Source: Marinomonas pollencensis
GTDB taxonomy: Bacteria > Pseudomonadota > Gammaproteobacteria > Pseudomonadales > Marinomonadaceae
Direction of reading: 5' to 3'
Assembly: GCF_003387375.1 (NCBI RefSeq)
Contig: NZ_QUNG01000001.1
Span: forward strand, 208,510 to 272,509
DNA: 64,000 nt
Part shown: positions 1 to 64,000 of the stretch, one piece after another
How positions within the stretch are numbered: the first letter of the stretch is position 1
Layout of the letters: each line of letters opens with the position of its first letter
Notes under the pieces: generated by a model
The model's database searches: none
Told to the model about the DNA's origin: nothing
What the model saw: only the letters and a program-made list of their open reading frames with translations
Translations under genes and position numbers: made by a program

Positions 1-2
1 GG

Positions 3-146
3 AATTTGCGTGAATAAAAAAGTGGGTCTAGATTTGAAACTAGACAGAGAGCAAGGGATTTGCTTCAGCCTCCAGGACGGAGGCTCTGTCTTTCTTTCAT
101 GACGAACCCAGCGCTGCAAGGACGCGGCTAAAGTACTAATTCATCA
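3..146. repeat. 144-bp direct repeat, copy 1 (structured)
   Basis: This stretch is identical to 503-646. It can fold as a three-way junction: outer stem GACAGA (43-48) with TCTGTC (85-90), enclosing hairpin AGCAA/TTGCT (50-64) and hairpin GCCTCC/GGAGGC (68-84). A competing hairpin GTCTAG (26-31) with CTAGAC (40-45) shares bases with the outer stem. No protein or known RNA family is recognised. The perfect identity suggests recent duplication or an element held under selection. Confidence 0.85.
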
Positions 147-1021
147 CGTATCTTTCTTTCGCTTTTCATACCCTTATCCGTTCTGTCTCATATCTTCCGT
201 TTCATGGAATCTTGTCGTTTTTTAATTGTGTATCCTTGCTATCGGCCTCTCAATTTCATTGGTTATAATTTAGCTATATATTCAAAATAAATACTCACAT
301 AGAGAATAATCTCACAAAAACTTATTCTATACCGCTATTGGTTTGAGCATCGCTATATTAAACTTGAAAAACTAAAATCACGTTTAAGTCAGAAAAAATC
401 AGTTGATCTTATTATCAAATAGGCTTTTAACGTGCCTGTCCTAGTAATCTTTATGTTGCTATAGCCTTCTAAAAACATAAGAAACATATTGTTACACTTT
501 GAAATTTGCGTGAATAAAAAAGTGGGTCTAGATTTGAAACTAGACAGAGAGCAAGGGATTTGCTTCAGCCTCCAGGACGGAGGCTCTGTCTTTCTTTCAT
601 GACGAACCCAGCGCTGCAAGGACGCGGCTAAAGTACTAATTCATCAGAAAAACGTTCTTGTATTATTTATGCGTTTTCAGTCATGACCTTGTTTCATTTA
701 AGATTATATGGGTATCAAGTGATTCGACTTGATTTCAGGCGCATTGTTTTAGCTTGGTAATACTTAAAAAAACAACCAAGACAGACACCTTAATAAAATA
801 ACTTAGACAGGCACTTTTATTGATAGTTATGCCTGGCTTAGTTATCTAAGCTATAGATTATATCGGTGACATAGTGCGCCAAACTGGATGAAATAGATTT
901 GATGTGACTAAAATCAGGGTGATTTTTTTAGGCTATGGCGCATTTTAGCGATGTTCACCCAATAAGCTATCTCAACTTATGGGTTGATTGAATCGTGGTC
1001 GTTTAAAAGTCGATTTTTAGT
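147..1021. other. AT-rich non-coding stretch with REP-like motifs
   Basis: Apart from the second 144-bp repeat, no gene is supported here. Short motifs related to GTGCCTGTCCTAGTTA occur at about 432-446, and in inverted orientation at about 772-791 and 799-814, with a partial copy at 829-846. The same motif recurs on the other side of the adjacent transposase gene, suggesting that these are its cognate repeats. Confidence 0.5.
503..646. repeat. 144-bp direct repeat, copy 2 (structured)
   Basis: Second copy of the element at 3-146, exactly 500 bp downstream in the same orientation, with the same foldable core. The 356 bp between the copies are AT-rich and hold no convincing gene. The similarity stops sharply after ATTCATCA in both copies, as expected of a defined unit. 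It could be a non-autonomous mobile element or a repeated structured RNA; the sequence does not decide. Confidence 0.85.
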
Positions 1022-1990
1022 CTATGCGAGGAGCTTTACGCTCTGCAGATTCGGTTTTCTGTGCCTGTGGTGGAAGCGACAATATTGTTCGATGCTATGC
1101 TCTTGTCCGACAAGGCTACTTGTTCTTTTTTCAAACTCGATCGCTATGCACAACCAGTTGTCTGATGAGATCTGTAATCGCTGTAAAATAGGCAATAACG
1201 AGGCATCGATCGCGCCTCGCTTGTCTGCTCTAATAATGCGTCCTGTCATGTCAACGAGCTCGAGGTAGTCCTTTAGTTTGAAAGGTAATCCAAAATGCGC
1301 TCCTTGCTGAGAGTCCCCCACAAAAGGAAATAGCGCCTTTGGTTGGCACAATTCAACAGACGTAACGCGCTTTTTTATACTGGTAAAATCTGAGGTTTCT
1401 GGCGTTTCACTCACTTTAGCTCGGACAGGGTTTAGATCCACATACGCCATACAGGCAATGAGTGCAGCTTCGTCTAGTAAGGCTTGAGACTTAAAGCGCC
1501 CTTCCCAAAAATGCCCGGTGCATTCATCTTCAATATTAGCTCGTCGCGCAATAGGTTCATTTAATTCTTTCATAAACCAGCTGATGTCAGTTAAGCGCTG
1601 GCGGTAAGCGTCAGCGGAGTCTTCGACTAAAGCCAAAGTACCGTCCGATAGGGGCTCTCCTCTCAGATATTGCTGTGTAAGATTTGTACCTTTGTGAAGC
1701 TTATGCCAACGCTGTAGCACTTCTCGCGTTGTCCATTTTTCTACTTTTTTGGAATCAATATGAAGAACGACATGGAGGTGGTTGCTCATAACTGCATAAG
1801 CACAGATATCAATGGAAAAGACACCGGCTAGAAACAATAATCGAGTTTCTACCCAACCACGGCGATGCTCGTAACTTGTTCCTGTTATATCGTCATCGCC
1901 GCATAAAAAAGCATGACGTACACAGCGAGATACGCAGTGATAATAAGGTGTATCCTCAAGACTGACTTGCTGATTCCTCGGTGTTGCCAT
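1022..1990 (-). CDS. REP-associated tyrosine transposase (RAYT, Y1_Tnp family)
   Basis: A 322-residue protein of the IS200-like/RAYT family of single-strand DNA transposases that act on REP repeats. The N-terminal block TPYYHCVSRCVRHAFLCG, the HUH metal-binding motif in SNHLHVVLH and the later YVDLNPVRA block are typical of the group. The ATG at 1990 is preferred over an upstream TTG at 2011 because GAGGA lies about 8 bases before it and MATPRNQQ is a family-like N terminus. The gene is complete and is flanked on both sides by short TGCCTGTC motifs in opposite orientations. A LexA-like palindrome lies 30 bp upstream, so SOS control is inferred. Such proteins are usually single-copy and domesticated rather than classical insertion sequences. 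Confidence 0.88.
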   Translation of the reverse strand: MATPRNQQVSLEDTPYYHCVSRCVRHAFLCGDDDITGTSYEHRRGWVETRLLFLAGVFSIDICAYAVMSNHLHVVLHIDSKKVEKWTTREVLQRWHKLHKGTNLTQQYLRGEPLSDGTLALVEDSADAYRQRLTDISWFMKELNEPIARRANIEDECTGHFWEGRFKSQALLDEAALIACMAYVDLNPVRAKVSETPETSDFTSIKKRVTSVELCQPKALFPFVGDSQQGAHFGLPFKLKDYLELVDMTGRIIRADKRGAIDASLLPILQRLQISSDNWLCIAIEFEKRTSSLVGQEHSIEQYCRFHHRHRKPNLQSVKLLA

Positions 1991-2019
1991 GAGACTATCC
2001 TCATTGAACAAAAAATATA

Positions 2020-2035
2020 CTGTAATTATATACAG
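2020..2035 (-). promoter_or_regulatory. LexA-like SOS box
   Basis: CTGTAATTATATACAG fits the gammaproteobacterial LexA core CTG-N10-CAG with an AT-rich centre, and the palindrome extends by one base each side to ACTGTA/TACAGT. It lies 30 bp upstream of the transposase start, where a repressor would block transcription. The match is seen directly; regulation is inference. Confidence 0.6.
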
Positions 2036-2080
2036 TGATCTAATATTCCGCCAAGAAAACTTTTTAAGTTGACAGTAAAG

Positions 2081-2198
2081 GTGCCTGTCCTGATAAGCCT
2101 CTGATAAGCATGCCTGTCTTAGTTAATGGTCTTGATAAGCCTCATAAATAAGTATGCCTGTCCTAATAAGCCTCCTGATAAGTATGCCTGTCTTGGTT
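2081..2198 (+). repeat. Cluster of four REP-like TGCCTGTC motifs
   Basis: Four copies of TGCCTGTCCTGATAA or TGCCTGTCTTAGTTA variants begin at about 2082, 2111, 2155 and 2185, separated by ATAAGCCTCCTGATAAGTA-like spacers. The inverted form of the motif is found left of the transposase gene (772-814), so the gene is bracketed in the way REP/BIME units bracket RAYT genes. The last copy touches the cydC stop codon. Confidence 0.6.
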
Positions 2199-3861
2199 AG
2201 AGTTGGATGGTTTTGGCGTGGTCGCTGAGTGGGTTTGGGATGTGGCTGATGAGTACCAGTGTTTGAGGTTGGTAGTCGTTTTGTAGTGTGTGGCAGATTT
2301 GTTTGATGCTTTCACTGTCTAGTCCGTCGAAGGGTTCGTCTAGTAATAAGATTGGCGTTTTTCTTAATAGTAGTCGTGCGAGCACTAGGCGTTTGCGTTG
2401 GCCGCCGGATAAGTTTCGTCCTTGTGCTCCTAGTAAGGTGTTGAGTCCTTGGGGGAGGCTTCGGGCCCAGTTGCCGAGGGCGACGGCATCGAGTACTTTC
2501 CAGAGTTCTTGGTCTGTGGCTTCTAGGGCGCCTAGGCGTAAGTTGGCCTGTAGTGATTGCTGGAAGACGTAGGGCGTTTGAGGCAGGTAGCTCAGTTGAG
2601 ATTGATATGCTTTGTTGTCGTATAGCTGGCTTACTTCACCGTTTATCCAGGCTTGCCCTTCGCTCAAGCAATCTCCTGCTATTGCGGCTAATAATGTTGA
2701 TTTACCACAACCACTACCCCCTTGTAGCCAGATGATGTCATTGACTTTTAGGCTCATGGTGATGGGCGCGTTGCCGAGCCCTGAGCTTAGGTGATAGCCT
2801 CGAAGCTCGGTGAGTTCTATCTGTGTGATGGGGGCTAGAGGTGCTTGCGTTGGCGTCTCTTTTGTCTTTTTTGCCGAATGCAATTGGTTTAAGCGACGAA
2901 TCCCTACTTGGGACTGACCTTGTGCGACAAATGACTGGGACAAAGGCAGTGCTAGTTCGTTGACTGCCAGTACAGATAACACCAGAGCCACGACCCAGGT
3001 TGCTTGTACGCCATGAATTAAGGTTAATTCTCCAGTGCTTGCTTGGTAGTCCATTAGTAGATAAAAAAAGCTCGCTAATAAGCCAATTGTAACAGTATAA
3101 GAAGCCAACCTACCTAGGCTAATCGCTTGTTGAATGGTGACTTCTGCTTTTTTCTGGCGCTTGTCTAATTGCCCTAAACGTTCAGCATAAGTTTGCCAAT
3201 GCCCGCGAATGGTCAAGGTGATCAAGGCGGAGAATAAGCTGACAAAACGCCCTCGTCGATGGGTGCCTAAAATCTGTCCGACATGGACACTGTGGCTGGC
3301 ATAACGTCCGCATAAATAGGGCACCAAGATTAAATGCAGTAAGGCGGCGATCAATATAGGCAAAAGCAGTGAGGGCGTAATCAGATAGGCGACAACGCTC
3401 ACTCCAAGGTAGGCTAATAAGGCGTAAGTCCAAGGCAACATGACGACTAGTGGCCAACGAATAATTTGATCTAAGTCGCTCACTAAGCGCTGTAATAAGT
3501 CGCCTCGACTTTGCTGATGTAGGTTTGCTGGGTCTTTTTCAACCCGTTGATCCCACACCCATAAACGCAACGTTTTGAGCAATCCTAATAAGTGTTCATG
3601 AGCAGAAACTTGTTCACCATAACGGCCTGCGGTACGCAAAATAGCCATTAAGCGCACTAGCGCCCCTGGGGTAAAATAGTTAAACCCATGGGCCAGTCCC
3701 AGCACGCCAGCAAGGCCCGCGGCTGATAAGAACCAACCCGATATACCGAGTAAGGCAACCCCTGCAACGCTGGCCATCACCCCCAATAATAGTGGAATAG
3801 CAAAGCCCCAAGGGTTTGCCCATAATAGACGCTTAAGCGATAGCTTGGTGACTTTGCTCAT
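2197..3861 (-). CDS. cydC: Heterodimeric thiol ABC exporter subunit CydC
   Basis: A 554-residue ABC half-transporter. In the CydDC family it pairs with CydD to export glutathione and cysteine to the periplasm, which is needed to assemble cytochrome bd. The first ~300 residues hold hydrophobic segments (for example residues 14-55 and 140-185). The nucleotide-binding domain follows, with Walker A GGSGCGKSTLL near 380, signature LSGGQRKR near 488 and Walker B LLLDEPFDGLD near 508. It overlaps the 3' end of cydD by 29 bp and is last in cydABXDC, so it is probably translated with cydD. The stop codon lies inside the REP-like cluster. Length and motifs look normal. Confidence 0.95.
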   Translation of the reverse strand: MSKVTKLSLKRLLWANPWGFAIPLLLGVMASVAGVALLGISGWFLSAAGLAGVLGLAHGFNYFTPGALVRLMAILRTAGRYGEQVSAHEHLLGLLKTLRLWVWDQRVEKDPANLHQQSRGDLLQRLVSDLDQIIRWPLVVMLPWTYALLAYLGVSVVAYLITPSLLLPILIAALLHLILVPYLCGRYASHSVHVGQILGTHRRGRFVSLFSALITLTIRGHWQTYAERLGQLDKRQKKAEVTIQQAISLGRLASYTVTIGLLASFFYLLMDYQASTGELTLIHGVQATWVVALVLSVLAVNELALPLSQSFVAQGQSQVGIRRLNQLHSAKKTKETPTQAPLAPITQIELTELRGYHLSSGLGNAPITMSLKVNDIIWLQGGSGCGKSTLLAAIAGDCLSEGQAWINGEVSQLYDNKAYQSQLSYLPQTPYVFQQSLQANLRLGALEATDQELWKVLDAVALGNWARSLPQGLNTLLGAQGRNLSGGQRKRLVLARLLLRKTPILLLDEPFDGLDSESIKQICHTLQNDYQPQTLVLISHIPNPLSDHAKTIQL

Positions 3862-5590
3862 GCAAACCTCCGTGGGTTAAATTCCAATGTCTGTCGACCC
3901 AAGAAATGGGGTGGGTATCGTGGCTCACCACCAGCAAGGTTTTGCCTTTTGAAACACGGTTTAAGGTGTCTAGTACTGCGTTTGCTGTGTCTTCATCTAA
4001 GCCGGAACAAGGCTCATCTAGCAACCAAACATCAGCATTGGAGAGCAGCGCCCGAGCAATCGATAAGCGTTGCATCTGGCCACCTGACAAACCCGCTCCG
4101 AGCTCGGTTAATTTACTTTCCATACCGTTTGGTAAGGCATCTACAAAGTCAGCACATTGGCTTTTTTCTAAGGCGTCTCGTAACGCCTGCTCACTCGGTG
4201 GTTGAATGCCCAACACTAAATTTTGACGAATACTACCATTGACCCATTCTGGGGTTTGCGGCAGCCAAGCAAGCCTGCTGCGCCAGGCTGTTAAATCCAC
4301 TGCGTCCAGACTTTTATCATAAACAAAGCATTCGCCTTGATAGCCAGTTTCAAAACCAAGTAATAAGTGCAATAAGCTCGATTTACCCACTCCAGATTCG
4401 CCACTTAACCAGATCCGCTCACCTTCTCGTATCTGATTGGTAATGGGCGCCAATCGTGAACGGCCGGCTTCTTGCCAACTTAACTGATGAAACGTTAACA
4501 ATGAGCTTGATTGAGTTTTTACCAATGATAAGTGTGTTCCTTGCGCAGGCAGATTGACTTCGGCTGGTTGCTGTTGTGTCACAAGAATTTCTAGCAATGC
4601 GGTGGCAGCTGCTTCGGCTTTTTGTTTGGCATGATAGTCGTTGCCTAACTGGCGCAAGGGCAAATAAAATTCTGGGGCCAGTAGCAGCAAAAAGAAAGCT
4701 TGCGTTAAGGTCACTGGCGCTTCGCCTTTTGCCCAAGGCAACTGCTCTAACAACCCCAAACCTAAATAGAGAGCAATCATGGCAATTGATAACGAAGCAA
4801 ATAATTCAAGCGTCGCAGTGGACAAAAATGCCAAGCGCAATACGCCCATGGTGGTTCTTTGATACGCACTGGCGCTGTCGCCTAAGCGCTGTTTGGCGTG
4901 GGCGCTACGACCAAGGCGCTTAAGTTCAGCAAGCCCTTGGTTTAAATCCATAAATTGGTTCGACAGCATTGCTAATACACGAAACTGTCGTCGGTTGGCT
5001 TGTGCCGCTTTATAGCCAACAAAAATCATAAATACGATCACCAAAGGTGCGGTTATCATAAAAATGCCAAACGCAATCAAGGACACGGGTAAGACGGCGA
5101 GTAAAATAACGCAGGGAATCAATGACACCATAAAGAGTTGTGGTTTATAGCGACTAAAGTAATCGTCCAGTGCATCGACTTGTTCGTAGACCCGGGTCGA
5201 TAAGGCGGCATCTTCATCAATGCGTAACCGCGAAGGCCCTAATTGGGTCAAATGGTCGATGATTTTGGTCCGTAATGAATAACGAATACTGCGGCTCGCA
5301 CCCGCGCTTAGTCGCTCTCGACCAAAGCTGGTCAGCGCACGAATAAACAGGGCCGATAACGCCATCAATAATAATGAAACAGAAAAAGTGCCAGTAATCA
5401 CCAAATCCGAAAATACATTCGCCAACGTCCAAGCTTGAACCACCAGCGAGACGGTAAACACTATGCCGAGTAATTGCACCAGGCGATAGCGTTTTGACTG
5501 ACAGTCAGCCCATTCGTTTAAGAACGCCATTTCTGGCGTTTTTAGCCTTTTTTGTTTGGTTGGCTTTGGCACTTTTTCTCGCTTCGACAT
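3833..5590 (-). CDS. cydD: Heterodimeric thiol ABC exporter subunit CydD
   Basis: A 585-residue ABC half-transporter, partner of CydC in periplasmic thiol export and cytochrome bd maturation. A basic N terminus is followed by membrane segments (about residues 35-75, 150-200 and 265-315). The ATPase domain carries Walker A GESGVGKSSLL, signature LSGGQMQRLS and Walker B VWLLDEPCSGLD. The gene begins 5 bp after the cydX stop and overlaps cydC. Order cydD then cydC directly behind cydABX is a common arrangement in proteobacteria and supports one transcript. Nothing is truncated. Confidence 0.95.
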   Translation of the reverse strand: MSKREKVPKPTKQKRLKTPEMAFLNEWADCQSKRYRLVQLLGIVFTVSLVVQAWTLANVFSDLVITGTFSVSLLLMALSALFIRALTSFGRERLSAGASRSIRYSLRTKIIDHLTQLGPSRLRIDEDAALSTRVYEQVDALDDYFSRYKPQLFMVSLIPCVILLAVLPVSLIAFGIFMITAPLVIVFMIFVGYKAAQANRRQFRVLAMLSNQFMDLNQGLAELKRLGRSAHAKQRLGDSASAYQRTTMGVLRLAFLSTATLELFASLSIAMIALYLGLGLLEQLPWAKGEAPVTLTQAFFLLLLAPEFYLPLRQLGNDYHAKQKAEAAATALLEILVTQQQPAEVNLPAQGTHLSLVKTQSSSLLTFHQLSWQEAGRSRLAPITNQIREGERIWLSGESGVGKSSLLHLLLGFETGYQGECFVYDKSLDAVDLTAWRSRLAWLPQTPEWVNGSIRQNLVLGIQPPSEQALRDALEKSQCADFVDALPNGMESKLTELGAGLSGGQMQRLSIARALLSNADVWLLDEPCSGLDEDTANAVLDTLNRVSKGKTLLVVSHDTHPISWVDRHWNLTHGGLHEQSHQAIA

Positions 5591-5595
5591 AAGGC

Positions 5596-5706
5596 TTACT
5601 TCTGCTCCTCTTCGCCTTCGTAACCGTTAAAGTCTAACCAAATAGCGTTCACAATGCCGAATGCACAAGCCAGTAAAACGCCTAAACTCCAAGCAAAATA
5701 CCACAT
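5596..5706 (-). CDS. cydX: Cytochrome bd-I small subunit CydX
   Basis: A 36-residue single-span membrane protein beginning MWYFAWSLGVLLACAFGIVN and ending in an acidic tail GYEGEEEQK. The WYFAW start, a glycine- and leucine-rich helix and NAIW before the acidic end match CydX (YbgT family), which stabilises the haems of the CydAB oxidase. The ATG at 5706 has AGGAG eight bases upstream. It sits between cydB (55 bp away) and cydD (5 bp away), the expected position. Its small size makes it easy to miss. Confidence 0.93.
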   Translation of the reverse strand: MWYFAWSLGVLLACAFGIVNAIWLDFNGYEGEEEQK

Positions 5707-5761
5707 AAAAATATCTCCTTTGTGGGGCGCTTCTATTACGCCCCAACGCTAATGAATGTGC

Positions 5762-6898
5762 TTAATAAAGAGAATGTGCGTTTTTCTCGATATGCTCTTT
5801 GTTAATACGGCCAAACATCACTATGTACGACCAAATGGTGTAACTCAAAACAATCGGCACAAAAATACACGCCGCAATAAACATAATTTGTAAGGTATGC
5901 TGACTCGATGTCGCGTCCCACATTGTTAAGCTCATACTAGGGAAAGTCGAAGACGGCATTAGGAACGGGAACATAGAACCACCCGCGGTGATAATGATGC
6001 CAGCGATGCCCAAAGAAGAACTTAAGAAAGCCAACGCGCCTTTGTTCATTTGACTGGCTAATGCGGCGGCCAATAAACCCAGCACGCCAATGACCGGTGC
6101 CAAGATCAGTAGTGGCGCCTTGCTGTAGTTTGCTAACCAAGCACCGGGCTCAATGGCCACTTCTTTCATCAATGGGGTCAGCACTTGGCTACCGTCTAGC
6201 GGGCTGGTAATCACATAACCTTGAATACCATAAGCCAACCAAACACCTGCAAGGATGAATAATACCGCGCCTAATAAAGCAGTGATGGTCGTCGCTTTGC
6301 GTACTCGACGTAATAAGTCCGCCTCTGTTTTCAGCTGCAGCCAAGCGCCGCCTTGTGTGATGATCATCATCAAGCTCACCAAGCCACACACAATCGCAAA
6401 CGGATTAAGTAGTGCGAAGAAAGAGCCGGTGTAATCTACGCGCAAGAACTCATCAAACTGAAAAGGCACTCCTTGTAACAAGTTACCAAAAGCCACACCG
6501 AAAATGATCGGTGGCACTATCGAGCCAAAGCCGATGCATAAATCCCAATTTTTCTTCCAGCGCGGTGTGTTTATTTTTGAGCGGTAATCAAAGCCAATTG
6601 GGCGAAACCACATAGCGGCCAGCGTTAGGATCATGGCCATATAGAAGCCGGAAAACGACGCTGCATAAACCACAGGCCAAGCGGCAAATAAAGCGCCCCC
6701 AGCCGTAATAAACCACACTTGGTTACCGTCCCAATGGGGGGCCATTGAGTTGATCATGACACGACGCTCATTATCATCACGGGTGATGATATTAACCAAA
6801 CTCCCGACGCCCATATCAAAGCCATCAGTGATGGCAAAGCCGATCAGCAACACACCGATCAACACCCACCAGATTAATTTTAATAGATCATAATCCAT
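5762..6898 (-). CDS. cydB: Cytochrome bd ubiquinol oxidase subunit II
   Basis: A 378-residue integral membrane subunit of cytochrome bd, the high-oxygen-affinity quinol oxidase. The start MDYDLLKLIWWVLIGVLLIG, the DGFDMGVG motif in the first helix, and the MINSMAPHWDGNQVWFI block are family hallmarks. Several further hydrophobic helices follow to a short tail. It starts 1 bp after cydA ends and precedes cydX, so it is translated from the cyd transcript. The length matches the E. coli protein (379 residues). Whether the enzyme is canonical bd or cyanide-insensitive (CIO) depends mainly on CydA; the long loop there favours bd. Confidence 0.96.
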   Translation of the reverse strand: MDYDLLKLIWWVLIGVLLIGFAITDGFDMGVGSLVNIITRDDNERRVMINSMAPHWDGNQVWFITAGGALFAAWPVVYAASFSGFYMAMILTLAAMWFRPIGFDYRSKINTPRWKKNWDLCIGFGSIVPPIIFGVAFGNLLQGVPFQFDEFLRVDYTGSFFALLNPFAIVCGLVSLMMIITQGGAWLQLKTEADLLRRVRKATTITALLGAVLFILAGVWLAYGIQGYVITSPLDGSQVLTPLMKEVAIEPGAWLANYSKAPLLILAPVIGVLGLLAAALASQMNKGALAFLSSSLGIAGIIITAGGSMFPFLMPSSTFPSMSLTMWDATSSQHTLQIMFIAACIFVPIVLSYTIWSYIVMFGRINKEHIEKNAHSLY

Positions 6899-6899
6899 G

Positions 6900-8477
6900 T
6901 TAAATCTCCTGAGATTTTATCTGATCCGTTTCGTTTTCAAGCGCGTAACGACCGGTGTGCAAGCTAGAAGGCCCCTGTTTGGAGAAACGAATCATAAGAT
7001 ACATTTCAGCAATTAAGAACGCGGTGTAAAGCAGAGTAATGCCGATAATAGTGGTCCACAACTCCCCTTCTGTTAAACCAGAAGCCGCTAGGTTAACCGG
7101 TAATATTTCACCTATCGCCCACGGTTGACGACCATATTCAGCCACCATCCAGCCAGCTTCACAGGCAATCCAAGGCACTGGCAAACTAAACAGAATAACC
7201 TTTAGGAACCAACGACTTTGACCAATTCGACGACGTGCATTTTGGTAGAAAGCGGCAGCAAAGATGAGCAACATAAAGAAGCCTAACCCCACCATAATCC
7301 GGAAAGAAAAGAAGATGGGAGCAACATGTGGAATACTGTATTCAACCGCTTGATCAATTTGTGATGAGGTCACATTGTTCATATCATCGGTGAAGGTTTT
7401 AACCAACAAACCATACCCCAAATCGCCTTTCACTTTTTCAAAGTTGGCTTTAACTTGTGGGTCTGTTGAGCCGTCGCGCATTTGCTGTAGTAACTGATTT
7501 GCATAGATGCCGTTAATAATACGCTGGCGGTTTTGAACTTTAAGTTGATCGATACCTGTCACTTCTTTGTCAAGAGAGCGCGTTGCTATCAGACCAAGTG
7601 CACCAGGAATTTTGATCGCGTATTCGGTTTCTTCTATGTCTTGGTTTGGAAAGCCAATCAGGGTGAAATCGGCAGGCGCTTGTTGTGTATCCCATTCCGC
7701 CTCGATGGCGGCCATTTTCACTTTTTGTACATCGCCAATTTCGTAGCCAGATTCATCGCCCAGCAAGATCACACTCAATGTGGCCGCTAAACCAAATGCA
7801 GAGGCAATCGCAAAAGAACGGCGAGCAAATGCTAAATCACGCCCTTTCAGCAAGTAGTAACTCGAAATAGCTAGGACAAACATCGCGCCCGTACAGTAAC
7901 CTGCTGACACAGTGTGAACAAATTTCACTTGTGCCACTGGGTTAAATAACAAGGCACCAAAATCTACGAGCTCCATACGCATGGTCTCGTAATTAAACTC
8001 AGATCCGACTGGGTTTTGCATCCAACCATTGGCAATCAAGATCCACAAAGCAGACATATTTGAGCCAAAGGCGACTAGCCAAGTGACCGCCAAATGCTTG
8101 GCTTTACTAAGACGGTCCCAGCCGAAGAAAAACAAGCCGACCAAGGTGGATTCTAAGAAAAAGGCCATTAACCCTTCTATCGCCAGCGGAGCACCAAAAA
8201 TGTCACCGACATAATGCGAGAAGTAAGACCAGTTAGTGCCAAACTGGAATTCCATCGTTAAACCAGTGGATACACCTAAGGCAAAGTTAATACCAAATAA
8301 CTTGCCCCAAAATTTCACCATATCTTTGTAGATCTGCTTGCCGGTGATGACGTAAACCGACTCCATGATGGCAAGAATAAAAGATAACCCGAGTGTTAAA
8401 GGAATAAACAAAAAGTGGTACAGAGCAGTTAGAGCAAACTGAAACCTCGATAAATCCACTACCGTTTCATTGATCAT
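6900..8477 (-). CDS. cydA: Cytochrome bd ubiquinol oxidase subunit I
   Basis: A 525-residue haem-bearing subunit that oxidises ubiquinol and reduces oxygen. The start [20 protein letters not shown] contains the early haem-ligand histidine region. The GRQPWAIGE motif is present near the C terminus. A long hydrophilic stretch at about residues 250-375 matches the long Q-loop of E. coli-type bd oxidases. The ATG at 8477 is chosen over one at 8525 because the family starts a few residues before the LSRFQFAL block; neither start has a strong ribosome site. First gene of cydABXDC. A weak ANR/FNR-like site lies about 150 bp upstream. Confidence 0.95.
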
Positions 8478-8781
8478 AATGACTTCAACCCATTTACTTG
8501 ATTGAGAAAAGACGCTCACAGGCATTTATATTAAAAGGGATGCTCTTGTTGTTTTACGTCCGCCGCTGCTCCAGTTCTTGGAGCTAACTATAAGTCTGAA
8601 TTATGAGTGAGCTTTTCGGCAGAAACATTGCGTTAGATCAAGATAACGACAGAGAGGCAGATTATCTAAGCCCAGTGATACTTTTATAGATGTAAATCAA
8701 ATAAACGCACTAATGATTTTAGTTCGTTGTTCTATATAAGTTTGTTGATGAGTAATTAGCTAACCCAGAAACCTTTTCGGC
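8478..8781. other. cydA upstream region
   Basis: This 304-bp gap separates cydA from the oppositely lying 3' end of the TetR gene and contains the cyd promoter region. TTGCGTTAGATCAA at 8628-8641 resembles the ANR/FNR consensus TTGAT-N4-ATCAA, with two mismatches in the left half. Such control would be expected for a micro-aerobic oxidase, but the site is only suggestive. No small gene is visible. Confidence 0.4.
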
Positions 8782-9366
8782 TCAAAATGGGTAATGTAAA
8801 AAAAGGTCATCAATGAGGCTATCCAGAGGGGCTTCGGGTCCATGGGTTTTGGCATACACTCGCAGGCCAGAAATTTGAATTTGTATATGACGTGCTAATT
8901 CGTGCGCTGATTTAGTGTCGGCAACTTCTTGGATGGCTTGTGCATCGGCAATTAATACTTCAAATTCGCCCTCAAGTCGCTGTAAAGATTGTTTCGCTTG
9001 AGCTAACAACTCAGCGTTTTCATCGCCTAGCTCTGCCACTGTCTTGGCCAACATACACATGCCATTAGGGGCATTTGTTTGGCTATCGATCACAATTTTT
9101 TTGATAAAGCGCTTTAACCCCTCAATGGGCGAAGCCGCATCACGGCGGCAAGCTTGTAATAAAGCAAGGCTCTGCTCGGTATAACGAATTAACGCTTCTT
9201 TAAACAAACCTTCTTTACTGCCAAAGGTGGCATAAATACTGCCGGGACGCATATCAATAACATCCTGAAGATTACGCATTGACGTTGCATGAAAGCCTTT
9301 TTCCCAGTAAAGATTTGTGGCTTTATCAACCACTTGATCACGGTCAAACTTGGCATTTTTTCTCAT
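8782..9366 (-). CDS. TetR/AcrR family transcriptional regulator
   Basis: A 194-residue repressor-type protein. Residues 8-55 form the TetR DNA-binding domain (TNLYWEKGFHATSMRNLQDV, GSIYATFGSKEGLF). The C-terminal 130 residues are the variable ligand domain and resemble the YxaF/LmrA-like group, whose ligand cannot be inferred. ATG at 9366 has GGAAACAG upstream. It is divergent from the AhpD-like gene at 9510, and two inverted repeats of the same type lie in the shared gap, so it most likely represses itself and that neighbour. Confidence 0.9.
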   Translation of the reverse strand: MRKNAKFDRDQVVDKATNLYWEKGFHATSMRNLQDVIDMRPGSIYATFGSKEGLFKEALIRYTEQSLALLQACRRDAASPIEGLKRFIKKIVIDSQTNAPNGMCMLAKTVAELGDENAELLAQAKQSLQRLEGEFEVLIADAQAIQEVADTKSAHELARHIQIQISGLRVYAKTHGPEAPLDSLIDDLFLHYPF

Positions 9367-9391
9367 TTATCTGTTTCCATTTGGTACTACT

Positions 9392-9430
9392 TTGAACGAT
9401 CGCTCAATTTTATCTTGAACACTCGTTCAA
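9392..9430. promoter_or_regulatory. Two tandem palindromic TetR operators
   Basis: TTGAACGATCGCTCAA (9392-9407) is a palindrome with one mismatched pair. TTGAACACTCGTTCAA (9415-9430) has perfect TTGAAC/GTTCAA arms. Their centres are 23 bp apart, about two helical turns, between the divergent TetR and CxxC-protein genes. The shared TTGA(A/G)C arms make them the probable sites for the neighbouring regulator. Confidence 0.65.
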
Positions 9431-9509
9431 ATCTATTTATTATTCATTTTATTGAAACGCCGCGTGAACCATTAGCGTCCATAACCCCCTAATATCTATA
9501 GGATACAAA

Positions 9510-10061
9510 ATGAGCAACTTTACTATTCATACACCAGAAACCGCACCAGAAGAGAGCAAAGCTCTCGTTGAAGGCTCTGTAAATGCATTCGGCTTTTTAC
9601 CGGGTCTGCACGCTGTTATGGCAGAAGCGCCAGGGTTACTTGAAGGTTATCAGGTATTGCATAAGCTTTTTTCTGAGTCATCATTCAATGCCGAAGAATT
9701 AACCGTTGTTTGGCAAACAATCAACGTTGAACACGCTTGCCATTATTGTGTTCCTGCTCACACCGGCATTGCTCATATGATGGAAGTAGACTCGGCATTG
9801 ATCGAAGCACTGCGCAATCAACAAGCGATGCCCACTGAAAAACTGCAAGTATTGCATGACACCACACTGGCAATGACGCGCAGTCGCGGTAACCTAACTC
9901 AAGAAGAAGTCACACGCTTTTTTGACGCTGGTTACACACAGCGTCAAATGCTAGAAATTGTGTTAGGTTTGGCGCAAAAAGTAATGAGCAACTACACCAA
10001 CCACTTGGCAGAAACACCAGTAGACAGCGTCTTTGAAAAGTTCGCTTGGCAGGCTAAATAA
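9510..10061 (+). CDS. Carboxymuconolactone decarboxylase/AhpD-like protein
   Basis: A 183-residue cytosolic, helical protein of the CMD/AhpD-like superfamily. The motif EHACHYCVPAHTGIAH near residue 74 contains the CxxC plus histidine pattern of AhpD-type peroxidase or thiol reductase sites. The rest resembles uncharacterised family members sized 170-190. ATG is preceded by AGGA. It lies alone behind the two TetR operators and is followed by a rho-independent terminator, so it is probably a single-gene unit induced by the TetR ligand, plausibly an electrophile or oxidant. The substrate is unknown. Confidence 0.85.
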   Translation: MSNFTIHTPETAPEESKALVEGSVNAFGFLPGLHAVMAEAPGLLEGYQVLHKLFSESSFNAEELTVVWQTINVEHACHYCVPAHTGIAHMMEVDSALIEALRNQQAMPTEKLQVLHDTTLAMTRSRGNLTQEEVTRFFDAGYTQRQMLEIVLGLAQKVMSNYTNHLAETPVDSVFEKFAWQAK

Positions 10062-10098
10062 GCCTTCTAGAAATCGCTACTAAAGCGAAATGTAAGAC

Positions 10099-10130
10099 AC
10101 GCTCGTTCAGCTTTTAACGGGCGTTTTTTT
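10099..10130 (+). terminator. Rho-independent terminator after the AhpD-like gene
   Basis: Stem CGCTCGTT/AACGGGCG (one G-T pair) with a seven-base loop, followed by seven T residues, 38 bp past the stop codon. Confidence 0.75.
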
Positions 10131-10420
10131 ATCTCTTCTTCCCCCATAAAAAAAGGATTTTTTGTCCTTTTTCTGTGCTCTTAATGCGCGCTTTAGTCTC
10201 ACCTTTTTAGCGACGCCTTTGTACTTATCCAGCAAGCTGGATGCCTTATAAAATATGACTTTCAGCCTTGTTTTATTCATTTATCTTTTTAATCTGAGAG
10301 AGAAAAATCAATTGCTTTATCCCCCCTTCTGAAATAGTAAAAAAAAACGTAAATATATGTCAAAAAACGTACGAGAAATGTACTATTATGTAAGGGTATT
10401 ACTTTAGTAGGTAAAGCCCT
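10131..10420. other. Intergenic region upstream of the LuxR-type gene
   Basis: No gene is visible. AAAAGGA/TCCTTTT flank a T-rich loop at about 10151-10173, a weak second terminator-like hairpin. Closer to the regulator start, AAAAAACGTA occurs twice (about 10342 and 10363), a direct repeat that could be a regulatory site. Confidence 0.35.
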
Positions 10421-11011
10421 ATGAGCATCGAAGATTCAGCCAATAAGCACATCGAGTTTTTAAGCCAGACTAGCTATAGTCCACTGATTTATGTTGTTAA
10501 CCACTATAACTTATTACTCATTAATTATAGGACGCTTAATGGCATAACAAATTACGAGTTTATTAGCCAATTCATGCAGGATCAGGAGCATCAAGGCTTG
10601 GTTATTTTTGATGTACCTAAAGATGGTGACATTCTAGCTTTAAAGGAATGGCCAAATTTAAAAGGCATTTTTTTTAATGATGCTGATGAGGTTTTATTTC
10701 AAAAAGGCTTTGAGGCCATTAACAATGGCGAACTGTGGTTCCCCCGCTCGGTAACTGATTGCTGGATGCGACAAATGCTTCAACATGAGCAGCAAAGTAT
10801 ATTGCGCTCTAACAATCTCACCCGCAAAGAGGTAAAAGTACTCAACCTGCTTTACTCTGGATTAGAATCCAGTGCCATTGCTGATAACCTCTTTATCAGC
10901 GAAGCCACTGTACGAGTGCATTTGCATAAGATCTATCACAAGATAAATGTAAAAAACAAACAACAAGCACGACAATGGTGCAAACAAAACCTCACGAAAC
11001 TGGGTAATTAA
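10421..11011 (+). CDS. CsgD/VpsT-like LuxR family regulator
   Basis: A 196-residue regulator with an N-terminal receiver-like domain (about residues 20-125) and a C-terminal LuxR helix-turn-helix (about 133-190; LTRKEVKVLNLLYSGLESSAIA and ISEATVRVHLHKIYHKI). The N-terminal domain lacks an obvious phosphorylatable aspartate arrangement. It ends in GELWFPRSV, reminiscent of the W[FLM][TS]R c-di-GMP motif of VpsT but with proline at the third position. The gene converges on the pilus operon, with stop codons 11 bp apart, so it probably controls that pilus. Length and domain plan resemble CsgD and EcpR-type biofilm/fimbria regulators; ligand binding is unproven. Confidence 0.8.
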   Translation: MSIEDSANKHIEFLSQTSYSPLIYVVNHYNLLLINYRTLNGITNYEFISQFMQDQEHQGLVIFDVPKDGDILALKEWPNLKGIFFNDADEVLFQKGFEAINNGELWFPRSVTDCWMRQMLQHEQQSILRSNNLTRKEVKVLNLLYSGLESSAIADNLFISEATVRVHLHKIYHKINVKNKQQARQWCKQNLTKLGN

Positions 11012-11022
11012 CATATAACCGG

Positions 11023-11874
11023 TTAATAATTGAGTGGTGCCACATGGAATCTAATAGTGTCACTATACTCACCCGCCGCCTTTCTTTGAAACTCCCCTAA
11101 TTGCATACCAAGCTTTAACAAAAATACCGTTTGGCCTTTATAAGAAAACTTCCTTTTTGACTCCCCTAATAGATTCACTCTGTCACCGTCTATATGTAAA
11201 GAATAATCAATAGCGTATTTGTTTTTATATAAAGAATGGATTAATCGGCCTCTGTTTTCTGAGTTCACACTAAGCTGAACATCGGCATTTGTGACCACTT
11301 TAAAGGTCGGCAGCATAGTGTATTCTCTGCCCGACACGAGTTCGCCAAGGTTAATTACATTCGAGCTAGAACTGTATCCAACAACAGACAAGCTGGTTCT
11401 GGGCAAGATGTTTTCTTTAATTTCAAACTCTCGCTCATCTAATAGAGTGCTATTACTGTCATAGAGTTTTAATTCTAATCGATCGGAATAACTACCCGCT
11501 TTAACAGGGGTACCTGCAGGTATGAATAATTCAATATCGACAGAGGAATTCACTAAATTCAAGCGCGTAACAGAAGAACTAATCGTTTGCTGAATATCGC
11601 TTCGAACATAATAAGGAATTTCCTGAAATTGGCCTTTTAGCCGATTCTGATTTTTACTGGTAAGCACCATATACAACTGGCAGTCTTGTGTGTCACGAAC
11701 ACTGATATGCAAACGCTTTTTAGCATCATTAGCCTGCTGCGCATGATAATTTTCAAAATCATCGAACAAATGCTTAATAGCGCCAATTTTTGCGTTACAG
11801 TTTGCATAAGTCATTTGAGACAAACCTAAGAAAACAACACCCGCAACCCATAGAGATAGCTTTTTAGTGTACAT
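11023..11874 (-). CDS. Putative pilus tip adhesin (spore-coat-U-like C-terminal domain)
   Basis: A 283-residue exported protein, last gene of the chaperone-usher operon. A signal peptide covers residues 1-25 (MYTKKLSLWVAGVVFLGLSQ, cleavage after YA). An N-terminal region contains two cysteines (CNAKIG, DCQLY). The C-terminal end AGEYSDTIRFHVAPL resembles the last strand of spore coat U/archaic pilin domains. The ATG at 11874, with AGGAGAAATTT before it, is chosen over an upstream start. It overlaps the usher gene by 11 bp. Position after the usher and a size larger than a pilin suggest a two-domain adhesin; the receptor is unknown. Confidence 0.65.
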   Translation of the reverse strand: MYTKKLSLWVAGVVFLGLSQMTYANCNAKIGAIKHLFDDFENYHAQQANDAKKRLHISVRDTQDCQLYMVLTSKNQNRLKGQFQEIPYYVRSDIQQTISSSVTRLNLVNSSVDIELFIPAGTPVKAGSYSDRLELKLYDSNSTLLDEREFEIKENILPRTSLSVVGYSSSSNVINLGELVSGREYTMLPTFKVVTNADVQLSVNSENRGRLIHSLYKNKYAIDYSLHIDGDRVNLLGESKRKFSYKGQTVFLLKLGMQLGEFQRKAAGEYSDTIRFHVAPLNY

Positions 11875-14270
11875 AAATTTCTCCTTTCCTTTGCAGTTGC
11901 TCACCTTTTTTCACATCAATTTTGAAAGTGGAGCTTTTCGCGTCTTTTAGAGTGACTTCGTAGAGACAAGGCTTTAAACCTGTAATGGCAAAGCGTCCAG
12001 ATCTGTTAGTAAAGAATATGTTCTCTTTTTTCTTGCTGTCCGTAGTACAAACCGCAGTACCTACTTGTAATGCCAATGGCTCTTTATTCTCATCTAATAA
12101 AGTGGCGATAACAGAGATATTGGCTTCGGTTCCCACCACCATGCCATAACCACTACGATAGGATGGATAAAAAGATAAGACACCTGAGCCGATGTCGTAG
12201 CCTGGTGCTAAATCATTCACATCCACAGTAACGGATGAATAACTGTATGAGCTTAAGTCGTTGATTAAAATACTGTCAAAGTCCTTGTTACTCGCCCGAT
12301 ACTCATCGTCATAACTGCCTAATACGATGGTTTTATCCCCTAATGTTGGGTGCGCATCCACCACCGCAAAGCTGTCATCGATAGTTTTACCGACCGCCCA
12401 ATGACCACCGGCAAATGCCACACTGGAGGAAAGGCTTAAGCGACTTTGATGCTGCGCGGATTGGGCATTAAGCTGGTCATAATAACTGGCTTGGTCAAAG
12501 CTCGCGGTAAAACGGTTGCCGTTATAAAGCGTCGATAAGTCCAATGCAGCTTCGTTTTCATCGTTCTTTTCAATACCGGCTCGTACATTTAGAGCACCCA
12601 CATACCTCTGGTCATTCTCTTGGTTAAATTCCAGACGCGTGCTATCTCGAGAAGACTGGTGGGATAATTTCACTTTTCTCTGACTCGACAGTTTATAGCT
12701 CAAAGACAAGCTAACACTCCAATCATTTTCTCCTTGGTTTTCTTCCCACTGACCCCCTACGCTGTAACGAAACTGCCCCTTTGCCAAGTCCTGAGAGAAG
12801 AGTACTGCAAACGATTTATTGAGCTCTTCTTGGTCATAATTTCTAGATAAGTTGGCGGATAAAGAAGTCTGAAAAGTGGGCGTAACAAAAAAACTGTAGT
12901 TGGCTAAAATCTGGTGTTCACTGTTCACATTTGTGTCACTTGTATCAGGTCGATAGCCTAATCGCCTAAAATATCGTGTGGCGTGCTCATAGCCCAAACT
13001 AAAGTCTTTGTGGGCCGGGCTATTATCGGTAAAAGTGCTGTATACCACTCGATAGGCTTGGCCATTTTCATCACTACTACTAAAGGCATTTTCAAAGGCA
13101 ATTTGCCCAATGGGCGAAGCGTAAATATTTTTAAGCCCCACCTGCTGCACAAATTCATCCGCTTGGGCATTGGCGCCTACTGTCCAATCCGTTGTCATAC
13201 CATAGTCTAAATAACCACTGATAAAGGGTTCAGCATATTGATACTCTAATTGATCTTGCAGCTCGGCGGGCACGCCTACATGAAGTTCATATTCCAACTC
13301 CCCTTTAGCAAATAAATCCAACCCCGTTGTGACATCAAAATTCACATACGTCACCACACCCACATTGTCGGTAATGCGCAAAGTGATATCGTTACTGCCT
13401 TCACTAAGCGGGATATCATTTAAGGAATAAACGCCCGAAGCTAAATTCAATCGTCTGATAACTTGATCGTCCACCAGCACTTCAACTGACGATGGGCTGG
13501 TTAAGGTAAAACTTCTGGATGCACTGGGCTGAATAATACGATCTGATACCAATGAATAATCATGGGTAATCGACACCCCTAGCATGCGAGTTGAAGACTG
13601 AAAATAACTGCCAAAACTGTAATTATCACCAATCTCTATGCGGGCGCCATCTAGGGGTAAATCATGGACTAAGCGTGATCCAGTTCGCGTAATACTAGAC
13701 TCACCAGTGGCACTGACTGAGCTGTATTCATTCTCGTTTTCTATTACCCAACCTTGCCAGTTCATCACCATTTCAGAGCGAATATCCAATTGTTCACTGA
13801 TGGTTTCTTCCACCTCATCACGCTGGTATAAATAACTCGAATACAAGTTTAAATAACCACTGATGTCTGCAGGTTGATCACTTTTAGGTCTTGCGCTATT
13901 CGTTCTGGCACTTAAGGTTTGAGGACGAATTAGCTCTATTGGTGCAGACATTTTTAAACTAAAGTCGCTTAAATCGAACGTTACGGAAAAACCCTGAGAC
14001 TCCAATGATTGTTGCGAAATTAGTTCCCCATCTAACTCGCTTTTAAGCGCAGTTAATGCGCTTGGGTACAACATTTTCACAAGACTGGGTTCTAACTCAC
14101 TCCATTTGAGCAATAACGCGTCTTCTGGTGTTACGCTTAATGTCAGCTGACCTATCGAGGTTTTATTCAACTCAGCCTCCACTCTCAAATCAATAGTTCG
14201 ATTAGTTGGGTTGATTTTTGCGTCACTCAAGGTTGAAAAAAAAAAGTAAAAAACACAATAAAATACGCAT
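11864..14270 (-). CDS. Outer-membrane pilus usher, frame interrupted at a T10 tract
   Basis: PapC/FimD-family usher that secretes and assembles pilin subunits through the outer membrane. The uninterrupted frame runs 14230 to 11864 (788 residues): an N-terminal domain, a barrel beginning near ISGYLNLYSSYLYQ, a plug-like segment near SPSSVEVLVDDQVIRR, and a C-terminal domain. That frame opens with TTG and lacks a signal peptide. An ATG at 14270, 2 bp after the chaperone stop, starts MRILLCFLLFF in another frame. The frames are separated by a run of ten T (coding strand, 14236-14245). With nine T the product would begin MRILLCFLLFFSTLSDAKIN, a normal signal peptide joined to the usher. As read, translation from the ATG stops after 15 residues. 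Slippage-based on/off switching or a homopolymer sequencing error both fit. Confidence 0.85.
14236..14245 (-). repeat. Homopolymer tract in usher signal-peptide region
   Basis: Ten consecutive A on the plus strand (T on the coding strand), 24 bp inside the probable usher gene. Nine residues would restore the frame between ATG 14270 and the usher body. Tracts of this type at the 5' end of surface-structure genes are classic phase-variation sites. Confidence 0.8.
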
Positions 14271-14272
14271 AA

Positions 14273-15001
14273 CTATTCCATCAGCTCTAGGGTTAAATTA
14301 TTTTTTTTGTTTTTCTTTATTAACTCTGAAATAGGTATTTTGACTAACATGGCACTGTTAGGAGGGAAAAATACATCGTAGCCTTGTGACTTCAACTCCT
14401 GTTTAGCAATGTGCTTTACCTCGACGCCATCTTCAACAATATCAATATCGTAATCGCTTAATCGACTCGCCCCAGCCCCTTTATTGATGACCTTGGCAAA
14501 GATAGAGCGGCCTTTAATATAGGTTTCCTCGACACTAAGATCAGGCCTTAGTACCGCTTGATCAATATGAACAATAAGGTTTACATCCAAAAGAATGGTT
14601 AATTTAGATTGTTTTTCTATTGGCAAACTAGCGATGGGTTGCTCAATCAAACTTACCTGATAGGTTTTATCGACAGAGGGGACATTCTTACCAACCCATC
14701 TGAATTGTATTCGTTGGCTTTTTCCTGCTTTTAAATACAAAGACGGTGGAAAAACCCATAACGGAGCATCATCCACAGGGATCAATTTAGGCTCGGTGAG
14801 ACCCGTTGGATCAAAGTCCACTTCATAAATTTGAATATCAAAAGCAATATCTCTGGGTAGCTGGTTGTAGACCAGGCTAAATGGGGTTCTTACCGAATCA
14901 TAAGGCGAAAAAGTAATGACCATGGGCGTTACTTCTACTGCATAGACTGGTGCTGTCACCAGGCTATACAGGAATAATGCCATTACGATTCGCCACAACA
15001 T
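14273..15001 (-). CDS. Periplasmic pilus chaperone 2
   Basis: A 242-residue PapD-like periplasmic chaperone that donates a beta strand to unfolded pilins. Signal peptide about residues 1-21 (MLWRIVMALFLYSLVTAPVYA). The N-terminal Ig-like domain includes LKAGKSQRIQFRWVG and YQVSLIEQPIA, corresponding to the donor-strand and subunit-binding regions; the pattern is closer to archaic/alternative chaperones than to FimC. Its ATG shares a base with the stop of the preceding chaperone gene (TAATG), indicating coupling. Its stop lies 2 bp before the probable usher ATG. Two chaperones in one operon suggest division of labour between subunits. Confidence 0.85.
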   Translation of the reverse strand: MLWRIVMALFLYSLVTAPVYAVEVTPMVITFSPYDSVRTPFSLVYNQLPRDIAFDIQIYEVDFDPTGLTEPKLIPVDDAPLWVFPPSLYLKAGKSQRIQFRWVGKNVPSVDKTYQVSLIEQPIASLPIEKQSKLTILLDVNLIVHIDQAVLRPDLSVEETYIKGRSIFAKVINKGAGASRLSDYDIDIVEDGVEVKHIAKQELKSQGYDVFFPPNSAMLVKIPISELIKKNKKNNLTLELME

Positions 15002-15699
15002 TATAAAGTCACTTCCAAATCACTATCAGAGGCATTAAATTGAGGTGGTACTCTAACAAGAACAGTGCTTTTTGAATTAGGTAGCACAATTTTCCCACTT
15101 AAAGACTGGCTCAGTTCCTTGCCTTCTAGGACAAACTCTTCATCTTTATTATGTATCTTCCATTTTGATTGAGTCAGACGAATAAATTTATTCCCTGTAT
15201 TCTCTAAATCGACACTCCAAACCCCTTTAGAAACTTGCTTTTTTCCTTTAATAGATACATTTGCCTCTGCATTTTCAGGAACCACATTTAATAGTGTGTG
15301 AAAATTCATAGCCATAGTTACCCCAGAACTTGAAGAGGGATCTAACGTCAAGGGTATTTGATTAATCGCAATTCGGTAAGCTTTAGAGGAGGACAGTACA
15401 GGATCACCAATATAACGAACAATAATAGACTGACTCTTTCCAGGCTGAACAATACTGGTTATAGGGATAATTAAAAAATCTTCGTCGTTTATCGCTAGCT
15501 TTTCCTGACCATCACTATCAATGGATAAATCGTACGCTTCTATCTCAATAGTCAATGGGTCTTTAGTACTATTGTAAACCCGCATAGTTTGTTGCGATTG
15601 ACTGCCAGATGGCTTTATCTCCGAGACCATCGGCCTAACTTCAAATGCAAATACTGAATAAGAAATAACGAAAAAAAGAAAACTGATAATATATTTCAT
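15001..15699 (-). CDS. Periplasmic pilus chaperone 1
   Basis: A 232-residue PapD-like chaperone with a signal peptide (MKYIISFLFFVISYSVFA). The following FEVRPMVSEIKPSG and VQPGKSQSIIVRYIG blocks are typical of the alternative/archaic chaperone-usher class. ATG at 15699 with AGGAAGAATATT upstream is preferred over an upstream in-frame start that would lie in a hairpin. A terminator-like hairpin separates it from the major pilin gene, probably lowering chaperone relative to pilin mRNA. It is paralogous to the next gene (similar size and motifs). Confidence 0.85.
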   Translation of the reverse strand: MKYIISFLFFVISYSVFAFEVRPMVSEIKPSGSQSQQTMRVYNSTKDPLTIEIEAYDLSIDSDGQEKLAINDEDFLIIPITSIVQPGKSQSIIVRYIGDPVLSSSKAYRIAINQIPLTLDPSSSSGVTMAMNFHTLLNVVPENAEANVSIKGKKQVSKGVWSVDLENTGNKFIRLTQSKWKIHNKDEEFVLEGKELSQSLSGKIVLPNSKSTVLVRVPPQFNASDSDLEVTL

Positions 15700-15715
15700 A
15701 ATATTCTTCCTAATA

Positions 15716-15745
15716 AAAAAGGCAGTGATAGCACTGCCTTTTTTC
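15716..15745 (-). terminator. Attenuator hairpin between pilin and chaperone genes
   Basis: Perfect stem GGCAGTG/CACTGCC with a four-base loop, flanked by A6 and T6, located between the major pilin stop (15755) and the chaperone ribosome site. All downstream operon genes depend on readthrough, so it probably acts as a partial terminator that boosts pilin over assembly proteins. Confidence 0.75.
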
Positions 15746-15754
15746 ATTTAAATA

Positions 15755-16234
15755 TTAGTTAGCTGCAATTGTTAAGCTTAATTGATCAGTATAGAAACCT
15801 GAGAAAGTTGGATTACCTACCACAGTAAGTGTAACCGTTCCAGGGATGCCATTAGCCAAGTCTGTAGAACCATCCTCGCTTTGAGACATACTCAAATCAT
15901 CAACACCAGTAGTTGCACTTAGGGTGAAGTTATATGGTAATGCAGCTAACTCCGCAGTATAGCCAACACCTGTTGCATCCAAGCCATCAACGGTTTGCAT
16001 ATGACCTTCTGAAGACGTTAATGTCACAGTCGCTCCATCATAATCATTACATTTGATTTTAAAGCCAAAAGTGCTTTGTTCACCGTCAATTAACTCTGGA
16101 AAAGTAACACTGGACTCACTACCTGGTATGACTTTACAAACAGATGGTACATGGCCACCCACTGCTACATCACTTGCGAATGCGACACCAGAAGTAAGGG
16201 CTGCGATTGCTGATAATACTATTAACTTTTTCAT
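15755..16234 (-). CDS. Major pilin-like subunit
   Basis: A 159-residue secreted subunit. Signal peptide MKKLIVLSAIAALTSGVAFA is followed by a mature domain with one likely disulfide pair (SVCKV and KCNDYDG). The C-terminal strand FSGFYTDQLSLTIAAN resembles the final strand of spore-coat-U/archaic pilins. Good Shine-Dalgarno AAGGA. It lies directly before the attenuator hairpin, the usual place for the most abundant subunit. Which of the two pilins is the shaft protein is inferred from this position and the stronger ribosome site. Confidence 0.75.
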   Translation of the reverse strand: MKKLIVLSAIAALTSGVAFASDVAVGGHVPSVCKVIPGSESSVTFPELIDGEQSTFGFKIKCNDYDGATVTLTSSEGHMQTVDGLDATGVGYTAELAALPYNFTLSATTGVDDLSMSQSEDGSTDLANGIPGTVTLTVVGNPTFSGFYTDQLSLTIAAN

Positions 16235-16278
16235 TTTGATATTCCTTATATAATATTTAATATCTAAAAATTAATGCT

Positions 16279-16749
16279 TTACCATACTCCACCGGATATT
16301 GCTGATGGGGTCATTTCTATGCGAATAACGTCCTGGTAATTCCCCGCATAAATCAAAGGATCTACTAATTTAACTTGTAATTTTGCTATACTTTTAAATA
16401 AAATATCATTTACGTTAAACATTTTTATACTCTTAAGCTGGTGCGCTAATACAGACATGCTGTAATTTGCATCTGCTATCGTCAATGCCACGCGATAATC
16501 ATTTATCTGAGTACTTTGCTGATGACGTAAGCCACCGTTTACAGATTGCATCGATACTCGCATAGGTGAATTACAATCTATCACCAGATCCGTATTAGCC
16601 AAGCCATTATTAGAAAGAGTCAGGTCATTACTTTCTGCGGTAAAGCTGCATTTTTCTGGAATATATCCAACTAATGTCAAACTTACTTCATCACTACTAT
16701 AAGCATTGATGCCGAAGAAAAATAATATAATTGCAATACCTTTTCTCAT
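16279..16749 (-). CDS. Minor pilin-like subunit
   Basis: A 156-residue secreted protein, first gene of the pilus operon. Signal peptide about residues 1-18. Mature features: KCSFTAES, then IDCNSPMRVSMQSVNGGLRH (cysteine pair and the polar NGGL turn typical of spore-coat-U-like domains) and the C-terminal strand AGNYQDVIRIEMTP. It is 44 bp upstream of the major pilin gene. It may be the base or initiating subunit; no homology stronger than fold-level motifs can be claimed here. Confidence 0.7.
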   Translation of the reverse strand: MRKGIAIILFFFGINAYSSDEVSLTLVGYIPEKCSFTAESNDLTLSNNGLANTDLVIDCNSPMRVSMQSVNGGLRHQQSTQINDYRVALTIADANYSMSVLAHQLKSIKMFNVNDILFKSIAKLQVKLVDPLIYAGNYQDVIRIEMTPSAISGGVW

Positions 16750-17873
16750 TTCTTTAACTTCCTTTTGTCAGCCTCGCTAACACCATTTGATCCTAGATAA
16801 TAAAAATATGTTTAGTTTGTTTCTATTTGCTTACTGATATATCTAACAATTATTTTTAAGCTAAACGAAGTGTCTTTTTACGCTAAACATTTTTACCAGA
16901 AAATAAATAATGCGATACACAAAAACTCTAAACACACAATAAAAACCAAAGAACAACAATGAGTTATACAAAGAAACAAAGAAGAATAGAAAGTAAACAC
17001 TTAGTAACAAAAAAACACATAGAACAAACGAAATGCTTGAAAAAAAATTAAACAATTGGTTAACATTTGGACACACTGTGAAACACTAAACACTATCGTT
17101 ACGCTTTCTTTACGCAAAATAATTCACTATGGCGAAGATAAACGCTTCAATTACAAGTTGGAAAAGCCTTATTTTTCCTCTCTTTTTCTCACTTATTTAA
17201 ACCCCGTTATTCGTTTTGGTTATAATGAAAGATATCCTAACCCTCATAAAACAACTTCAAGCCAACCCGAGGGTAAAAAAGCCCGGCAGAGAAAAGCTGT
17301 GCCTGTTTTTTTGTGGATTTCAATAAAAGAAAGAGGCGGTTTTATTGCGTTAATGGAGCAATAACCGTTTTCTACTCCTCTATAAGACGACGTCAAGCCA
17401 ACCCGAGGGTAAAAAAAGCACGGCAGAGGAAAGCTGTGCCTGTTTTTTTGTGGATTTCAATAAAAGAAAGAGGCGGTTTACTACGTTAATGGAGCAATAA
17501 CCGCTTTACCGCCCCATAAGACGGCTTTAAGCCAATCCTAGGGTAAAAAAGCCCGGCAGAGGAAAGCTGTGCCTGTTTTTTGTGGATTTCAATAAAAGAA
17601 AGAGGCGGTTTTATTGCGTTAATTGAGCAATAACTGTTTTCTACTCCTCTATAAGACGACGTCAAGCCAACCCGATGGTAAAAAAGCACGGCGCGAGACC
17701 TCGCTTGAAAACAATAACTCTCGCGCGATGTCGAAAGCCACTCATGAATGAATGCTGCAGTCGCTAACCTATTGACAATCTGGCGCTATGATGAAGCTAA
17801 ATTGGCTCTAGTGAAACAGCAAATAATACTGCCATACTCTTCCTCTATTTATCTATCGCGAGACCCTAGCTGT
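16750..17873. other. Long intergenic region: pilus promoter side and repeats
   Basis: This 1.1-kb stretch holds no convincing gene. The left part (16750-17060) is very AT-rich and should carry the pilus operon promoter. The middle (17240-17690) is the tandem repeat described separately. At 17691-17726, GCGCGAGA and TCTCGCGC form an inverted repeat with a 20-bp spacer, and CGCGAGACCCT recurs near 17858 just before the permease start. Several frames run open through the repeats, but they are repetitive translations without a ribosome site. Confidence 0.6.
17240..17690. repeat. About 135-bp tandem repeats (3.3 units) with terminator-like hairpins
   Basis: The word GCCAACCCGAGGGTAAAAAA recurs, with small changes, at 17261, 17397, 17531 and 17667 (periods 136, 134 and 136 bp). 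Each full unit contains a hairpin of type GCACGGC/GCTGTGC preceded by an A-run and followed by seven T (about 17282-17312, 17418-17449 and 17551-17581). A second stem of type CGGTTTTATTGC/GCAATAACCG also occurs. The last unit breaks off at GCACGGCGCGAG. The unit looks like a multiplied bidirectional terminator. Confidence 0.8.
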
Positions 17874-18605
17874 ATGGAAAACCTAGCTTATTTGATCCCT
17901 ATTGTTTTTTTTGCTGGCATTATCCGCGGCTATGCAGGCTTTGGCTTTGCAGTAATTGCTGTGATTGGTTTGAATCTCTTCTTAGACCCAATTAAAAGTG
18001 TGCCTATTGTGTTGGCTCTGGATTTTATCTGTAGCATAGGTCTGATACGTGAAGCCATTAAGCACGCCAACATGCATACTTTTCGCATTATTGCGGGAGG
18101 GTCTATTTTAGGTATTCCCATTGGCTTAGTGTTACTTTACCTAGTCCCTGCTCTTTGGCTGAAACTCGCTATTTGTAGCTTTGTATTAGTCTTGGTTGCG
18201 TTGCTTATTAAAAAGGCAAAGCCTGCTCAACATGACTCATTTGGCAAAAAACTGCTCACGGGCATTGCATCTGGCGTTGGTACTTCAAGTGCTTCTATTG
18301 GTGGCCCTATGATACTGTATTATATTTTATCCAGCCCTTTAGACGTGAGGGCGCAACGCGCCACTATGATTTTATTTTTTATCGTCAGTGAATTTGTCGC
18401 ATTAATGGGGATAGGGCTAAGCCAACCCTCTAGTAACGAGATATATACCACTATTTTATGGCTGCTAGCACCCACTATGGTGGGCGTGAAGATTGGCCAA
18501 TTCTTTTTTAACAAACGACCACCAAAGTCTTTTAAATCGATTTCCCTGCCTATTATGGTAGTGGTGGCAATGGTGGGCTTTGCTCAGGCGTTTCAGGTTA
18601 TTTAA
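17874..18605 (+). CDS. TSUP family permease (TauE/SafE-like)
   Basis: A 243-residue inner-membrane protein with about eight hydrophobic segments. The N-terminal FFAGIIRGYAGFGFAVIAVIG and the repeat-half motif GVGTSSASIGGPMILYY are hallmarks of the TauE/SafE (TSUP) family, which exports or imports sulfite, sulfonates and small organosulfur anions. An upstream in-frame extension to 17748 lacks the family N terminus, so ATG 17874 is preferred, although its ribosome site is weak. A taurine-type ABC operon lies 0.8 kb downstream on the other strand. A shared sulfonate role is possible but not shown. Confidence 0.85.
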   Translation: MENLAYLIPIVFFAGIIRGYAGFGFAVIAVIGLNLFLDPIKSVPIVLALDFICSIGLIREAIKHANMHTFRIIAGGSILGIPIGLVLLYLVPALWLKLAICSFVLVLVALLIKKAKPAQHDSFGKKLLTGIASGVGTSSASIGGPMILYYILSSPLDVRAQRATMILFFIVSEFVALMGIGLSQPSSNEIYTTILWLLAPTMVGVKIGQFFFNKRPPKSFKSISLPIMVVVAMVGFAQAFQVI

Positions 18606-19298
18606 AGCCGTATACAAATCGCCACTTTTTATCACCTCCCCCATAAACCGGCATAGAGTAAACAGCTTTTACGCTGTGTCGGTTCTCTGTATCAACCTCC
18701 CTCTTTGCAAATAAAGCCCCATGTTACCTGCGACTTATTCGTCTATTTCCCTCCCACTCCCCTGTTTCCATTCTTTGTTTACAATCTTTCTGCTAAATAC
18801 TGAGTTCTGGCTGCTGACTTCTAGTTGATAACTGCTGGCTTCTAACCTCTGACTTCTGACTTCTGACTTCTGACTTCTGACTTCTGACTTCTAACCTCTG
18901 ACTTCTAACCTCTGACTTCTAACCTCTGACTTCTGACTTCTGACTTCTGACTTCTGACTTCTGCCTTCTGCCTTCTGCCTTCTGACTTCTGACTGCTAGC
19001 TTCTAACCTCTGGCTTGTGCTGCTGACTGCAGAGTCTGACTTCTGACTTCTGACTTCTGACTTCTGACTTCTGACTTCTGACTTCTGACTTCTGACTTCT
19101 GCCTTCTGACTTCTGCCTTCTGACTGCTAGCTGCCGCCTTTACCCGCACAGTGATTAGACGTTCATGTACGTTGCGCGCCCTAGCTCAGTGATGACGTGG
19201 ATACCAACAGCAAGGAGCAACTTACTGCTTGAAAGCTAAACTTGGTGAGTCAAGGCTAGCAGGATAGATTCAACATTTGACACTAGTTTGTTAGATAC
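18606..19298. other. Non-coding gap dominated by a heptamer array
   Basis: No gene is supported between the permease and the taurine operon terminator. 18606-18805 and 19136-19298 are unique sequence of unknown role, and the array lies between. On the plus strand, perfect heptamers place a TGA every 21 bases in each frame. On the minus strand they would encode VRSQKSE repeats, but variant units introduce TAG codons and no start is present. Confidence 0.6.
18810..19135. repeat. Heptanucleotide (CTTCTGA)n array
   Basis: Roughly 45 head-to-tail copies of a 7-bp unit, mostly CTTCTGA, with interspersed variants such as CTAACCT, CTGCCTT and CTGCTAG. Two long uniform blocks (about 18850-18960 and 19030-19100) flank a degenerate centre containing CTGCAGAG. 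The pattern resembles short tandemly repeated repetitive heptamers described in cyanobacteria more than CRISPR or REP DNA. Confidence 0.85.
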
Positions 19299-19331
19299 AA
19301 AAAAGCCAACACCTATATAGTAGGTGCTGGC
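19299..19331 (-). terminator. Rho-independent terminator of the taurine-type ABC operon
   Basis: Stem GCCAACACCTA/TAGGTGCTGGC (one mismatch) preceded on the plus strand by AAAAAA, giving a T-run after the hairpin on the minus strand, 37 bp past the substrate-binding gene. Confidence 0.8.
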
Positions 19332-19367
19332 CTCATTGCATAATATGACTTGGTTAAACGAAAGCGC

Positions 19368-20366
19368 TTATTTCATTGCCGCTTCAATGAACTCAGGATT
19401 AACATATACTGAGTAATCTTCTTTTAGGCCACTGATTTTCTTCTGGTCTAGCAAGAACTCAGAAGTTGCTTGCAGAGCCGATACCACGCCGCCTTTCGCG
19501 CCACAACCTAACCATGCGCAAGAAGCTTGCTCTTCAAGCGTTGGGTATTCGTACAATGCCATGACCCCAGGCACAGTGTTGATATCACCACCGGTTACCT
19601 TACTAATCGATTTCGCGATTGGGCTATCGACTGTAAAACTGTCTTTGTTGTCGTTGTACTCTTTATCCACTGCGGCAACGATTTTGACAAAGTCGACAAG
19701 GAACTGTTTGTTCGAGTCAGCAAATTTCTTATTCGCAACCAGCGCATCAAACGTTGGTTTACCCCATGAGCTAAGCGTTTTTGAGGTAACAAGCACGTGA
19801 CCACTTTGCTTAATTTGACCCAATACTGGATCCCAGATGAAAGCAGCATCAATATCATTACGACGCCAAGCCGCAGAAATTGCACTTGGTTGCATATTAA
19901 GCAACTTTACTTCGCTTGGTTTGATGCCAAACTGTTCCAATGCAAACATCATATGAAAATGCGTGGTGGAAACAAAAGGAACACCAATGGTTTTACCTTT
20001 CAGGTCAGAAGGTTTCATAATATCGGAACCGTCTCGTACGACTAAGGCTTCTGCATCACCAATGTTTTCTAGGATCCAAAAAACTTCCGCTTTTACCCCG
20101 TTGCTCACCGCTGCAGCAATCGGGCTAGAACCCGCTGTTGCAATATCAACACTACCAGAAGCCAAGGCGGTCATGGCTTTAGCTCCGGAATCAAAACGGC
20201 GCCATTTGATGGTGACATCCAGTTGTTTTTCCAACAACTGCTCATCGATTACTTTTTTATAAGGGTTAAAAACCCCCTGATAACCAATGGTAATTTCTTC
20301 TGACATTGCGCTAAATGAAATCGCCATTGCGCCCACGAACAAACCTATTTTTTTCACAAATTTCAT
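19368..20366 (-). CDS. tauA: Taurine ABC transporter substrate-binding protein
   Basis: A 332-residue periplasmic binding protein of the NitT/TauT family. Signal peptide about residues 1-22. Typical TauA blocks follow: WRRFDSGAKAMTALASGSVDI, GSSPIAAAVSNGV, IGVPFVSTTHFHMMFAL and QPSAISAAWRRNDIDAAF. The second ATG (20366) is chosen because AAGGA directly abuts the first (20372). A CAWLGC cysteine pair near residue 268 is an addition not found in the E. coli protein. Last gene of the operon, followed by a terminator. Taurine specificity is inferred from these motifs and from the MocR-type regulator nearby. Confidence 0.85.
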   Translation of the reverse strand: MKFVKKIGLFVGAMAISFSAMSEEITIGYQGVFNPYKKVIDEQLLEKQLDVTIKWRRFDSGAKAMTALASGSVDIATAGSSPIAAAVSNGVKAEVFWILENIGDAEALVVRDGSDIMKPSDLKGKTIGVPFVSTTHFHMMFALEQFGIKPSEVKLLNMQPSAISAAWRRNDIDAAFIWDPVLGQIKQSGHVLVTSKTLSSWGKPTFDALVANKKFADSNKQFLVDFVKIVAAVDKEYNDNKDSFTVDSPIAKSISKVTGGDINTVPGVMALYEYPTLEEQASCAWLGCGAKGGVVSALQATSEFLLDQKKISGLKEDYSVYVNPEFIEAAMK

Positions 20367-20441
20367 AGTCATTCCTTACGTGATATTTTAATCGTTTTTA
20401 ATCGGTTGTTTGCTAATCCAGATATCGACTCACTGCCGTTA

Positions 20442-21380
20442 TCAGTTATGACCTTTCCATGGAACGAGCTTTCTTTCCAAATAACGCATAAAGAGATCAA
20501 AGCAGTAGGCAATCACACCAATCACAATGATCCCTGCGATAACCACATCTGTGCGTAAGAACTCAGACGCGTTTAACACCATAAAACCTATCCCTTGTTG
20601 GGCTGCGACCATTTCCGCTGCCACCAAAGTTGTCCAACCAAAGCCAATTGCAATACGCATGCCTGTTAGTATGTCTGGCAAGGCGCCTTTGCTAATCACT
20701 TGAGTAATCACTTGCCAACGGCTAGCCCCCATAGAGTAAGCCACTTGAATTTGCTCAATACGCACTGAAGTCACACCAGCTCGAGCACTCAAAATAATGG
20801 GCGCCAACATGGCTAAGAAGATCAGTGTCAGCTTGCTGCTTTCATCAATGCCTAACCAAATGATGATCAATGGCAAGTAAGCAAGTGGCGGTAATGGACG
20901 ATAAAATTCGATCAGTGGATCAAAAATACCGCGCAGGATATAACTACAGCCAATCAAGATCCCCAACGGAATACCAATTAGACAGGCAAAGAAAAAGGCA
21001 CCAAAAATACGTGTTAAACTGGCGTACAAATGTTCGATTAAGGTGGCCCCAGCAAACCCATTACTGGCAATGTCTAAGAATTTTTGCAGGACATCCACTG
21101 GCGACGGCAAAAACAAGGCATCAATAAAGCCCATTTCGGTAACAAAAGCCCAAATCGCGATAAACATCAGCGTCGATACGACTGAAATAATACGACTGTC
21201 TCCAGCGCCAGGCGCACCATAGAACTCACCAATCTTGATTGAGGGCTTACTGATTTTAAGCTTTGAATAAGTCACCAGTTTTTGCAGCAATGGCGTAAAT
21301 TCTTTGTTTGCCTCACTGGCTTCTGGCGGCGCTTTTTTTAGCTTTTCGTCAGGCATGGCTGTGGTTGATTTAGTATTCAT
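20442..21380 (-). CDS. tauC: Taurine/sulfonate ABC transporter permease
   Basis: A 312-residue inner-membrane permease. A cytoplasmic N-terminal extension of about 70 residues rich in K and E precedes six hydrophobic segments. The EAA loop sequence YSMGASRWQVITQVISKGALPDILTGMRIAIGFG is the ATPase contact site of SsuC/TauC-type permeases. ATG 21380 has AGAGG upstream. It lies 12 bp after the ATPase gene and 75 bp before the binding-protein gene. Confidence 0.88.
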   Translation of the reverse strand: MNTKSTTAMPDEKLKKAPPEASEANKEFTPLLQKLVTYSKLKISKPSIKIGEFYGAPGAGDSRIISVVSTLMFIAIWAFVTEMGFIDALFLPSPVDVLQKFLDIASNGFAGATLIEHLYASLTRIFGAFFFACLIGIPLGILIGCSYILRGIFDPLIEFYRPLPPLAYLPLIIIWLGIDESSKLTLIFLAMLAPIILSARAGVTSVRIEQIQVAYSMGASRWQVITQVISKGALPDILTGMRIAIGFGWTTLVAAEMVAAQQGIGFMVLNASEFLRTDVVIAGIIVIGVIAYCFDLFMRYLERKLVPWKGHN

Positions 21381-21392
21381 AATAAGCCTCTA

Positions 21393-22229
21393 TTAATGAT
21401 CCGCTTCATCGCCGTGGATAATTGCTAATATCTTTTCTCGTGTGCTAATAAACTCTTGGCTCGATTTCACCTTACGAGCATCACGACACGCTAAAAATTC
21501 TTTATTAAAGTTCAAATCAAATTGATGCGTTATGCGTCCAGGACGCGGTGACATAACGATCAAGCGCGTCGCCAACAACAAAGCTTCATCAACACTGTGT
21601 GTGATAAAAAACATCATCTTATTGGTCTCTTGCCAAACGTCGAGCAACAGCTCTTGAAGAGACTCTCGAGTTAACGCATCCAAAGCACCCAATGGCTCAT
21701 CAAGCAACAGCATTTCTGGATTATTGGTTAATGCTCGAGCGATACCAACTCGTTGCTGCATCCCCCCGGATAACTGATAAACACGATGGTGATGAAAGTC
21801 TTCTAAGCCAACCAGCTTAAGATATTCTGCGGCTTTCTTACGGCGCTCTTGCTTGCCGACACCTTGTAGTTTCAAACCAAATTCTGTGTTTTCAATCACA
21901 TCAAGCCAAGGCAATAAGGCATGCTTTTGAAATACCACACCACGGTCTGCACTAGGTCCAATGACCTCGTCACCTAGATCCAAACCACACGCAATGCGTG
22001 GATACCCTTTAATTGAGCTGTCTCCCAGCGTCAAATAACCTTTGGTTGGCGCAATAAAGCCCGCAATCAAACTTAGCAAAGTCGTTTTGCCACACCCAGA
22101 AGCTCCCAGAGCAACAACCAGATCACCTTGCTCAATGGTTAAATTAATTTCGGACAATGCCGTTACCGCTTCTCCACCTTGAGAAGCAGGGTAAATTACC
22201 GATACATCCCGAATGTCTAATGTATTCAT
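21393..22229 (-). CDS. tauB: Taurine/sulfonate ABC transporter ATP-binding protein
   Basis: A 278-residue ATPase with Walker A GASGCGKTTLLSLIAG, Q-loop FQKHALLPW, signature LSGGMQQRVGIARAL and Walker B MLLLDEPLGALD followed by the H-loop FITHSVDEALLL, as in TauB/SsuB. ATG 22229 with GAGGAG eight bases upstream is preferred to an upstream start. First gene of the operon, divergent from the MocR-type regulator. The insertion between Walker A and Q-loop (SSIKGYPRIACGLDLGDEVI) is longer than in E. coli TauB. Confidence 0.88.
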   Translation of the reverse strand: MNTLDIRDVSVIYPASQGGEAVTALSEINLTIEQGDLVVALGASGCGKTTLLSLIAGFIAPTKGYLTLGDSSIKGYPRIACGLDLGDEVIGPSADRGVVFQKHALLPWLDVIENTEFGLKLQGVGKQERRKKAAEYLKLVGLEDFHHHRVYQLSGGMQQRVGIARALTNNPEMLLLDEPLGALDALTRESLQELLLDVWQETNKMMFFITHSVDEALLLATRLIVMSPRPGRITHQFDLNFNKEFLACRDARKVKSSQEFISTREKILAIIHGDEADH

Positions 22230-22439
22230 TTTTCCACTCCTCTCTTGTCTGATAATCCCATTCTTATCAGGCAACTCGTTAAAACTTGTACTCCACGTTA
22301 CTTATCTGACCTCGAAAGCAATAGAGCCAACCTTTAAATTTTATGGTCCAGGTGAAAAAACCAAGAGAAAATGGATCATTTTTTGCATGAATTTACTGTG
22401 TTTTTAAAGCCCTATGCTAATTAGATCAAGGTAACCATC
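22230..22439. promoter_or_regulatory. Divergent tauB/MocR control region
   Basis: TTATGGTCCAG at 22341-22351 reads CTGGACCATAA on the other strand, close to CTGGAC-YTAA, the TauR target recalled from Rhodobacter. A weaker related word, AATGGATCAT, starts 28 bp further at 22370. This is a suggestive match only. Confidence 0.35.
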
Positions 22440-23939
22440 ATGACTGACTGTCTAATTACTGTTGAATTCCAACCAGGGAAAAGTTTTCAACAACAAATCA
22501 GAGAAAAACTTGTTGATTTAATTAAGAAAGATTACTTCGGCGAATCCAACCTACCCTCCAGCAGAAAGATGGCTCAACTGTTAGGTGTGTCCAGAAATAC
22601 CGTTATGTTGGTCTATGAAGGTTTGGTCGATGAACGCTTTTTGATTTCTAAAGAACGCAGCGGTTACTTTGTAAATCCAGAAATAAGCAGCGAAGAACTC
22701 CCCGAGACGGTACAAAATCTAACGAAGACAGAAGAAAACGCTCTAAGTTGGGGCGACAGGCTAAAAAAAGTCCCTTCTTCCTTTAAGATGTTGCACAAGG
22801 ATAAAAATTGGATCACCTATTCTTATCCTTTTATCTACGGCCAAATAGAGCCAATGCACTTTCCTCTTTACCAATGGCGAGAATGCACACGCATCGCACA
22901 AAGTAGAGGCAATGTTCACGAGTGGATAGAAGATTATGTGGATGTGGATTCAAAAGCGCTCATCAGCCAAATACGCCAGAGTATTTTGCCCAAACGCGGA
23001 ATCACGGCCAGTGCAGAACAAATTTTATTGACCATGGGGACACAAAACTCATTTTCTCTGTTAGCCAATTTACTGACTAATGAAGAAACAGTGGTTGGTT
23101 TAGAGGACCCTGGCTATCCAGACCAACGTAATATTTTTCATGCCGCACGCACCCAACTTAACTTTTTACAGCTTGACGATAAAGGTGTCGTTACTGGCTC
23201 TCAATTAAAACAATGCGATTATGTTTGCGTCACCCCAAGCCATCAATATCCAACTACGGTCACCATGCCGATGGAAAGACGTATTGAACTTTTAGAGCAG
23301 GCATCAAAAGACAACTTTGTCATTATTGAAGATGATTATGAAAGCGAAGTGAATTTCCATGAGCGCCCATTACCTTCCTTAAAAAGCATGGATGATAAAG
23401 GCCGAGTCATTTACGCAGGAAGTCTCTCCAAGTCTTTATCCCCTGGACTGCGCTTAGGGTATTTGGTAGCCGATGTTGAGTTAATCAAAGAGCTCAGAGA
23501 ATTACGCCGTTTACAATACCGCCATCCTCCCGCCAATAACCAAGCGGTGGCAGCTCTGTTTATTAGCCAAGGCTATTACGACAGCCACTTACGTCGCATG
23601 AAAACCCTGTATGAGACAAAGTGGAACCTCATGTCTGAAGGCCTTAAAAAGCACTTGGGTCAATGCGAAATCACCGAGACACAAGGCAGTTTCTGTTTTT
23701 GGATAAAACTGCCAGACCCACTCAAAAGCTCTGATTTAGTGCGCCTAGCGTCTAATTACAGCATTCTCGTGGAGTCGGGGGACAGCCTGTTTGCCCAAAC
23801 ACCCTCCCCACAAAACTATATTCGCTTAGGGTTTTCTGCGATTGCAGAAGATAAAATAGAAAAAGGCATCGAAATATTAGGCGCTTTAATTCTTCAACTG
23901 CAGCAGGAGTACCCGCAAAAAATATACGCTATGAATTAG
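22440..23939 (+). CDS. MocR/TauR-like PLP-dependent GntR regulator
   Basis: A 499-residue regulator of the MocR subfamily. The N-terminal winged helix covers about residues 10-78 (LPSSRKMAQLLGVSRNTVMLVYEGL). A fold-type I aminotransferase domain from about 125 to 490 includes YPTTVTMP, IIEDDYESE and YAGSLSKSLSPGLRLGY with the PLP-binding lysine. Divergence from a tauABC-type transporter suggests a TauR-like activator responding to taurine, though the taurine:pyruvate aminotransferase and Xsc genes that TauR normally controls are not in this window. A terminator follows. Confidence 0.85.
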   Translation: MTDCLITVEFQPGKSFQQQIREKLVDLIKKDYFGESNLPSSRKMAQLLGVSRNTVMLVYEGLVDERFLISKERSGYFVNPEISSEELPETVQNLTKTEENALSWGDRLKKVPSSFKMLHKDKNWITYSYPFIYGQIEPMHFPLYQWRECTRIAQSRGNVHEWIEDYVDVDSKALISQIRQSILPKRGITASAEQILLTMGTQNSFSLLANLLTNEETVVGLEDPGYPDQRNIFHAARTQLNFLQLDDKGVVTGSQLKQCDYVCVTPSHQYPTTVTMPMERRIELLEQASKDNFVIIEDDYESEVNFHERPLPSLKSMDDKGRVIYAGSLSKSLSPGLRLGYLVADVELIKELRELRRLQYRHPPANNQAVAALFISQGYYDSHLRRMKTLYETKWNLMSEGLKKHLGQCEITETQGSFCFWIKLPDPLKSSDLVRLASNYSILVESGDSLFAQTPSPQNYIRLGFSAIAEDKIEKGIEILGALILQLQQEYPQKIYAMN

Positions 23940-24075
23940 CCAAACATCTGATAACACACTGGGTCTAAGAGTTGGCTGGTTGGCCCGAGAAGTTATTTTA
24001 TTTGGCTCTATCACGCCGCTCTGTGGCTCTATTATAGTGACAGTGAGTGTACCCCCGCTCACCTCCCTTTGTTAG

Positions 24076-24105
24076 CGCGTTCCCTCTTGGTTCGCGTTTT
24101 TTTTT
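24076..24105 (+). terminator. Terminator-like hairpin after the MocR-type gene
   Basis: CGCG/CGCG outer stem and CC/GG inner pairs, separated by a TT/TT internal mismatch, followed by nine T. It lies 137 bp past the MocR-type stop and just before the convergent arfB stop. Confidence 0.55.
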
Positions 24106-24106
24106 G

Positions 24107-24520
24107 CTAATCCCAATTACGCTTACGTAGACTCTTAATCTGGCCTTTTTGTTTTTTCTTATCTACCCGCTTCTTCTGTGACGAACGGGATGGTTTTGTC
24201 GCTCGACGCGCTTTTTGCACTTTAATAGACTCTAATATCAGCGCTTTTAAGCGCGCCAGCGCATCTTCTCGGTTTAATTCTTGCGTCCGATGTTGTTGCG
24301 CTTTGATAACAATGTCCCCCTCTTTCGTCAGGCGACTGTCACTCAACGCCAATAAGCGCTCTTTATAAAAAGCTGGCAATGACGAGTTCGCCACATTAAA
24401 ACGCAAATGGATCGCCGATGAGACTTTGTTGACATTTTGCCCGCCGGCACCTTGAGCTCGAATGGCGGTGAGTTCTATTTCATGGTCGGGAATGGAAACC
24501 GCAATGGAAATTTGCAACAT
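24107..24520 (-). CDS. arfB: Alternative ribosome-rescue factor ArfB
   Basis: A 137-residue peptidyl-tRNA hydrolase that frees stalled non-stop ribosomes. The RF-1-like domain carries the catalytic GGQ in RAQGAGGQNVNKVSSAIHLRF. A basic, lysine- and arginine-rich C-terminal tail (KARRATKPSRSSQKKRVDKK) is the part that enters the empty mRNA channel. Size and layout match E. coli YaeJ/ArfB (140 residues). Single gene, convergent with the MocR gene and divergent from hisA. Confidence 0.93.
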   Translation of the reverse strand: MLQISIAVSIPDHEIELTAIRAQGAGGQNVNKVSSAIHLRFNVANSSLPAFYKERLLALSDSRLTKEGDIVIKAQQHRTQELNREDALARLKALILESIKVQKARRATKPSRSSQKKRVDKKKQKGQIKSLRKRNWD

Positions 24521-24661
24521 TAGGATATTTTACAACTCGTCTGTTTAATCTGCCTCAGATTGTAACAGTGTTAGCTAGGCTTTGCTTTGATGGATCGTTT
24601 CGCGCAAAATTATCAGTTACAATCGGTCTCTTGTCGTTTCAGCTTAAGTAGGGAGTTTTTC

Positions 24662-25429
24662 GTGACTCAGTTTCGCCCTTGTATTGATTTACACCAAGGC
24701 AAAGTTAAACAGATCGTTGGTGGCAGCCTCAATGATAAAGGCGCCCAAGAAAATTTTATCAGTGATTATGATGCGGCGTATTACGCAGCGCTATACCGTG
24801 ATCACAATTTAACCGGCGGCCATGTCATTGCTCTGGGAAAAGGCAATCATGACGAAGCAATAAGCGCACTAAAAACCTATCCAAATGGTCTTCAATTTGG
24901 CGGTGGTGTGACAGCACGCAATGCTCACAGCTACCTTGAAGCAGGTGCATCACACGTTATCGTTACTTCTTACTTATTTGCCGATGGCGAGTTCTCTTGG
25001 GACCGTCTGGATAAAATAAAACGTGAAACTGGCGTCGATCACCTGGTCCTCGACCTCAGCTGTCGTCGTACTGAAGATGGCTGGTATATCGCCACCGATC
25101 GCTGGCAAACCATCACCTCAACCCAAGTCAATCAAGCCAACTTAATTGAACTTGCCGACCATTGTGATGAATTCTTAATTCATGCCGCAGATGTAGAAGG
25201 CTTACAAGCTGGGATTGACGAAGAACTTGTCACTCTGCTTGGCCAAGGCTGCCCTGTGGCGGTTACTTATGCTGGCGGCGCTCGCTCATTAAACGATCTT
25301 GAGCGCGTTAAACAACTTTCCAAGGGTAAGGTGGATCTGACCATTGGCAGTGCGCTCGATATTTTTGGCGGACAAGGGGTAGCTTTAGACGAATGCATCG
25401 CTTGGAACCAAGAGCAAAACACGCCATAG
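24662..25429 (+). CDS. hisA: Eukaryotic-type phosphoribosylformimino-AICAR ribotide isomerase (HisA)
   Basis: A 255-residue TIM-barrel isomerase of histidine biosynthesis, acting on ProFAR. The sequence follows the plant/fungal form rather than the usual bacterial HisA: FRPCIDLHQGKVKQIVGGSL, LTGGHVIALG, LQFGGGVTARN, ASHVIVTSYLF, LDLSCRR and TIGSALDIFGG are signature blocks of the eukaryotic subfamily. The GTG at 24662, with AGGGAG upstream, gives the family-like start TQFRPCID. An upstream ATG at 24587 would add 25 unrelated residues. It is isolated from any his operon and followed by a terminator. Acquisition by transfer, or a second function, is possible. Confidence 0.88.
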   Translation: MTQFRPCIDLHQGKVKQIVGGSLNDKGAQENFISDYDAAYYAALYRDHNLTGGHVIALGKGNHDEAISALKTYPNGLQFGGGVTARNAHSYLEAGASHVIVTSYLFADGEFSWDRLDKIKRETGVDHLVLDLSCRRTEDGWYIATDRWQTITSTQVNQANLIELADHCDEFLIHAADVEGLQAGIDEELVTLLGQGCPVAVTYAGGARSLNDLERVKQLSKGKVDLTIGSALDIFGGQGVALDECIAWNQEQNTP

Positions 25430-25462
25430 CCCCCAGCAAAACAGAACGCACCTGATATCTCT

Positions 25463-25497
25463 GCGGCCTTTTTCAGCACGAAACAAGGCCGCCTTTT
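25463..25497 (+). terminator. Rho-independent terminator after hisA
   Basis: Perfect 8-bp stem GCGGCCTT/AAGGCCGC with a 14-base loop, followed by CTTTT, 34 bp past the hisA stop. Confidence 0.7.
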
Positions 25498-25716
25498 AAC
25501 ACGCCCGTTTCACGCCACGTCCAGGGTCTCCTGTCCTGTTTTAAGGGCCATTAAATTTTGCTTGTTTTAAAAGAAAAATTTGCTTCTACAGACACTCTTT
25601 TTACAGTTTTTTTGATACCATTCAGGTAGATGATTCGAGCGCCAGATCTCGACATCATCGGGTCCATGCCGCATACTAGCTGCACTTATTTTTATATCTA
25701 ATCTTAGGATTATTCA

Positions 25717-26445
25717 ATGTCGCTATTTCGTGCAGGCTTTTTACTTTTGCCGCTTTTTATCAGTGCTTGTTCAGTGCCAGTTTTGCACAAAAACACGCCA
25801 TCACCTACTGAGCAAACAAGTACGCCGTCCAGCTCAACCGAGCAACAAGTGACGACATCTCAAGCCAACACAAACCAATCAGTGGAGATGGCCAATACCC
25901 TTGATGAGCAAATTAAGTTAGCCACACTTCATCACTCTGAATTACAAGCTCGCTCGGGCATGGCTCCAAACCTACCTAAAATCAACAAGGACGAAATTCT
26001 CACTCAATCACGCAGTGCAGAAGCCATTCAACAGTTAGAAAACTATAACAGCCAAGTAAATGAGCAGCTTACTGCCATCGACAAGCGCGTCGAACAACGT
26101 AAAAAAAATGCGCTTCCTGGCGATGTAATTCAAATACTGGTTTCTAAAACCAAAGTCACTTTAGCCAATGCTGACTTTGTAAGTCAGCCGCTTATCGGTC
26201 AATGGGTTCGTGGGGAAAGCCGTGTTATACGCTTGAAAGATGGCTTGTTGTTCGACGCCCAACATTCTGAAGATCTGCGCATCACCTACTCTGAAAGTTA
26301 TCAATTATTGGTAAATGGCAAGGTCATTAGCATCGTTAACCCAAATAAAGAAAAAAGCCACGCCGCCTTTACGGTAGACACCAGTGAAAACAGCGGTTCG
26401 ATTGTCGGCTCATTAGATTATCGCCAGGTAACCGAACGCCATTAA
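25717..26445 (+). CDS. Hypothetical lipoprotein
   Basis: A 242-residue protein with a lipoprotein signal peptide (MSLFRAGFLLLPLFISAC, lipobox ISAC at residue 18). It continues with a low-complexity linker of T, S, Q and P to about residue 60, a helical middle (about 65-135, many E, Q and K) and a C-terminal beta-rich part. ATG is preceded by AGGA. The 287-bp gap upstream contains its promoter and the hisA terminator. The family is not recognised; an outer-membrane or periplasmic envelope role is the only supportable inference. Confidence 0.75.
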   Translation: MSLFRAGFLLLPLFISACSVPVLHKNTPSPTEQTSTPSSSTEQQVTTSQANTNQSVEMANTLDEQIKLATLHHSELQARSGMAPNLPKINKDEILTQSRSAEAIQQLENYNSQVNEQLTAIDKRVEQRKKNALPGDVIQILVSKTKVTLANADFVSQPLIGQWVRGESRVIRLKDGLLFDAQHSEDLRITYSESYQLLVNGKVISIVNPNKEKSHAAFTVDTSENSGSIVGSLDYRQVTERH

Positions 26446-26504
26446 GAGACAATGTAGTGGTGAGTTCCCTAGAATGAGGCTTGGGTGCCTGGTTGCTGGG
26501 GCAT

Positions 26505-26987
26505 TCACCCCATACTCGATAGCTGTTCTAACGCCATGGCGTTTCGCTGATATTGAACGTGATCAAGGGTGAGCTGTATCCAAGCAAGGTATTGGCTAAG
26601 CCAGCCGACAAAGGCTCGATCTGTGATCCGGCGCAACATTTTTCTAATTCTTTTTAGTGATTGTCGATTGACACTCATCACACGGCTAGGGGCATGCTTG
26701 TTAGATGACTTCAGTGCCATCAGGTAAGCTTTAGCAATATAGCCTGCCTCTACATTCATTGTTCCGCTGTCTTTTGGCAATGACATCAACCGGCTTAACA
26801 AACTGTCGCTAAGCGCACGGTATTGTGTAGCAACACGCTGAAAAACATGTTGTTCTAGGGTGTTTGTGGAACGAGCATAGAGAGTGGCATTAGCAACACT
26901 GCTGTCAAAACTAATAGAAAATATATCCAGCATCAGCCGCGCGTCTGCCTCACTGTAGGTCGGCATAGTCGCCTTACTCTGTGTCAT
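26505..26987 (-). CDS. Hypothetical helical protein
   Basis: A 160-residue, mostly helical cytosolic protein without recognised domain. Two long helices are suggested at about residues 10-70 and 90-155, with many basic residues in SVNRQSLKRIRKMLRRIT. GAGGGGAAAATT precedes the ATG, a good ribosome site. It is convergent with the lipoprotein gene and divergent from the sigma-54 activator at 27228. Some helical-bundle proteins look like this, but no function can be assigned. Confidence 0.65.
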   Translation of the reverse strand: MTQSKATMPTYSEADARLMLDIFSISFDSSVANATLYARSTNTLEQHVFQRVATQYRALSDSLLSRLMSLPKDSGTMNVEAGYIAKAYLMALKSSNKHAPSRVMSVNRQSLKRIRKMLRRITDRAFVGWLSQYLAWIQLTLDHVQYQRNAMALEQLSSMG

Positions 26988-27227
26988 AATTTTCCCCTCT
27001 CACGATGGCATGTTTTGTGTAAATAACCTATACAACAAAGCGGTTTACTGAAAAGTCTCTTACAAAGGCTATGCCAACTTAGCCAACCTGTGCTGTTATA
27101 GGCATTAGACTAGCAGTGAGAGGTTTCAGCTTGGTTACATCTCACTCAAAATAGGAAGAAATTACACGTTATCTTGTCAGCCTTACACAGGGTAAGATGA
27201 CCCAAACGACCCTTAAGGAGCGCTAAC

Positions 27228-28571
27228 ATGCCATCACCAAAACTTTTTATACACACTCGTGATCCATCCTTAGCCTCTGCCCTATTGTCTTTAGAGAGTG
27301 TTCGACAATTTGAGCTCATGGTGAGTAACCAAACAGAATGCTGGTTAGAACAATTAACAAACGCACAATGCCAGGTTGCCTTAATCGAAGTCGACAACAT
27401 GGAGCAGGCATCGTTCGCCGCCTTGCAAGATAGCGAGCTACTGAATCGTGTAGAATTTTCTTTTTTCAGCCAAGGCAAACCTGACCCTCTGTTAGACCAA
27501 GTCATGCAAAAGGGAGCCGGATTCCATTACCGCGCTCCAGTGAACTATTCTCTGGTTGACGCCTCATTGCGAGAATCCTTTATTGAACTGAGTGACAATA
27601 CCCGCCCAGCCTCAAGCAACACCAGCCATTTAGACCAATTTGGCCAGCTAGTGGGCTCATCGGTTGCCATGCATTCTCTTTATCGCACCATTCGCAAAGT
27701 GGCTGCGACCACCACCAACGCTTTTATTATTGGTGAAAGTGGCTCTGGCAAAGAATTAGTGGCCAACACACTGCATATTTTTAGCGAGCGCTCTGCTGCT
27801 CCCTTTGTCGCTATCAACTGTGGCGCACTCAGCCCAGAGTTAATAGACAGCGAGTTATTTGGCCATGTAAAAGGTGCGTTTACCGGGGCCTATAAAGATC
27901 ATGAAGGCGTATTTGAACAAGCCCAAGGCGGCACTCTTTTTCTCGATGAAATCACCGAGATGCCTTATGAGCACCAAGTAAAACTGCTGCGTGTGTTGGA
28001 AAGCGGCGAATACAAACCCGTTGGTGGGCAAAACGTAAAAACCGCTAATGTGCGCATCATTGCTGCGACCAATCGCGATCTTGGTGAGGCGATCAAGGAG
28101 GAAACCTTCCGCGAAGACCTGTACTTTCGACTCGCTCAGTTTCCTATTAGTGTGCCGCCATTGCGCGAGCGAGAAGATGATGCCCGTGGTTTAGCGCAAC
28201 ACTTCTTGGCGTATCGGAACGCTCAAGATAAGACGCAAAAAAGCTTATCAGCTAGCACCTTAGACAAAATCCAAGCCTATTCTTGGCCAGGCAATGTAAG
28301 AGAATTAAAACACACCATTGAGCGTGCCTGCATTCTCGCCAATGATGTCATCGAGCCAGAACACCTCATTATCAATAGCTTAGGCGACACGGAACAAGCA
28401 GATGATGGCCATGGTATTCCAGTCGGCATGCGCCTTGATGATATTGAGAAAATTGCCATCACGGAAACTCTAAAAGAAAACGATGGCAACAAAACCGATA
28501 CAGCACAACAGCTTGGCATCAGTGTAAAAACGCTTTATAACAAGTTAGACAAATACGACAGTTCTAATTAA
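27228..28571 (+). CDS. Sigma-54-dependent Fis-type transcriptional activator
   Basis: A 447-residue enhancer-binding protein. An N-terminal domain of about 135 residues has no conserved phospho-receiver pattern. The AAA+ domain (about 140-370) has Walker A GESGSGKE, the sigma-54 contact loop GAFTGA and Walker B GGTLFLDEI. A Fis-type helix-turn-helix ends the protein (TDTAQQLGISVKTLYNKLDKY). AAGGAG precedes ATG. No sensor kinase gene is adjacent. The target genes, and what the N-terminal domain senses, are unknown. Its last codons overlap the convergent phosphatase/kinase gene by 4 bp. Confidence 0.9.
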   Translation: MPSPKLFIHTRDPSLASALLSLESVRQFELMVSNQTECWLEQLTNAQCQVALIEVDNMEQASFAALQDSELLNRVEFSFFSQGKPDPLLDQVMQKGAGFHYRAPVNYSLVDASLRESFIELSDNTRPASSNTSHLDQFGQLVGSSVAMHSLYRTIRKVAATTTNAFIIGESGSGKELVANTLHIFSERSAAPFVAINCGALSPELIDSELFGHVKGAFTGAYKDHEGVFEQAQGGTLFLDEITEMPYEHQVKLLRVLESGEYKPVGGQNVKTANVRIIAATNRDLGEAIKEETFREDLYFRLAQFPISVPPLREREDDARGLAQHFLAYRNAQDKTQKSLSASTLDKIQAYSWPGNVRELKHTIERACILANDVIEPEHLIINSLGDTEQADDGHGIPVGMRLDDIEKIAITETLKENDGNKTDTAQQLGISVKTLYNKLDKYDSSN

Positions 28572-30277
28572 TGACTGACGCTTGTTTTCTCAGCTGTATG
28601 GCGAGCTTCTGGGTCGGCGCTTAGTTCCGGCTTCAAAGCCGACTCAGGCACAACCACATTGAGCGATTGTGGCTTTACCTGAATGTCTAAGCGGTCGGCC
28701 TCTCGCTCTTCGCCATCTACCACATAGCGACCAACCTGACTAATGTCGACCGAGACCTTGCGTGCAGCACGATGAGATATGCCTGAATCAGGGTTCGTCT
28801 TGCTCTCAGACGAATTATCAGCATTGGCGTCTCCTAGCCCTAATAACGCCAACTCCGCCAAATTCAGTATCTGAAAGCGATCTGGGTCAAGCCAAGTCAA
28901 ATCCAACATGCCATCCATTATATTAGGCACCCCCTTCCCCTGCGCTAATAACGTAGTGATAGGGGCAGCATTGGCGATAGTCAAACTCGGTGTACGAATA
29001 ACAAACGCCTCGCCATCATCTAGAGAGACACGAAACTCGTGTGTTTCATTTTGACTGATGGCTTCTTTTAAGCCTTGTAAATAAGCTAGCTGACCACTGG
29101 TGTTTTTCTTCTCTCTGTCGGCTTTTTCAATCATCTGTTGCTCAAACCCAACCCCCGCCATCAACAACATCATTTCGCCATTGCATTGCGCAGTATCAAT
29201 TTTTTGCTCACAGCCTTCCACTAAGTTAATACAAGCACTTTCAACAGGCGCTACTTTAGATAATACGCCACACAGTACCTGACTAAGGGAGTTGGCCGTA
29301 CCAAAAGGAATAATGCCAAGCTTGATATTGCTGTCTACTAGGGCGCTTGCCACTTCTGCCACCGTACCGTCTCCGCCGCAGGCAATGACAATATCTGGTG
29401 CGGCTTGGCGTGCTTGCTGGGCGTAGAAGGTGCCATTCTTCTGCGGCGACGTGGTTTTCACTGTGACATCATAATAGCCGCTCAAATAACCCAAAATAAA
29501 GTCCTTTTCTTCCTCCCACTGGCGCTTACCTGCAACGGGATTGGCAATCAACCAGGCACTGTTTTGCACTGTCAAAAGCGCGTTTTTATAAGCACGTTTT
29601 AAGGCTTTAAACTGGCGCTTATTAAGGCGTGCCGTTTGGCGAATAGCGCGTATCTTCTGCATGATGTCATCGGGGGATGCGGTAGGGTTTTGACTCAACA
29701 AATACGCCGCCATGACAAACACTGAACGGCCACGACCTAGCGCACAATGAATCATCACTGAGCGACCATTTTTACGGTGGGTGTGGATCCAGTTTAGCGC
29801 CTTGTATATTTGCACGTTCGAAGGAATAGAATGATCAAGCACCGGAATGTTTAAGTAGTCGACATCTTGTTGATGTGATACCCAATTTAAGGATGTGAAC
29901 TCAGCGGTTACATCAAGAATAGCGCCTATATTCTCGCTTTTTAAATGATGAATGTCTGAAGGAAATAAGCGTCGAGCAAGATACAAACCTTGATCTATTT
30001 GCTGCAGCGCAGGGGCACTATCTCGGCTACGTTGCCAAGAATTATACAGCTGAGTCGTCCACAAAAAAGGGTGAAAGACCCAACGAATATAAAAAGGCAC
30101 ACTGCCATCAGAACGCTTGCGAAAAATGTTAGGGTTATTTAGTACATACGCTAAGCTAACCGCTAAATAAGACAGCGTAAACCACCCCAACGCCAACTTA
30201 AAATATATATTTGAAGTCAGTATCGTCACTAGGGCGAGCAGTATCGTAATATAGAAATAATATTGTGGCTGAAACAA
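28568..30277 (-). CDS. Dual-specificity phosphatase fused to a diacylglycerol-kinase domain
   Basis: A 569-residue membrane protein with two catalytic domains. Residues ~5-50 are two hydrophobic helices. A dual-specificity phosphatase domain follows (about 90-225) with the active-site loop HCALGRGRS (C-x5-R). A diacylglycerol/sphingosine-kinase-like domain covers about 240-530 (IANPVAGKRQWEEE; ATP site CGGDGTVAEVASAL; GIIPFGTANSLSQVL). Each domain has its expected motifs, so both could be active. A lipid-linked role (phosphatidylglycerophosphate- or phosphoinositide-like substrate) is inferred from the pairing. Confidence 0.88.
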   Translation of the reverse strand: MFQPQYYFYITILLALVTILTSNIYFKLALGWFTLSYLAVSLAYVLNNPNIFRKRSDGSVPFYIRWVFHPFLWTTQLYNSWQRSRDSAPALQQIDQGLYLARRLFPSDIHHLKSENIGAILDVTAEFTSLNWVSHQQDVDYLNIPVLDHSIPSNVQIYKALNWIHTHRKNGRSVMIHCALGRGRSVFVMAAYLLSQNPTASPDDIMQKIRAIRQTARLNKRQFKALKRAYKNALLTVQNSAWLIANPVAGKRQWEEEKDFILGYLSGYYDVTVKTTSPQKNGTFYAQQARQAAPDIVIACGGDGTVAEVASALVDSNIKLGIIPFGTANSLSQVLCGVLSKVAPVESACINLVEGCEQKIDTAQCNGEMMLLMAGVGFEQQMIEKADREKKNTSGQLAYLQGLKEAISQNETHEFRVSLDDGEAFVIRTPSLTIANAAPITTLLAQGKGVPNIMDGMLDLTWLDPDRFQILNLAELALLGLGDANADNSSESKTNPDSGISHRAARKVSVDISQVGRYVVDGEEREADRLDIQVKPQSLNVVVPESALKPELSADPEARHTAEKTSVSH

Positions 30278-30391
30278 AGCATGTCTCCTTATTACTCTAT
30301 TTAAATCCGAGCTGTCTTATTAAGCTAGCATGATTCAAAAAAACTAACATCCTCCCCATAAAAACATCTTTTATATCGGTGCTAACGCAGA

Positions 30392-30420
30392 CGCCACTTG
30401 ATAATTGATCCCAAGTGGCG
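30392..30420 (-). other. Inverted repeat downstream of the small lipoprotein gene
   Basis: Perfect 9-bp arms CGCCACTTG/CAAGTGGCG with an 11-base loop, 20 bp past the stop at 30440. There is no T-run on the minus strand, so it may be a 3' stabilising hairpin rather than an intrinsic terminator. Confidence 0.5.
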
Positions 30421-30439
30421 CTTTACAAGCGAATCACCT

Positions 30440-30709
30440 CTAGCAATCAGTGTCTTCGGCGTTCATGCCCTCTTTCGCTTTCTCGCAGGTGTCTTCAATC
30501 GCGTTACCCATGTCGGTTGCTTGATCTGAAATAGCGTCACCTGCATCGTCCATGGCATCGCCCGCTTCATCCATGGTTTGCTCTACTTGATCGCTCACTT
30601 TAGCACTGGTGTCTTCTACACTGCTTGACGTATCGTCATTACAAGCCGCTAAGGCGCCCGCAAATGCCATTACCAACGCACCTTTTAACAATACTTGTGT
30701 CATCTTCAT
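30440..30709 (-). CDS. Small acidic lipoprotein
   Basis: An 89-residue lipoprotein: signal peptide with lipobox AACN (MKMTQVLLKGALVMAFAGALAAC). It continues with heptad-like acidic repeats (VSDQVEQTMDEAGDAMDDAGDAISDQ) and two C-terminal cysteines (EDTCEKAKEG, ending DTDC). ATG 30709 has GGAGG eight bases upstream. The amphipathic repeat resembles entericidin/CsbD-like or apolipoprotein-like stress proteins. It lies 25 bp downstream of the small DUF1328 gene, so the two may be co-transcribed. Function unknown; envelope stress is a guess. Confidence 0.75.
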   Translation of the reverse strand: MKMTQVLLKGALVMAFAGALAACNDDTSSSVEDTSAKVSDQVEQTMDEAGDAMDDAGDAISDQATDMGNAIEDTCEKAKEGMNAEDTDC

Positions 30710-30734
30710 AATATTAACCTCCATTCAGTCTAGA

Positions 30735-30911
30735 TTATTTTCTTAGTGATTTACCACGAATAACGTTTGCCACCAAAGAAATCAGTAATAGAACAATGAA
30801 AATAAAAAAGATGATTTTCGCGATTCCTGTCGCTGCACCCGCAATGCCAGTAAAGCCCAGCAAGGCTGCCACCAGTGCAATCATGAGAAAGATAACTGTC
30901 CAAACTAACAT
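30735..30911 (-). CDS. DUF1328 family small membrane protein (YtjA-like)
   Basis: A 58-residue protein with two hydrophobic helices: [20 protein letters not shown], then [20 protein letters not shown], ending [10 protein letters not shown]. This is the DUF1328/YtjA pattern of stress-induced small inner-membrane proteins. ATG 30911 is preceded by AGGAGAAGAGC, an excellent ribosome site. A longer frame on the same strand (30945-30751) lacks such features. Stop TAA at 30735. Probably co-transcribed with the lipoprotein downstream. Confidence 0.88.
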
Positions 30912-31224
30912 GCTCTTCTCCTTTTCCTATTTCCATCGTTACCATTGTCTTCCCTAGGGATATAGCGAAACCCGTGCCAATTTGTAAAGAAGGCCATAAA
31001 CTACTGATAAATATAAATAAAATATTTTTTGAAGGGTTTTAGATGGAAGATTTTCAAGGTTTAATAAGAAAATATTACAAGCTCGATAGGTAATCGTTTC
31101 CGTCGAATAACTGTAAAGACGCAAACAATGTGGCGGCTATAAAAAGCGCATTGGGCAATAAAAAACCCTTCATCTAGAAGGGTTTTAACACGAACCAAGC
31201 CCAATTATCACAGCGCCAATAGGC
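30912..31224. other. Gap with the polyamine operon terminator
   Basis: The right part contains the terminator at 31162-31186. The left part (30912-31160) must carry the promoter of the DUF1328 gene. No other structure was seen. Confidence 0.5.
31162..31186 (-). terminator. Rho-independent terminator of the polyamine operon
   Basis: Perfect 10-bp stem AAAACCCTTC/GAAGGGTTTT with a five-base loop and a T-rich tail on the minus strand, 39 bp past the amidotransferase stop. Confidence 0.8.
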
Positions 31225-31944
31225 TCAAAGCGGCTTTGCTTGTTTGATAAAATTCACTATCCAGCTTATGACCTCATCCGCATCGAGCGATTCTTGCTCA
31301 AGGCTGAGCAGCCCCTGCTCTGATAATGCTGGTGACAAAAAATCGTCTTTGAGCATTTCGATTAACGCCACTTCATAGGCTTTATTGAACTCTGGGTGGC
31401 CTTGCAAAGTGAGGATGTGTTGATCATACAAGAGCCCTGCATATTGACAAAAATCCGAGCGCGCGAATACCCTCGCTGGTTCAGGTTTCGCCACTACTTG
31501 ATATTGATGCATGGCACAAATAGCAAATGACGCCAGATGTGTCGGCAGCAAGCTATCATTGCCAACAAACTGATAACGATGAATTCCCACGCCCCAGCCA
31601 CCCTCATAACACGCGACCTTACCTCCTAAGGCATCGGCTATGATTTGATGACCGAAACAAATGCCAATCAGAGGACGTTTTTGGGCGTTAATCTGGACAA
31701 TAAACTCACTTAGCCATAGCATCCAAGGTAGCTGCTCATCTAGATTCGACTTGGAGCCAGTGATCAGCCAAGCATCACACTGATCCACCCCAGTCGGATA
31801 TTGATGATTGCAGACTTCAAAAGCATCAAACTCAAAATTGGCATCTTGCTCTTTAAGTAAGGTAACAAACCGATCGCTGTAGGAACCAAAGGTCGGCAGT
31901 AGCGACTGCGCAGTGAGACCCACCACAAGAATACCGATCTTCAT
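31225..31944 (-). CDS. Class I glutamine amidotransferase-like protein
   Basis: A 239-residue GATase1 domain protein. The nucleophile motif GICFGHQI near residue 95 and the histidine-glutamate pair in LQGHPEF near 180 complete a catalytic triad. EGGWGVGIHRY is a loop found in GuaA-like stand-alone amidotransferases. It is the last gene of the glutamine-synthetase-like/potFGHI operon, 79 bp after potI. It might hydrolyse gamma-glutamyl conjugates, as PuuD (peptidase C26) does, but it belongs to a different subgroup, so this is inferred from context. Confidence 0.8.
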   Translation of the reverse strand: MKIGILVVGLTAQSLLPTFGSYSDRFVTLLKEQDANFEFDAFEVCNHQYPTGVDQCDAWLITGSKSNLDEQLPWMLWLSEFIVQINAQKRPLIGICFGHQIIADALGGKVACYEGGWGVGIHRYQFVGNDSLLPTHLASFAICAMHQYQVVAKPEPARVFARSDFCQYAGLLYDQHILTLQGHPEFNKAYEVALIEMLKDDFLSPALSEQGLLSLEQESLDADEVISWIVNFIKQAKPL

Positions 31945-32023
31945 AAGTTACTCCTCAGCAGACAAATCCTTGCTCCTATGACACAGCGCAGACCGAGCCT
32001 GCTTAACGGAAAGCGCAGCATAC

Positions 32024-32833
32024 TCATGGCTGCTGAAATTTCGTTTGTCGACGCATGATGACTATCGCAGCGATCACAGCAATAGAAACCGCCAATATCA
32101 TCAAGCTTGCCAAGGCATTTACTTCTGGCGTTACGCCTAACCGTACCTTAGAAAAAATCACCATAGGCAAGGTACTGTTTCCTGGGCCTGAGACAAAACT
32201 CGCGATCACTAAATCGTCCAGTGATAGCGTAAATGACAACAGCCAACCAGAAATAATCGCTGGCGCAATCAATGGCAAGGTCACTAAAAAAAACAAACTG
32301 CTAGGCTTGGCACCTAGGTCCATCGCAGCTTCCTCCAGCGTCTTATCCATAGAAGACAAACGTGACTGCACCACGACCGCCACATAAGCCAAACAAAAAG
32401 TCGTATGAGCAATAATAATAGTGACTTCACCACGACCTGCGGGCCAGCCAAAAAGGCTTTCCATGGCAACAAACAGCAAAAGCAACGATAACCCAGTAAT
32501 CACTTCTGGCATCACCAAAGGCGCGGTCACCCAGCCACCTAAAAGGGTTTTGCCGCGAAATGGCCCCATCCGGCTCAACACAAACCCTGCCATCGTGCCT
32601 AACACCGCTGCCAATGTGGCACTGATAATGGCAATTTTAAAACTCAATATCGCCGCGTCCATTATCTGATCATTTTGAAACAAGGCGCCGTACCATTTTA
32701 GCGACCAGCCCCCCCAAACCGTCACCAGTTTGGAGGCATTAAAACTGTAAATAATCAATGACACGATAGGCGCATACAAAAAGAGAAAGCCAAATAAAGC
32801 AGACCCTTTGAGAAACCAAGAACGTCGCTTCAT
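32024..32833 (-). CDS. potI: Putrescine/spermidine ABC transporter permease PotI
   Basis: A 269-residue inner-membrane permease with six helices. The PotI/PotC-type start SLIIYSFNASKLVTVWGGWSLKWYG and the ATPase-contact loop EEAAMDLGAKPSSLFFLVTLPLIAPA are present. Its start overlaps the end of potH by 4 bp (ATGA), so translation is coupled. With PotH it forms the transmembrane pore. The exact polyamine (putrescine rather than spermidine) is suggested by PotF/PotG-like neighbours and the agmatine/putrescine genes at 47-52 kb. Confidence 0.93.
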   Translation of the reverse strand: MKRRSWFLKGSALFGFLFLYAPIVSLIIYSFNASKLVTVWGGWSLKWYGALFQNDQIMDAAILSFKIAIISATLAAVLGTMAGFVLSRMGPFRGKTLLGGWVTAPLVMPEVITGLSLLLLFVAMESLFGWPAGRGEVTIIIAHTTFCLAYVAVVVQSRLSSMDKTLEEAAMDLGAKPSSLFFLVTLPLIAPAIISGWLLSFTLSLDDLVIASFVSGPGNSTLPMVIFSKVRLGVTPEVNALASLMILAVSIAVIAAIVIMRRQTKFQQP

Positions 32834-33804
32834 GACATATCCTCCCGCTCATTACGCTTGCGCATATACATAATGGGTCCGACCAACATAATTAACATGA
32901 CAATTGCCACTGCAGACGCCATCGGCCAATCACGGTTTAAGAAAAATTCATCCCACAACACTCGGCCTATCATTAGGGTGTCTGAACCACCTAATAAAGA
33001 CGGAATAACAAATTCTCCTACGGCTGGAATAAAGACCAACAAACACCCTGCAACAATACCTGGCATGGCCAAGGGTAAGGTGACTAAAAAGAAAGTTTGA
33101 TACGGTTTAGCGCCTAAATCCTCAGCCGCTTCCAGCAAGCTCAGATCCATCTTTTCTAAGGTGGTATAAAGTGGCAAAACCATAAAAGGCAAGTAGGTAT
33201 AGACAATACCAATGTAAACGGAAAAATCGGTTTGCAGCATGGTTAATGGCTGGTCAATTAACCCAGTCGACAATAAAAACTCATTGATCACGCCATTTTT
33301 TTTCAGCAAGCCAATCCAAGCGTAAACGCGTAATAGAAAAGACGTCCAAAAAGGCAAAATCACCAAAGACAACAACAAGGTGCGCATAGTAGGTTGGCTG
33401 CGGGCAATCATATAAGCGATAGGAAAGCCTAAGATTAGGGTAATCACTGTAGACACAGCAGCAATACGCAAGGAGCTTAAGTAGGCATCCAAATAAAAAT
33501 CGTTCTGGAACAGAAACAGGTAATTACTAAAGGACGCCTTGAGCGTCAGGTAAGCCTCTTCTGGATTCCAGTCGAACATCGCAGAATAAGGTGGAATCGC
33601 AATCGCAGCGTCAGACAAGGAAATCTTAAACACCACCAAAAAGGGGATAAAAAAGAAAACCCCCAACCATAAAGAAGGGATAGTAATGACCATGCCGCGA
33701 CCAATATTGATGGTCCTTAAACGATACCATAAACGAGACAAACGGCCCGTTTTTAGCGGCGCTGCAGATCTGGTAATTGATTGACGAGGGGCAGGTTTAT
33801 TCAT
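32830..33804 (-). CDS. potH: Putrescine/spermidine ABC transporter permease PotH
   Basis: A 324-residue permease with a basic cytoplasmic start and six membrane segments. Family blocks include PYSAMFDWNPEEAYLTL, TLILGFPIAYMIARS, LPFWTSFLLRVYAWIGLLK and EDLGAKPYQTFFLVTLPL. The central LNRDWPMASAVAIV segment near the C terminus is typical of PotH. It overlaps both neighbours by 4 bp. Complete and without anomalies. Confidence 0.93.
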   Translation of the reverse strand: MNKPAPRQSITRSAAPLKTGRLSRLWYRLRTINIGRGMVITIPSLWLGVFFFIPFLVVFKISLSDAAIAIPPYSAMFDWNPEEAYLTLKASFSNYLFLFQNDFYLDAYLSSLRIAAVSTVITLILGFPIAYMIARSQPTMRTLLLSLVILPFWTSFLLRVYAWIGLLKKNGVINEFLLSTGLIDQPLTMLQTDFSVYIGIVYTYLPFMVLPLYTTLEKMDLSLLEAAEDLGAKPYQTFFLVTLPLAMPGIVAGCLLVFIPAVGEFVIPSLLGGSDTLMIGRVLWDEFFLNRDWPMASAVAIVMLIMLVGPIMYMRKRNEREDMS

Positions 33805-34955
33805 GACAGCAATACCACGCTACTGTCTGCATCCCAAGACAAATACACTACTTCATCCCAGGTCAATCGGTCCCCCATATCGCGAGCAAAGTTAGGCTGT
33901 GTGACACGCACCTCTTTACCGCTGGTTAAGCGAACTTTAAAAATTGACTGACTGCCCATATAGGCAATTTCGGTGATAATACCCTGAGTCGAGTTAATCT
34001 CTTGGAGCGGTTTTTCTCGAGAGATTCGTACCTTTTCAGGGCGTATCGCCACGTACACAGTTTGGTTTGGTGCACAGCTAATACCATGATTCACACGGAT
34101 CATGCTGTTTGTGTCTGGGCAATGAATGGTGACGTTGTCCCTTTCATCCCCCATGATCGTACCTTCAAACAAGTTTACATTACCAATAAACTCCGCCACA
34201 AAACGGCTGTTGGGGTATTCATATACTTGATGCGGCTCGTCAATTTGCGTAATGACACCTTGATCCATTACACCAATGCGGGTGGCCAATGTCATGGCTT
34301 CTTCTTGGTCGTGGGTAACCACGACAAAAGTCACGCCTAATTCATCTTGAATATTAATCAGCTCAAATTGTGTTTCTTCTCGCAGTTTTTTATCCAAGGC
34401 CCCTAAAGGCTCATCCAACAGCAACAGCTTAGGACGTTTCACTAAAGAGCGCGCTAGCGCCACACGCTGACGCTGCCCACCAGACAACATATGCGGCTTA
34501 CGCTTTGCCAGATGCCCCATTTGAACCATATCCAGCATCTCAGTGACTCGTTTTTTGACCTCACTGGATCGGATGCCTTCACGGCGCAAACCAAATGCCA
34601 CATTTGCTTCCACACTAAGGTGTGGAAACAAGGCATAGGACTGAAACATCATATTTACTGGTCGTTCCCAAGGCTGAACATTGGCCATGTCAACGCCATC
34701 AATCAGTATACGACCGCTGGTCGGCTGCTCAAACCCAGCGAGCATACGTAATAAAGTACTCTTACCGGAGCCGGAGCCCCCTAAAAGACAAAAAAGTTCG
34801 TTTTTATAGATATCCAATGAAACGCTATTGACGGCCGTAAAGTCACCAAACTGCTTGCTTAGCTGATCAATCTGAACAAAAGGTTGCGCTCCTTCTTCTC
34901 GCCAAGGTGGAACGACAATGGATTTTGGCTGAGCCAATGTTGAAGACGTAGACAT
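33801..34955 (-). CDS. potG: Putrescine/spermidine ABC transporter ATPase PotG
   Basis: A 384-residue ATPase. Walker A GGSGSGKSTLLRMLAG, Q-loop MFQSYALFPHLSVEAN, signature LSGGQRQRVALARSL, Walker B LLLLDEPLGALD and H-loop VVVTHDQEEAMTLA are intact. A C-terminal TOBE domain from about 270 contains FVAEFIGNVNLFEG. This layout is that of PotG/PotA. A gap of 114 bp separates it from potF; an imperfect GCCCA/TGGGC inverted repeat there may adjust expression of the binding protein versus the rest. Confidence 0.93.
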   Translation of the reverse strand: MSTSSTLAQPKSIVVPPWREEGAQPFVQIDQLSKQFGDFTAVNSVSLDIYKNELFCLLGGSGSGKSTLLRMLAGFEQPTSGRILIDGVDMANVQPWERPVNMMFQSYALFPHLSVEANVAFGLRREGIRSSEVKKRVTEMLDMVQMGHLAKRKPHMLSGGQRQRVALARSLVKRPKLLLLDEPLGALDKKLREETQFELINIQDELGVTFVVVTHDQEEAMTLATRIGVMDQGVITQIDEPHQVYEYPNSRFVAEFIGNVNLFEGTIMGDERDNVTIHCPDTNSMIRVNHGISCAPNQTVYVAIRPEKVRISREKPLQEINSTQGIITEIAYMGSQSIFKVRLTSGKEVRVTQPNFARDMGDRLTWDEVVYLSWDADSSVVLLS

Positions 34956-35069
34956 ACTCTACCCTTTTCTAAATACCACACAGGAGGGAAAGACTGAGCG
35001 TAAAGAACACATTCCCCCAGTTTAAAGCGATAAGCCCACTGAATCGAGTCGATGCAATGGGCCCATAGG

Positions 35070-36164
35070 CTAGCGGCCGGTCTTAATGTTTGACCAAGTT
35101 CGAGTTAAGGAACGGTCGAATTTAGGCGTGTGTGCCACTTGAATAAAGAGTTTATCTTTCACCGCTTGCACTGGATAAACCCCTTTGTTTTCAGAAATCT
35201 CTGTGTCCAACATAGGCGTCGCGGCTGTATTAGGAACGGCGTAAAACACATAATTAGACAAAGACGCTGCGACATCACCACGCAAAATATAATTGATGTA
35301 TTTCAGCGCGGCTTGAGGGTGAGGAGCATCTGCTGGAATGGCCATTAAATCAAACCACAGTAAGGTTCCTTCGCGCGGAATTGAGAAACCAATATTGACC
35401 CCTTGTCCCGCCTCTAAGGCACGATCTTTGGCTTGTAAAAGGTCGCCGTTATAGCCTAGAGCAACACAAATATCGCCGTTCGCCAAATCGGAAATGTATT
35501 GGCTAGAATGGAAGTATTTATAATATGGACGTGCTTCTGACAGCACTTTAGCGCTGGCTTTAAGGTCACTCAAACTTTCTGAATTTGGGTCTTCGCCAAT
35601 GTAGTTATTTACTATCGACATGACTTCCGCTGGGGAATCCAACACAGCAATACCACAATCTTGCAACTTGGCCGCTACTTCAGGCTTAAGCAACACATCC
35701 AACGAATCAAGCTGAAAATCGTCCCCTAAGCGCTCTTTTACCATATCTATGTTGTAACCAATGCCCACTGTTCCCCAGGCATAGGGCACGTTATGCAGGT
35801 TCCCTTCATCGTGTTGAGCCACCTTACTCGCTAATTGCTGATCGATGTTTTTGTAGTTAGATAACAGACTTTTATCAATCGTTTGATAAGCCCCTGCTTT
35901 CACTTGTCGCTCGAAAAAAGAGTTTGACGGAAACACCAAATCATAACCTGACGAGCCCGCCATTAGCTTGGCTTCCAAGGCTTCATTACTATCATACACA
36001 TCATAATTCACCTTGATCCCCGTCTCTTTTTCAAAGTTTGCGACGGCATCTGGCGTGATGTAATCAGACCAATTGTAAATATTCAGTACTTTGTCTTCTG
36101 CCAGCGCACTGGACGAAATAAACGCGGCACAAACCGCCGATATGCAAGCATGACTCATTTTCAT
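35070..36164 (-). CDS. potF: Polyamine ABC transporter substrate-binding protein PotF
   Basis: A 364-residue periplasmic protein. Signal peptide about residues 1-22, then VLNIYNWSDYITPDAVANFEKETGIKV, the polyamine-binding family start. Later blocks are VFPSNSFFERQVKAGAYQ, NVPYAWGTVGIGYN and ICVALGYNGDLLQA, which match PotF. ATG 36164 (AAGGGGAA upstream) is preferred over 36233. It lies 140 bp downstream of the glutamine-synthetase-like gene. Confidence 0.93.
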   Translation of the reverse strand: MKMSHACISAVCAAFISSSALAEDKVLNIYNWSDYITPDAVANFEKETGIKVNYDVYDSNEALEAKLMAGSSGYDLVFPSNSFFERQVKAGAYQTIDKSLLSNYKNIDQQLASKVAQHDEGNLHNVPYAWGTVGIGYNIDMVKERLGDDFQLDSLDVLLKPEVAAKLQDCGIAVLDSPAEVMSIVNNYIGEDPNSESLSDLKASAKVLSEARPYYKYFHSSQYISDLANGDICVALGYNGDLLQAKDRALEAGQGVNIGFSIPREGTLLWFDLMAIPADAPHPQAALKYINYILRGDVAASLSNYVFYAVPNTAATPMLDTEISENKGVYPVQAVKDKLFIQVAHTPKFDRSLTRTWSNIKTGR

Positions 36165-36304
36165 TTTTTGTTCCCCTTGGATCATAAACTTAGCTTGGTA
36201 AATGACATTCTTTTGTGTTTTTAATGCCCTCATTGGAGCACCTTTATTTTGTTTTGGTTGTGCTTAGCAATGCCGTGATCAACCCTATTTTGGGCCTGGT
36301 TGCA

Positions 36305-37639
36305 CTACAAATAGGCCTCGTATTCCACATCTGAAATTCGCCCATAAATTCTTTCTTGCTCTTGCTGTTTTACCGCGCTGAACACTTTCACAAAAGCCTC
36401 ACCTAGGTAATCGTGCATAAAGCGACTTGCTGTAAATACTTCAGTCGCCGCTTCCCAGCGGTTTGGTAACACAGGAAAATCGCCACTTACAGAGTACGCA
36501 TCCCCTTCGATTGCTGCTGGTGGCTCAAGTCGACGTTCAATACCATCTAATGCGCCACCCAACACTGCCGCCAACACCAAATATGGGTTAGCGTCTGCAC
36601 CTGCTACACGGTGCTCAATACGACGCGCCACCGGTAAACTTTCAGGTATACGCACCGCAACCGTTCGGTTCTCATAACCCCAACTGGCAAAAGTCGGTGC
36701 ATGAGCGCCATTTTGAAAACGTCGATAAGAATTAAGATGTGGCGCCAACACCAACATACTGTCCGCCATGTTCGTCAATAAGCCAGCCACCGCATGCTTT
36801 AACAGAGCCGTTCCCTCTTCTCCTCCATTATCAAAAACATTGACGCCGTCTTTGTCGAGTAAGCTGAAATGAACGTGAAAACCATTGCCGCTTTTTTGCG
36901 CGTATGGCTTCGCCATAAAGGTCGCTCCATATTCATAATTACGTGCGACACCTTTTACCAAGCGTTTAAACATATTCGCGTGGTCAGCAGCCAGCATAGC
37001 GTCATCAACATGCTTCATATTGATTTCAAATTGGCCTGGCCCCAATTCTGAAATAATGGTGTCTGCTGGTATGCCTTGCACTTCGCAAGCGCTACGAACA
37101 TCGGCAAAGAAGTTAGACAAGCCATCCATTTCTTCAATGGAGTAGCAATCGGTATCCGTTAATCGGCGGCCATTACCTTCTGTCATTAACGGTTCTTCTG
37201 GGCGTTGTTTCGCTTCTGAGTCACCGTCCAGTAAGTAAAACTCCAGTTCAGTTGCTACCACAGGCGTATACCCTAGCGCTTTAAAGCGAGCAACGATATT
37301 GGCTAAAATTTGCCGTGGATCAGGAAAGAAAGGCGAGCCATCAGGGTTGTACATCATGGCAAGGATTTGATCTCGCGGCGATTCAGACCAAGGAACAGGA
37401 ATTGGTGTTGGATGAACAGGCAAGCAAATTCCATCACTGTCGCCCGTTTCAAATACCAAACCGTTCTCCAAAACATCATCGCCCCAATTATCAAAACCGA
37501 TAACAGATTGAGGAAGCTTCACCCCGTCTTTTAATACCCCTTTTAAACCAGACGCTGGAATGCGCTTGCCTCGTAAGTTGCCATTTAAATCCGTGATAAA
37601 AAGATCAAATTCTTTATTACTTATTCCATGCTCCGGCAT
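36305..37639 (-). CDS. puuA: Gamma-glutamylpolyamine synthetase-like glutamine synthetase
   Basis: A 444-residue class III glutamine synthetase-type ligase. Typical catalytic blocks are present: the glutamate-rich VVATELEFYLL, ELGPGQFEINMKH and the NGFHVHFSLLD region, plus RIEHRVAGADANPY at the active-site loop. The N terminus ISNKEFDLFITDLNGNLRGKRIP matches PuuA/GlnA3-like enzymes that glutamylate putrescine, spermidine or monoamines with ATP. Being first in an operon with potFGHI supports a polyamine substrate. The gene is divergent from a GntR regulator with palindromes between them. Which amine is used is not decidable. Confidence 0.85.
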   Translation of the reverse strand: MPEHGISNKEFDLFITDLNGNLRGKRIPASGLKGVLKDGVKLPQSVIGFDNWGDDVLENGLVFETGDSDGICLPVHPTPIPVPWSESPRDQILAMMYNPDGSPFFPDPRQILANIVARFKALGYTPVVATELEFYLLDGDSEAKQRPEEPLMTEGNGRRLTDTDCYSIEEMDGLSNFFADVRSACEVQGIPADTIISELGPGQFEINMKHVDDAMLAADHANMFKRLVKGVARNYEYGATFMAKPYAQKSGNGFHVHFSLLDKDGVNVFDNGGEEGTALLKHAVAGLLTNMADSMLVLAPHLNSYRRFQNGAHAPTFASWGYENRTVAVRIPESLPVARRIEHRVAGADANPYLVLAAVLGGALDGIERRLEPPAAIEGDAYSVSGDFPVLPNRWEAATEVFTASRFMHDYLGEAFVKVFSAVKQQEQERIYGRISDVEYEAYL

Positions 37640-37754
37640 AACCAGTACTCTCGTGATAATTTATGTTTTTCGTCATCTTCTTAGTGCTAGGCATTTTTAT
37701 GGACAGTGAAAAATTTTGTTTAATTTTCGATATTCTTTGATTTTTCTTTAGCGC

Positions 37755-37796
37755 CGTATTATCAATACGATCTAGTCCATATTGTGATCAAACAAT
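37755..37796. promoter_or_regulatory. Palindromes between puuA-like and GntR genes
   Basis: CGTATTATCAATACG (37755-37769) has perfect 6-bp arms around ATC. ATTGTGATCAAACAAT (37781-37796) is an imperfect palindrome sharing TTGTGATCA with a perfect one at 38714-38729. These may be operators for the GntR-family regulator. Confidence 0.45.
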
Positions 37797-37861
37797 GACT
37801 TCTGTTTTTTTGCAAGAGAAAGACGCTTTCACTCTATAATATTTTGTAAAAGGGCTTTTAA

Positions 37862-38572
37862 TTGAACAATCCTTCACCTTTAAACATTACCTTAACCGAC
37901 AGAAAGGACGGTGTAACTATCACCGAGTGGGTATATGTAAACCTGCGAAATGCGGTAATGAGTGGACAAATTCTGCCAGGGAGAAGCCTTACAATCCGCG
38001 AACTGGCCAGTGCGCTTAACGTTAGCCCGATGCCAATTAGAGAAGCGTTAAAAAAACTTGGCACGGAACGCGCATTAGAAGTGAGAGAAAATCGGCGTAT
38101 TTTGGTGCCGAAAATGACCGCTATGAAATTCAATGAATTGTGTGACACCCGTATCGCGCTTGAGTCTCATGCCGCTGCACGGGCACTGCCGTATATTGAC
38201 TCTCAGCGCTTAGAAGAACTGGAGAGACTGGACTTAGAAATAGACAAAGCACATGATATTAACGATGTAGAAGCAGGTATTCAGCGTAACCAAGCCTTTC
38301 ACCGACAACTCTATTGTGCCAACCCGCATCAAGTAAGCTTGCCTCTGATTGAAAGCTTATGGTTGCAGCTCGGTCCCTTTTTACGCCTTGCCAATAGCCA
38401 ATTGGAGGAACATTACCTTATTGATCGGCACCAAGAAGCACTGCAAGCGATTCGTAATAAGGACACATTAGCCTTGCAACTTGCCATTGCGGCAGACATT
38501 CGAGAAGGCATCGCGTTTGCTGGCACCCCTGAATTACTGCACCAATTTATAGCAACTGCGTCACTGTCTTAA
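37862..38572 (+). CDS. GntR family regulator, FadR/FCD subfamily
   Basis: A 236-residue regulator with an N-terminal winged helix (LRNAVMSGQILPGRSLTIRELASALNVSPMPIREALKKL) and a C-terminal FCD helical domain from about 90 (ELCDTRIALESHAA and later H-x3-H-like positions). The start codon is TTG at 37862 with AAGGGC eight bases before. The location divergent from the puuA-like operon suggests it controls polyamine genes, and two palindromes of the kind expected as FCD operators lie in the gap. Ligand unknown. Confidence 0.88.
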   Translation: MNNPSPLNITLTDRKDGVTITEWVYVNLRNAVMSGQILPGRSLTIRELASALNVSPMPIREALKKLGTERALEVRENRRILVPKMTAMKFNELCDTRIALESHAAARALPYIDSQRLEELERLDLEIDKAHDINDVEAGIQRNQAFHRQLYCANPHQVSLPLIESLWLQLGPFLRLANSQLEEHYLIDRHQEALQAIRNKDTLALQLAIAADIREGIAFAGTPELLHQFIATASLS

Positions 38573-38713
38573 AGAAAAGGGTGCAAGTCGAATAAAAACT
38601 CACCTTCAGCTGGATGGTTTTATCAAGAAACTAGGCTTCCAAGCGTTACATGAAGAGCTCGTTTCTAACATTAGATAATCAGTGCGCTCTTTAAAACAAG
38701 ATGATAAATTGTT

Positions 38714-38729
38714 TTTTGTGATCACAAAA
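38714..38729. promoter_or_regulatory. Perfect 16-bp palindrome upstream of the LuxR-type gene
   Basis: TTTTGTGATCACAAAA lies 49 bp before the LuxR-type start. The core TTGTGATCA is shared with the site near the GntR gene, suggesting one regulator for both promoters. It is not a CRP site, which would need six bases between TGTGA and TCACA. Confidence 0.5.
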
Positions 38730-38778
38730 TAATAGATTTCAATCAAGAATCAGCACTCAAAAAAAGGAACATGGGATA

Positions 38779-39594
38779 ATGGCAAACCGAGCAAATACCG
38801 AGTTTATTTCTCCAGAAACTTTTAAAGAACTCGCTATTTTGGTTCAACATTTACGGGTTCCTAGTTTCCCCTCTGTACTCGAAAACTTTTTAAGCGGGCT
38901 CTGCCATTTCGACACCATTATTATGGTGACCTATAAGAAATCTTTTAAACCCATCATCATTCATCCAAAATCTCGTTCAGAACACAGCCCCACTCTTAAT
39001 ATGTACATTAACCAAGCGTACATACTCGACCCCTTGTTTAATAGCATTCAACAAGGTACCACTCCCAATGTCAGCCGCTTAGCCGATATGGCACCTGACT
39101 CCTTTGAAGAAACAGAGTATTACCAAACCTGTTATCGCAATTTCGACCTAGTGGATGAAATAAATTTAACCGTAATACTGGACGAGAGCACCACTTGCGC
39201 CATTTCCCTAGGCCGAAAACGCATCATGGGGCCGATAAAACGTGGGGAAATGCTCAAACTAAAAGCAGTTTTTCCGTTACTAGAAGCTCTCATAAAACAG
39301 TTTTGGTTAGCTCAGTCTCGTGACTACTTAGAATACGTGCCTTCCCATGGCCCGATTAAATACGCACTTAAAACCTTTGCTTGCGGAGTATTAACCCAAC
39401 GTGAGCAAGAAATTCTGGCTCTCATCTTACGCGGGCACTCTTCTAAAGCCATTGCCGACCTCCTAGGAATCAGCGCAGGCACAGTCAAAGTGCACAGAAA
39501 AAATATCCACGCACGCCTCGACACTTCGACACAATCTGAAATATTTACTTTATTTTTAAACCATTTAGATGAGATGGACAGAGACCGTAGCTAA
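38779..39594 (+). CDS. LuxR family transcriptional regulator
   Basis: A 271-residue regulator. The N-terminal 190 residues form an alpha/beta sensor-like domain without an identifiable ligand pocket. The C-terminal helix-turn-helix covers about 205-265 (LTQREQEILALILRGHSSKAIADLLGISAGTVKVHRKNI). Acyl-homoserine-lactone receptors have a similar plan, but the diagnostic residues of the LuxR autoinducer domain are not evident. It follows the GntR gene at 206 bp and is convergent with the di-haem peroxidase gene. Its targets may be polyamine or neighbouring genes. Confidence 0.85.
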   Translation: MANRANTEFISPETFKELAILVQHLRVPSFPSVLENFLSGLCHFDTIIMVTYKKSFKPIIIHPKSRSEHSPTLNMYINQAYILDPLFNSIQQGTTPNVSRLADMAPDSFEETEYYQTCYRNFDLVDEINLTVILDESTTCAISLGRKRIMGPIKRGEMLKLKAVFPLLEALIKQFWLAQSRDYLEYVPSHGPIKYALKTFACGVLTQREQEILALILRGHSSKAIADLLGISAGTVKVHRKNIHARLDTSTQSEIFTLFLNHLDEMDRDRS

Positions 39595-39684
39595 GCGCCC
39601 ATGGGCAAGAAGACAAGGCTAAGAATGACCAGGCTTGCAAGCTAAATATTGCTGCAAGCCCAGTGTGAACACAGACAGAATAGG

Positions 39685-40857
39685 TTATTTTTTCAAGGCA
39701 GGTTGTTGCGGCGCCTCTAACAAAGGCTCATAACGCTTATCCGTTAAGGTTTTCATAAAAGCGACTAAGGCATCTATTTTACGCTCTGATAAAGCATGCG
39801 CCTTTAGCTCTTCTTTATCGACCGTAGCAGGCACTTCAGGCTCTGCCCATGGTTTGCCTGTTTCAGGGTTAAGCGAGTGCTTGGGGTTGTTGTAGTGGTC
39901 ATAGAACGCCACTACGGTACGCAGATCCTTAAACACGCCATTGTGCATATAAGGCGCTGTGACCGCGACATTGCGCAAGGACGGCGTTTTAAATTTACCA
40001 TCGTATTTAGGGTCCGTAACCGCCGGATTTTCGAGTAATCCATGATCCACAAAATCGCTACCCAAATGCCCTAGTTTCAATAGATTAGGGTTTGCTGGCA
40101 CCCCAATATTACGGTACTGATGATTGGTAAAAGGCTCTTTTTCACTGTCTTCTGTTTTTAACATATGGCAGCTATTGCAATTGACATTGTTGTTAGAAAA
40201 AAACAGAGTTCGCCCCAAATCTTCCAATACTGTCAGCTGATATTCGCCCTTTAGAAAACGGTCGTATTTGCTGTCATAACTGCTAAAGGCCGCGGTTTCT
40301 TCAAACGCTTGCAAGGCCTTGCCAAAGGCAGCGTAAGCGGGTGCTACCTGCCCTTTCTTCAAAGCTTTTGAGGCAAAAATATTCGAGCCATAAAGACGTT
40401 CAAATGTTGCCTTATAAAGTGGGTTTTGCTGCAGTTTTTCCACCACTTGCTGATCGCTCGACAACCCCATTTCCACTGGGTTTAATGGTGGCCCTAATGC
40501 TTGATCTGCCAATGTGTTAGCACGGCCATCCCAAAACTGACCACCCACGTATTCTTCTAACGCCTCATCAAAATGAAAGTCCGGAGAGGTGTTGGCATAC
40601 GCCGCCATTGGGGTATTACGCGACCCTAAGGCGTGACCATCATCGCCCAGAGAAACAAAGCCTTTACCTCGATTTAGCCGGTGATCAGTAAAGCCTTGAT
40701 CAGGGACATGGCAGGTGGCACAAGACATGGTGCCATTGACAGAAAAAGCGGGATCAAAAAACAGCACCTGACCTAATTGCACCTCGCTAAGACCTTCCGC
40801 CTTAACCCCGCTGCTGATCAAGAATGCAGCACAAAATAAAGTAACAAGCTTCGTCAT
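39685..40857 (-). CDS. Di-haem cytochrome-c peroxidase family protein
   Basis: A 390-residue periplasmic protein of the CcpA/MauG family. Signal peptide about residues 1-20 (MTKLVTLFCAAFLISSGVKA). Two haem-binding motifs are seen: CATCH near residue 45 and CNSCH near 225, with the downstream APYMHNGVF block of the family. ATG 40857 overlaps the stop of the sterol desaturase-like gene (ATGA). Last gene of the iron operon. It may act on peroxide or iron/reductant in uptake, replacing the DyP peroxidase EfeB of EfeUOB; that role is inference. Confidence 0.9.
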   Translation of the reverse strand: MTKLVTLFCAAFLISSGVKAEGLSEVQLGQVLFFDPAFSVNGTMSCATCHVPDQGFTDHRLNRGKGFVSLGDDGHALGSRNTPMAAYANTSPDFHFDEALEEYVGGQFWDGRANTLADQALGPPLNPVEMGLSSDQQVVEKLQQNPLYKATFERLYGSNIFASKALKKGQVAPAYAAFGKALQAFEETAAFSSYDSKYDRFLKGEYQLTVLEDLGRTLFFSNNNVNCNSCHMLKTEDSEKEPFTNHQYRNIGVPANPNLLKLGHLGSDFVDHGLLENPAVTDPKYDGKFKTPSLRNVAVTAPYMHNGVFKDLRTVVAFYDHYNNPKHSLNPETGKPWAEPEVPATVDKEELKAHALSERKIDALVAFMKTLTDKRYEPLLEAPQQPALKK

Positions 40858-41768
40858 TTCCAAGTCCGTCGAATACTGGTGTAAATACTATAAAAAGGCT
40901 GCATTAGCAGCTTCCAAACGCTATCAAAATACGTCCTTTTGTCGGCTCCCAGACCAAAGTTACGCTCGCTTGGCGCATTCTTTGATAAGGCCAAAGTGCC
41001 AAACAGTCCATCCCATAACGCTAAGGCGCTGCCAAAATTGTGGCGCATATGAGACTGCTGATGGTGAGTCTGATGCTGAGCAGGTGAAATCAACAGCCGC
41101 TCTAGCCAAGACCAATATGCCAAACGAATGTGGCTGTGACGCAAGTTACCAGTAAAGGCAAACAAGACCACAATAAACACATTTCCACCTAATACTGTGT
41201 ACAAATTTACCCGCGCACCAAAGCAAAAAATAAACACCCCAGTAATGGCCCCCGCCACCAAGGCATGGCGCAACGCGAACAGCATATTTTCCAATGGGTG
41301 CAAGCGGTAAAAAGTCAGAGGGTTGAGCGCTTCTGCACTGTGATGGACCTGATGGATCTTCCATAACCAAGCATTGCTATGCATCCAACGATGCAAGGCA
41401 TAGCGGCTTAAGTCTTCTAGCACAAACAAACTCAAGGTATACAAAAGAATAATGTCACGATAATGCCAAGGCAGAAACAAAGGATCTGCCCAAGCATTTA
41501 GACCTTCTAGAGTCCACAATGCAACCGTTTGACCGGAAAGCAAAATAGGAAAGATTAATGCTACTTTGATCAACCAGTTGACCAAAAAATAACGATAATC
41601 CAATCGTGCGTCGCGACTCCACCAATAGCCCTTGAGGCGTGCTAGCGTGACGCTGTTACCCTGCTTTAGGTACCACACAAGAGCAATCACAGCGCTGACT
41701 AGCAAATACCCCCAGAAAACACGTTCACTGCCACTTAGTAAGGCGTGTAGTGGAGTATCAATCTCCAT
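40854..41768 (-). CDS. Sterol desaturase/fatty acid hydroxylase family protein
   Basis: A 304-residue membrane protein with several hydrophobic segments. The histidine clusters of this di-iron family are present: HRWMHSNAWLWKIHQVHHSAE, and a second group HQTHHQQSHMRHNFG. These should bind two irons. ATG 41768 is chosen; TTG 41777 is an alternative. It overlaps both neighbours, so it belongs to the iron/redox operon. The substrate is a lipid in known members; why it sits with imelysin and haem genes is not clear. Confidence 0.85.
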   Translation of the reverse strand: MEIDTPLHALLSGSERVFWGYLLVSAVIALVWYLKQGNSVTLARLKGYWWSRDARLDYRYFLVNWLIKVALIFPILLSGQTVALWTLEGLNAWADPLFLPWHYRDIILLYTLSLFVLEDLSRYALHRWMHSNAWLWKIHQVHHSAEALNPLTFYRLHPLENMLFALRHALVAGAITGVFIFCFGARVNLYTVLGGNVFIVVLFAFTGNLRHSHIRLAYWSWLERLLISPAQHQTHHQQSHMRHNFGSALALWDGLFGTLALSKNAPSERNFGLGADKRTYFDSVWKLLMQPFYSIYTSIRRTWK

Positions 41769-42744
41769 CTGCGTCAATTAAGCTTGCGGTCACGCCAATA
41801 CGGCCAACAAGTTGACGGTAAAATGCCTTCTGCAAATCCAACAAACCTTGAAACAAAGGAATCATGTCATTGGTATTGTAGTTATGGTCTGCTGGGGCCT
41901 GTTGATACGCGAGCAAAGAGGCATCCAATGCTTGCTGCACTGCGACTAACCCTTCACTGCCTCCTTTAGCGGCAACAATGGTAGCAACATTGGGTTGCTG
42001 ATCATCAGCCAGCAACTGTTGATTAGTAGCTAAAATGGCTCCAATAAAACCCCATGAGGCTTGGCTATAAGGGTATTGTTGATGTTCAGGCTCAGGCTTG
42101 CCTAAGGTTTTCTTTGTTAAACCACTGATCTGGGCAATACGCCAGTCACGGGTTTTATAAATGTTTTCAATTTCTGCATTGACCAACAAAGACAAGGCTT
42201 TATCCTGATCAGCAAGAAAGTCTGCTCGATGCTCTTGGTAGCCATCTCGAATAAGCGTAAGTCTCTTACAGACACTCGCACTGATCACATCCGCCATTTC
42301 GTGGCGACGTTCGCTCCATGGACCGCTGAACATAACGTCATCCAGTGCCCCTAGTGTCTTATAAGAGTTTTTGTACAAGGCTTTAGAAGCACTTGAATCG
42401 CTTTTCATCACCCGCGCTAAACTCTCATGGATGTTTTCCTTACTCATATGGAAGTAATCAACCATCAAGGGGTAATCCATCGCGGCAATGTCATAGGCGC
42501 CTAAAATATAGCTCGCCTGCACTCTTCCCCAACCTTGCGTTAAGCGCATAAAAGCCTGACGACGCAGGTCAGCTGAATCGCTGTCTAGTGCCTCTTGTAA
42601 GTCTGCACAATATTGCACGGCATGATTGGCATTGGCCTGAATTACCTTGTCATAAATCGCGACATATGGATCTTGTTCAGCGGCATGACTTAGTCCTGAT
42701 GCTGTCAAACAAAATACCAATGACAGTTGCGTTAACGCTTTCAT
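41758..42744 (-). CDS. Imelysin family protein (second copy, degenerate motif)
   Basis: A 328-residue exported protein, signal peptide MKALTQLSLVFCLTASGLSHA. Its size and helical character match imelysin/ICMP-like iron-regulated periplasmic proteins. The metal-binding HxxE of the family is not seen: the equivalent region reads KTLGALDDVMFSG, where GFHALEY-like sequence is expected. It overlaps the DUF1111 gene by 4 bp and the sterol desaturase-like gene by about 11 bp. A pair of imelysins flanking a DUF1111 protein is a known arrangement in marine gammaproteobacteria. Confidence 0.8.
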   Translation of the reverse strand: MKALTQLSLVFCLTASGLSHAAEQDPYVAIYDKVIQANANHAVQYCADLQEALDSDSADLRRQAFMRLTQGWGRVQASYILGAYDIAAMDYPLMVDYFHMSKENIHESLARVMKSDSSASKALYKNSYKTLGALDDVMFSGPWSERRHEMADVISASVCKRLTLIRDGYQEHRADFLADQDKALSLLVNAEIENIYKTRDWRIAQISGLTKKTLGKPEPEHQQYPYSQASWGFIGAILATNQQLLADDQQPNVATIVAAKGGSEGLVAVQQALDASLLAYQQAPADHNYNTNDMIPLFQGLLDLQKAFYRQLVGRIGVTASLIDADGD

Positions 42745-44156
42745 AGTTGCTCCAGAAAATGTAACAAGGCCGCGCGTTCGGCGTGGTCCAGTTCTGTAAA
42801 TGTTGTTTTAGCTTGCTCTGCTTCACCACCATGCCAAAGGATCGCTTCTTCTGGTGTTGCCGCCCGTGCATCATGCAAAAAACGCTCTCCTGCACGGACT
42901 CGGCCGCCGATTCCCCATAATGGCGCAGTGCGATATTCCCGCTCACTGGCTAAGAACTCAGGCCGACCATCTTTTAGTGACGCTCCCATATCATGAAGTA
43001 GCAAATCACTATAAGGGTGAAACTTTTGCCCTTTTTGAGTGGTTAATGTCGCCCGGTGACAACCACCACAACCTAGCTCACTAAACAGGGCCTCACCCTG
43101 CTTCGCGGTCGCGTCTAATGCCACGGGTTGCGGCACTTTATGGCCACGAATATAAGCCGCAATGGCCTGCAAACGAAACTCGGGGAGATCCAATTCCCCG
43201 TGGGGAGAAGGCCTTCCTTTGGGGGCAGCTAGGCAATCTAGCTGAGCAGGCTGACACAATTCGTCTGGGTACAAAGGATTCGTCAACCCCAAGTCATGGG
43301 CCGCGGCATTAGCAGATTGGCTGACAATACTAGCCTCAGTGGCCTTCCAATTAAAGCGCCCTAAGATTTTTTCTGCCTGCTCGGGCGAATTTAGCCAATT
43401 AGGGCGACCACTAATACCATCGCCATTGCGGTCAGCAGGGTCTGCCCATTCCAGAATCTCACTGTCTGGTACGTCTTCCAGCAGGCCTAACCCCACCAAT
43501 GCAGGAGGCTGACGCAATGAAATCACAGTTTCGTCAGCAAGTGGCCCGTAGGCCAATTGATCTAAATAGGGGTCAAACCTTGATAGGGTAACGAGTTGCC
43601 CATCTGGGTAAGTAAAGGGAACAGATTCTATACGTAATCGAGTCCGCGCTTCAGGTTTTACTTTGCCATTGCCATTGATGCCTAACTGAACCCCATAAAC
43701 TGGGTCTGGCACACTATCGTGAAACGGAGCATCAATATTGTTAAGCAGCCAGCGTTGTTCGTGTTTACTTGGCTGGGTCAACTTGAATACTAGCGCACGC
43801 AATGGTTGGCCAGCTGCACTTAAGGTAGGTGCGCCGCCGCTGTCTACATGGCAACTGGTGCAGGTATTGGCATTAAAATGAGGACCTAATCCATCTCGCG
43901 CCGTGGTGGCACTGGGAGCTTCAACCCAAGGAATAGAAAAAAAAGATCGCCCAAGGATAAACTGATCGTATTCCGTGTCATTCATAGCAAGCGGCTGAGC
44001 AAAAGGCTTGCTGCTTTTTGAATTAGTAAACAAGGCACTAGAATTCGTCTTAGGCGAATCAAGTGCAGCTTCACTGTAAACCAAACTAGGCCATACCAGA
44101 AACACAAAAACGCCTCGAAAAATCCATTTCGCGACGCTACAACCGTTACTTTTCAT
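42741..44156 (-). CDS. Di-haem oxidoreductase, DUF1111 (DHOR) family
   Basis: A 471-residue periplasmic c-type cytochrome with a hydrophobic signal segment after a short basic start. Motifs: CTSCH near residue 98 and CGGCH near 366, typical of the thiol-oxidoreductase-like DUF1111 family, which is related to MauG-type peroxidases. The block RDGLGPHFNANTCTSCH is characteristic. Encoded between two imelysins. It probably takes part in redox handling of iron; electron donor unknown. A hairpin-rich gap of 104 bp separates it from the upstream imelysin. Confidence 0.88.
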   Translation of the reverse strand: MKSNGCSVAKWIFRGVFVFLVWPSLVYSEAALDSPKTNSSALFTNSKSSKPFAQPLAMNDTEYDQFILGRSFFSIPWVEAPSATTARDGLGPHFNANTCTSCHVDSGGAPTLSAAGQPLRALVFKLTQPSKHEQRWLLNNIDAPFHDSVPDPVYGVQLGINGNGKVKPEARTRLRIESVPFTYPDGQLVTLSRFDPYLDQLAYGPLADETVISLRQPPALVGLGLLEDVPDSEILEWADPADRNGDGISGRPNWLNSPEQAEKILGRFNWKATEASIVSQSANAAAHDLGLTNPLYPDELCQPAQLDCLAAPKGRPSPHGELDLPEFRLQAIAAYIRGHKVPQPVALDATAKQGEALFSELGCGGCHRATLTTQKGQKFHPYSDLLLHDMGASLKDGRPEFLASEREYRTAPLWGIGGRVRAGERFLHDARAATPEEAILWHGGEAEQAKTTFTELDHAERAALLHFLEQL

Positions 44157-44260
44157 AGTTTTCTAATTTAACCGGCCTGCTCTAATTAAAGAAGGAGACA
44201 CACAGACTTATCAAAAAACCATGATAAACCTGTGCTCTCCTATCCATGTTTTCTGCTAGC

Positions 44261-45595
44261 TTAGATCTGAGTTTCTTCAGCGTCAGTGACATCGTTAGTT
44301 GTCAAAGAAATACCGTACGCTTTCGCAACAACAACCATTTGGTCGCCTAAACGACGTAGCTCATTTTTCAAGGTTACAATATTTTGTACGCTGGCTTCGT
44401 TTTCAGGATGAATTTGGTAATCGAAGTGCATGGTGGTCGTTGCCAACTGGTTAATTTTGGCAATACGCATTTCGATGTCAGCCATTAACGCTTTGATTTT
44501 AGCTTGCTCTTCGCTTGACAGGTTATCGAAGAAGGCTGGCCCTACTTTTTTCCCTTTGTACTCACCTAGCAAGACGTTTTTGATGCCTTGGTAGTTTAAG
44601 TCGATATCACGGTGTGTATTATCAGAGAAACAAGAATGCTCGTCTTCTTCACTTGGTGTTAGTACCGCAACCGCAATTCGCTCATTGGCCAATTCAGATT
44701 TAGAAAACACACCCATTGCTGAGAAAATTTGTTTCAAAGACGTCGCTGTAGAGAGGTTTTTATCCTTTTCAGCACCGCTTAATTGGTCTAACAAGGCCGC
44801 ACGATATAGGCCGTTATTACCAATGATTTTTGTATTCCACGCACTAGACACTTTCGCTAGGTCGTAAACCAACTTGTCTGTTGCTGCTTTTAAGTAATCT
44901 AAACGGCGCTGTTTCAATTTATCCGTGGTGAAATCAGACAATGGGCGCTGACCAGCTGTCATGGCGCCATTGGTGATCTTGTCTTCAATCATATTGTTGT
45001 AGTCTTGGTCTTGACCCCACAATAGAAACTCGATCGCGTGGTAGCCACTTGCCACGTTCGCATCGCCACCGTTTTCATTCAATTCAGTCAGCACTTCAGG
45101 GGTGATTTTAGTGACATTTACTGGCGCTGCGTCTTCACCACCTGGAGTGAATACGCCTTTAGTATCAATAATATTACCGCTGGTACGCTGATAGTTTGCA
45201 TCTTCTGTATAGTCAATCAGGTTTTCATCTAGTGGCCAAGCGTTAATCTGACCTTCTAAGCCACCGTAGGCTTCTGCTACCCAGCCATCTTCAGCATCAA
45301 TCGGGCCATTAGACAAACGGAAAATCTCTGTTGTACCGTAACTTTCACGAGAAGCTAACCAAGCATTTTTAGCTGCTTGTAGGGTTTCTGCTGTGGGATT
45401 TTTGGCAAAAGCATCAATCGCCACTTTAAGAGCTTTTGCGCCTTCTAATGCATCTTGGTAGTTCGCAGTCGCTATGGTTGCGTAGGTATTCAAGGTGGCA
45501 CGTTGTGCACTTTGAGACACAGCAGCCATACTTGGCATAGAAAGGCTAAGTGTTGCCCCTACAATAAGGGTATTTAGAATTGTTCTCACTTTCAT
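44261..45595 (-). CDS. Imelysin family iron-regulated protein (M75/IrpA-like)
   Basis: A 444-residue exported protein. Signal peptide MKVRTILNTLIVGATLSLSMPSMA. The mature part has the imelysin signature GYHAIEFLLWGQD with the HxxE metal-binding motif, an IDAEDGWVAEAYGGLEG block and the DEHSCFSDNTHRDI motif. These match IrpA/ICMP-type proteins and the M75 domain of EfeO. GGAG precedes ATG. It follows the FTR1 permease gene by 77 bp. It likely binds iron in the periplasm; protease activity of this family is doubtful. Confidence 0.92.
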   Translation of the reverse strand: MKVRTILNTLIVGATLSLSMPSMAAVSQSAQRATLNTYATIATANYQDALEGAKALKVAIDAFAKNPTAETLQAAKNAWLASRESYGTTEIFRLSNGPIDAEDGWVAEAYGGLEGQINAWPLDENLIDYTEDANYQRTSGNIIDTKGVFTPGGEDAAPVNVTKITPEVLTELNENGGDANVASGYHAIEFLLWGQDQDYNNMIEDKITNGAMTAGQRPLSDFTTDKLKQRRLDYLKAATDKLVYDLAKVSSAWNTKIIGNNGLYRAALLDQLSGAEKDKNLSTATSLKQIFSAMGVFSKSELANERIAVAVLTPSEEDEHSCFSDNTHRDIDLNYQGIKNVLLGEYKGKKVGPAFFDNLSSEEQAKIKALMADIEMRIAKINQLATTTMHFDYQIHPENEASVQNIVTLKNELRRLGDQMVVVAKAYGISLTTNDVTDAEETQI

Positions 45596-45672
45596 TCACT
45601 CCTAATGTGTTTTTTAAAAATCATTTAGAGGCCGTTTACGATTAAGCAGCCCCTTACTATGAACAACCTTGA

Positions 45673-46548
45673 TTAATTGGCTTCTACCACTGAGGCCGCC
45701 CGCTTCGCTTGTGACTCACGCCCACGCAGTTGCCATCTAAGTACCAGCAAAACCAGCACCCAATAAACACCCAACATAAGCAAATCCCAACCAATAGGCT
45801 GTGAACGATAAGCAAAAAGAGAGGCTAACAAACCACCAAATACGGAACTGTCGCTTAACACGCCAGAAATATCCCAAACCGTACTGTACATCCAAGCGGG
45901 CAAATCGGTTACGGCTAATGGACCACCTAATAGTTTCCCCGCGGCGGTTAAAAACAGCGCAGCACCTAAGAACAGCAACATGGTTTCGGTGACCCTAAAG
46001 AACCATTTCCAAGAAATGTATTTGCCACCGATCTGTAATAAAAAGAACAGTATCATTGCCAACGCCAAACCAATGGCGGCCGCAACAAAGAAGTTAACAT
46101 AAGAAGCAAAAGAGTCTAACTGCAAGAGAGAGCCATAAAGAAACATCACGGTTTCTGAGCCTTCACGGCCTACGGCAATCATTGCTAAGAAAAAAACGCC
46201 CCACCAATTTGAAGACTGAGTGCTTTTTTCTAACCCCTGTTCCAGGTCTTTTTTCATGGTACGGCCATGCGCTCGCATCCACATTACCATTTGTACAATT
46301 AATATACTGGCAAAGGTCAACATACCGATTTCAAACCAGTCTCGCGCTGCGCCACCCAAAATATCTGTGACACCAATTAAGGTTAGCGTGAGCAATCCCG
46401 CCAGCCCAAAACCGGCCAAAATGCCTGCCACCAGCCAGATCTTGCCTTTTTGAGCGCCAGGGCGACCGTTCATCCAAGCGTACAGAATACCAATGACGAG
46501 CAATGCTTCTATGCTCTCACGACAAACAACAAAAATAATTTGTCCCAT
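45673..46548 (-). CDS. FTR1 family iron permease
   Basis: A 291-residue inner-membrane permease with about seven helices. It contains two REXXE iron-translocation motifs: RESIE near residue 10 and REGSE near 129, as in EfeU/Ftr1p. The start lies 3 bp after the cupredoxin stop, so both are translated from one message. It should import iron, probably after oxidation to Fe(III), using the cupredoxin and imelysin as periplasmic partners. This matches EfeUO with EfeO split in two. No truncation. Confidence 0.93.
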   Translation of the reverse strand: MGQIIFVVCRESIEALLVIGILYAWMNGRPGAQKGKIWLVAGILAGFGLAGLLTLTLIGVTDILGGAARDWFEIGMLTFASILIVQMVMWMRAHGRTMKKDLEQGLEKSTQSSNWWGVFFLAMIAVGREGSETVMFLYGSLLQLDSFASYVNFFVAAAIGLALAMILFFLLQIGGKYISWKWFFRVTETMLLFLGAALFLTAAGKLLGGPLAVTDLPAWMYSTVWDISGVLSDSSVFGGLLASLFAYRSQPIGWDLLMLGVYWVLVLLVLRWQLRGRESQAKRAASVVEAN

Positions 46549-46551
46549 GAC

Positions 46552-46968
46552 TTAATCCTGAGCCTTAACGGTAATTTTACCGCGCGCAGCTGGGGCAAAG
46601 TCGTCATAATAATCGTAGCTACCCACATCTAATGGGGTGATGACCAAACTGGTATTGGCGCCCATGAATAAGACTTTTTCTTGACGTAATTGATTACTTT
46701 CAAACTCGGCAGGTTTACTGCCAATGTTTTTTACTACCAGCCGGAATTTTGTTTTCGCTGGCACAATCAGCTCAGCAGGTAACAAAGCGCCATCTTTCAT
46801 TTCGATCAAATAAGTAGGTAGCTTAGTATAACGAGGATCGTGGGTTTGTTGGCTAAATCCATTCGCATCAATTTGCGTACTTTTTTGTGCGCCACTTTCT
46901 GCCGCCCATACTTTCATTGTTGTCAGAACACACAATAGGGAAAGGAAAAAAACACCGATCAACTTCAT
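46552..46968 (-). CDS. Cupredoxin-domain protein (EfeO N-domain-like)
   Basis: A 138-residue exported protein with signal peptide MKLIGVFFLSLLCVLTTMKVWA. The cupredoxin-like beta domain ends with the blocks EFESNQLRQEKVLF and VGSYDYYDDFAPAARGKI, typical of EfeO N-terminal and related iron-uptake cupredoxins. First gene of the operon. Copper ligands are not obvious, as in other EfeO-type domains. A candidate Fur site is located about 200 bp upstream. Confidence 0.85.
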   Translation of the reverse strand: MKLIGVFFLSLLCVLTTMKVWAAESGAQKSTQIDANGFSQQTHDPRYTKLPTYLIEMKDGALLPAELIVPAKTKFRLVVKNIGSKPAEFESNQLRQEKVLFMGANTSLVITPLDVGSYDYYDDFAPAARGKITVKAQD

Positions 46969-47395
46969 TTATAACATCCAGCCATAATAGGTTAAGCAAT
47001 GGGAATGCTGGGGCATTAGTCATTCCCTCTTCATATAATTGCACGCACAGTTCTCAAATAATGCGCGCGTTTACAAGGTACGCACTTGCCAATTGTCTAT
47101 AATTTAAAAGAATGGGTAACAACAAGCGCTAGCAATCTTCTTGCTTTAACAATATGTTAACAAGAATACTTCTCATAATCATTATTTTTTACGCACTTCC
47201 AGGCAAAACGACAAAAAAAACGCATTGTCCAAACACCCGCTCGTTATGACACCAATAGGCGCTTGTCTTTCACGAATTTACTATCGAAATAAGGAGAAAC
47301 AAGCAGAAAAATACTGAAATAGAGAAAAACCCAGCACTGTGTGGGTATCGGTAATGAAAAAAGACCATGGGTGACGTGCATTAAAAATCCCTTAA
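46969..47395. promoter_or_regulatory. Upstream region of the iron operon with candidate Fur site
   Basis: ACTTCTCATAATCATTATT at 47168-47186 matches the 19-bp Fur consensus at 13 positions, with a perfect ATAATCATTAT core. It is 200 bp from the first gene, so a promoter further upstream than usual would be needed. The rest of the gap, toward the aldehyde dehydrogenase repeats, holds nothing else recognised. Confidence 0.45.
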
Positions 47396-47434
47396 CACTT
47401 ACCCAGAAAGACAATGGGGTCTACCGGGTAAGTG
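47396..47434 (-). terminator. Long hairpin downstream of the aldehyde dehydrogenase repeats
   Basis: CACTTACCC (47396-47404) pairs perfectly with GGGTAAGTG (47426-47434), with possible inner pairs AGAC/GTCT. It lies just beyond the last repeat unit and may end the aldehyde dehydrogenase transcript, although the T-run on the minus strand is weak. Confidence 0.4.
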
Positions 47435-47486
47435 AAAGTCACCATCTTTATCTAGCGCCAGCAAACCAAGACTGCCTAGCCTACAT

Positions 47487-47880
47487 AGGCGAATCCAAAC
47501 GTTTATAATTTCGGTGTATTTTTCCATCGCATGCAGCGATTTGTCACCACCATTACCGGATGCTTTAGCACAAGCTGACTTCGCTTTTATAGGCGAATCC
47601 AAACGTTTTTAATTTCGGTGTATTTTTCCATCGCATGCAGCGATTTATCACCACCATTACCGGATGCTTTAGCACAAGCTGACTTCGCTTTTATAGGCGA
47701 ATCCAAACGTTTTTAATTTCGGTGTATTTTTCCATCGCATGCAGCGATTTATCACCACCATTACCGGATGCTTTAGCACAAGCTGACTTCGCTTTTATAG
47801 GCGAATCCAAACGTTTTTAATTTCGGTGTATTTTTCCATCGCATGCAGCGATTTATCACGACCATTACCGGATGCTTTCA
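47487..47880 (-). repeat. 104-bp tandem multiplication of the aldehyde dehydrogenase 3' end
   Basis: AGGCGAATCC starts at 47487, 47591, 47695 and 47799, an exact 104-bp period. The rightmost copy is the true gene end (ASGNGRDKSLHAMEKYTEIK to the stop); three more copies lie downstream. Each copy carries the last ~80 bp of coding sequence plus about 24 bp of flank. The gene copy has an arginine codon where the extras encode glycine. The most distal copy has two further substitutions, so it is the oldest or least homogenised. Confidence 0.9.
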
Positions 47881-49282
47881 CCCCACCAAATGGCACGGTC
47901 GTATCGCCATCTCCCCAGGTATTAACCCACACCATGCCACTCTCTAGTTGACGGCTCACACGATGGGCTCGTGACAAATTACTGGTCCAAAGCGCCGCTC
48001 CTAAACCATATTTAGAATCATTGGCTAAGGCAACAGCTTCCTCTTCAGTGTCAAACGTAGCCACCGCAAGTACAGGCCCAAAAATCTCCTCTTGAACAAA
48101 CTCCATGTGGTTTTTGGCATCGGTAAAAATCGTCGGTTTAGCAAAAAAACCCTGCCCTTCTTGATACTCAGGCAAACCGCCATAAACTAAGGTTGCACCA
48201 TCGGCTTGGGCGCTGTTAATAAAGCGTGCAACAGTTTCAAGCTGAGCTTTGTCCACCATCGGCCCCATGTTAGTGGCTGGGTTCAATGGATCCCCCGCGA
48301 CATAACCTTTTGCCGCGTCAATTAATGCCGCCATAAATTCGTCTTTAATACTGCTTTGGACATATAAGCGCGAGCAGGCAATACAGACTTCACCCTGGTT
48401 GGTAAAAATAGACGCTGCCGCTCCTTTTGCGGCGGCAGCGATATCTTCGCAATCGGCAAACACTAGACAAGGTGATTTACCACCCGCTTCAATCCACACC
48501 CGTTTCAAATTCGACTGCCCCGCATACTCCATCAACAAACCAGCAACACGACTTGATCCAGTAAAAGCAATCACTTGCACATCATTATGCAGAGCAAGTG
48601 CCTTACCAGCTGTATGTCCATAGCCAGGTAACACGTTAAATACGCCATCGGGCACACCGGCTTGGGTTGCCAGCTCAGCTAGACGCAGCACACTTAGTGG
48701 TGATTTTTCAGACGGTTTTAAAATAACACTATTGCCTGCAGCCAGCGCGGGAGCGACTTTCCAGGAAGCCATCATTAACGGGTAGTTCCACGGTGTAATA
48801 GCCGCGATCACGCCAATCGGTTCATGGCTAATCAAGGCCAGGTTAGATCCGCCTGTTGGGGCTATTTCACCGTACAGTTTATCAATGCCTTCGGCTGTCC
48901 AGCGAAAACAATCAATGGAGTCGGGAATATCAATGCCAACCATTTCAGAAATCGATTTGCCCATATCTAACGTGTCTAGCAGGGCAAATTCGTCTTTATG
49001 CTGTTCAATCAGTTGCGCCCATTTAAGCATGATATTTTTACGTTCACGGGGCGCCATGGCTGACCACACACCGCTTTTAAAGGCCTTTTTAGCGGCCGCC
49101 ACCGCCACCTCTACATCCGCGGAATCACAACTAGCAACCTGGCTAAGTAAGGCTTCTGTGGCTGGGTTGATGCAGTCAAAGGTGTCACCATTGACTGCAT
49201 CAACATATTGACCATTTATGTATGCTTGGCTAGGAAAAGACAGAGAAGCGGCCAACGTTTTCCATTGTTCATAACTGTTCAT
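47795..49282 (-). CDS. puuC: Aldehyde dehydrogenase, PuuC-like (gamma-glutamyl-gamma-aminobutyraldehyde dehydrogenase)
   Basis: A 495-residue NAD(P)-dependent dehydrogenase. Motifs: AITPWNYPLMM, KPSEKSPLS, the Gly-rich FTGSSRVAG, the glutamate in WIEAGGKSP and the catalytic cysteine in NQGEVCIACSRL. The C terminus SGNGRDKSLHAMEKYTE is shared with E. coli PuuC. It should oxidise gamma-glutamyl-gamma-aminobutyraldehyde in putrescine breakdown. ATG 49282 with AAGGAAATAATC is preferred over an upstream start. It is divergent from nothing close and is 192 bp from the LysR gene. Its 3' end is tandemly multiplied downstream. Confidence 0.88.
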   Translation of the reverse strand: MNSYEQWKTLAASLSFPSQAYINGQYVDAVNGDTFDCINPATEALLSQVASCDSADVEVAVAAAKKAFKSGVWSAMAPRERKNIMLKWAQLIEQHKDEFALLDTLDMGKSISEMVGIDIPDSIDCFRWTAEGIDKLYGEIAPTGGSNLALISHEPIGVIAAITPWNYPLMMASWKVAPALAAGNSVILKPSEKSPLSVLRLAELATQAGVPDGVFNVLPGYGHTAGKALALHNDVQVIAFTGSSRVAGLLMEYAGQSNLKRVWIEAGGKSPCLVFADCEDIAAAAKGAAASIFTNQGEVCIACSRLYVQSSIKDEFMAALIDAAKGYVAGDPLNPATNMGPMVDKAQLETVARFINSAQADGATLVYGGLPEYQEGQGFFAKPTIFTDAKNHMEFVQEEIFGPVLAVATFDTEEEAVALANDSKYGLGAALWTSNLSRAHRVSRQLESGMVWVNTWGDGDTTVPFGGVKASGNGRDKSLHAMEKYTEIKNVWIRL

Positions 49283-49474
49283 GATTATTTCCTTAAGTAG
49301 TCGCTTGATCCCAAGAGTGACTTCTAGACAACAAAACGACGAATGCAAAGATACTGACAAACTACAAAAATTACAGAAAGAAAACCATATCCCTAAAGTG
49401 GTACACAAACCGCTACAGGGCTACCCCCAATTTATCTGTCGCACTCTGCGCTTAGGCTTTCCCTACAAGGGTCT

Positions 49475-50383
49475 TTAGCCTGTTGCGATGGCTGGGGCGC
49501 ATTGCTGAATTTTTTTGATTAACCACTGAATACTTTCCTGACTATCATAAAGCTGATGAGAAAAAATACTCAAGGACAAGTTTGGCACACCGTCTGGCAA
49601 CAACACGCTGCGCACTGGCAGCATCGCGGTAAGCTCTTTGGCGATATTCGCTGGCACACACATAATGCTGTCAGACTTAGCCGTCACCATACCGCCAATC
49701 GCATAGCTCTGTACTATCATCGAAATTTGTCGTGATTGATGCTGGTCTAACAACCACTGATCAATTGGATCTGCCCCTGAATTAACCAATGGTAGATGAA
49801 TATGCGGCGTCGCCAAAAATGTGTGTAGATCCAGCCGATCTGGCAGGGTATTTGCCGTTCTTACAATCCCCACATATTGATCGGTCAACCAATGTTGACG
49901 ATGATAATACCTTGGCACAGATTGCAACTCATCAACCCCGATAAAAAGATCCAAGCGCCCTTCTTCTACTCGCTCCATGCGTAAATTTTCAGGCAATATG
50001 TCGATCGCGATGCGAATATTCGGTGCTTCTTCTTGGAGTCGACTGGCCAACTGCGGCAAGGCATAGAACTCAAAATAGTCCACCGCACCAATATAAAATG
50101 TTTTTGCTTCACGGCTTGGGTTAAAAGGTTTCACCTTATTGAAGGCCAAATCCAATGCATTTAACCCTTTGCGTACATCTGGTATTAAGGCCAATGCGGT
50201 GGGCGTTGGCTCCATGCCCATTTTGGTTTTAATAAACAAAGGGTCATCAAAACGATTACGCAACTTTGCCAATACATGGCTCGCCGCAGATTGGCTCAAA
50301 TGCAGCGCTTTGGCAGCACGCGATAAGCTCCGCTCGCGCTCTAGCACCACCAACAAACGCAACTGGCTTATGTCCATATCCAT
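49475..50383 (-). CDS. LysR family transcriptional regulator
   Basis: A 302-residue LysR-type regulator. N-terminal winged helix (residues ~3-62: LRLLVVLERERSLSRAAKALHLSQSAASHVLAKLR) and a two-lobed effector-binding domain from about 90. It is divergent from aguB-aguA, with an inverted repeat ATATGCTA (50402-50409)/TAGCATAT (50454-50461) in the gap. It may regulate the agmatine genes or the dehydrogenase located downstream. Effector unknown. Confidence 0.9.
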   Translation of the reverse strand: MDMDISQLRLLVVLERERSLSRAAKALHLSQSAASHVLAKLRNRFDDPLFIKTKMGMEPTPTALALIPDVRKGLNALDLAFNKVKPFNPSREAKTFYIGAVDYFEFYALPQLASRLQEEAPNIRIAIDILPENLRMERVEEGRLDLFIGVDELQSVPRYYHRQHWLTDQYVGIVRTANTLPDRLDLHTFLATPHIHLPLVNSGADPIDQWLLDQHQSRQISMIVQSYAIGGMVTAKSDSIMCVPANIAKELTAMLPVRSVLLPDGVPNLSLSIFSHQLYDSQESIQWLIKKIQQCAPAIATG

Positions 50384-50401
50384 AGGTTATCGAAATCTCT
50401 C

Positions 50402-50461
50402 ATATGCTAAACAAAATATCACATTTTCATCATAACCTAATTTAACGTACAACTAGCATAT
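50402..50461. promoter_or_regulatory. Inverted repeat in the LysR/aguB divergent region
   Basis: ATATGCTA and TAGCATAT are exact reverse complements 44 bp apart, a plausible pair of LysR half-site regions beside the two start codons. Only the symmetry is seen. Confidence 0.35.
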
Positions 50462-50548
50462 TGTTATTATAGTGTGATGGCGACATGCCGGATTCGGCAT
50501 CGACCACAGATAATCCACTAACATCATCGACCAAAAGAGACAGATGCT

Positions 50549-51436
50549 ATGAGAAAAGTAACGGTTGCGGCCACCCAAATGGCGTGCTCTTGGAACATTG
50601 AGCAAAACCTAGACACAGCAGAACGCTTAGTAAGACAAGCAGCACAACAAGGTGCGCAGATTATTTTACTGCAGGAACTGTTCGAAACCCCTTACTTCTG
50701 CATCGAGATCAGTGAGTCTTATCATGCGTTAGCCACTACGCTAGAAAATAACACCAGCTTTAAACGTTTTTCTGCGCTGGCTAAGGAGCTCGAAGTCGTC
50801 TTGCCTTTTAGCTGGTTTGAAAAAGCCGGTAACGTTCGCTATAACACGGTCGCCATGATCGATGCCGATGGCAGCTTAATGGGCACCTATCGTAAAACCC
50901 ATATTCCCGACAGCGATGGCTATCTGGAAAAGTATTACTTCAGTCCTGGTGATACCGGTTTTAAAGTATGGGAAACACGCTATGCCAAAATCGGTGTGGG
51001 CATTTGCTGGGATCAATGGTTCCCTGAAACGGCGCGCAGCATGGCACTGCAAGGAGCCGAAATTCTCTTCTTCCCAACCGCCATTGGCAGTGAACCAAGC
51101 CAACCACAACTGGATAGCCAGCCACACTGGCAACGCGTAATGCAAGGCCATGCAGCCGCAAACCAAACACCGGTAGTGGCCTCTAACCGCATTGGTACTG
51201 AGACCGCACAACACCGTGATTTGTCTTTGACCTTCTACGGCTCTTCTTTTATTACCGATGATAGCGGCGCCAAAGTGGCAGAAGCCGATCGCACCAGTGA
51301 AAGTGTTTTGCTGCACGAGTTCGACCTAGACCACTTGGAGTTCCAGCGTCAAGCATGGGGCTTATACCGAGACCGTCGTCCTACTCATTACGCCACCATT
51401 CAAACATTGGATGGGAAAACGCCGGCCAAATCATAA
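50549..51436 (+). CDS. aguB: N-carbamoylputrescine amidase
   Basis: A 295-residue nitrilase-superfamily enzyme that hydrolyses N-carbamoylputrescine to putrescine, CO2 and ammonia. The catalytic triad is visible: glutamate in LLQELFETPYF, lysine in GTYRKTHIPD and cysteine in GVGICWDQWFPE. The C-terminal motif WGLYRDRRP is that of plant/bacterial AguB. It is followed after 46 bp by aguA, so the two form an operon. Length matches the family (about 290). Confidence 0.95.
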   Translation: MRKVTVAATQMACSWNIEQNLDTAERLVRQAAQQGAQIILLQELFETPYFCIEISESYHALATTLENNTSFKRFSALAKELEVVLPFSWFEKAGNVRYNTVAMIDADGSLMGTYRKTHIPDSDGYLEKYYFSPGDTGFKVWETRYAKIGVGICWDQWFPETARSMALQGAEILFFPTAIGSEPSQPQLDSQPHWQRVMQGHAAANQTPVVASNRIGTETAQHRDLSLTFYGSSFITDDSGAKVAEADRTSESVLLHEFDLDHLEFQRQAWGLYRDRRPTHYATIQTLDGKTPAKS

Positions 51437-51482
51437 TCCCAATGGCGACGTAAATTTATAAGTAAACACAATAGGACTGACT

Positions 51483-52577
51483 ATGAGCGCTCTGCTGGAC
51501 ACCACGCCAAAACAAGATGGCTTTCGCATGCCAGGTGAACATGAACCACAAGATCAAGTGTGGCTCGCTTGGCCAATTCGAGAAGATAATTGGCGTGAGT
51601 CTGGCAAACCTGCTCAACAGGCCTTTGCGCGAGTCGCTAACACCATCGCGCAATCCACCGCCGTTACTGTTGTTGTATTGGCAAGCCACTATGACATTGC
51701 GCGCGCCGCTCTTAACGAAGGCATTCGTGTGCTTGTGCAACCTTATAATGACAGTTGGATGCGAGATATCGGAGCCACCTATGTGGTAAATGACAAGGGA
51801 CAGCGTCGCGCCATAAGCTGGCAGTTCAACGCTTGGGGTGGCAAGCTAGATGGCTTGTATTCGCCTTGGGACTTGGACGACGCTATGGCGGTCAAAATGG
51901 CCTCTGTCACAGGCGACGATTATTACCAAGCCCCCTTCATCTTAGAAGGTGGCTCCATTCATAGTGATGGTGAAGGCACCTTATACACCACAGAAGAATG
52001 CTTGCTGCACCCAAGCCGTAACCCTGATTTGAGCAAAGCCGATATCGAAGCCTATTTGGCAGATTACCTCAACATTCAAAAAGTCATATGGCTAACCAAC
52101 GGCTTGTTTAACGATGAAACCAACGGCCACATTGATAATATCATGCACCTGGTTCGCCCAGGTGTTGTCGCCCTCACTTGGTGTGATGATCAAAACGACC
52201 CTCAATACGCCATTAGTCGTGCGGCATATCAGGTATTACAAAGCAGCACTGATGCCCAAGGCCGAGCAATTGAAATCATCAAATTACCCTTACCTGGGCC
52301 TCTTTATATGACGGCCACAGAAAGCCAAGGCATTCAGCAAACCGACACCATGGAGCGCCACGATGGTGATCGTTTAGCGGCGTCTTATGCCAACTTCCTG
52401 ATCAGCAACCAGAGTGTCATTTTTCCTCTACTGGACACCAAAACAGACAAGCAAGCAGAGCAAATTTTAGCCGCGGCGTTCCCTCTCCATCAAGTTATTG
52501 GGGTACCCGCTAGAGAGATTCTCTTAGGCGGTGGCAATATCCACTGCATCACCCAACAAGTCCCCAAACAAGACTAA
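51483..52577 (+). CDS. aguA: Agmatine deiminase
   Basis: A 364-residue guanidino-group enzyme of the GME superfamily, converting agmatine to N-carbamoylputrescine and ammonia. Family blocks: MPGEHEPQDQVWLAWPIREDNW at the start, NDSWMRDIG, LEGGSIHSDGEGT, ETNGHIDNIMHL and the catalytic cysteine in GGGNIHCITQQVP. Together with aguB it makes putrescine from agmatine. A hairpin follows. Confidence 0.95.
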   Translation: MSALLDTTPKQDGFRMPGEHEPQDQVWLAWPIREDNWRESGKPAQQAFARVANTIAQSTAVTVVVLASHYDIARAALNEGIRVLVQPYNDSWMRDIGATYVVNDKGQRRAISWQFNAWGGKLDGLYSPWDLDDAMAVKMASVTGDDYYQAPFILEGGSIHSDGEGTLYTTEECLLHPSRNPDLSKADIEAYLADYLNIQKVIWLTNGLFNDETNGHIDNIMHLVRPGVVALTWCDDQNDPQYAISRAAYQVLQSSTDAQGRAIEIIKLPLPGPLYMTATESQGIQQTDTMERHDGDRLAASYANFLISNQSVIFPLLDTKTDKQAEQILAAAFPLHQVIGVPAREILLGGGNIHCITQQVPKQD

Positions 52578-52931
52578 CGGCGCCTTCACGCCAGACTAAC
52601 CTTATCCTTTGAAAGGCGCTTTATGTGCATCACCTGTTAACGTATCCAGTGCGTTCACAGGTGATTTATTAACACTCTACGGTCTGTCATTTTTTCTCAA
52701 AATCGATTTCAAAAAAAACCATTTTGTAGAGCAATATAATGATTTGTCCGATTTCTTCTCTGTGCTAATCTCACCAAGACGTTCTGTCGTTATTCAGGCA
52801 TAACGCGTGTTTTGTTAAACCCTTTTCAGGCAAGAGCAAACAAAGGAAGGTTTTCATATTGCTCAATAAAACTGATTAGGGTGCTTTGTTCCTTATTTAA
52901 ATAATAGCGTTGTACGCTTAGGGTTATAACA
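52578..52931. other. Gap between aguA and the GTPase gene
   Basis: ATCACCTGT and ACAGGTGAT at 52628-52663 form a stem (nine pairs plus AACG/CGTT inside one mismatch) 50 bp after aguA; the trailing TTATTA is not a full T-run. A short open frame at 52609-52803 has no ribosome site and no homology pattern. Otherwise nothing is seen. Confidence 0.45.
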
Positions 52932-53903
52932 ATGGATTCCACCTTCACTTTATTGGATTTAGGCTGGCAGCCTTATTTTCAACAACAACTGTCATTGGAT
53001 GACTTAGAATCTAACCGCATTGCACGTATTTGCTCCCATCACAATAACAGCTACCAACTGGTTGACGAGTCTGGCTTGTTTTCCCTATCGGAACAAGCTG
53101 ACATGCCAGCGATGACAATAGGTGATTGGGTCATTACCGATGCTGAACAGGTATTTTTACGGCGTTTAGATCGTGCTTCTTGGTTCGACAACTGCGCGGC
53201 AAATATTGATACAGTGTTTATCGTTTGCGCATTGGACACCCACTTCAATCTGCCTTTGATCAAACGTTACCTTGATCTGGTGCATGAAGCACAAGCCGAT
53301 GCCGTTGTGGTTTTGAGTAAAGCGGATTCTTGTGAGGACAGCCACGAAAAACGTGCTCAAGTAGAGCGCCTAGACCCGATGCTGATCGTTGAAACCGTTA
53401 ATGCACTGGACTTAAGCAGCCTCGATTGCCTTTCTCCTTGGCTCAAAAAAGGTAAAACCATTGCCTTGCTGGGGGCCACTGGCGCGGGTAAATCTTCGCT
53501 GATCAATACCCTGATGCAAGCCCCACCTGAACAACGACCTAAGATTGGCGCTTCCAATGCACTACAACCGACGCCTACAGGTGCTATTTTATTAGACACC
53601 CAAGGGTTAAGAGAGCTGCAAGTTGCACAATACAACGCAGGTAAAATAGAAAGTTTTGCCGATATTCTAGCGCTCACAGAAAGCTGCCGTTTTAGTGATT
53701 GTCAGCATCAAGGAGAACCTGGGTGTGCCATTAGCATGGCACTCACACAAGGCCGTCTTGATGAACAAAGGGTGAGTAACTTCCTATTAATGCGTACTGA
53801 ACAAACAGATGACAACATTAAGGCGAAATCTAAACCACAAGAAAAATTTTATCGCAGTGCCCAATCGGATATACGTGCTCGTAAGCACAGTGCGGCTGAC
53901 TAA
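52932..53903 (+). CDS. RsgA-like circularly permuted GTPase (YjeQ family)
   Basis: A 323-residue GTPase of the YjeQ/RsgA family, whose members assist 30S subunit maturation. The G motifs occur in permuted order: G4-type VLSKADS near residue 132, G1 GATGAGKSSLI near 182 and G3-like DTQGL near 223. The C-terminal zinc-knuckle pattern C-x5-C-x-H-x5-C (SCRFSDCQHQGEPGCA) is present. The N-terminal OB-like domain is short. It resembles the second, non-canonical RsgA paralog common in gammaproteobacteria; a canonical rsgA is not in this window, so assignment is to the family only. Confidence 0.85.
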   Translation: MDSTFTLLDLGWQPYFQQQLSLDDLESNRIARICSHHNNSYQLVDESGLFSLSEQADMPAMTIGDWVITDAEQVFLRRLDRASWFDNCAANIDTVFIVCALDTHFNLPLIKRYLDLVHEAQADAVVVLSKADSCEDSHEKRAQVERLDPMLIVETVNALDLSSLDCLSPWLKKGKTIALLGATGAGKSSLINTLMQAPPEQRPKIGASNALQPTPTGAILLDTQGLRELQVAQYNAGKIESFADILALTESCRFSDCQHQGEPGCAISMALTQGRLDEQRVSNFLLMRTEQTDDNIKAKSKPQEKFYRSAQSDIRARKHSAAD

Positions 53904-54365
53904 CACCACAAACTCTTCTCAAGGATGACAATACTATTAAGCGCCATGCTGTACTCATCACCATGGCGCTTGACCTGACGGCTAACTGCTCTGGGTATAT
54001 CTTAACTAACGCGACACGTCATAACTTAGCTCTAGACTACTAAATCCCCTTGCTTAATACTCTTATTAAAGCCATCCATCGTGATCACTTAAAGAAAGTG
54101 GACAGACCATGATTAGCGTTAGACAGCCAATAGTAGAAGACCTCACCTTGAATCAAGATGAGGCCTTTTACTCGGCTGACGCTTACCCCGTTTACTAATA
54201 CTAGCGCCATCAAACAAACCTGAGATAACGAGATTCAAGCTTACTGCTATCGAAATCAGCAACAAACCTGAGATAACGAGATTCAAGCTTACTGCTATCG
54301 AAAGCAGCAACAAACCTGAGATAACGAGATTCAAGCTTACTGATATACGGCAACAGCGGATGCCG
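53904..54365. other. Intergenic region with hairpin and 48-bp repeats
   Basis: AAGCGCCATG (53939-53948) and CATGGCGCTT (53962-53971) are a perfect inverted repeat just after the GTPase gene. GACCTCACCTTG and CAAGATGAGGCC around 54138-54165 form a wobble-rich hairpin. A block of 48-bp repeats follows. No gene is supported. Confidence 0.5.
54215..54350. repeat. 48-bp tandem repeat, 2.8 copies
   Basis: CAAACCTGAGATAACGAGAT begins at 54215, 54263 and 54311 (period exactly 48 bp); the third copy diverges after TTACTGAT. On the minus strand the unit would encode a 16-residue repeat SLNLVISGLLLISIAV-like, since 48 is a multiple of three, but there is no ribosome site, so it is read as non-coding DNA. 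Confidence 0.8.
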
Positions 54366-54509
54366 CTAGCGGCTCTTCTTTTTCACCCCTTGGGTGGCTT
54401 TAAATCTAGGGTTAGATTTGCAAATCACAAATAAACGCCCTTTTCGTTTCACCACTTTACAGTCTGGATTCCGCGTCTTTGCACTCTTAAGTGAACTTAC
54501 TACTTTCAT
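54366..54509 (-). CDS. rpmJ2: 50S ribosomal protein L36, type B (zinc-independent)
   Basis: A 47-residue basic protein, [20 protein letters not shown] then [20 protein letters not shown] and GVKKKSR. This is the YkgO-like L36 paralog: longer than zinc-binding L36 and lacking its CxxC-and-histidine cluster (only two separated cysteines remain). GAGGG precedes the ATG at 54509. It lies 11 bp after rpmE2. With L31B it replaces zinc-containing ribosomal proteins during zinc shortage. Small and easy to overlook. Confidence 0.93.
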
Positions 54510-54520
54510 TTATCTAGCCC

Positions 54521-54766
54521 TCATTTTCTACTACGGTAACGACGTTTAAACTGAGCAATGCGCCCTTCGCCATCATGAGTACGCTGCTCGCCAGTGTAAA
54601 ATGGGTGCGATGCGCTAGACACATCGATCGCCATATAAGGATACTCTTTACCATCGCGCTCAACGGTCTGATCCGTTTTAACCGTAGAACCAATCATGAA
54701 ATAACGATCGATACGTGTGTCATGAAAAACAACCGTACGGTAGTTAGGATGAATTTTTGATCTCAT
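54521..54766 (-). CDS. rpmE2: 50S ribosomal protein L31, type B (zinc-independent)
   Basis: An 81-residue protein, [20 protein letters not shown]... ending [10 protein letters not shown]-like. It lacks the CxxC zinc motif of type A L31; the residues SASHPFYTG, then [17 protein letters not shown] are those of type B (YkgM-like). ATG 54766 has GGAGAAGAAG upstream. A perfect-quality Zur box covers the promoter. It should be made when Zur loses zinc. Encoded before rpmJ2. Confidence 0.95.
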
Positions 54767-54779
54767 CTTCTTCTCCACT

Positions 54780-54798
54780 AATGTTATGTTATAACATT
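54780..54798 (-). promoter_or_regulatory. Zur box
   Basis: AATGTTATGTTATAACATT contains GTTATGTTATAAC (54783-54795), one mismatch from the gammaproteobacterial Zur core GTTATA-N-TATAAC. It lies 14 bp before the rpmE2 start and touches the -10 element, as expected of a repressor site. Confidence 0.85.
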
Positions 54799-54826
54799 TT
54801 ATAGCTTTTTTAATACTTTATTGCAA
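54798..54826 (-). promoter_or_regulatory. Sigma-70-type promoter of rpmE2-rpmJ2
   Basis: Reading the minus strand, TTGCAA (-35, 54826-54821), a 17-bp spacer and TATAAA (-10, 54803-54798). The -10 end abuts the Zur box. Confidence 0.6.
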
Positions 54827-54828
54827 CC

Positions 54829-54856
54829 AAAAAAAACGGCCCTTCGAAAAGGACCG
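54829..54856 (-). terminator. Rho-independent terminator of the M23 peptidase gene
   Basis: Stem GCGGTCCTTTTCGAAGGGCCG (CGG-CCTT/AAGG-CCG with small bulge) followed on the minus strand by eight T. It isolates rpmE2 from the peptidase transcript. Confidence 0.8.
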
Positions 54857-54889
54857 CTTCAATCTTGTGCTTAGCTGAGCAAAAAAAGA

Positions 54890-56224
54890 CTAATACGGAG
54901 AATCATTCATCATCGCCACCCATTGCTCAACATGCTGTTTAAACTCGGCCATTTTCGAATTTGGAATTTCCTGTAAGGTAGGAATATCGGTGGTCATCGC
55001 ATTCACAGGCTTACCATTTACATGCAGTTCATAGTGTAAATGCGCGCCTGTTGTACGCCCTGTATTTCCTGATAAAGCAATCACTTGACCACGCTTAACG
55101 TGTTGGCCTTTTTTCACCAAAATTTTACTAAGATGCAAAAAACGCGTGCTGTAAGGACCTAGATTATCAACATCTAAATATTTACCTGCGTATTTCTGGT
55201 AAGCCACTCGCGTGACCACACCGTCCCCCGTTGCTAACACTTTAGTGCCCGTTGGGGCCGCCAAATCGGTGCCATTATGAGGCGATAATCGCCCAGTAAT
55301 AGGATGACGGCGATCAGGGTTAAAGGGTGAACTAATACGATAATGAATTTTAGTGGGCCAACGTAACAATGCTGGCGTCAAACCATTACCATTTTGGTCA
55401 TAAAAGCGCCCATCGGAATGCAAAAAGGCATGGTAGGTTTCGCCTTTAATCGTTAGCTGAATAGCCTCTATTTGCGTTCTACCGACACTTTCTCCATTGA
55501 CATCACCGGTCTCTACTACGAGATCAAAACTGTCTCCTGCACGAGCATCTTTGCGAAAATCAATGCGGGTTTTGAACAAGTCTCTGATAATAACGATATT
55601 GGCATCTGACAGACCCAGCTTTTTAGCCGATTGATAAAAGCTACCGACAATCTTGCCGTGCAAAGCATGTTGCGAGTAGTTGATTGGCAGAGCGTTTTCT
55701 TGATAGCTAAAGCCACCATTTTTATGACGCACAAACGAGATGCTTTTACTTGGGTTAATTCGCCGTGACAGGCTTTTTAATTGGCCATCTTGGTCCAGTT
55801 CAAAGCTGAGCGTATCACCCGCTAAAAGCGGCTCCAACACCAAATATTCTTCATCTGCTTCTAAGATGGAATACATGTCATGACGAGACAAACCCAATCG
55901 ATTGAATATTTTCTCCAGCGTTTCTCCAGACTTTATAACATGCTCAATAATCTGCGGTACTGGGGCCGTACTCGCAATGTCTTGCAGAGGGTCAGTGGAA
56001 ACGAGTGGAGTGGCTGTATCTGGACTGGTGGGCTCTACTGTATTGGCCTTGATAGGCACTTGGGTTAACGTGCTATTTGGTAGCACATAGGTTTCTGGAT
56101 CTGGGCTAGGGGCAACTAACCCTCGGTACACCAACATCAAAAGAATAAAAACAGCAGAGATCAAAACTAGCCAAGCTTTTGGGCCAGAAGGCTGCCAGCG
56201 CGAAAGGCGATTTTCAGAAGACAT
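54890..56224 (-). CDS. M23 family peptidoglycan endopeptidase (MepM/ShyA-like)
   Basis: A 444-residue envelope hydrolase with one N-terminal membrane helix (residues ~18-35), a linker, a LysM-like/OapA domain (about 95-140, VIKSGETLEKIFNRLGL), an N-terminal regulatory domain and the LytM domain from ~300. The zinc ligands are visible: HNGTD (HxxxD) near residue 317 and HLHYELH (HxH) near 397. It should cleave cross-links in peptidoglycan. A terminator follows. Neighbouring Zur-controlled genes recall Vibrio ShyB, but no Zur box was seen upstream of this gene. Confidence 0.92.
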   Translation of the reverse strand: MSSENRLSRWQPSGPKAWLVLISAVFILLMLVYRGLVAPSPDPETYVLPNSTLTQVPIKANTVEPTSPDTATPLVSTDPLQDIASTAPVPQIIEHVIKSGETLEKIFNRLGLSRHDMYSILEADEEYLVLEPLLAGDTLSFELDQDGQLKSLSRRINPSKSISFVRHKNGGFSYQENALPINYSQHALHGKIVGSFYQSAKKLGLSDANIVIIRDLFKTRIDFRKDARAGDSFDLVVETGDVNGESVGRTQIEAIQLTIKGETYHAFLHSDGRFYDQNGNGLTPALLRWPTKIHYRISSPFNPDRRHPITGRLSPHNGTDLAAPTGTKVLATGDGVVTRVAYQKYAGKYLDVDNLGPYSTRFLHLSKILVKKGQHVKRGQVIALSGNTGRTTGAHLHYELHVNGKPVNAMTTDIPTLQEIPNSKMAEFKQHVEQWVAMMNDSPY

Positions 56225-56531
56225 AAAAAAAATAACTCGTTAAACAGGATAAAGCGGCTCTAGCTGAACCAATTAAGCGCCCAAAACATTATTAACAGGG
56301 TCAGATATTCATTAAACCATCTTTAACTGTTTGGAATGCATACGGTTAAGTACCATTAAATTCGTTTGATAGGCTAATAAACCAAACGAATTTAATGGTA
56401 ATTTTCACTTTCTATACCGAAGATATGATTCTGGGCATCAAAATAACTGGCGAGAATACGGCATTCTCGCCTCTAAGGAAATCCCTTTGATCAATAAAAG
56501 CCCATAAGGCCCTCTATATCACGCACCAGGG
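56225..56531. other. Intergenic region with two strong hairpins
   Basis: TACCATTAAATTCGTTTG (56351-56368) pairs perfectly with CAAACGAATTTAATGGTA (56383-56400) around a 14-base loop. GGCGAGAAT/ATTCTCGCC at about 56450-56472 is a second 9-bp stem with a T-rich tail on the minus strand, a probable terminator of the DUF4105 gene. No gene is seen. Confidence 0.6.
56351..56400. repeat. Perfect 18-bp inverted repeat
   Basis: AT-rich 18-bp arms separated by 14 bases, with no T-run after either arm. It lies between the M23 gene promoter region and the DUF4105 terminator. Such a long perfect stem suggests a mobile-element remnant, binding site or mRNA structure. Confidence 0.75.
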
Positions 56532-58391
56532 CTAAAAATAATGCAGTAATTGGATCGAGGTATCGTTCCAACTTTGGGCTTCATACCATGAGTGAGAAGC
56601 TTTCAAACGCAGCTGCCAATTTGGCGCTAACTGATGCGCCCAAACGCCATTGACGCTGCGACGCTCTGCGTTGTGGAGGTTAATATCCGTTAGGTATTCA
56701 AAACCTAGCTGCAAATTATTCTGCTCGCCATACCAAAGCCACTTCAATTCAGGCCCCACTTCTAGACGATAGCCATCTTGGTAATCTTGATCTACCGAGG
56801 CGCTGCCATTCAGCAGTACAGAGAACATACTACGGCCTATTTCTTGGGTGACACCTGCACCACCTTTTAAGCGAAATACCAACTCGTCATTTATGCTTTC
56901 ATCACGCAACAAGGAAGCATTAACCTGCCAAGATTTCGGTGTTACCAACGCATTTTTGGGAGCAAATGAACGAATATTAATAAATGAAAAAGTATCCACT
57001 TCTACTGACTCGGCTTCATCCCATCGTAGGCTACCACTGAACATAGAAAGCTCAGCACCTTTTAAGTAACCACCTGGCGGGTCCAATAAACCATGATAAG
57101 ACGGTCGATACTCTAAGACTGAATAAGCGTTACTGTCCTTTGTTCCTAAAGACAAACCTAGGCGCTGGGTTAAATGCCCTTGGTCATCGCGCAATGCCGG
57201 TGGTTCAACGGGGGCAAAAACCTCTCCTCGTTGGCGCTTACTACGTAATGAGAGCAGCTTAATCGAACGTCCATTTAAATAGCTGGAAGTCACTTTTTTA
57301 CGAGCCACCAAATAGCGGCTGTATTCATAAGCCACTTCTAAAATTTGCGCCTGGTCTCGATCGCTGTATGTGTCTAGCTCAGTGAGATCTAATTGCTCGT
57401 TATCGACTAGGGCTTTTGCTACCTCAATCCGCTCATCGTCTATTTGCGTCAGCATATTCGACATTCTATTTAGCAAAGATGGACGATAACTGGCCTCATC
57501 AATCATATTGGCTTTTTTAAGCACCCGAACAGTATCGGCGGGTATCGCCCAAAGGGAAAACTCGTCAGCCAAATTCAACCGTGGACTGCTGGCATCAAGT
57601 AAGGTCAATAACTGATAGGAGCAGTTTTCTGAGAAAAAATAATACGACATTTGGGTGCTTTGCATCTCCCACACATGACGTATAAATTGCTGCACCTCAA
57701 ACGGGGTTAGGTCGAGCTTGTATTCCCAAATATCACGGCTTTCAAGAAAGTTGTATTCTTTTACTTTTTGGTAATAAGGCATCACAGACACCACACCAGG
57801 ATAGCCACCTGTCAGCCCTTTGTAACTAAATACCAACTGGTTATCATCAGGATCCGCATTGGCAGCATAATTTACTGCATAATCTAATAAAGGGGCATCG
57901 TTGCCTTTCTTTTTGACGCGAAACAGAGTGTGCCCATACATGGATGAAGGGCTATTCAAATAGGCTGCTGGAAAAATCAAATAAACACTTTCACCATTAA
58001 TTTGAGCAAACCAAGGGTCGAAATCTGGGCATTCAATTTGCTGCAACGGCAAATCTGGCCTTTGTTTTTTCAACCAAAAAAAACGTGCTGGGTATCGGCA
58101 TTGGGCGGCTTGATTAGTATCCGCCAACGTTGGCCCTTGGATAAACCCGGCTAACGTTGCCTTAAGCTCTGCCGCTGGGCTTTGGTTGCCCTGTTGTGAC
58201 ATAAAGAAATTTGGGTCATCGATCTGACTACCGCTTCCTTTAATCGCACCTACACCATGGTAGTGCAATAAGTCTCGCCATTCTTTTTTACCAGCAAGAG
58301 CATCGATTTCACTATCAGACAAGGGCAAAGCAATGGCTGCAAACAAAGAGGATGATAGGGAAGAAAGTACTAAAAAGATTAAAAAGCGCAT
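56532..58391 (-). CDS. DUF4105 (Lnb-like acyltransferase domain) outer-membrane protein
   Basis: A 619-residue exported protein. Signal peptide MRFLIFLVLSSLSSSLFA, then an N-terminal soluble region, the DUF4105 domain (about 110-300; INGESVYLIFPAAYLNSPSSMYGHTLFRV and the cysteine in SENCSYQLLTLLD), and a C-terminal beta-barrel-like part from ~390 ending SIQLLHYF (terminal aromatic). DUF4105 is related to lipoprotein N-acyltransferases; the histidine/serine/cysteine residues suggest a cysteine-based transferase or hydrolase. The gene follows DUF3015 behind a hairpin. Confidence 0.82.
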   Translation of the reverse strand: MRFLIFLVLSSLSSSLFAAIALPLSDSEIDALAGKKEWRDLLHYHGVGAIKGSGSQIDDPNFFMSQQGNQSPAAELKATLAGFIQGPTLADTNQAAQCRYPARFFWLKKQRPDLPLQQIECPDFDPWFAQINGESVYLIFPAAYLNSPSSMYGHTLFRVKKKGNDAPLLDYAVNYAANADPDDNQLVFSYKGLTGGYPGVVSVMPYYQKVKEYNFLESRDIWEYKLDLTPFEVQQFIRHVWEMQSTQMSYYFFSENCSYQLLTLLDASSPRLNLADEFSLWAIPADTVRVLKKANMIDEASYRPSLLNRMSNMLTQIDDERIEVAKALVDNEQLDLTELDTYSDRDQAQILEVAYEYSRYLVARKKVTSSYLNGRSIKLLSLRSKRQRGEVFAPVEPPALRDDQGHLTQRLGLSLGTKDSNAYSVLEYRPSYHGLLDPPGGYLKGAELSMFSGSLRWDEAESVEVDTFSFINIRSFAPKNALVTPKSWQVNASLLRDESINDELVFRLKGGAGVTQEIGRSMFSVLLNGSASVDQDYQDGYRLEVGPELKWLWYGEQNNLQLGFEYLTDINLHNAERRSVNGVWAHQLAPNWQLRLKASHSWYEAQSWNDTSIQLLHYF

Positions 58392-58413
58392 ATAAATAAA
58401 AGCTACCAACAAA

Positions 58414-58440
58414 AAATGAGGGCAATGGATGCCCTCATTT
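58414..58440 (-). terminator. Hairpin between DUF3015 and DUF4105 genes
   Basis: Perfect 11-bp stem AAATGAGGGCA/TGCCCTCATTT with a five-base loop and T6 on the minus strand. It sits only 19 bp after the DUF3015 stop and before the DUF4105 start at 58391, so it is likely an intra-operon attenuator or full terminator. Confidence 0.8.
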
Positions 58441-58459
58441 GGTCAAGGTCAATTAGGGA

Positions 58460-58942
58460 TTAACCTAGGTATTTAGACAACTCTTTTGAGTCAGACATAA
58501 CGGACATGATTCCGTCATACGCTGTTGTTGGAGTGGCTTGAGCATCAGCAAAAACCGTGTCGAAATGAGACTGCATTTGCTCATTAAAGATGGCTTTATC
58601 CGCCCCTTCAACGCCCATTAGATCAGCCAATGCATTCAATGTTTCGCCATCACCTTTCGCCATATCTGTCGCCAGAGGCTCTAGGTTCTCGTTTAGGAAC
58701 ATAGCAATGCCATCAGCCAGTGGGCCGTTCGCATCTTCACAACCCAAGGTACCAGAGGTCATACCAAATGTTTGGTTACCAGAAGTCGCATTGGTCGTCG
58801 CCGCCATAACGTGCTCGTACCACTCATTGGCGTCTTGGAAAACAACCGCCGTACCCAGACCACAACCCGCAGGGCCATGAGAGGCAGCGAAAGATGAAAC
58901 AGAGGCAGTAGCAATGACTGCAGATAAGATAAGTTTTTTCAT
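58460..58942 (-). CDS. DUF3015 family exported protein
   Basis: A 160-residue protein with signal peptide MKKLILSAVIATASVSSFAA. The mature part shows GPAGCGLGTAVVF and a second cysteine in GTLGCEDANGPLAD, the two-cysteine pattern of DUF3015, followed by a helical C-terminal half. Genes of this family often stand next to DUF4105 genes, as here. Higher expression than the downstream gene is inferred from the hairpin between them. No activity is known. Confidence 0.8.
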   Translation of the reverse strand: MKKLILSAVIATASVSSFAASHGPAGCGLGTAVVFQDANEWYEHVMAATTNATSGNQTFGMTSGTLGCEDANGPLADGIAMFLNENLEPLATDMAKGDGETLNALADLMGVEGADKAIFNEQMQSHFDTVFADAQATPTTAYDGIMSVMSDSKELSKYLG

Positions 58943-59368
58943 AATGATTACCTATAATTCCATTAATAAGTTCTAACCAGTATTCCCAGATAACACTGTT
59001 TATAACAACCACTTCCGTAGGCCGAGCTTCTTCTCCTAGTGAGTGGTTACTCAAGTGAAACAGCTACTAGCAGGTTATAGGAAGGCCTCTATGGATGTAA
59101 AGAAAAGGTCATTATTAAGCACAAAAAAGTAGGGTTTTATTAAAACACAACACTTTATTTGAACAATTTTCCTTCTATTCTTGAGAAATTTTCACCATTA
59201 ATAAAGGAAGGCCAAAAAGCACATGATAGAAATGACTTTTACCTGCCTGTAGCCACAGAAAACGACATCTATCATGGAAACCGCCTAGGCACATGGACGC
59301 CGCCAGTCAGACTACGTACTATTACTTACAAACCATTACAATCTGCAATGCACCAAAGGCTTACTTCC
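58943..59368. other. Divergent region upstream of fdhD
   Basis: About 200 bp of AT-rich control DNA followed by a stretch (59159-59368) that is open in the fdhD frame for 70 codons from a TTG. No ribosome site is visible for that extension, so it is treated as leader, not protein. Confidence 0.45.
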
Positions 59369-60193
59369 ATGACCCGTTTTTCAGCGACCAGCGTTCAACC
59401 TTGTCACTATTTACGCCAAGAGGATACGCGACAAGAAAGCGTGCTATTGGTTGAAGAAGCGCCTCTCGCAATCAGCATTAACGACATAACTCATGCGGTC
59501 ATGATGGTGACACCCACTTCCCTTGATGCCTTTGCTATCGGATTTGCCTTTAGCGAAGGATTAATCGAAAACGCTCAAGAGATGCGCGATATTAGCCTCG
59601 AAAAGACTTCCACTCAGCATCCTGAAATTGATGGTTTTGCAATTAATTTAATCGTTAGTCAGCGACGTTTTGCTGACTTTAAAAAAGGCCGCATCGCTCG
59701 TTTAGGAGCTACCGGATGTGGCTTGTGTGGTGTTGAATCATTAGATTATGCGCTGCCTCAATTAACGCCGCTTATACCCAGCGATATTTTGTCAGACTCA
59801 GTATTACGTGGTTTAAAAAGCCAACTTTTTGAGCATCAAATTATTGGTAAAGAAAGCGGCGCTATCCACGCGGCGCTGTTGGTTTCTCCACAAGGCGAGC
59901 CATTGATTGCCATGGAAGACATTGGTCGTCACAACGCACTGGATAAAGTACTAGGCTATGCGTTACAACATAATATAAATCTTCATAATCACAGTGTGGT
60001 CATGTCGAGCCGATGCAGCACAGAACTAATACAAAAAGCGGTTCGTTCTGGTTTATCCTGCTTGATTCATCTTGCTTCGCCCAGTACCTTGGCGGTTAAA
60101 CTTGCACGGCAGTATGGTTTGACTCTTATTCATTTACCCAAGCAAGACGCTCCAAGAATTTTTGCGTCGTCTTATCAACTTAAAGGCAACTAA
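59369..60193 (+). CDS. fdhD: Formate dehydrogenase accessory sulfurtransferase FdhD
   Basis: A 274-residue protein that transfers sulfur to the molybdenum cofactor of formate dehydrogenases. Family blocks: EEAPLAISINDITHAVMMVTP, FSEGLIENAQEM, the redox pair GCGLCGVES, and EDIGRHNALDKVLG. ATG 59369 (AAAGG upstream) gives the normal length (277 in E. coli); an open extension upstream to 59159 is doubtful. The stop is 2 bp before the molybdoenzyme gene, so both are co-translated and FdhD probably serves that enzyme. Confidence 0.9.
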   Translation: MTRFSATSVQPCHYLRQEDTRQESVLLVEEAPLAISINDITHAVMMVTPTSLDAFAIGFAFSEGLIENAQEMRDISLEKTSTQHPEIDGFAINLIVSQRRFADFKKGRIARLGATGCGLCGVESLDYALPQLTPLIPSDILSDSVLRGLKSQLFEHQIIGKESGAIHAALLVSPQGEPLIAMEDIGRHNALDKVLGYALQHNINLHNHSVVMSSRCSTELIQKAVRSGLSCLIHLASPSTLAVKLARQYGLTLIHLPKQDAPRIFASSYQLKGN

Positions 60194-60195
60194 TC

Positions 60196-62520
60196 ATGTC
60201 TAAAAATAGCTTCTACACTCCTTACAAAGGACCTGCCGGCGGCTGGGGAGCATTACAAAGCACCACAAAACACTGGCTTAAAAGTGATAATGCGGTTCGC
60301 AATGTGTTCACCATGCTCAAGACCAACCAACCAAATGGTTTTGATTGCCCGGGCTGTGCTTGGGGCGAAAAACACGACCCTGCCAAGATACGCTTTTGTG
60401 AAAACGGCGCCAAAGCCGTTAACTGGGAAGCAACGTCCCGTCGTGTCGACGCCGACTTTTTTAAGCAACACAGCGTCAGTTGGCTAAACACGCAAAGTGA
60501 CTACTTCCTTGAGTACCAAGGTCGCCTGACTGAACCAATGCGCTATAACGCACAAACAGATCACTATGAGCCCATCTCGTGGGAGCAAGCGTTTGCGCAA
60601 ATCGCCGAGTCTTTGAAGGCTCAAGAAGATCCAAATCAAGTGGCTTTTTATACTTCAGGTCGTGCCAGTAACGAAGCGGCTTTCCTCTATCAATTATTTG
60701 CCCGCGCTTACGGCACCAACAACTTCCCAGACTGCTCCAACATGTGTCATGAAGCCAGTGGTTATGCCTTGATCAGCAGTTTAGGCATAGGCAAAGGGTC
60801 CGTTGAAATCGATGACTTTGAACGCGCCGATGCAGTTTTTGTATTTGGTCAAAACCCAGGGACTAACCACCCTCGGATGCTTGAAACATTGCGTGAGGTG
60901 GTGTCTCGTGGCGCCCAGCTACTGACTTTCAACACTCTACGTGAGCGTGGTCTAGAGCGCTTCCAAAACCCTCAAAACCCAATTGAAATGCTCACCAATG
61001 GCTCTAAGCCAACCCACACTAACTACTATTGCCCTAAAATTGGCGGCGATATGGCAGTGGTTCGCGGCATAGTCAAAGTCTTGATCGAAATGGAAAACGC
61101 GGCGCAAAAAGAAGGCAAAGCGATTTTTGATCACGAGTTTATTGAGCAACATACGCAAGGTATGGACGCTTACTTGGCAAAAGTGGAACAAACGTCTTGG
61201 GATGATATCCTGCCTCAGTCTGGTCTCAGCAAAGAAGAGATTTACCATTGCGCTGAAGTGTATGCCAACGCCAACAGTGTGATATGCACTTGGGCAATGG
61301 GCATCACTCAACATCACCATTCGGTGGCAACCATCCATGAGATAGTTAACCTACTTGCGCTACGTGGCAACATTGGTAAACCTGGGGCCGGCACCTGTCC
61401 TGTCCGTGGCCACAGTAATGTACAAGGCGACCGCACTATGGGCATTAACGAAGCCCCATCGAAAGCCTTTTTAGACTCAATGGAAAAGCACTTTGGCTTC
61501 CCTCAGCCTCAAGATCACGGTTTAAACGTGGTACAAACCATTCAAGCCATGCAAGCAGAGAAGGTAAAAGTCTTTATTGCTCTTGGTGGTAATTTTGCGG
61601 CGGCCACACCAGATACCCAAGCGACCCAAGAAGCACTTAAAAGCTGTGATTTGATTGTGCAAATCAGCACCAAGCTAAACCGTTCTCACCTCACCATTGG
61701 TGACAATGCTTTGATCTTACCTTGCTTTGGACGTACCGACATTGACCAGCAAGCCACTGGCGTGCAGCGCGTCACCGTGGAGGATTCATTTAGCATGGTC
61801 CATGCCTCTGGCGGCGTAATGGAGCCACTTAGCCCTGAGCAACGCTCGGAGCCTGCTATTATTGCCGGTATGGCACAAGCAACACTGGGTGACTTCCCTC
61901 TTAACTGGGAAGAATTAGCAGGCGATTACAGCCTTATTCGACAACATATCGAAGCGGTAATACCTGGCTTTAAAGACTTCAATCAACGAATTGAACATAA
62001 AGGTGGGTTTTATTTAGGCAACAGTGCAAGAGAGCGCAACTGGGCTACTCCAGGGGGTAAAGCCATTGTTCACACTCATTCTCTGCCAGAATCTATCTTG
62101 CCTAAAAAGGCACAAGACCTAGCCTCTGACAGCACCCTGGTGCTGCAGACCTTGCGCTCACATGACCAGTACAACACGACCATCTATGGCATGGATGACC
62201 GCTATCGTGGCATTAAGGGCGAACGCCAAGTGTTGTTCATTAACCCTGCGGATATTAAACGCTTAGGCTATCAAGAAGGCGACACCGTCACCCTTCGTTC
62301 ATTATGGGACGATGGTGTAGAGCGTAAAGTCAGCGGTTTTAAGTTGGTTCCTTACAGTATTCCTGCCGGCAATATTGCAGCATACTACCCTGAAACCAAC
62401 CCATTGGTACCGCTCAATAGCCATGGCGAGTTCAGCTACACTCCAACCTCAAAAAGCATCGCGATTGAGCTAGAACCCTACCAAGAGCCAGCCTCTAAAA
62501 TTGCTTCGGTAGCGAACTAA
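60196..62520 (+). CDS. FdhF/YdeP family molybdopterin oxidoreductase
   Basis: A 774-residue molybdopterin enzyme. Near the N terminus, FDCPGCAW and RFCENGAKAVNWE give the cysteines that characterise YdeP-type proteins. Molybdopterin domains follow (about 95-580), with blocks YTSGRASNEAAF, MCHEASGYAL, FVFGQNPGTNHPRML and GNIGKPGAGTCPVRGHSNVQG. The C-terminal cofactor domain starts near 640 (LQTLRSHDQYNTTIYG). No twin-arginine leader is seen, so it is cytosolic. YdeP relatives act in acid resistance; the substrate is unknown although formate is commonly assumed. Confidence 0.9.
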   Translation: MSKNSFYTPYKGPAGGWGALQSTTKHWLKSDNAVRNVFTMLKTNQPNGFDCPGCAWGEKHDPAKIRFCENGAKAVNWEATSRRVDADFFKQHSVSWLNTQSDYFLEYQGRLTEPMRYNAQTDHYEPISWEQAFAQIAESLKAQEDPNQVAFYTSGRASNEAAFLYQLFARAYGTNNFPDCSNMCHEASGYALISSLGIGKGSVEIDDFERADAVFVFGQNPGTNHPRMLETLREVVSRGAQLLTFNTLRERGLERFQNPQNPIEMLTNGSKPTHTNYYCPKIGGDMAVVRGIVKVLIEMENAAQKEGKAIFDHEFIEQHTQGMDAYLAKVEQTSWDDILPQSGLSKEEIYHCAEVYANANSVICTWAMGITQHHHSVATIHEIVNLLALRGNIGKPGAGTCPVRGHSNVQGDRTMGINEAPSKAFLDSMEKHFGFPQPQDHGLNVVQTIQAMQAEKVKVFIALGGNFAAATPDTQATQEALKSCDLIVQISTKLNRSHLTIGDNALILPCFGRTDIDQQATGVQRVTVEDSFSMVHASGGVMEPLSPEQRSEPAIIAGMAQATLGDFPLNWEELAGDYSLIRQHIEAVIPGFKDFNQRIEHKGGFYLGNSARERNWATPGGKAIVHTHSLPESILPKKAQDLASDSTLVLQTLRSHDQYNTTIYGMDDRYRGIKGERQVLFINPADIKRLGYQEGDTVTLRSLWDDGVERKVSGFKLVPYSIPAGNIAAYYPETNPLVPLNSHGEFSYTPTSKSIAIELEPYQEPASKIASVAN

Positions 62521-62546
62521 AATCAATATAACAAGGCAATAAAAAA

Positions 62547-62580
62547 AGCCTCACGCCAGATAAAAGTCTGGTATGAGGCT
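62547..62580 (-). terminator. Strong hairpin terminator
   Basis: Stem AGCCTCA-CG-CCAGA/TCTGG-TA-TGAGGCT with six-base loop and A6 on its left side, giving a T-run on the minus strand. It terminates the lipoprotein gene and may also end the fdhD-ydeP-type transcript. Confidence 0.8.
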
Positions 62581-62635
62581 AATTAATCAACGGAGTAAAT
62601 AGGATTAATTTAAAAGAGTTTTCATAAAAACTCGA

Positions 62636-63052
62636 TTAAACCTTGGTTTCATTGTTAACTAAACACTCTTCTTTTTTGTGTAATACAACAGTTGTATTAC
62701 TATCATATTTCCACATATTACCGGTTGCCCAATCAATGCCAAATCCATATATATTCAGGATATTAGCCCAGTAAGATGGGGTAACATGTTTCTTTATAGT
62801 CGTTACAGTTCTGTCATAACATTTGTCTGTTACAGTCACTTTAACACCTTCATTTGAAGGAGAAGCAACGACTGTCGCTGGAAGTCTTGTAGGGTATAGC
62901 CCATCACTAGATTGGACCTCAACTTTGACGCCTTCTTGACTATCAGATCCTCTTACCATCATTGTCTGACTGCCATTATTAAACATAGTAGAACAACCCG
63001 AAAGTAATACTATCGATGAAAGTAGCGCCAGCTTGATTTTAAGTTTTGACAT
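62636..63052 (-). CDS. Hypothetical lipoprotein
   Basis: A 138-residue lipoprotein: MSKLKIKLALLSSIVLLSGC lipobox (SGC at residue 20), then STMFNNGSQTMMVRG and a beta-rich domain, two cysteines (DKCYDRT, EECLVNN) and a conserved-looking YWANILNIYGFGIDWATGNMW block. ATG 63052 with AGGGA upstream is chosen. Similar short lipoproteins with the GIDWATG pattern are found widely in gammaproteobacteria, but no function is known. Followed by a strong terminator. Confidence 0.75.
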   Translation of the reverse strand: MSKLKIKLALLSSIVLLSGCSTMFNNGSQTMMVRGSDSQEGVKVEVQSSDGLYPTRLPATVVASPSNEGVKVTVTDKCYDRTVTTIKKHVTPSYWANILNIYGFGIDWATGNMWKYDSNTTVVLHKKEECLVNNETKV

Positions 63053-63250
63053 TTCATATATCCCTAAAAAATCCATATTAAAAAAGACCAAATTAAAAGT
63101 AAATAAGTCACAAAAATACAATTATAAACAACAGCCTACTAATTCATACTCCCTTATTATTAACACCTAAGTTATTTTATAGCGTTCAATCCAATTTATA
63201 AAATTCATTTTTTAGCACCCACTAACTTTCCAGCTAACAAATAAACAATA

Positions 63251-64000
63251 CTAATGACGCCAAAGCACCGGAAAAAACAACACCAGCACAGTAAAGTACT
63301 CTAAACGCCCTAAAATCATCGCAAAGCTCATCATCCAAGTGCCGGTGTCAGTGAGCGGCGCAAAGCTACTGCCGAGCTCAGCAAAGCCTGGCCCAAGCAC
63401 ATTTAAACAAGCTGCAGTAGCGCTCAATGCCGCCACGAAACTGACGCCTGTGGTCATCAACAAGATGGTAAATAGCATGGTAGTGAGCGCGGCTAAACAC
63501 ATGAACCCCATTACCGAATGACGCACATCCGCACTGATGGTTCGACCCTGAAACTTCATCGCAAACACCCCATTAGGATGCACCAAACGTTTTAGCTCCA
63601 ACCCCACTGACTTTAACGAGATTATATTTCGAATCACCTTGTTGCCTCCGGCAGTGGATCCTGCACAGCCACCAATGTAACCAACAAAGATCAACACCAC
63701 CGCGGTTAACGCAGGCCACGCACTTAAGTCAGTGGCGGCAAATCCGGTACTAGTGATAAACGAAATAACATGAAAAAACGACTCGGTAAACGCGCCACCA
63801 AGCGTGGCGTCTGCACCTTTTTGGTAGAGATAAAAAGCCAACAAACAAGCAATCACAAAGACGATCAGCAAAAACGCTCGCATCTCTTCATCACGCCAAT
63901 ACAAGCGTATATTTTTTGCTAAATAGACCCGATAATGCAACGCAAAATTGGTCGCCCCTAAGAGCATAAACACATTACAAATCCACAATAATAAGGTGCT
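63251..64000 (-). CDS. trkH: TrkH family potassium uptake protein, 5' part cut by window edge
   Basis: The C-terminal ~250 residues of a TrkH/KtrB-type potassium channel subunit; the frame is open to the window edge. Seen: membrane helices, the pore-loop-like TSTGFAATD segment, the filter/linker GGCAGSTAGGNKVIRN, and near the C terminus GPGFAELGSSFAPL (last pore loop), ending LGRLEYFTVLVLFFPVLWRH. The final motif is typical of the TrkH C terminus. The start lies beyond position 64000. Confidence 0.92.
   Translation of the reverse strand, partial: STLLLWICNVFMLLGATNFALHYRVYLAKNIRLYWRDEEMRAFLLIVFVIACLLAFYLYQKGADATLGGAFTESFFHVISFITSTGFAATDLSAWPALTAVVLIFVGYIGGCAGSTAGGNKVIRNIISLKSVGLELKRLVHPNGVFAMKFQGRTISADVRHSVMGFMCLAALTTMLFTILLMTTGVSFVAALSATAACLNVLGPGFAELGSSFAPLTDTGTWMMSFAMILGRLEYFTVLVLFFPVLWRH

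Follow-up and report, generated by a model that had tools for sequence, protein, structure and literature searches.

We propose that a functional LexA operator lies across the -10 promoter element of an IS-like Y1 HUH element of Marinomonas pollencensis, with transposase production and element movement timed by DNA damage, a reading to which we give a probability of about 0.8. The element was found in a window of 64,000 nucleotides, by which we mean the whole stretch of DNA analysed, and its 322-aa transposase would probably move DNA chiefly at times of chromosome damage. Coordinates of the features are collected in the table.

The sequence-only reading had placed an SOS-type LexA box 30 bp before the start codon of a RAYT-like HUH transposase gene. 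The box is real, with a gap of 29 bp to the ATG at 1990, and both its score and its conservation support the operator assignment. On a matrix built from boxes of the same genome, RAYT boxes excluded, it reaches 21.4 bits, inside the range of 19.3-24.3 bits spanned by the SOS-gene boxes of this genome (20.1 bits for lexA's own box and 22.1 bits for that of recA). The matrix was derived from the boxes of lexA/dinG, recA, uvrA, dinB, two umuD genes, ruvC and topB (DNA topoisomerase III), together with two more strong boxes, one at a yebG-type promoter and one intergenic; the SOS regulon was assembled from pattern matches and fetched regions, with gene names from NCBIfam. The runner-up site in the 64 kb scores 12.0 bits on the same matrix, and the maximum over 1124 control windows of 120 bp each is 12.8 bits. 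The bare pattern CTGT-N8-ACAG with one mismatch allowed occurs 25 times in the 64 kb vs 21.5 expected, which is not above chance; genome-wide, 25 sites lie within three mismatches of the ideal box vs 4 for a reversed control pattern. This motif is the expected target because the LexA of the genome keeps an E. coli-type recognition helix: in an alignment with E. coli LexA the recognition-helix stretch SPNAAEEHLKALA is identical and the VAAG cleavage region is retained, by which the protein (L018) is judged to be E. coli-like. Taken on score and conservation, the box in front of the transposase gene is almost certainly a LexA operator.

The operator overlaps the promoter, which is itself predicted. 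The pair TTGGCG/TATAAT is the only promoter-like site between 1950 and 2250; with 0.9 such sites expected, the scan by itself does not reach significance. Relatives carry TTGACC or TTGACG at the -35 position and have the box over TATAAT or TATATT. The mechanical open reading frame begins at a TTG at 2011; the alignment favours the ATG, whose methionine (M1) is invariant across 40 homologues.

Features of the element in the window and of related repeats in its genome (G000)
Feature	Position	Strand	Basis or remark
RAYT-like HUH/Y1 transposase, 322 aa	1022..1990	-	motifs and predicted fold
GAGGA, probable ribosome-binding site before ATG 1990	1998..2002	-	sequence
LexA operator (predicted)	2020..2035	.	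CTGTAATTATATACAG; on the gene strand CTGTATATAATTACAG; matrix score and conservation in 47 Marinomonas homologues
Predicted -10 hexamer TATAAT	2025..2030	-	wholly within the LexA box
Predicted -35 hexamer TTGGCG, 18-bp spacer	2049..2054	-	promoter scan
Four TGCCTGTC(C/T) tags, array upstream of the gene	2082..2193 (2082, 2111, 2155, 2185)	+	sequence
TGCCTGTCT tag on the downstream side, opposite in orientation to the upstream tags; probable right end	805..813	-	sequence
50-bp mini-elements with inverted GACAGGCA tags	G000:C4:3384-3433, 3945-3994, 294057-294106; C10:35402-35451, 44954-45003		

Other LexA-like boxes of the genome deserve mention in their own right. A near-perfect box lies 11 bp before topB (L005:2001-2016, G000:C1:360090), and there are two separate boxed umuD genes. 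A strong pair of boxes 196 bp apart (G000:C2:306640-306655 and 306836-306851) has no obvious downstream gene, and a single strong box (G000:C2:230722-230737) lies between convergent genes; such sites may possibly mark small SOS genes or RNAs.

The gene product was assigned from conserved residues and predicted structure. Invariance of H71 and H73 (NHLH), W162-E163 and Y183 within YVDLNP in the homologue alignment, where N187-P188 are invariant as well, indicates a Y1 HUH protein. The NCBIfam model REP_Tyr_transpos is matched with an E-value of 2e-9, at a score under the family cut-off (37 vs 80 bits). The closest fold to the AlphaFold model (mean pLDDT 73) is 4ER8, a REP-associated tyrosine transposase (probability 1.00, E-value 1.2e-3), followed by the ISDra2 and IS608 transposases. 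Pfam gave no domain anywhere in the 322-aa protein, the C-terminal region included, where a TIRYT (terminal-inverted-repeat tyrosine transposase) would have a helix-turn-helix, and a sequence search of the PDB with this protein gave no match, so that only the fold search connects it to known structures. The closest named homologues are from Marinomonas, and the closest homologues of all are carried by genus-mates.

A domesticated single-copy RAYT gene had been assumed at first. The gene belongs instead to a multicopy group, with five full-length copies in the genome of the window and up to 8 per genome in relatives. Within one genome, near-identical paralogs match over a unit of ~1.2-1.3 kb, beyond which the similarity stops abruptly; the unit contains the box and is bounded by a GACACCCA- or GACAGGCA-type tag at its left end and by an inverted tag at its right end. 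Examples are the pairs L154/L158 (97.9% identical over 1308 bp) and L181/L045 (98.0% over 1270 bp), and the further near-identical pairs L168/L170 and L147/L148 share a tag-bounded unit. By these comparisons, ~1.3-kb units have evidently moved recently within genomes of relatives. The window copy is without a near-identical sister, its closest in-genome paralog being 73% identical, and may thus have stopped moving. This pattern bears on the best-surviving alternative, that LexA does bind and the gene is a domesticated, repair-associated nuclease of the host SOS regulon that does not move. Other RAYT groups have been described as vertically inherited and domesticated (PMC8049555), and several Marinomonas genomes have a single boxed copy. 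We nevertheless regard this explanation as unlikely in view of the high copy numbers and of boxed copies in five genomes that are ~94-98% identical over ~1.2-1.3 kb between unrelated flanks.

For the conservation analysis, ~200 homologues were gathered with their upstream DNA. The proposed check of orthologous promoters came out in favour of the box, which scores above the null in 47 of the 95 full-length Marinomonas homologues and recurs in separate clades elsewhere; at least one boxed gene is present in 26 of 31 Marinomonas genomes. Among the 47 boxed genes, the mean information per box column is 1.28 bits vs 0.32 in the flanks, conservation that in part reflects shared descent; the outer CTG/CAG reach 1.93 bits (96-99% conserved), and an extended TA-CTG...CAG-TA palindrome is visible. 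The boxed Marinomonas genes are spread over several deep subclades; their box cores differ (CTGTATATAATTACAG, CTGTATATTTAACCAG, CTGTATATTTATACAG and CTGTATAAATAAACAG), and the box-to-gene spacings are 24-34 or 46-53 bp. Outside the genus, all seven sampled copies of another family (f7; genomes G055 and G098) have a strong box, as does one copy in genome G075, all in distant clades; the lexA genes of these genomes have a box of the same kind, weaker in G075.

The second alternative holds that the palindrome is the transposase's own binding or hairpin site, used for auto-regulation or cleavage, and resembles a LexA box by coincidence. HUH transposases bind hairpins, and the box is a near-perfect palindrome inside a mobile unit. 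However, the motif is the same as that in the lexA, recA, umuD and topB promoters of the genome, boxless paralogs keep their tags and intact genes, and the boxes occur in the differing sequence contexts and spacings given above, all of which makes a transposase site improbable. That an AT-rich -10 region resembles a LexA box by chance is very improbable, since, although shuffled sequence gives relaxed matches just as often as the window does, the score is far above the null and the outer CTG/CAG are conserved where a -10 element does not require them.

The box is absent from about half of the Marinomonas homologues and from the upstream DNA of most relatives in Shewanella, Colwellia and Pseudoalteromonas; SOS control is therefore not needed for persistence of the family. 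The fewest box changes on the tree number 10, and recurrent gain and repeated loss both fit. Two boxes of the type CTATATAT (L207, L208) exceed the threshold but have no CTG, and they were not taken as independent gains. In Shewanella and Colwellia homologues (L108, L125, L131, L110, L112), half-box-like sequences TTGTATATATTTCCAT and CTGGTTAAATATTCAA were seen at about -45; they are weak (5-9 bits), were left out of the box counts and may be either decayed LexA boxes or mere promoter elements.

Among boxless copies, 94% have a paralog with at least 80% identity in the same genome, vs 57% among boxed copies (rank test on paralog identity, p 0.0005). A link between box loss and amplification is nevertheless no more than a lead, as the difference disappears when phylogenetically independent pairs are compared (7 pairs, median p 1). 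The boxless clades are the most amplified within genomes (Marinomonas G047, G025, G017, G030, G023, G001 and G007), which is suggestive of escape from repression, though not significant with independent pairs.

The tags connect the element to dispersed repeats. The nearest left-end tag is the one at 2082, which reads GGACAGGCA on the gene strand, and a second variant tag lies downstream of the gene at 779-787. Left and right tag variants match in 42 of the 57 elements with both tags (21 GACAGGCA and 21 GACACCCA), an agreement inflated by shared descent. Terminal inverted repeats at the element ends, a TIRYT feature, are thus present in the form of matching tags and a unit ending at them. The GACAGGCA-type tag RTGCCTGTCYTR is found at 58 places in the genome of the window vs one in the control, in part arranged in ~30-bp arrays, and five inverted tag pairs are each exactly 50 bp long with varied insides. 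These mini-elements look like the REPINs of subclass 2.3 transposases, or a small REPIN population. The REP mobility proposed in the sequence-only reading is suggested to this extent by the dispersed tags and inverted pairs; no REPs of the canonical GT[AG]G kind were noticed, the tags are non-canonical, and their number is modest and below that of classical REPs.

Repeats of other kinds were also noted. A 143-bp repeat is present in 100% identical form at 4-146 and 504-650 of the window, with a third partial copy at G000:C1:208318-208413. These three local copies lie beside the RAYT gene and contain internal inverted repeats (GCCTCCAGGACGGAGGC); there are no copies elsewhere in the genome, and Rfam gave no match in window positions 1-2300, which include the repeat. 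An array of ~30-bp repeats (TTAAC-RTGCCTGTYYTRG-TTAA...) at L264:4963-5200 (G000:C1:202963-203200) runs into the start of an open reading frame.

In the mechanism that we propose, LexA would block RNA polymerase in undamaged cells and keep the transposase off. Upon DNA damage, RecA filaments on single-stranded DNA would promote LexA self-cleavage and the transposase would be made. The single-stranded DNA on which this enzyme presumably acts, at the GACACCCA/GACAGGCA ends, would be plentiful at that very moment, so that the element, and perhaps the 50-bp mini-elements sharing its tags as well, would excise and insert in time with repair. LexA binding, induction, nuclease activity, damage-induced transposition and mini-element mobilisation are all steps that we infer from sequence. 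A broader scenario, which we offer as a tentative one that could well be wrong, is that a RAYT-type group has come under host LexA independently more than once, that damage sets off pulses of movement of both the element and the mini-elements, and that lineages that lost the operator escaped this restraint.

Regulation and triggers of RAYT-type transposases are largely obscure, and REP/REPIN movement has rarely been tied to a stimulus. With a LexA operator there is a concrete trigger to apply (mitomycin C or UV) and a simple mutation of the box to make (CAG to ACT); boxless paralogs alongside it in one cell serve as natural controls, and damage-coupled movement of single-strand transposons becomes directly testable. 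In the literature searched, which left subscription papers mostly outside, LexA and RAYT/TnpA_REP appeared together only in unrelated co-mentions. SOS-controlled transposases are already known; to our knowledge, the present case is the first in which sequence evidence points to a RAYT-type element under LexA control, at the scale of a genus and in more than one lineage.

By its sequence the transposase appears closest to the RAYT-related TnpA_Y1 subclass 2.3, a multicopy group in which REPs are reportedly absent (PMC6006769). The length of 322 aa, YVDLNP and WE match this subclass (PMC6006769, Table 1), which is characterised by ~325 aa, a long C-terminal tail, several diverged copies per genome and occurrence in gammaproteobacteria; we do not call the protein a strict member because its HUH motif reads NHLH and not NHYH. 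The published description (PMC6006769) is without REP-like sequences or regulation, whereas tags, unit boundaries and a LexA box are found here. The E. coli RAYT/TnpA_REP with its REPINs (4ER8; subclass 2.2) is the best fold match and is likewise flanked by short dispersed repeats, but it is a low-copy protein of 165 aa with GT[AG]G-tagged REPs, in contrast to the 322-aa, multicopy transposase with GACACCCA/GACAGGCA tags. ISDra2 (IS200/IS605) of Deinococcus, also with a Y1 HUH transposase, shows damage-triggered movement through the supply of single-stranded DNA, without induced transposase expression (PMC2806898). The mobility of integron integrases, IS10 and Tn5 is SOS-linked as proposed here, although the enzyme chemistry differs and, for Tn5, the involvement of LexA is contested (PMC13393415). 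The nearest precedent is found in the SOS-controlled ISCR/IS91-like HUH transposases rcr1, rcr2 and rcr8, for which LexA binding and induction were shown experimentally (PMC13393415, June 2026) and whose authors proposed the same logic of single-stranded DNA and SOS. Both systems combine a single-strand HUH transposase with a CTGT-N8-ACAG box overlapping the transposase -10; ISCR elements belong to another HUH family with another architecture (terIS/oriIS), and their LexA control is established by experiment, that of the Marinomonas element predicted from sequence.
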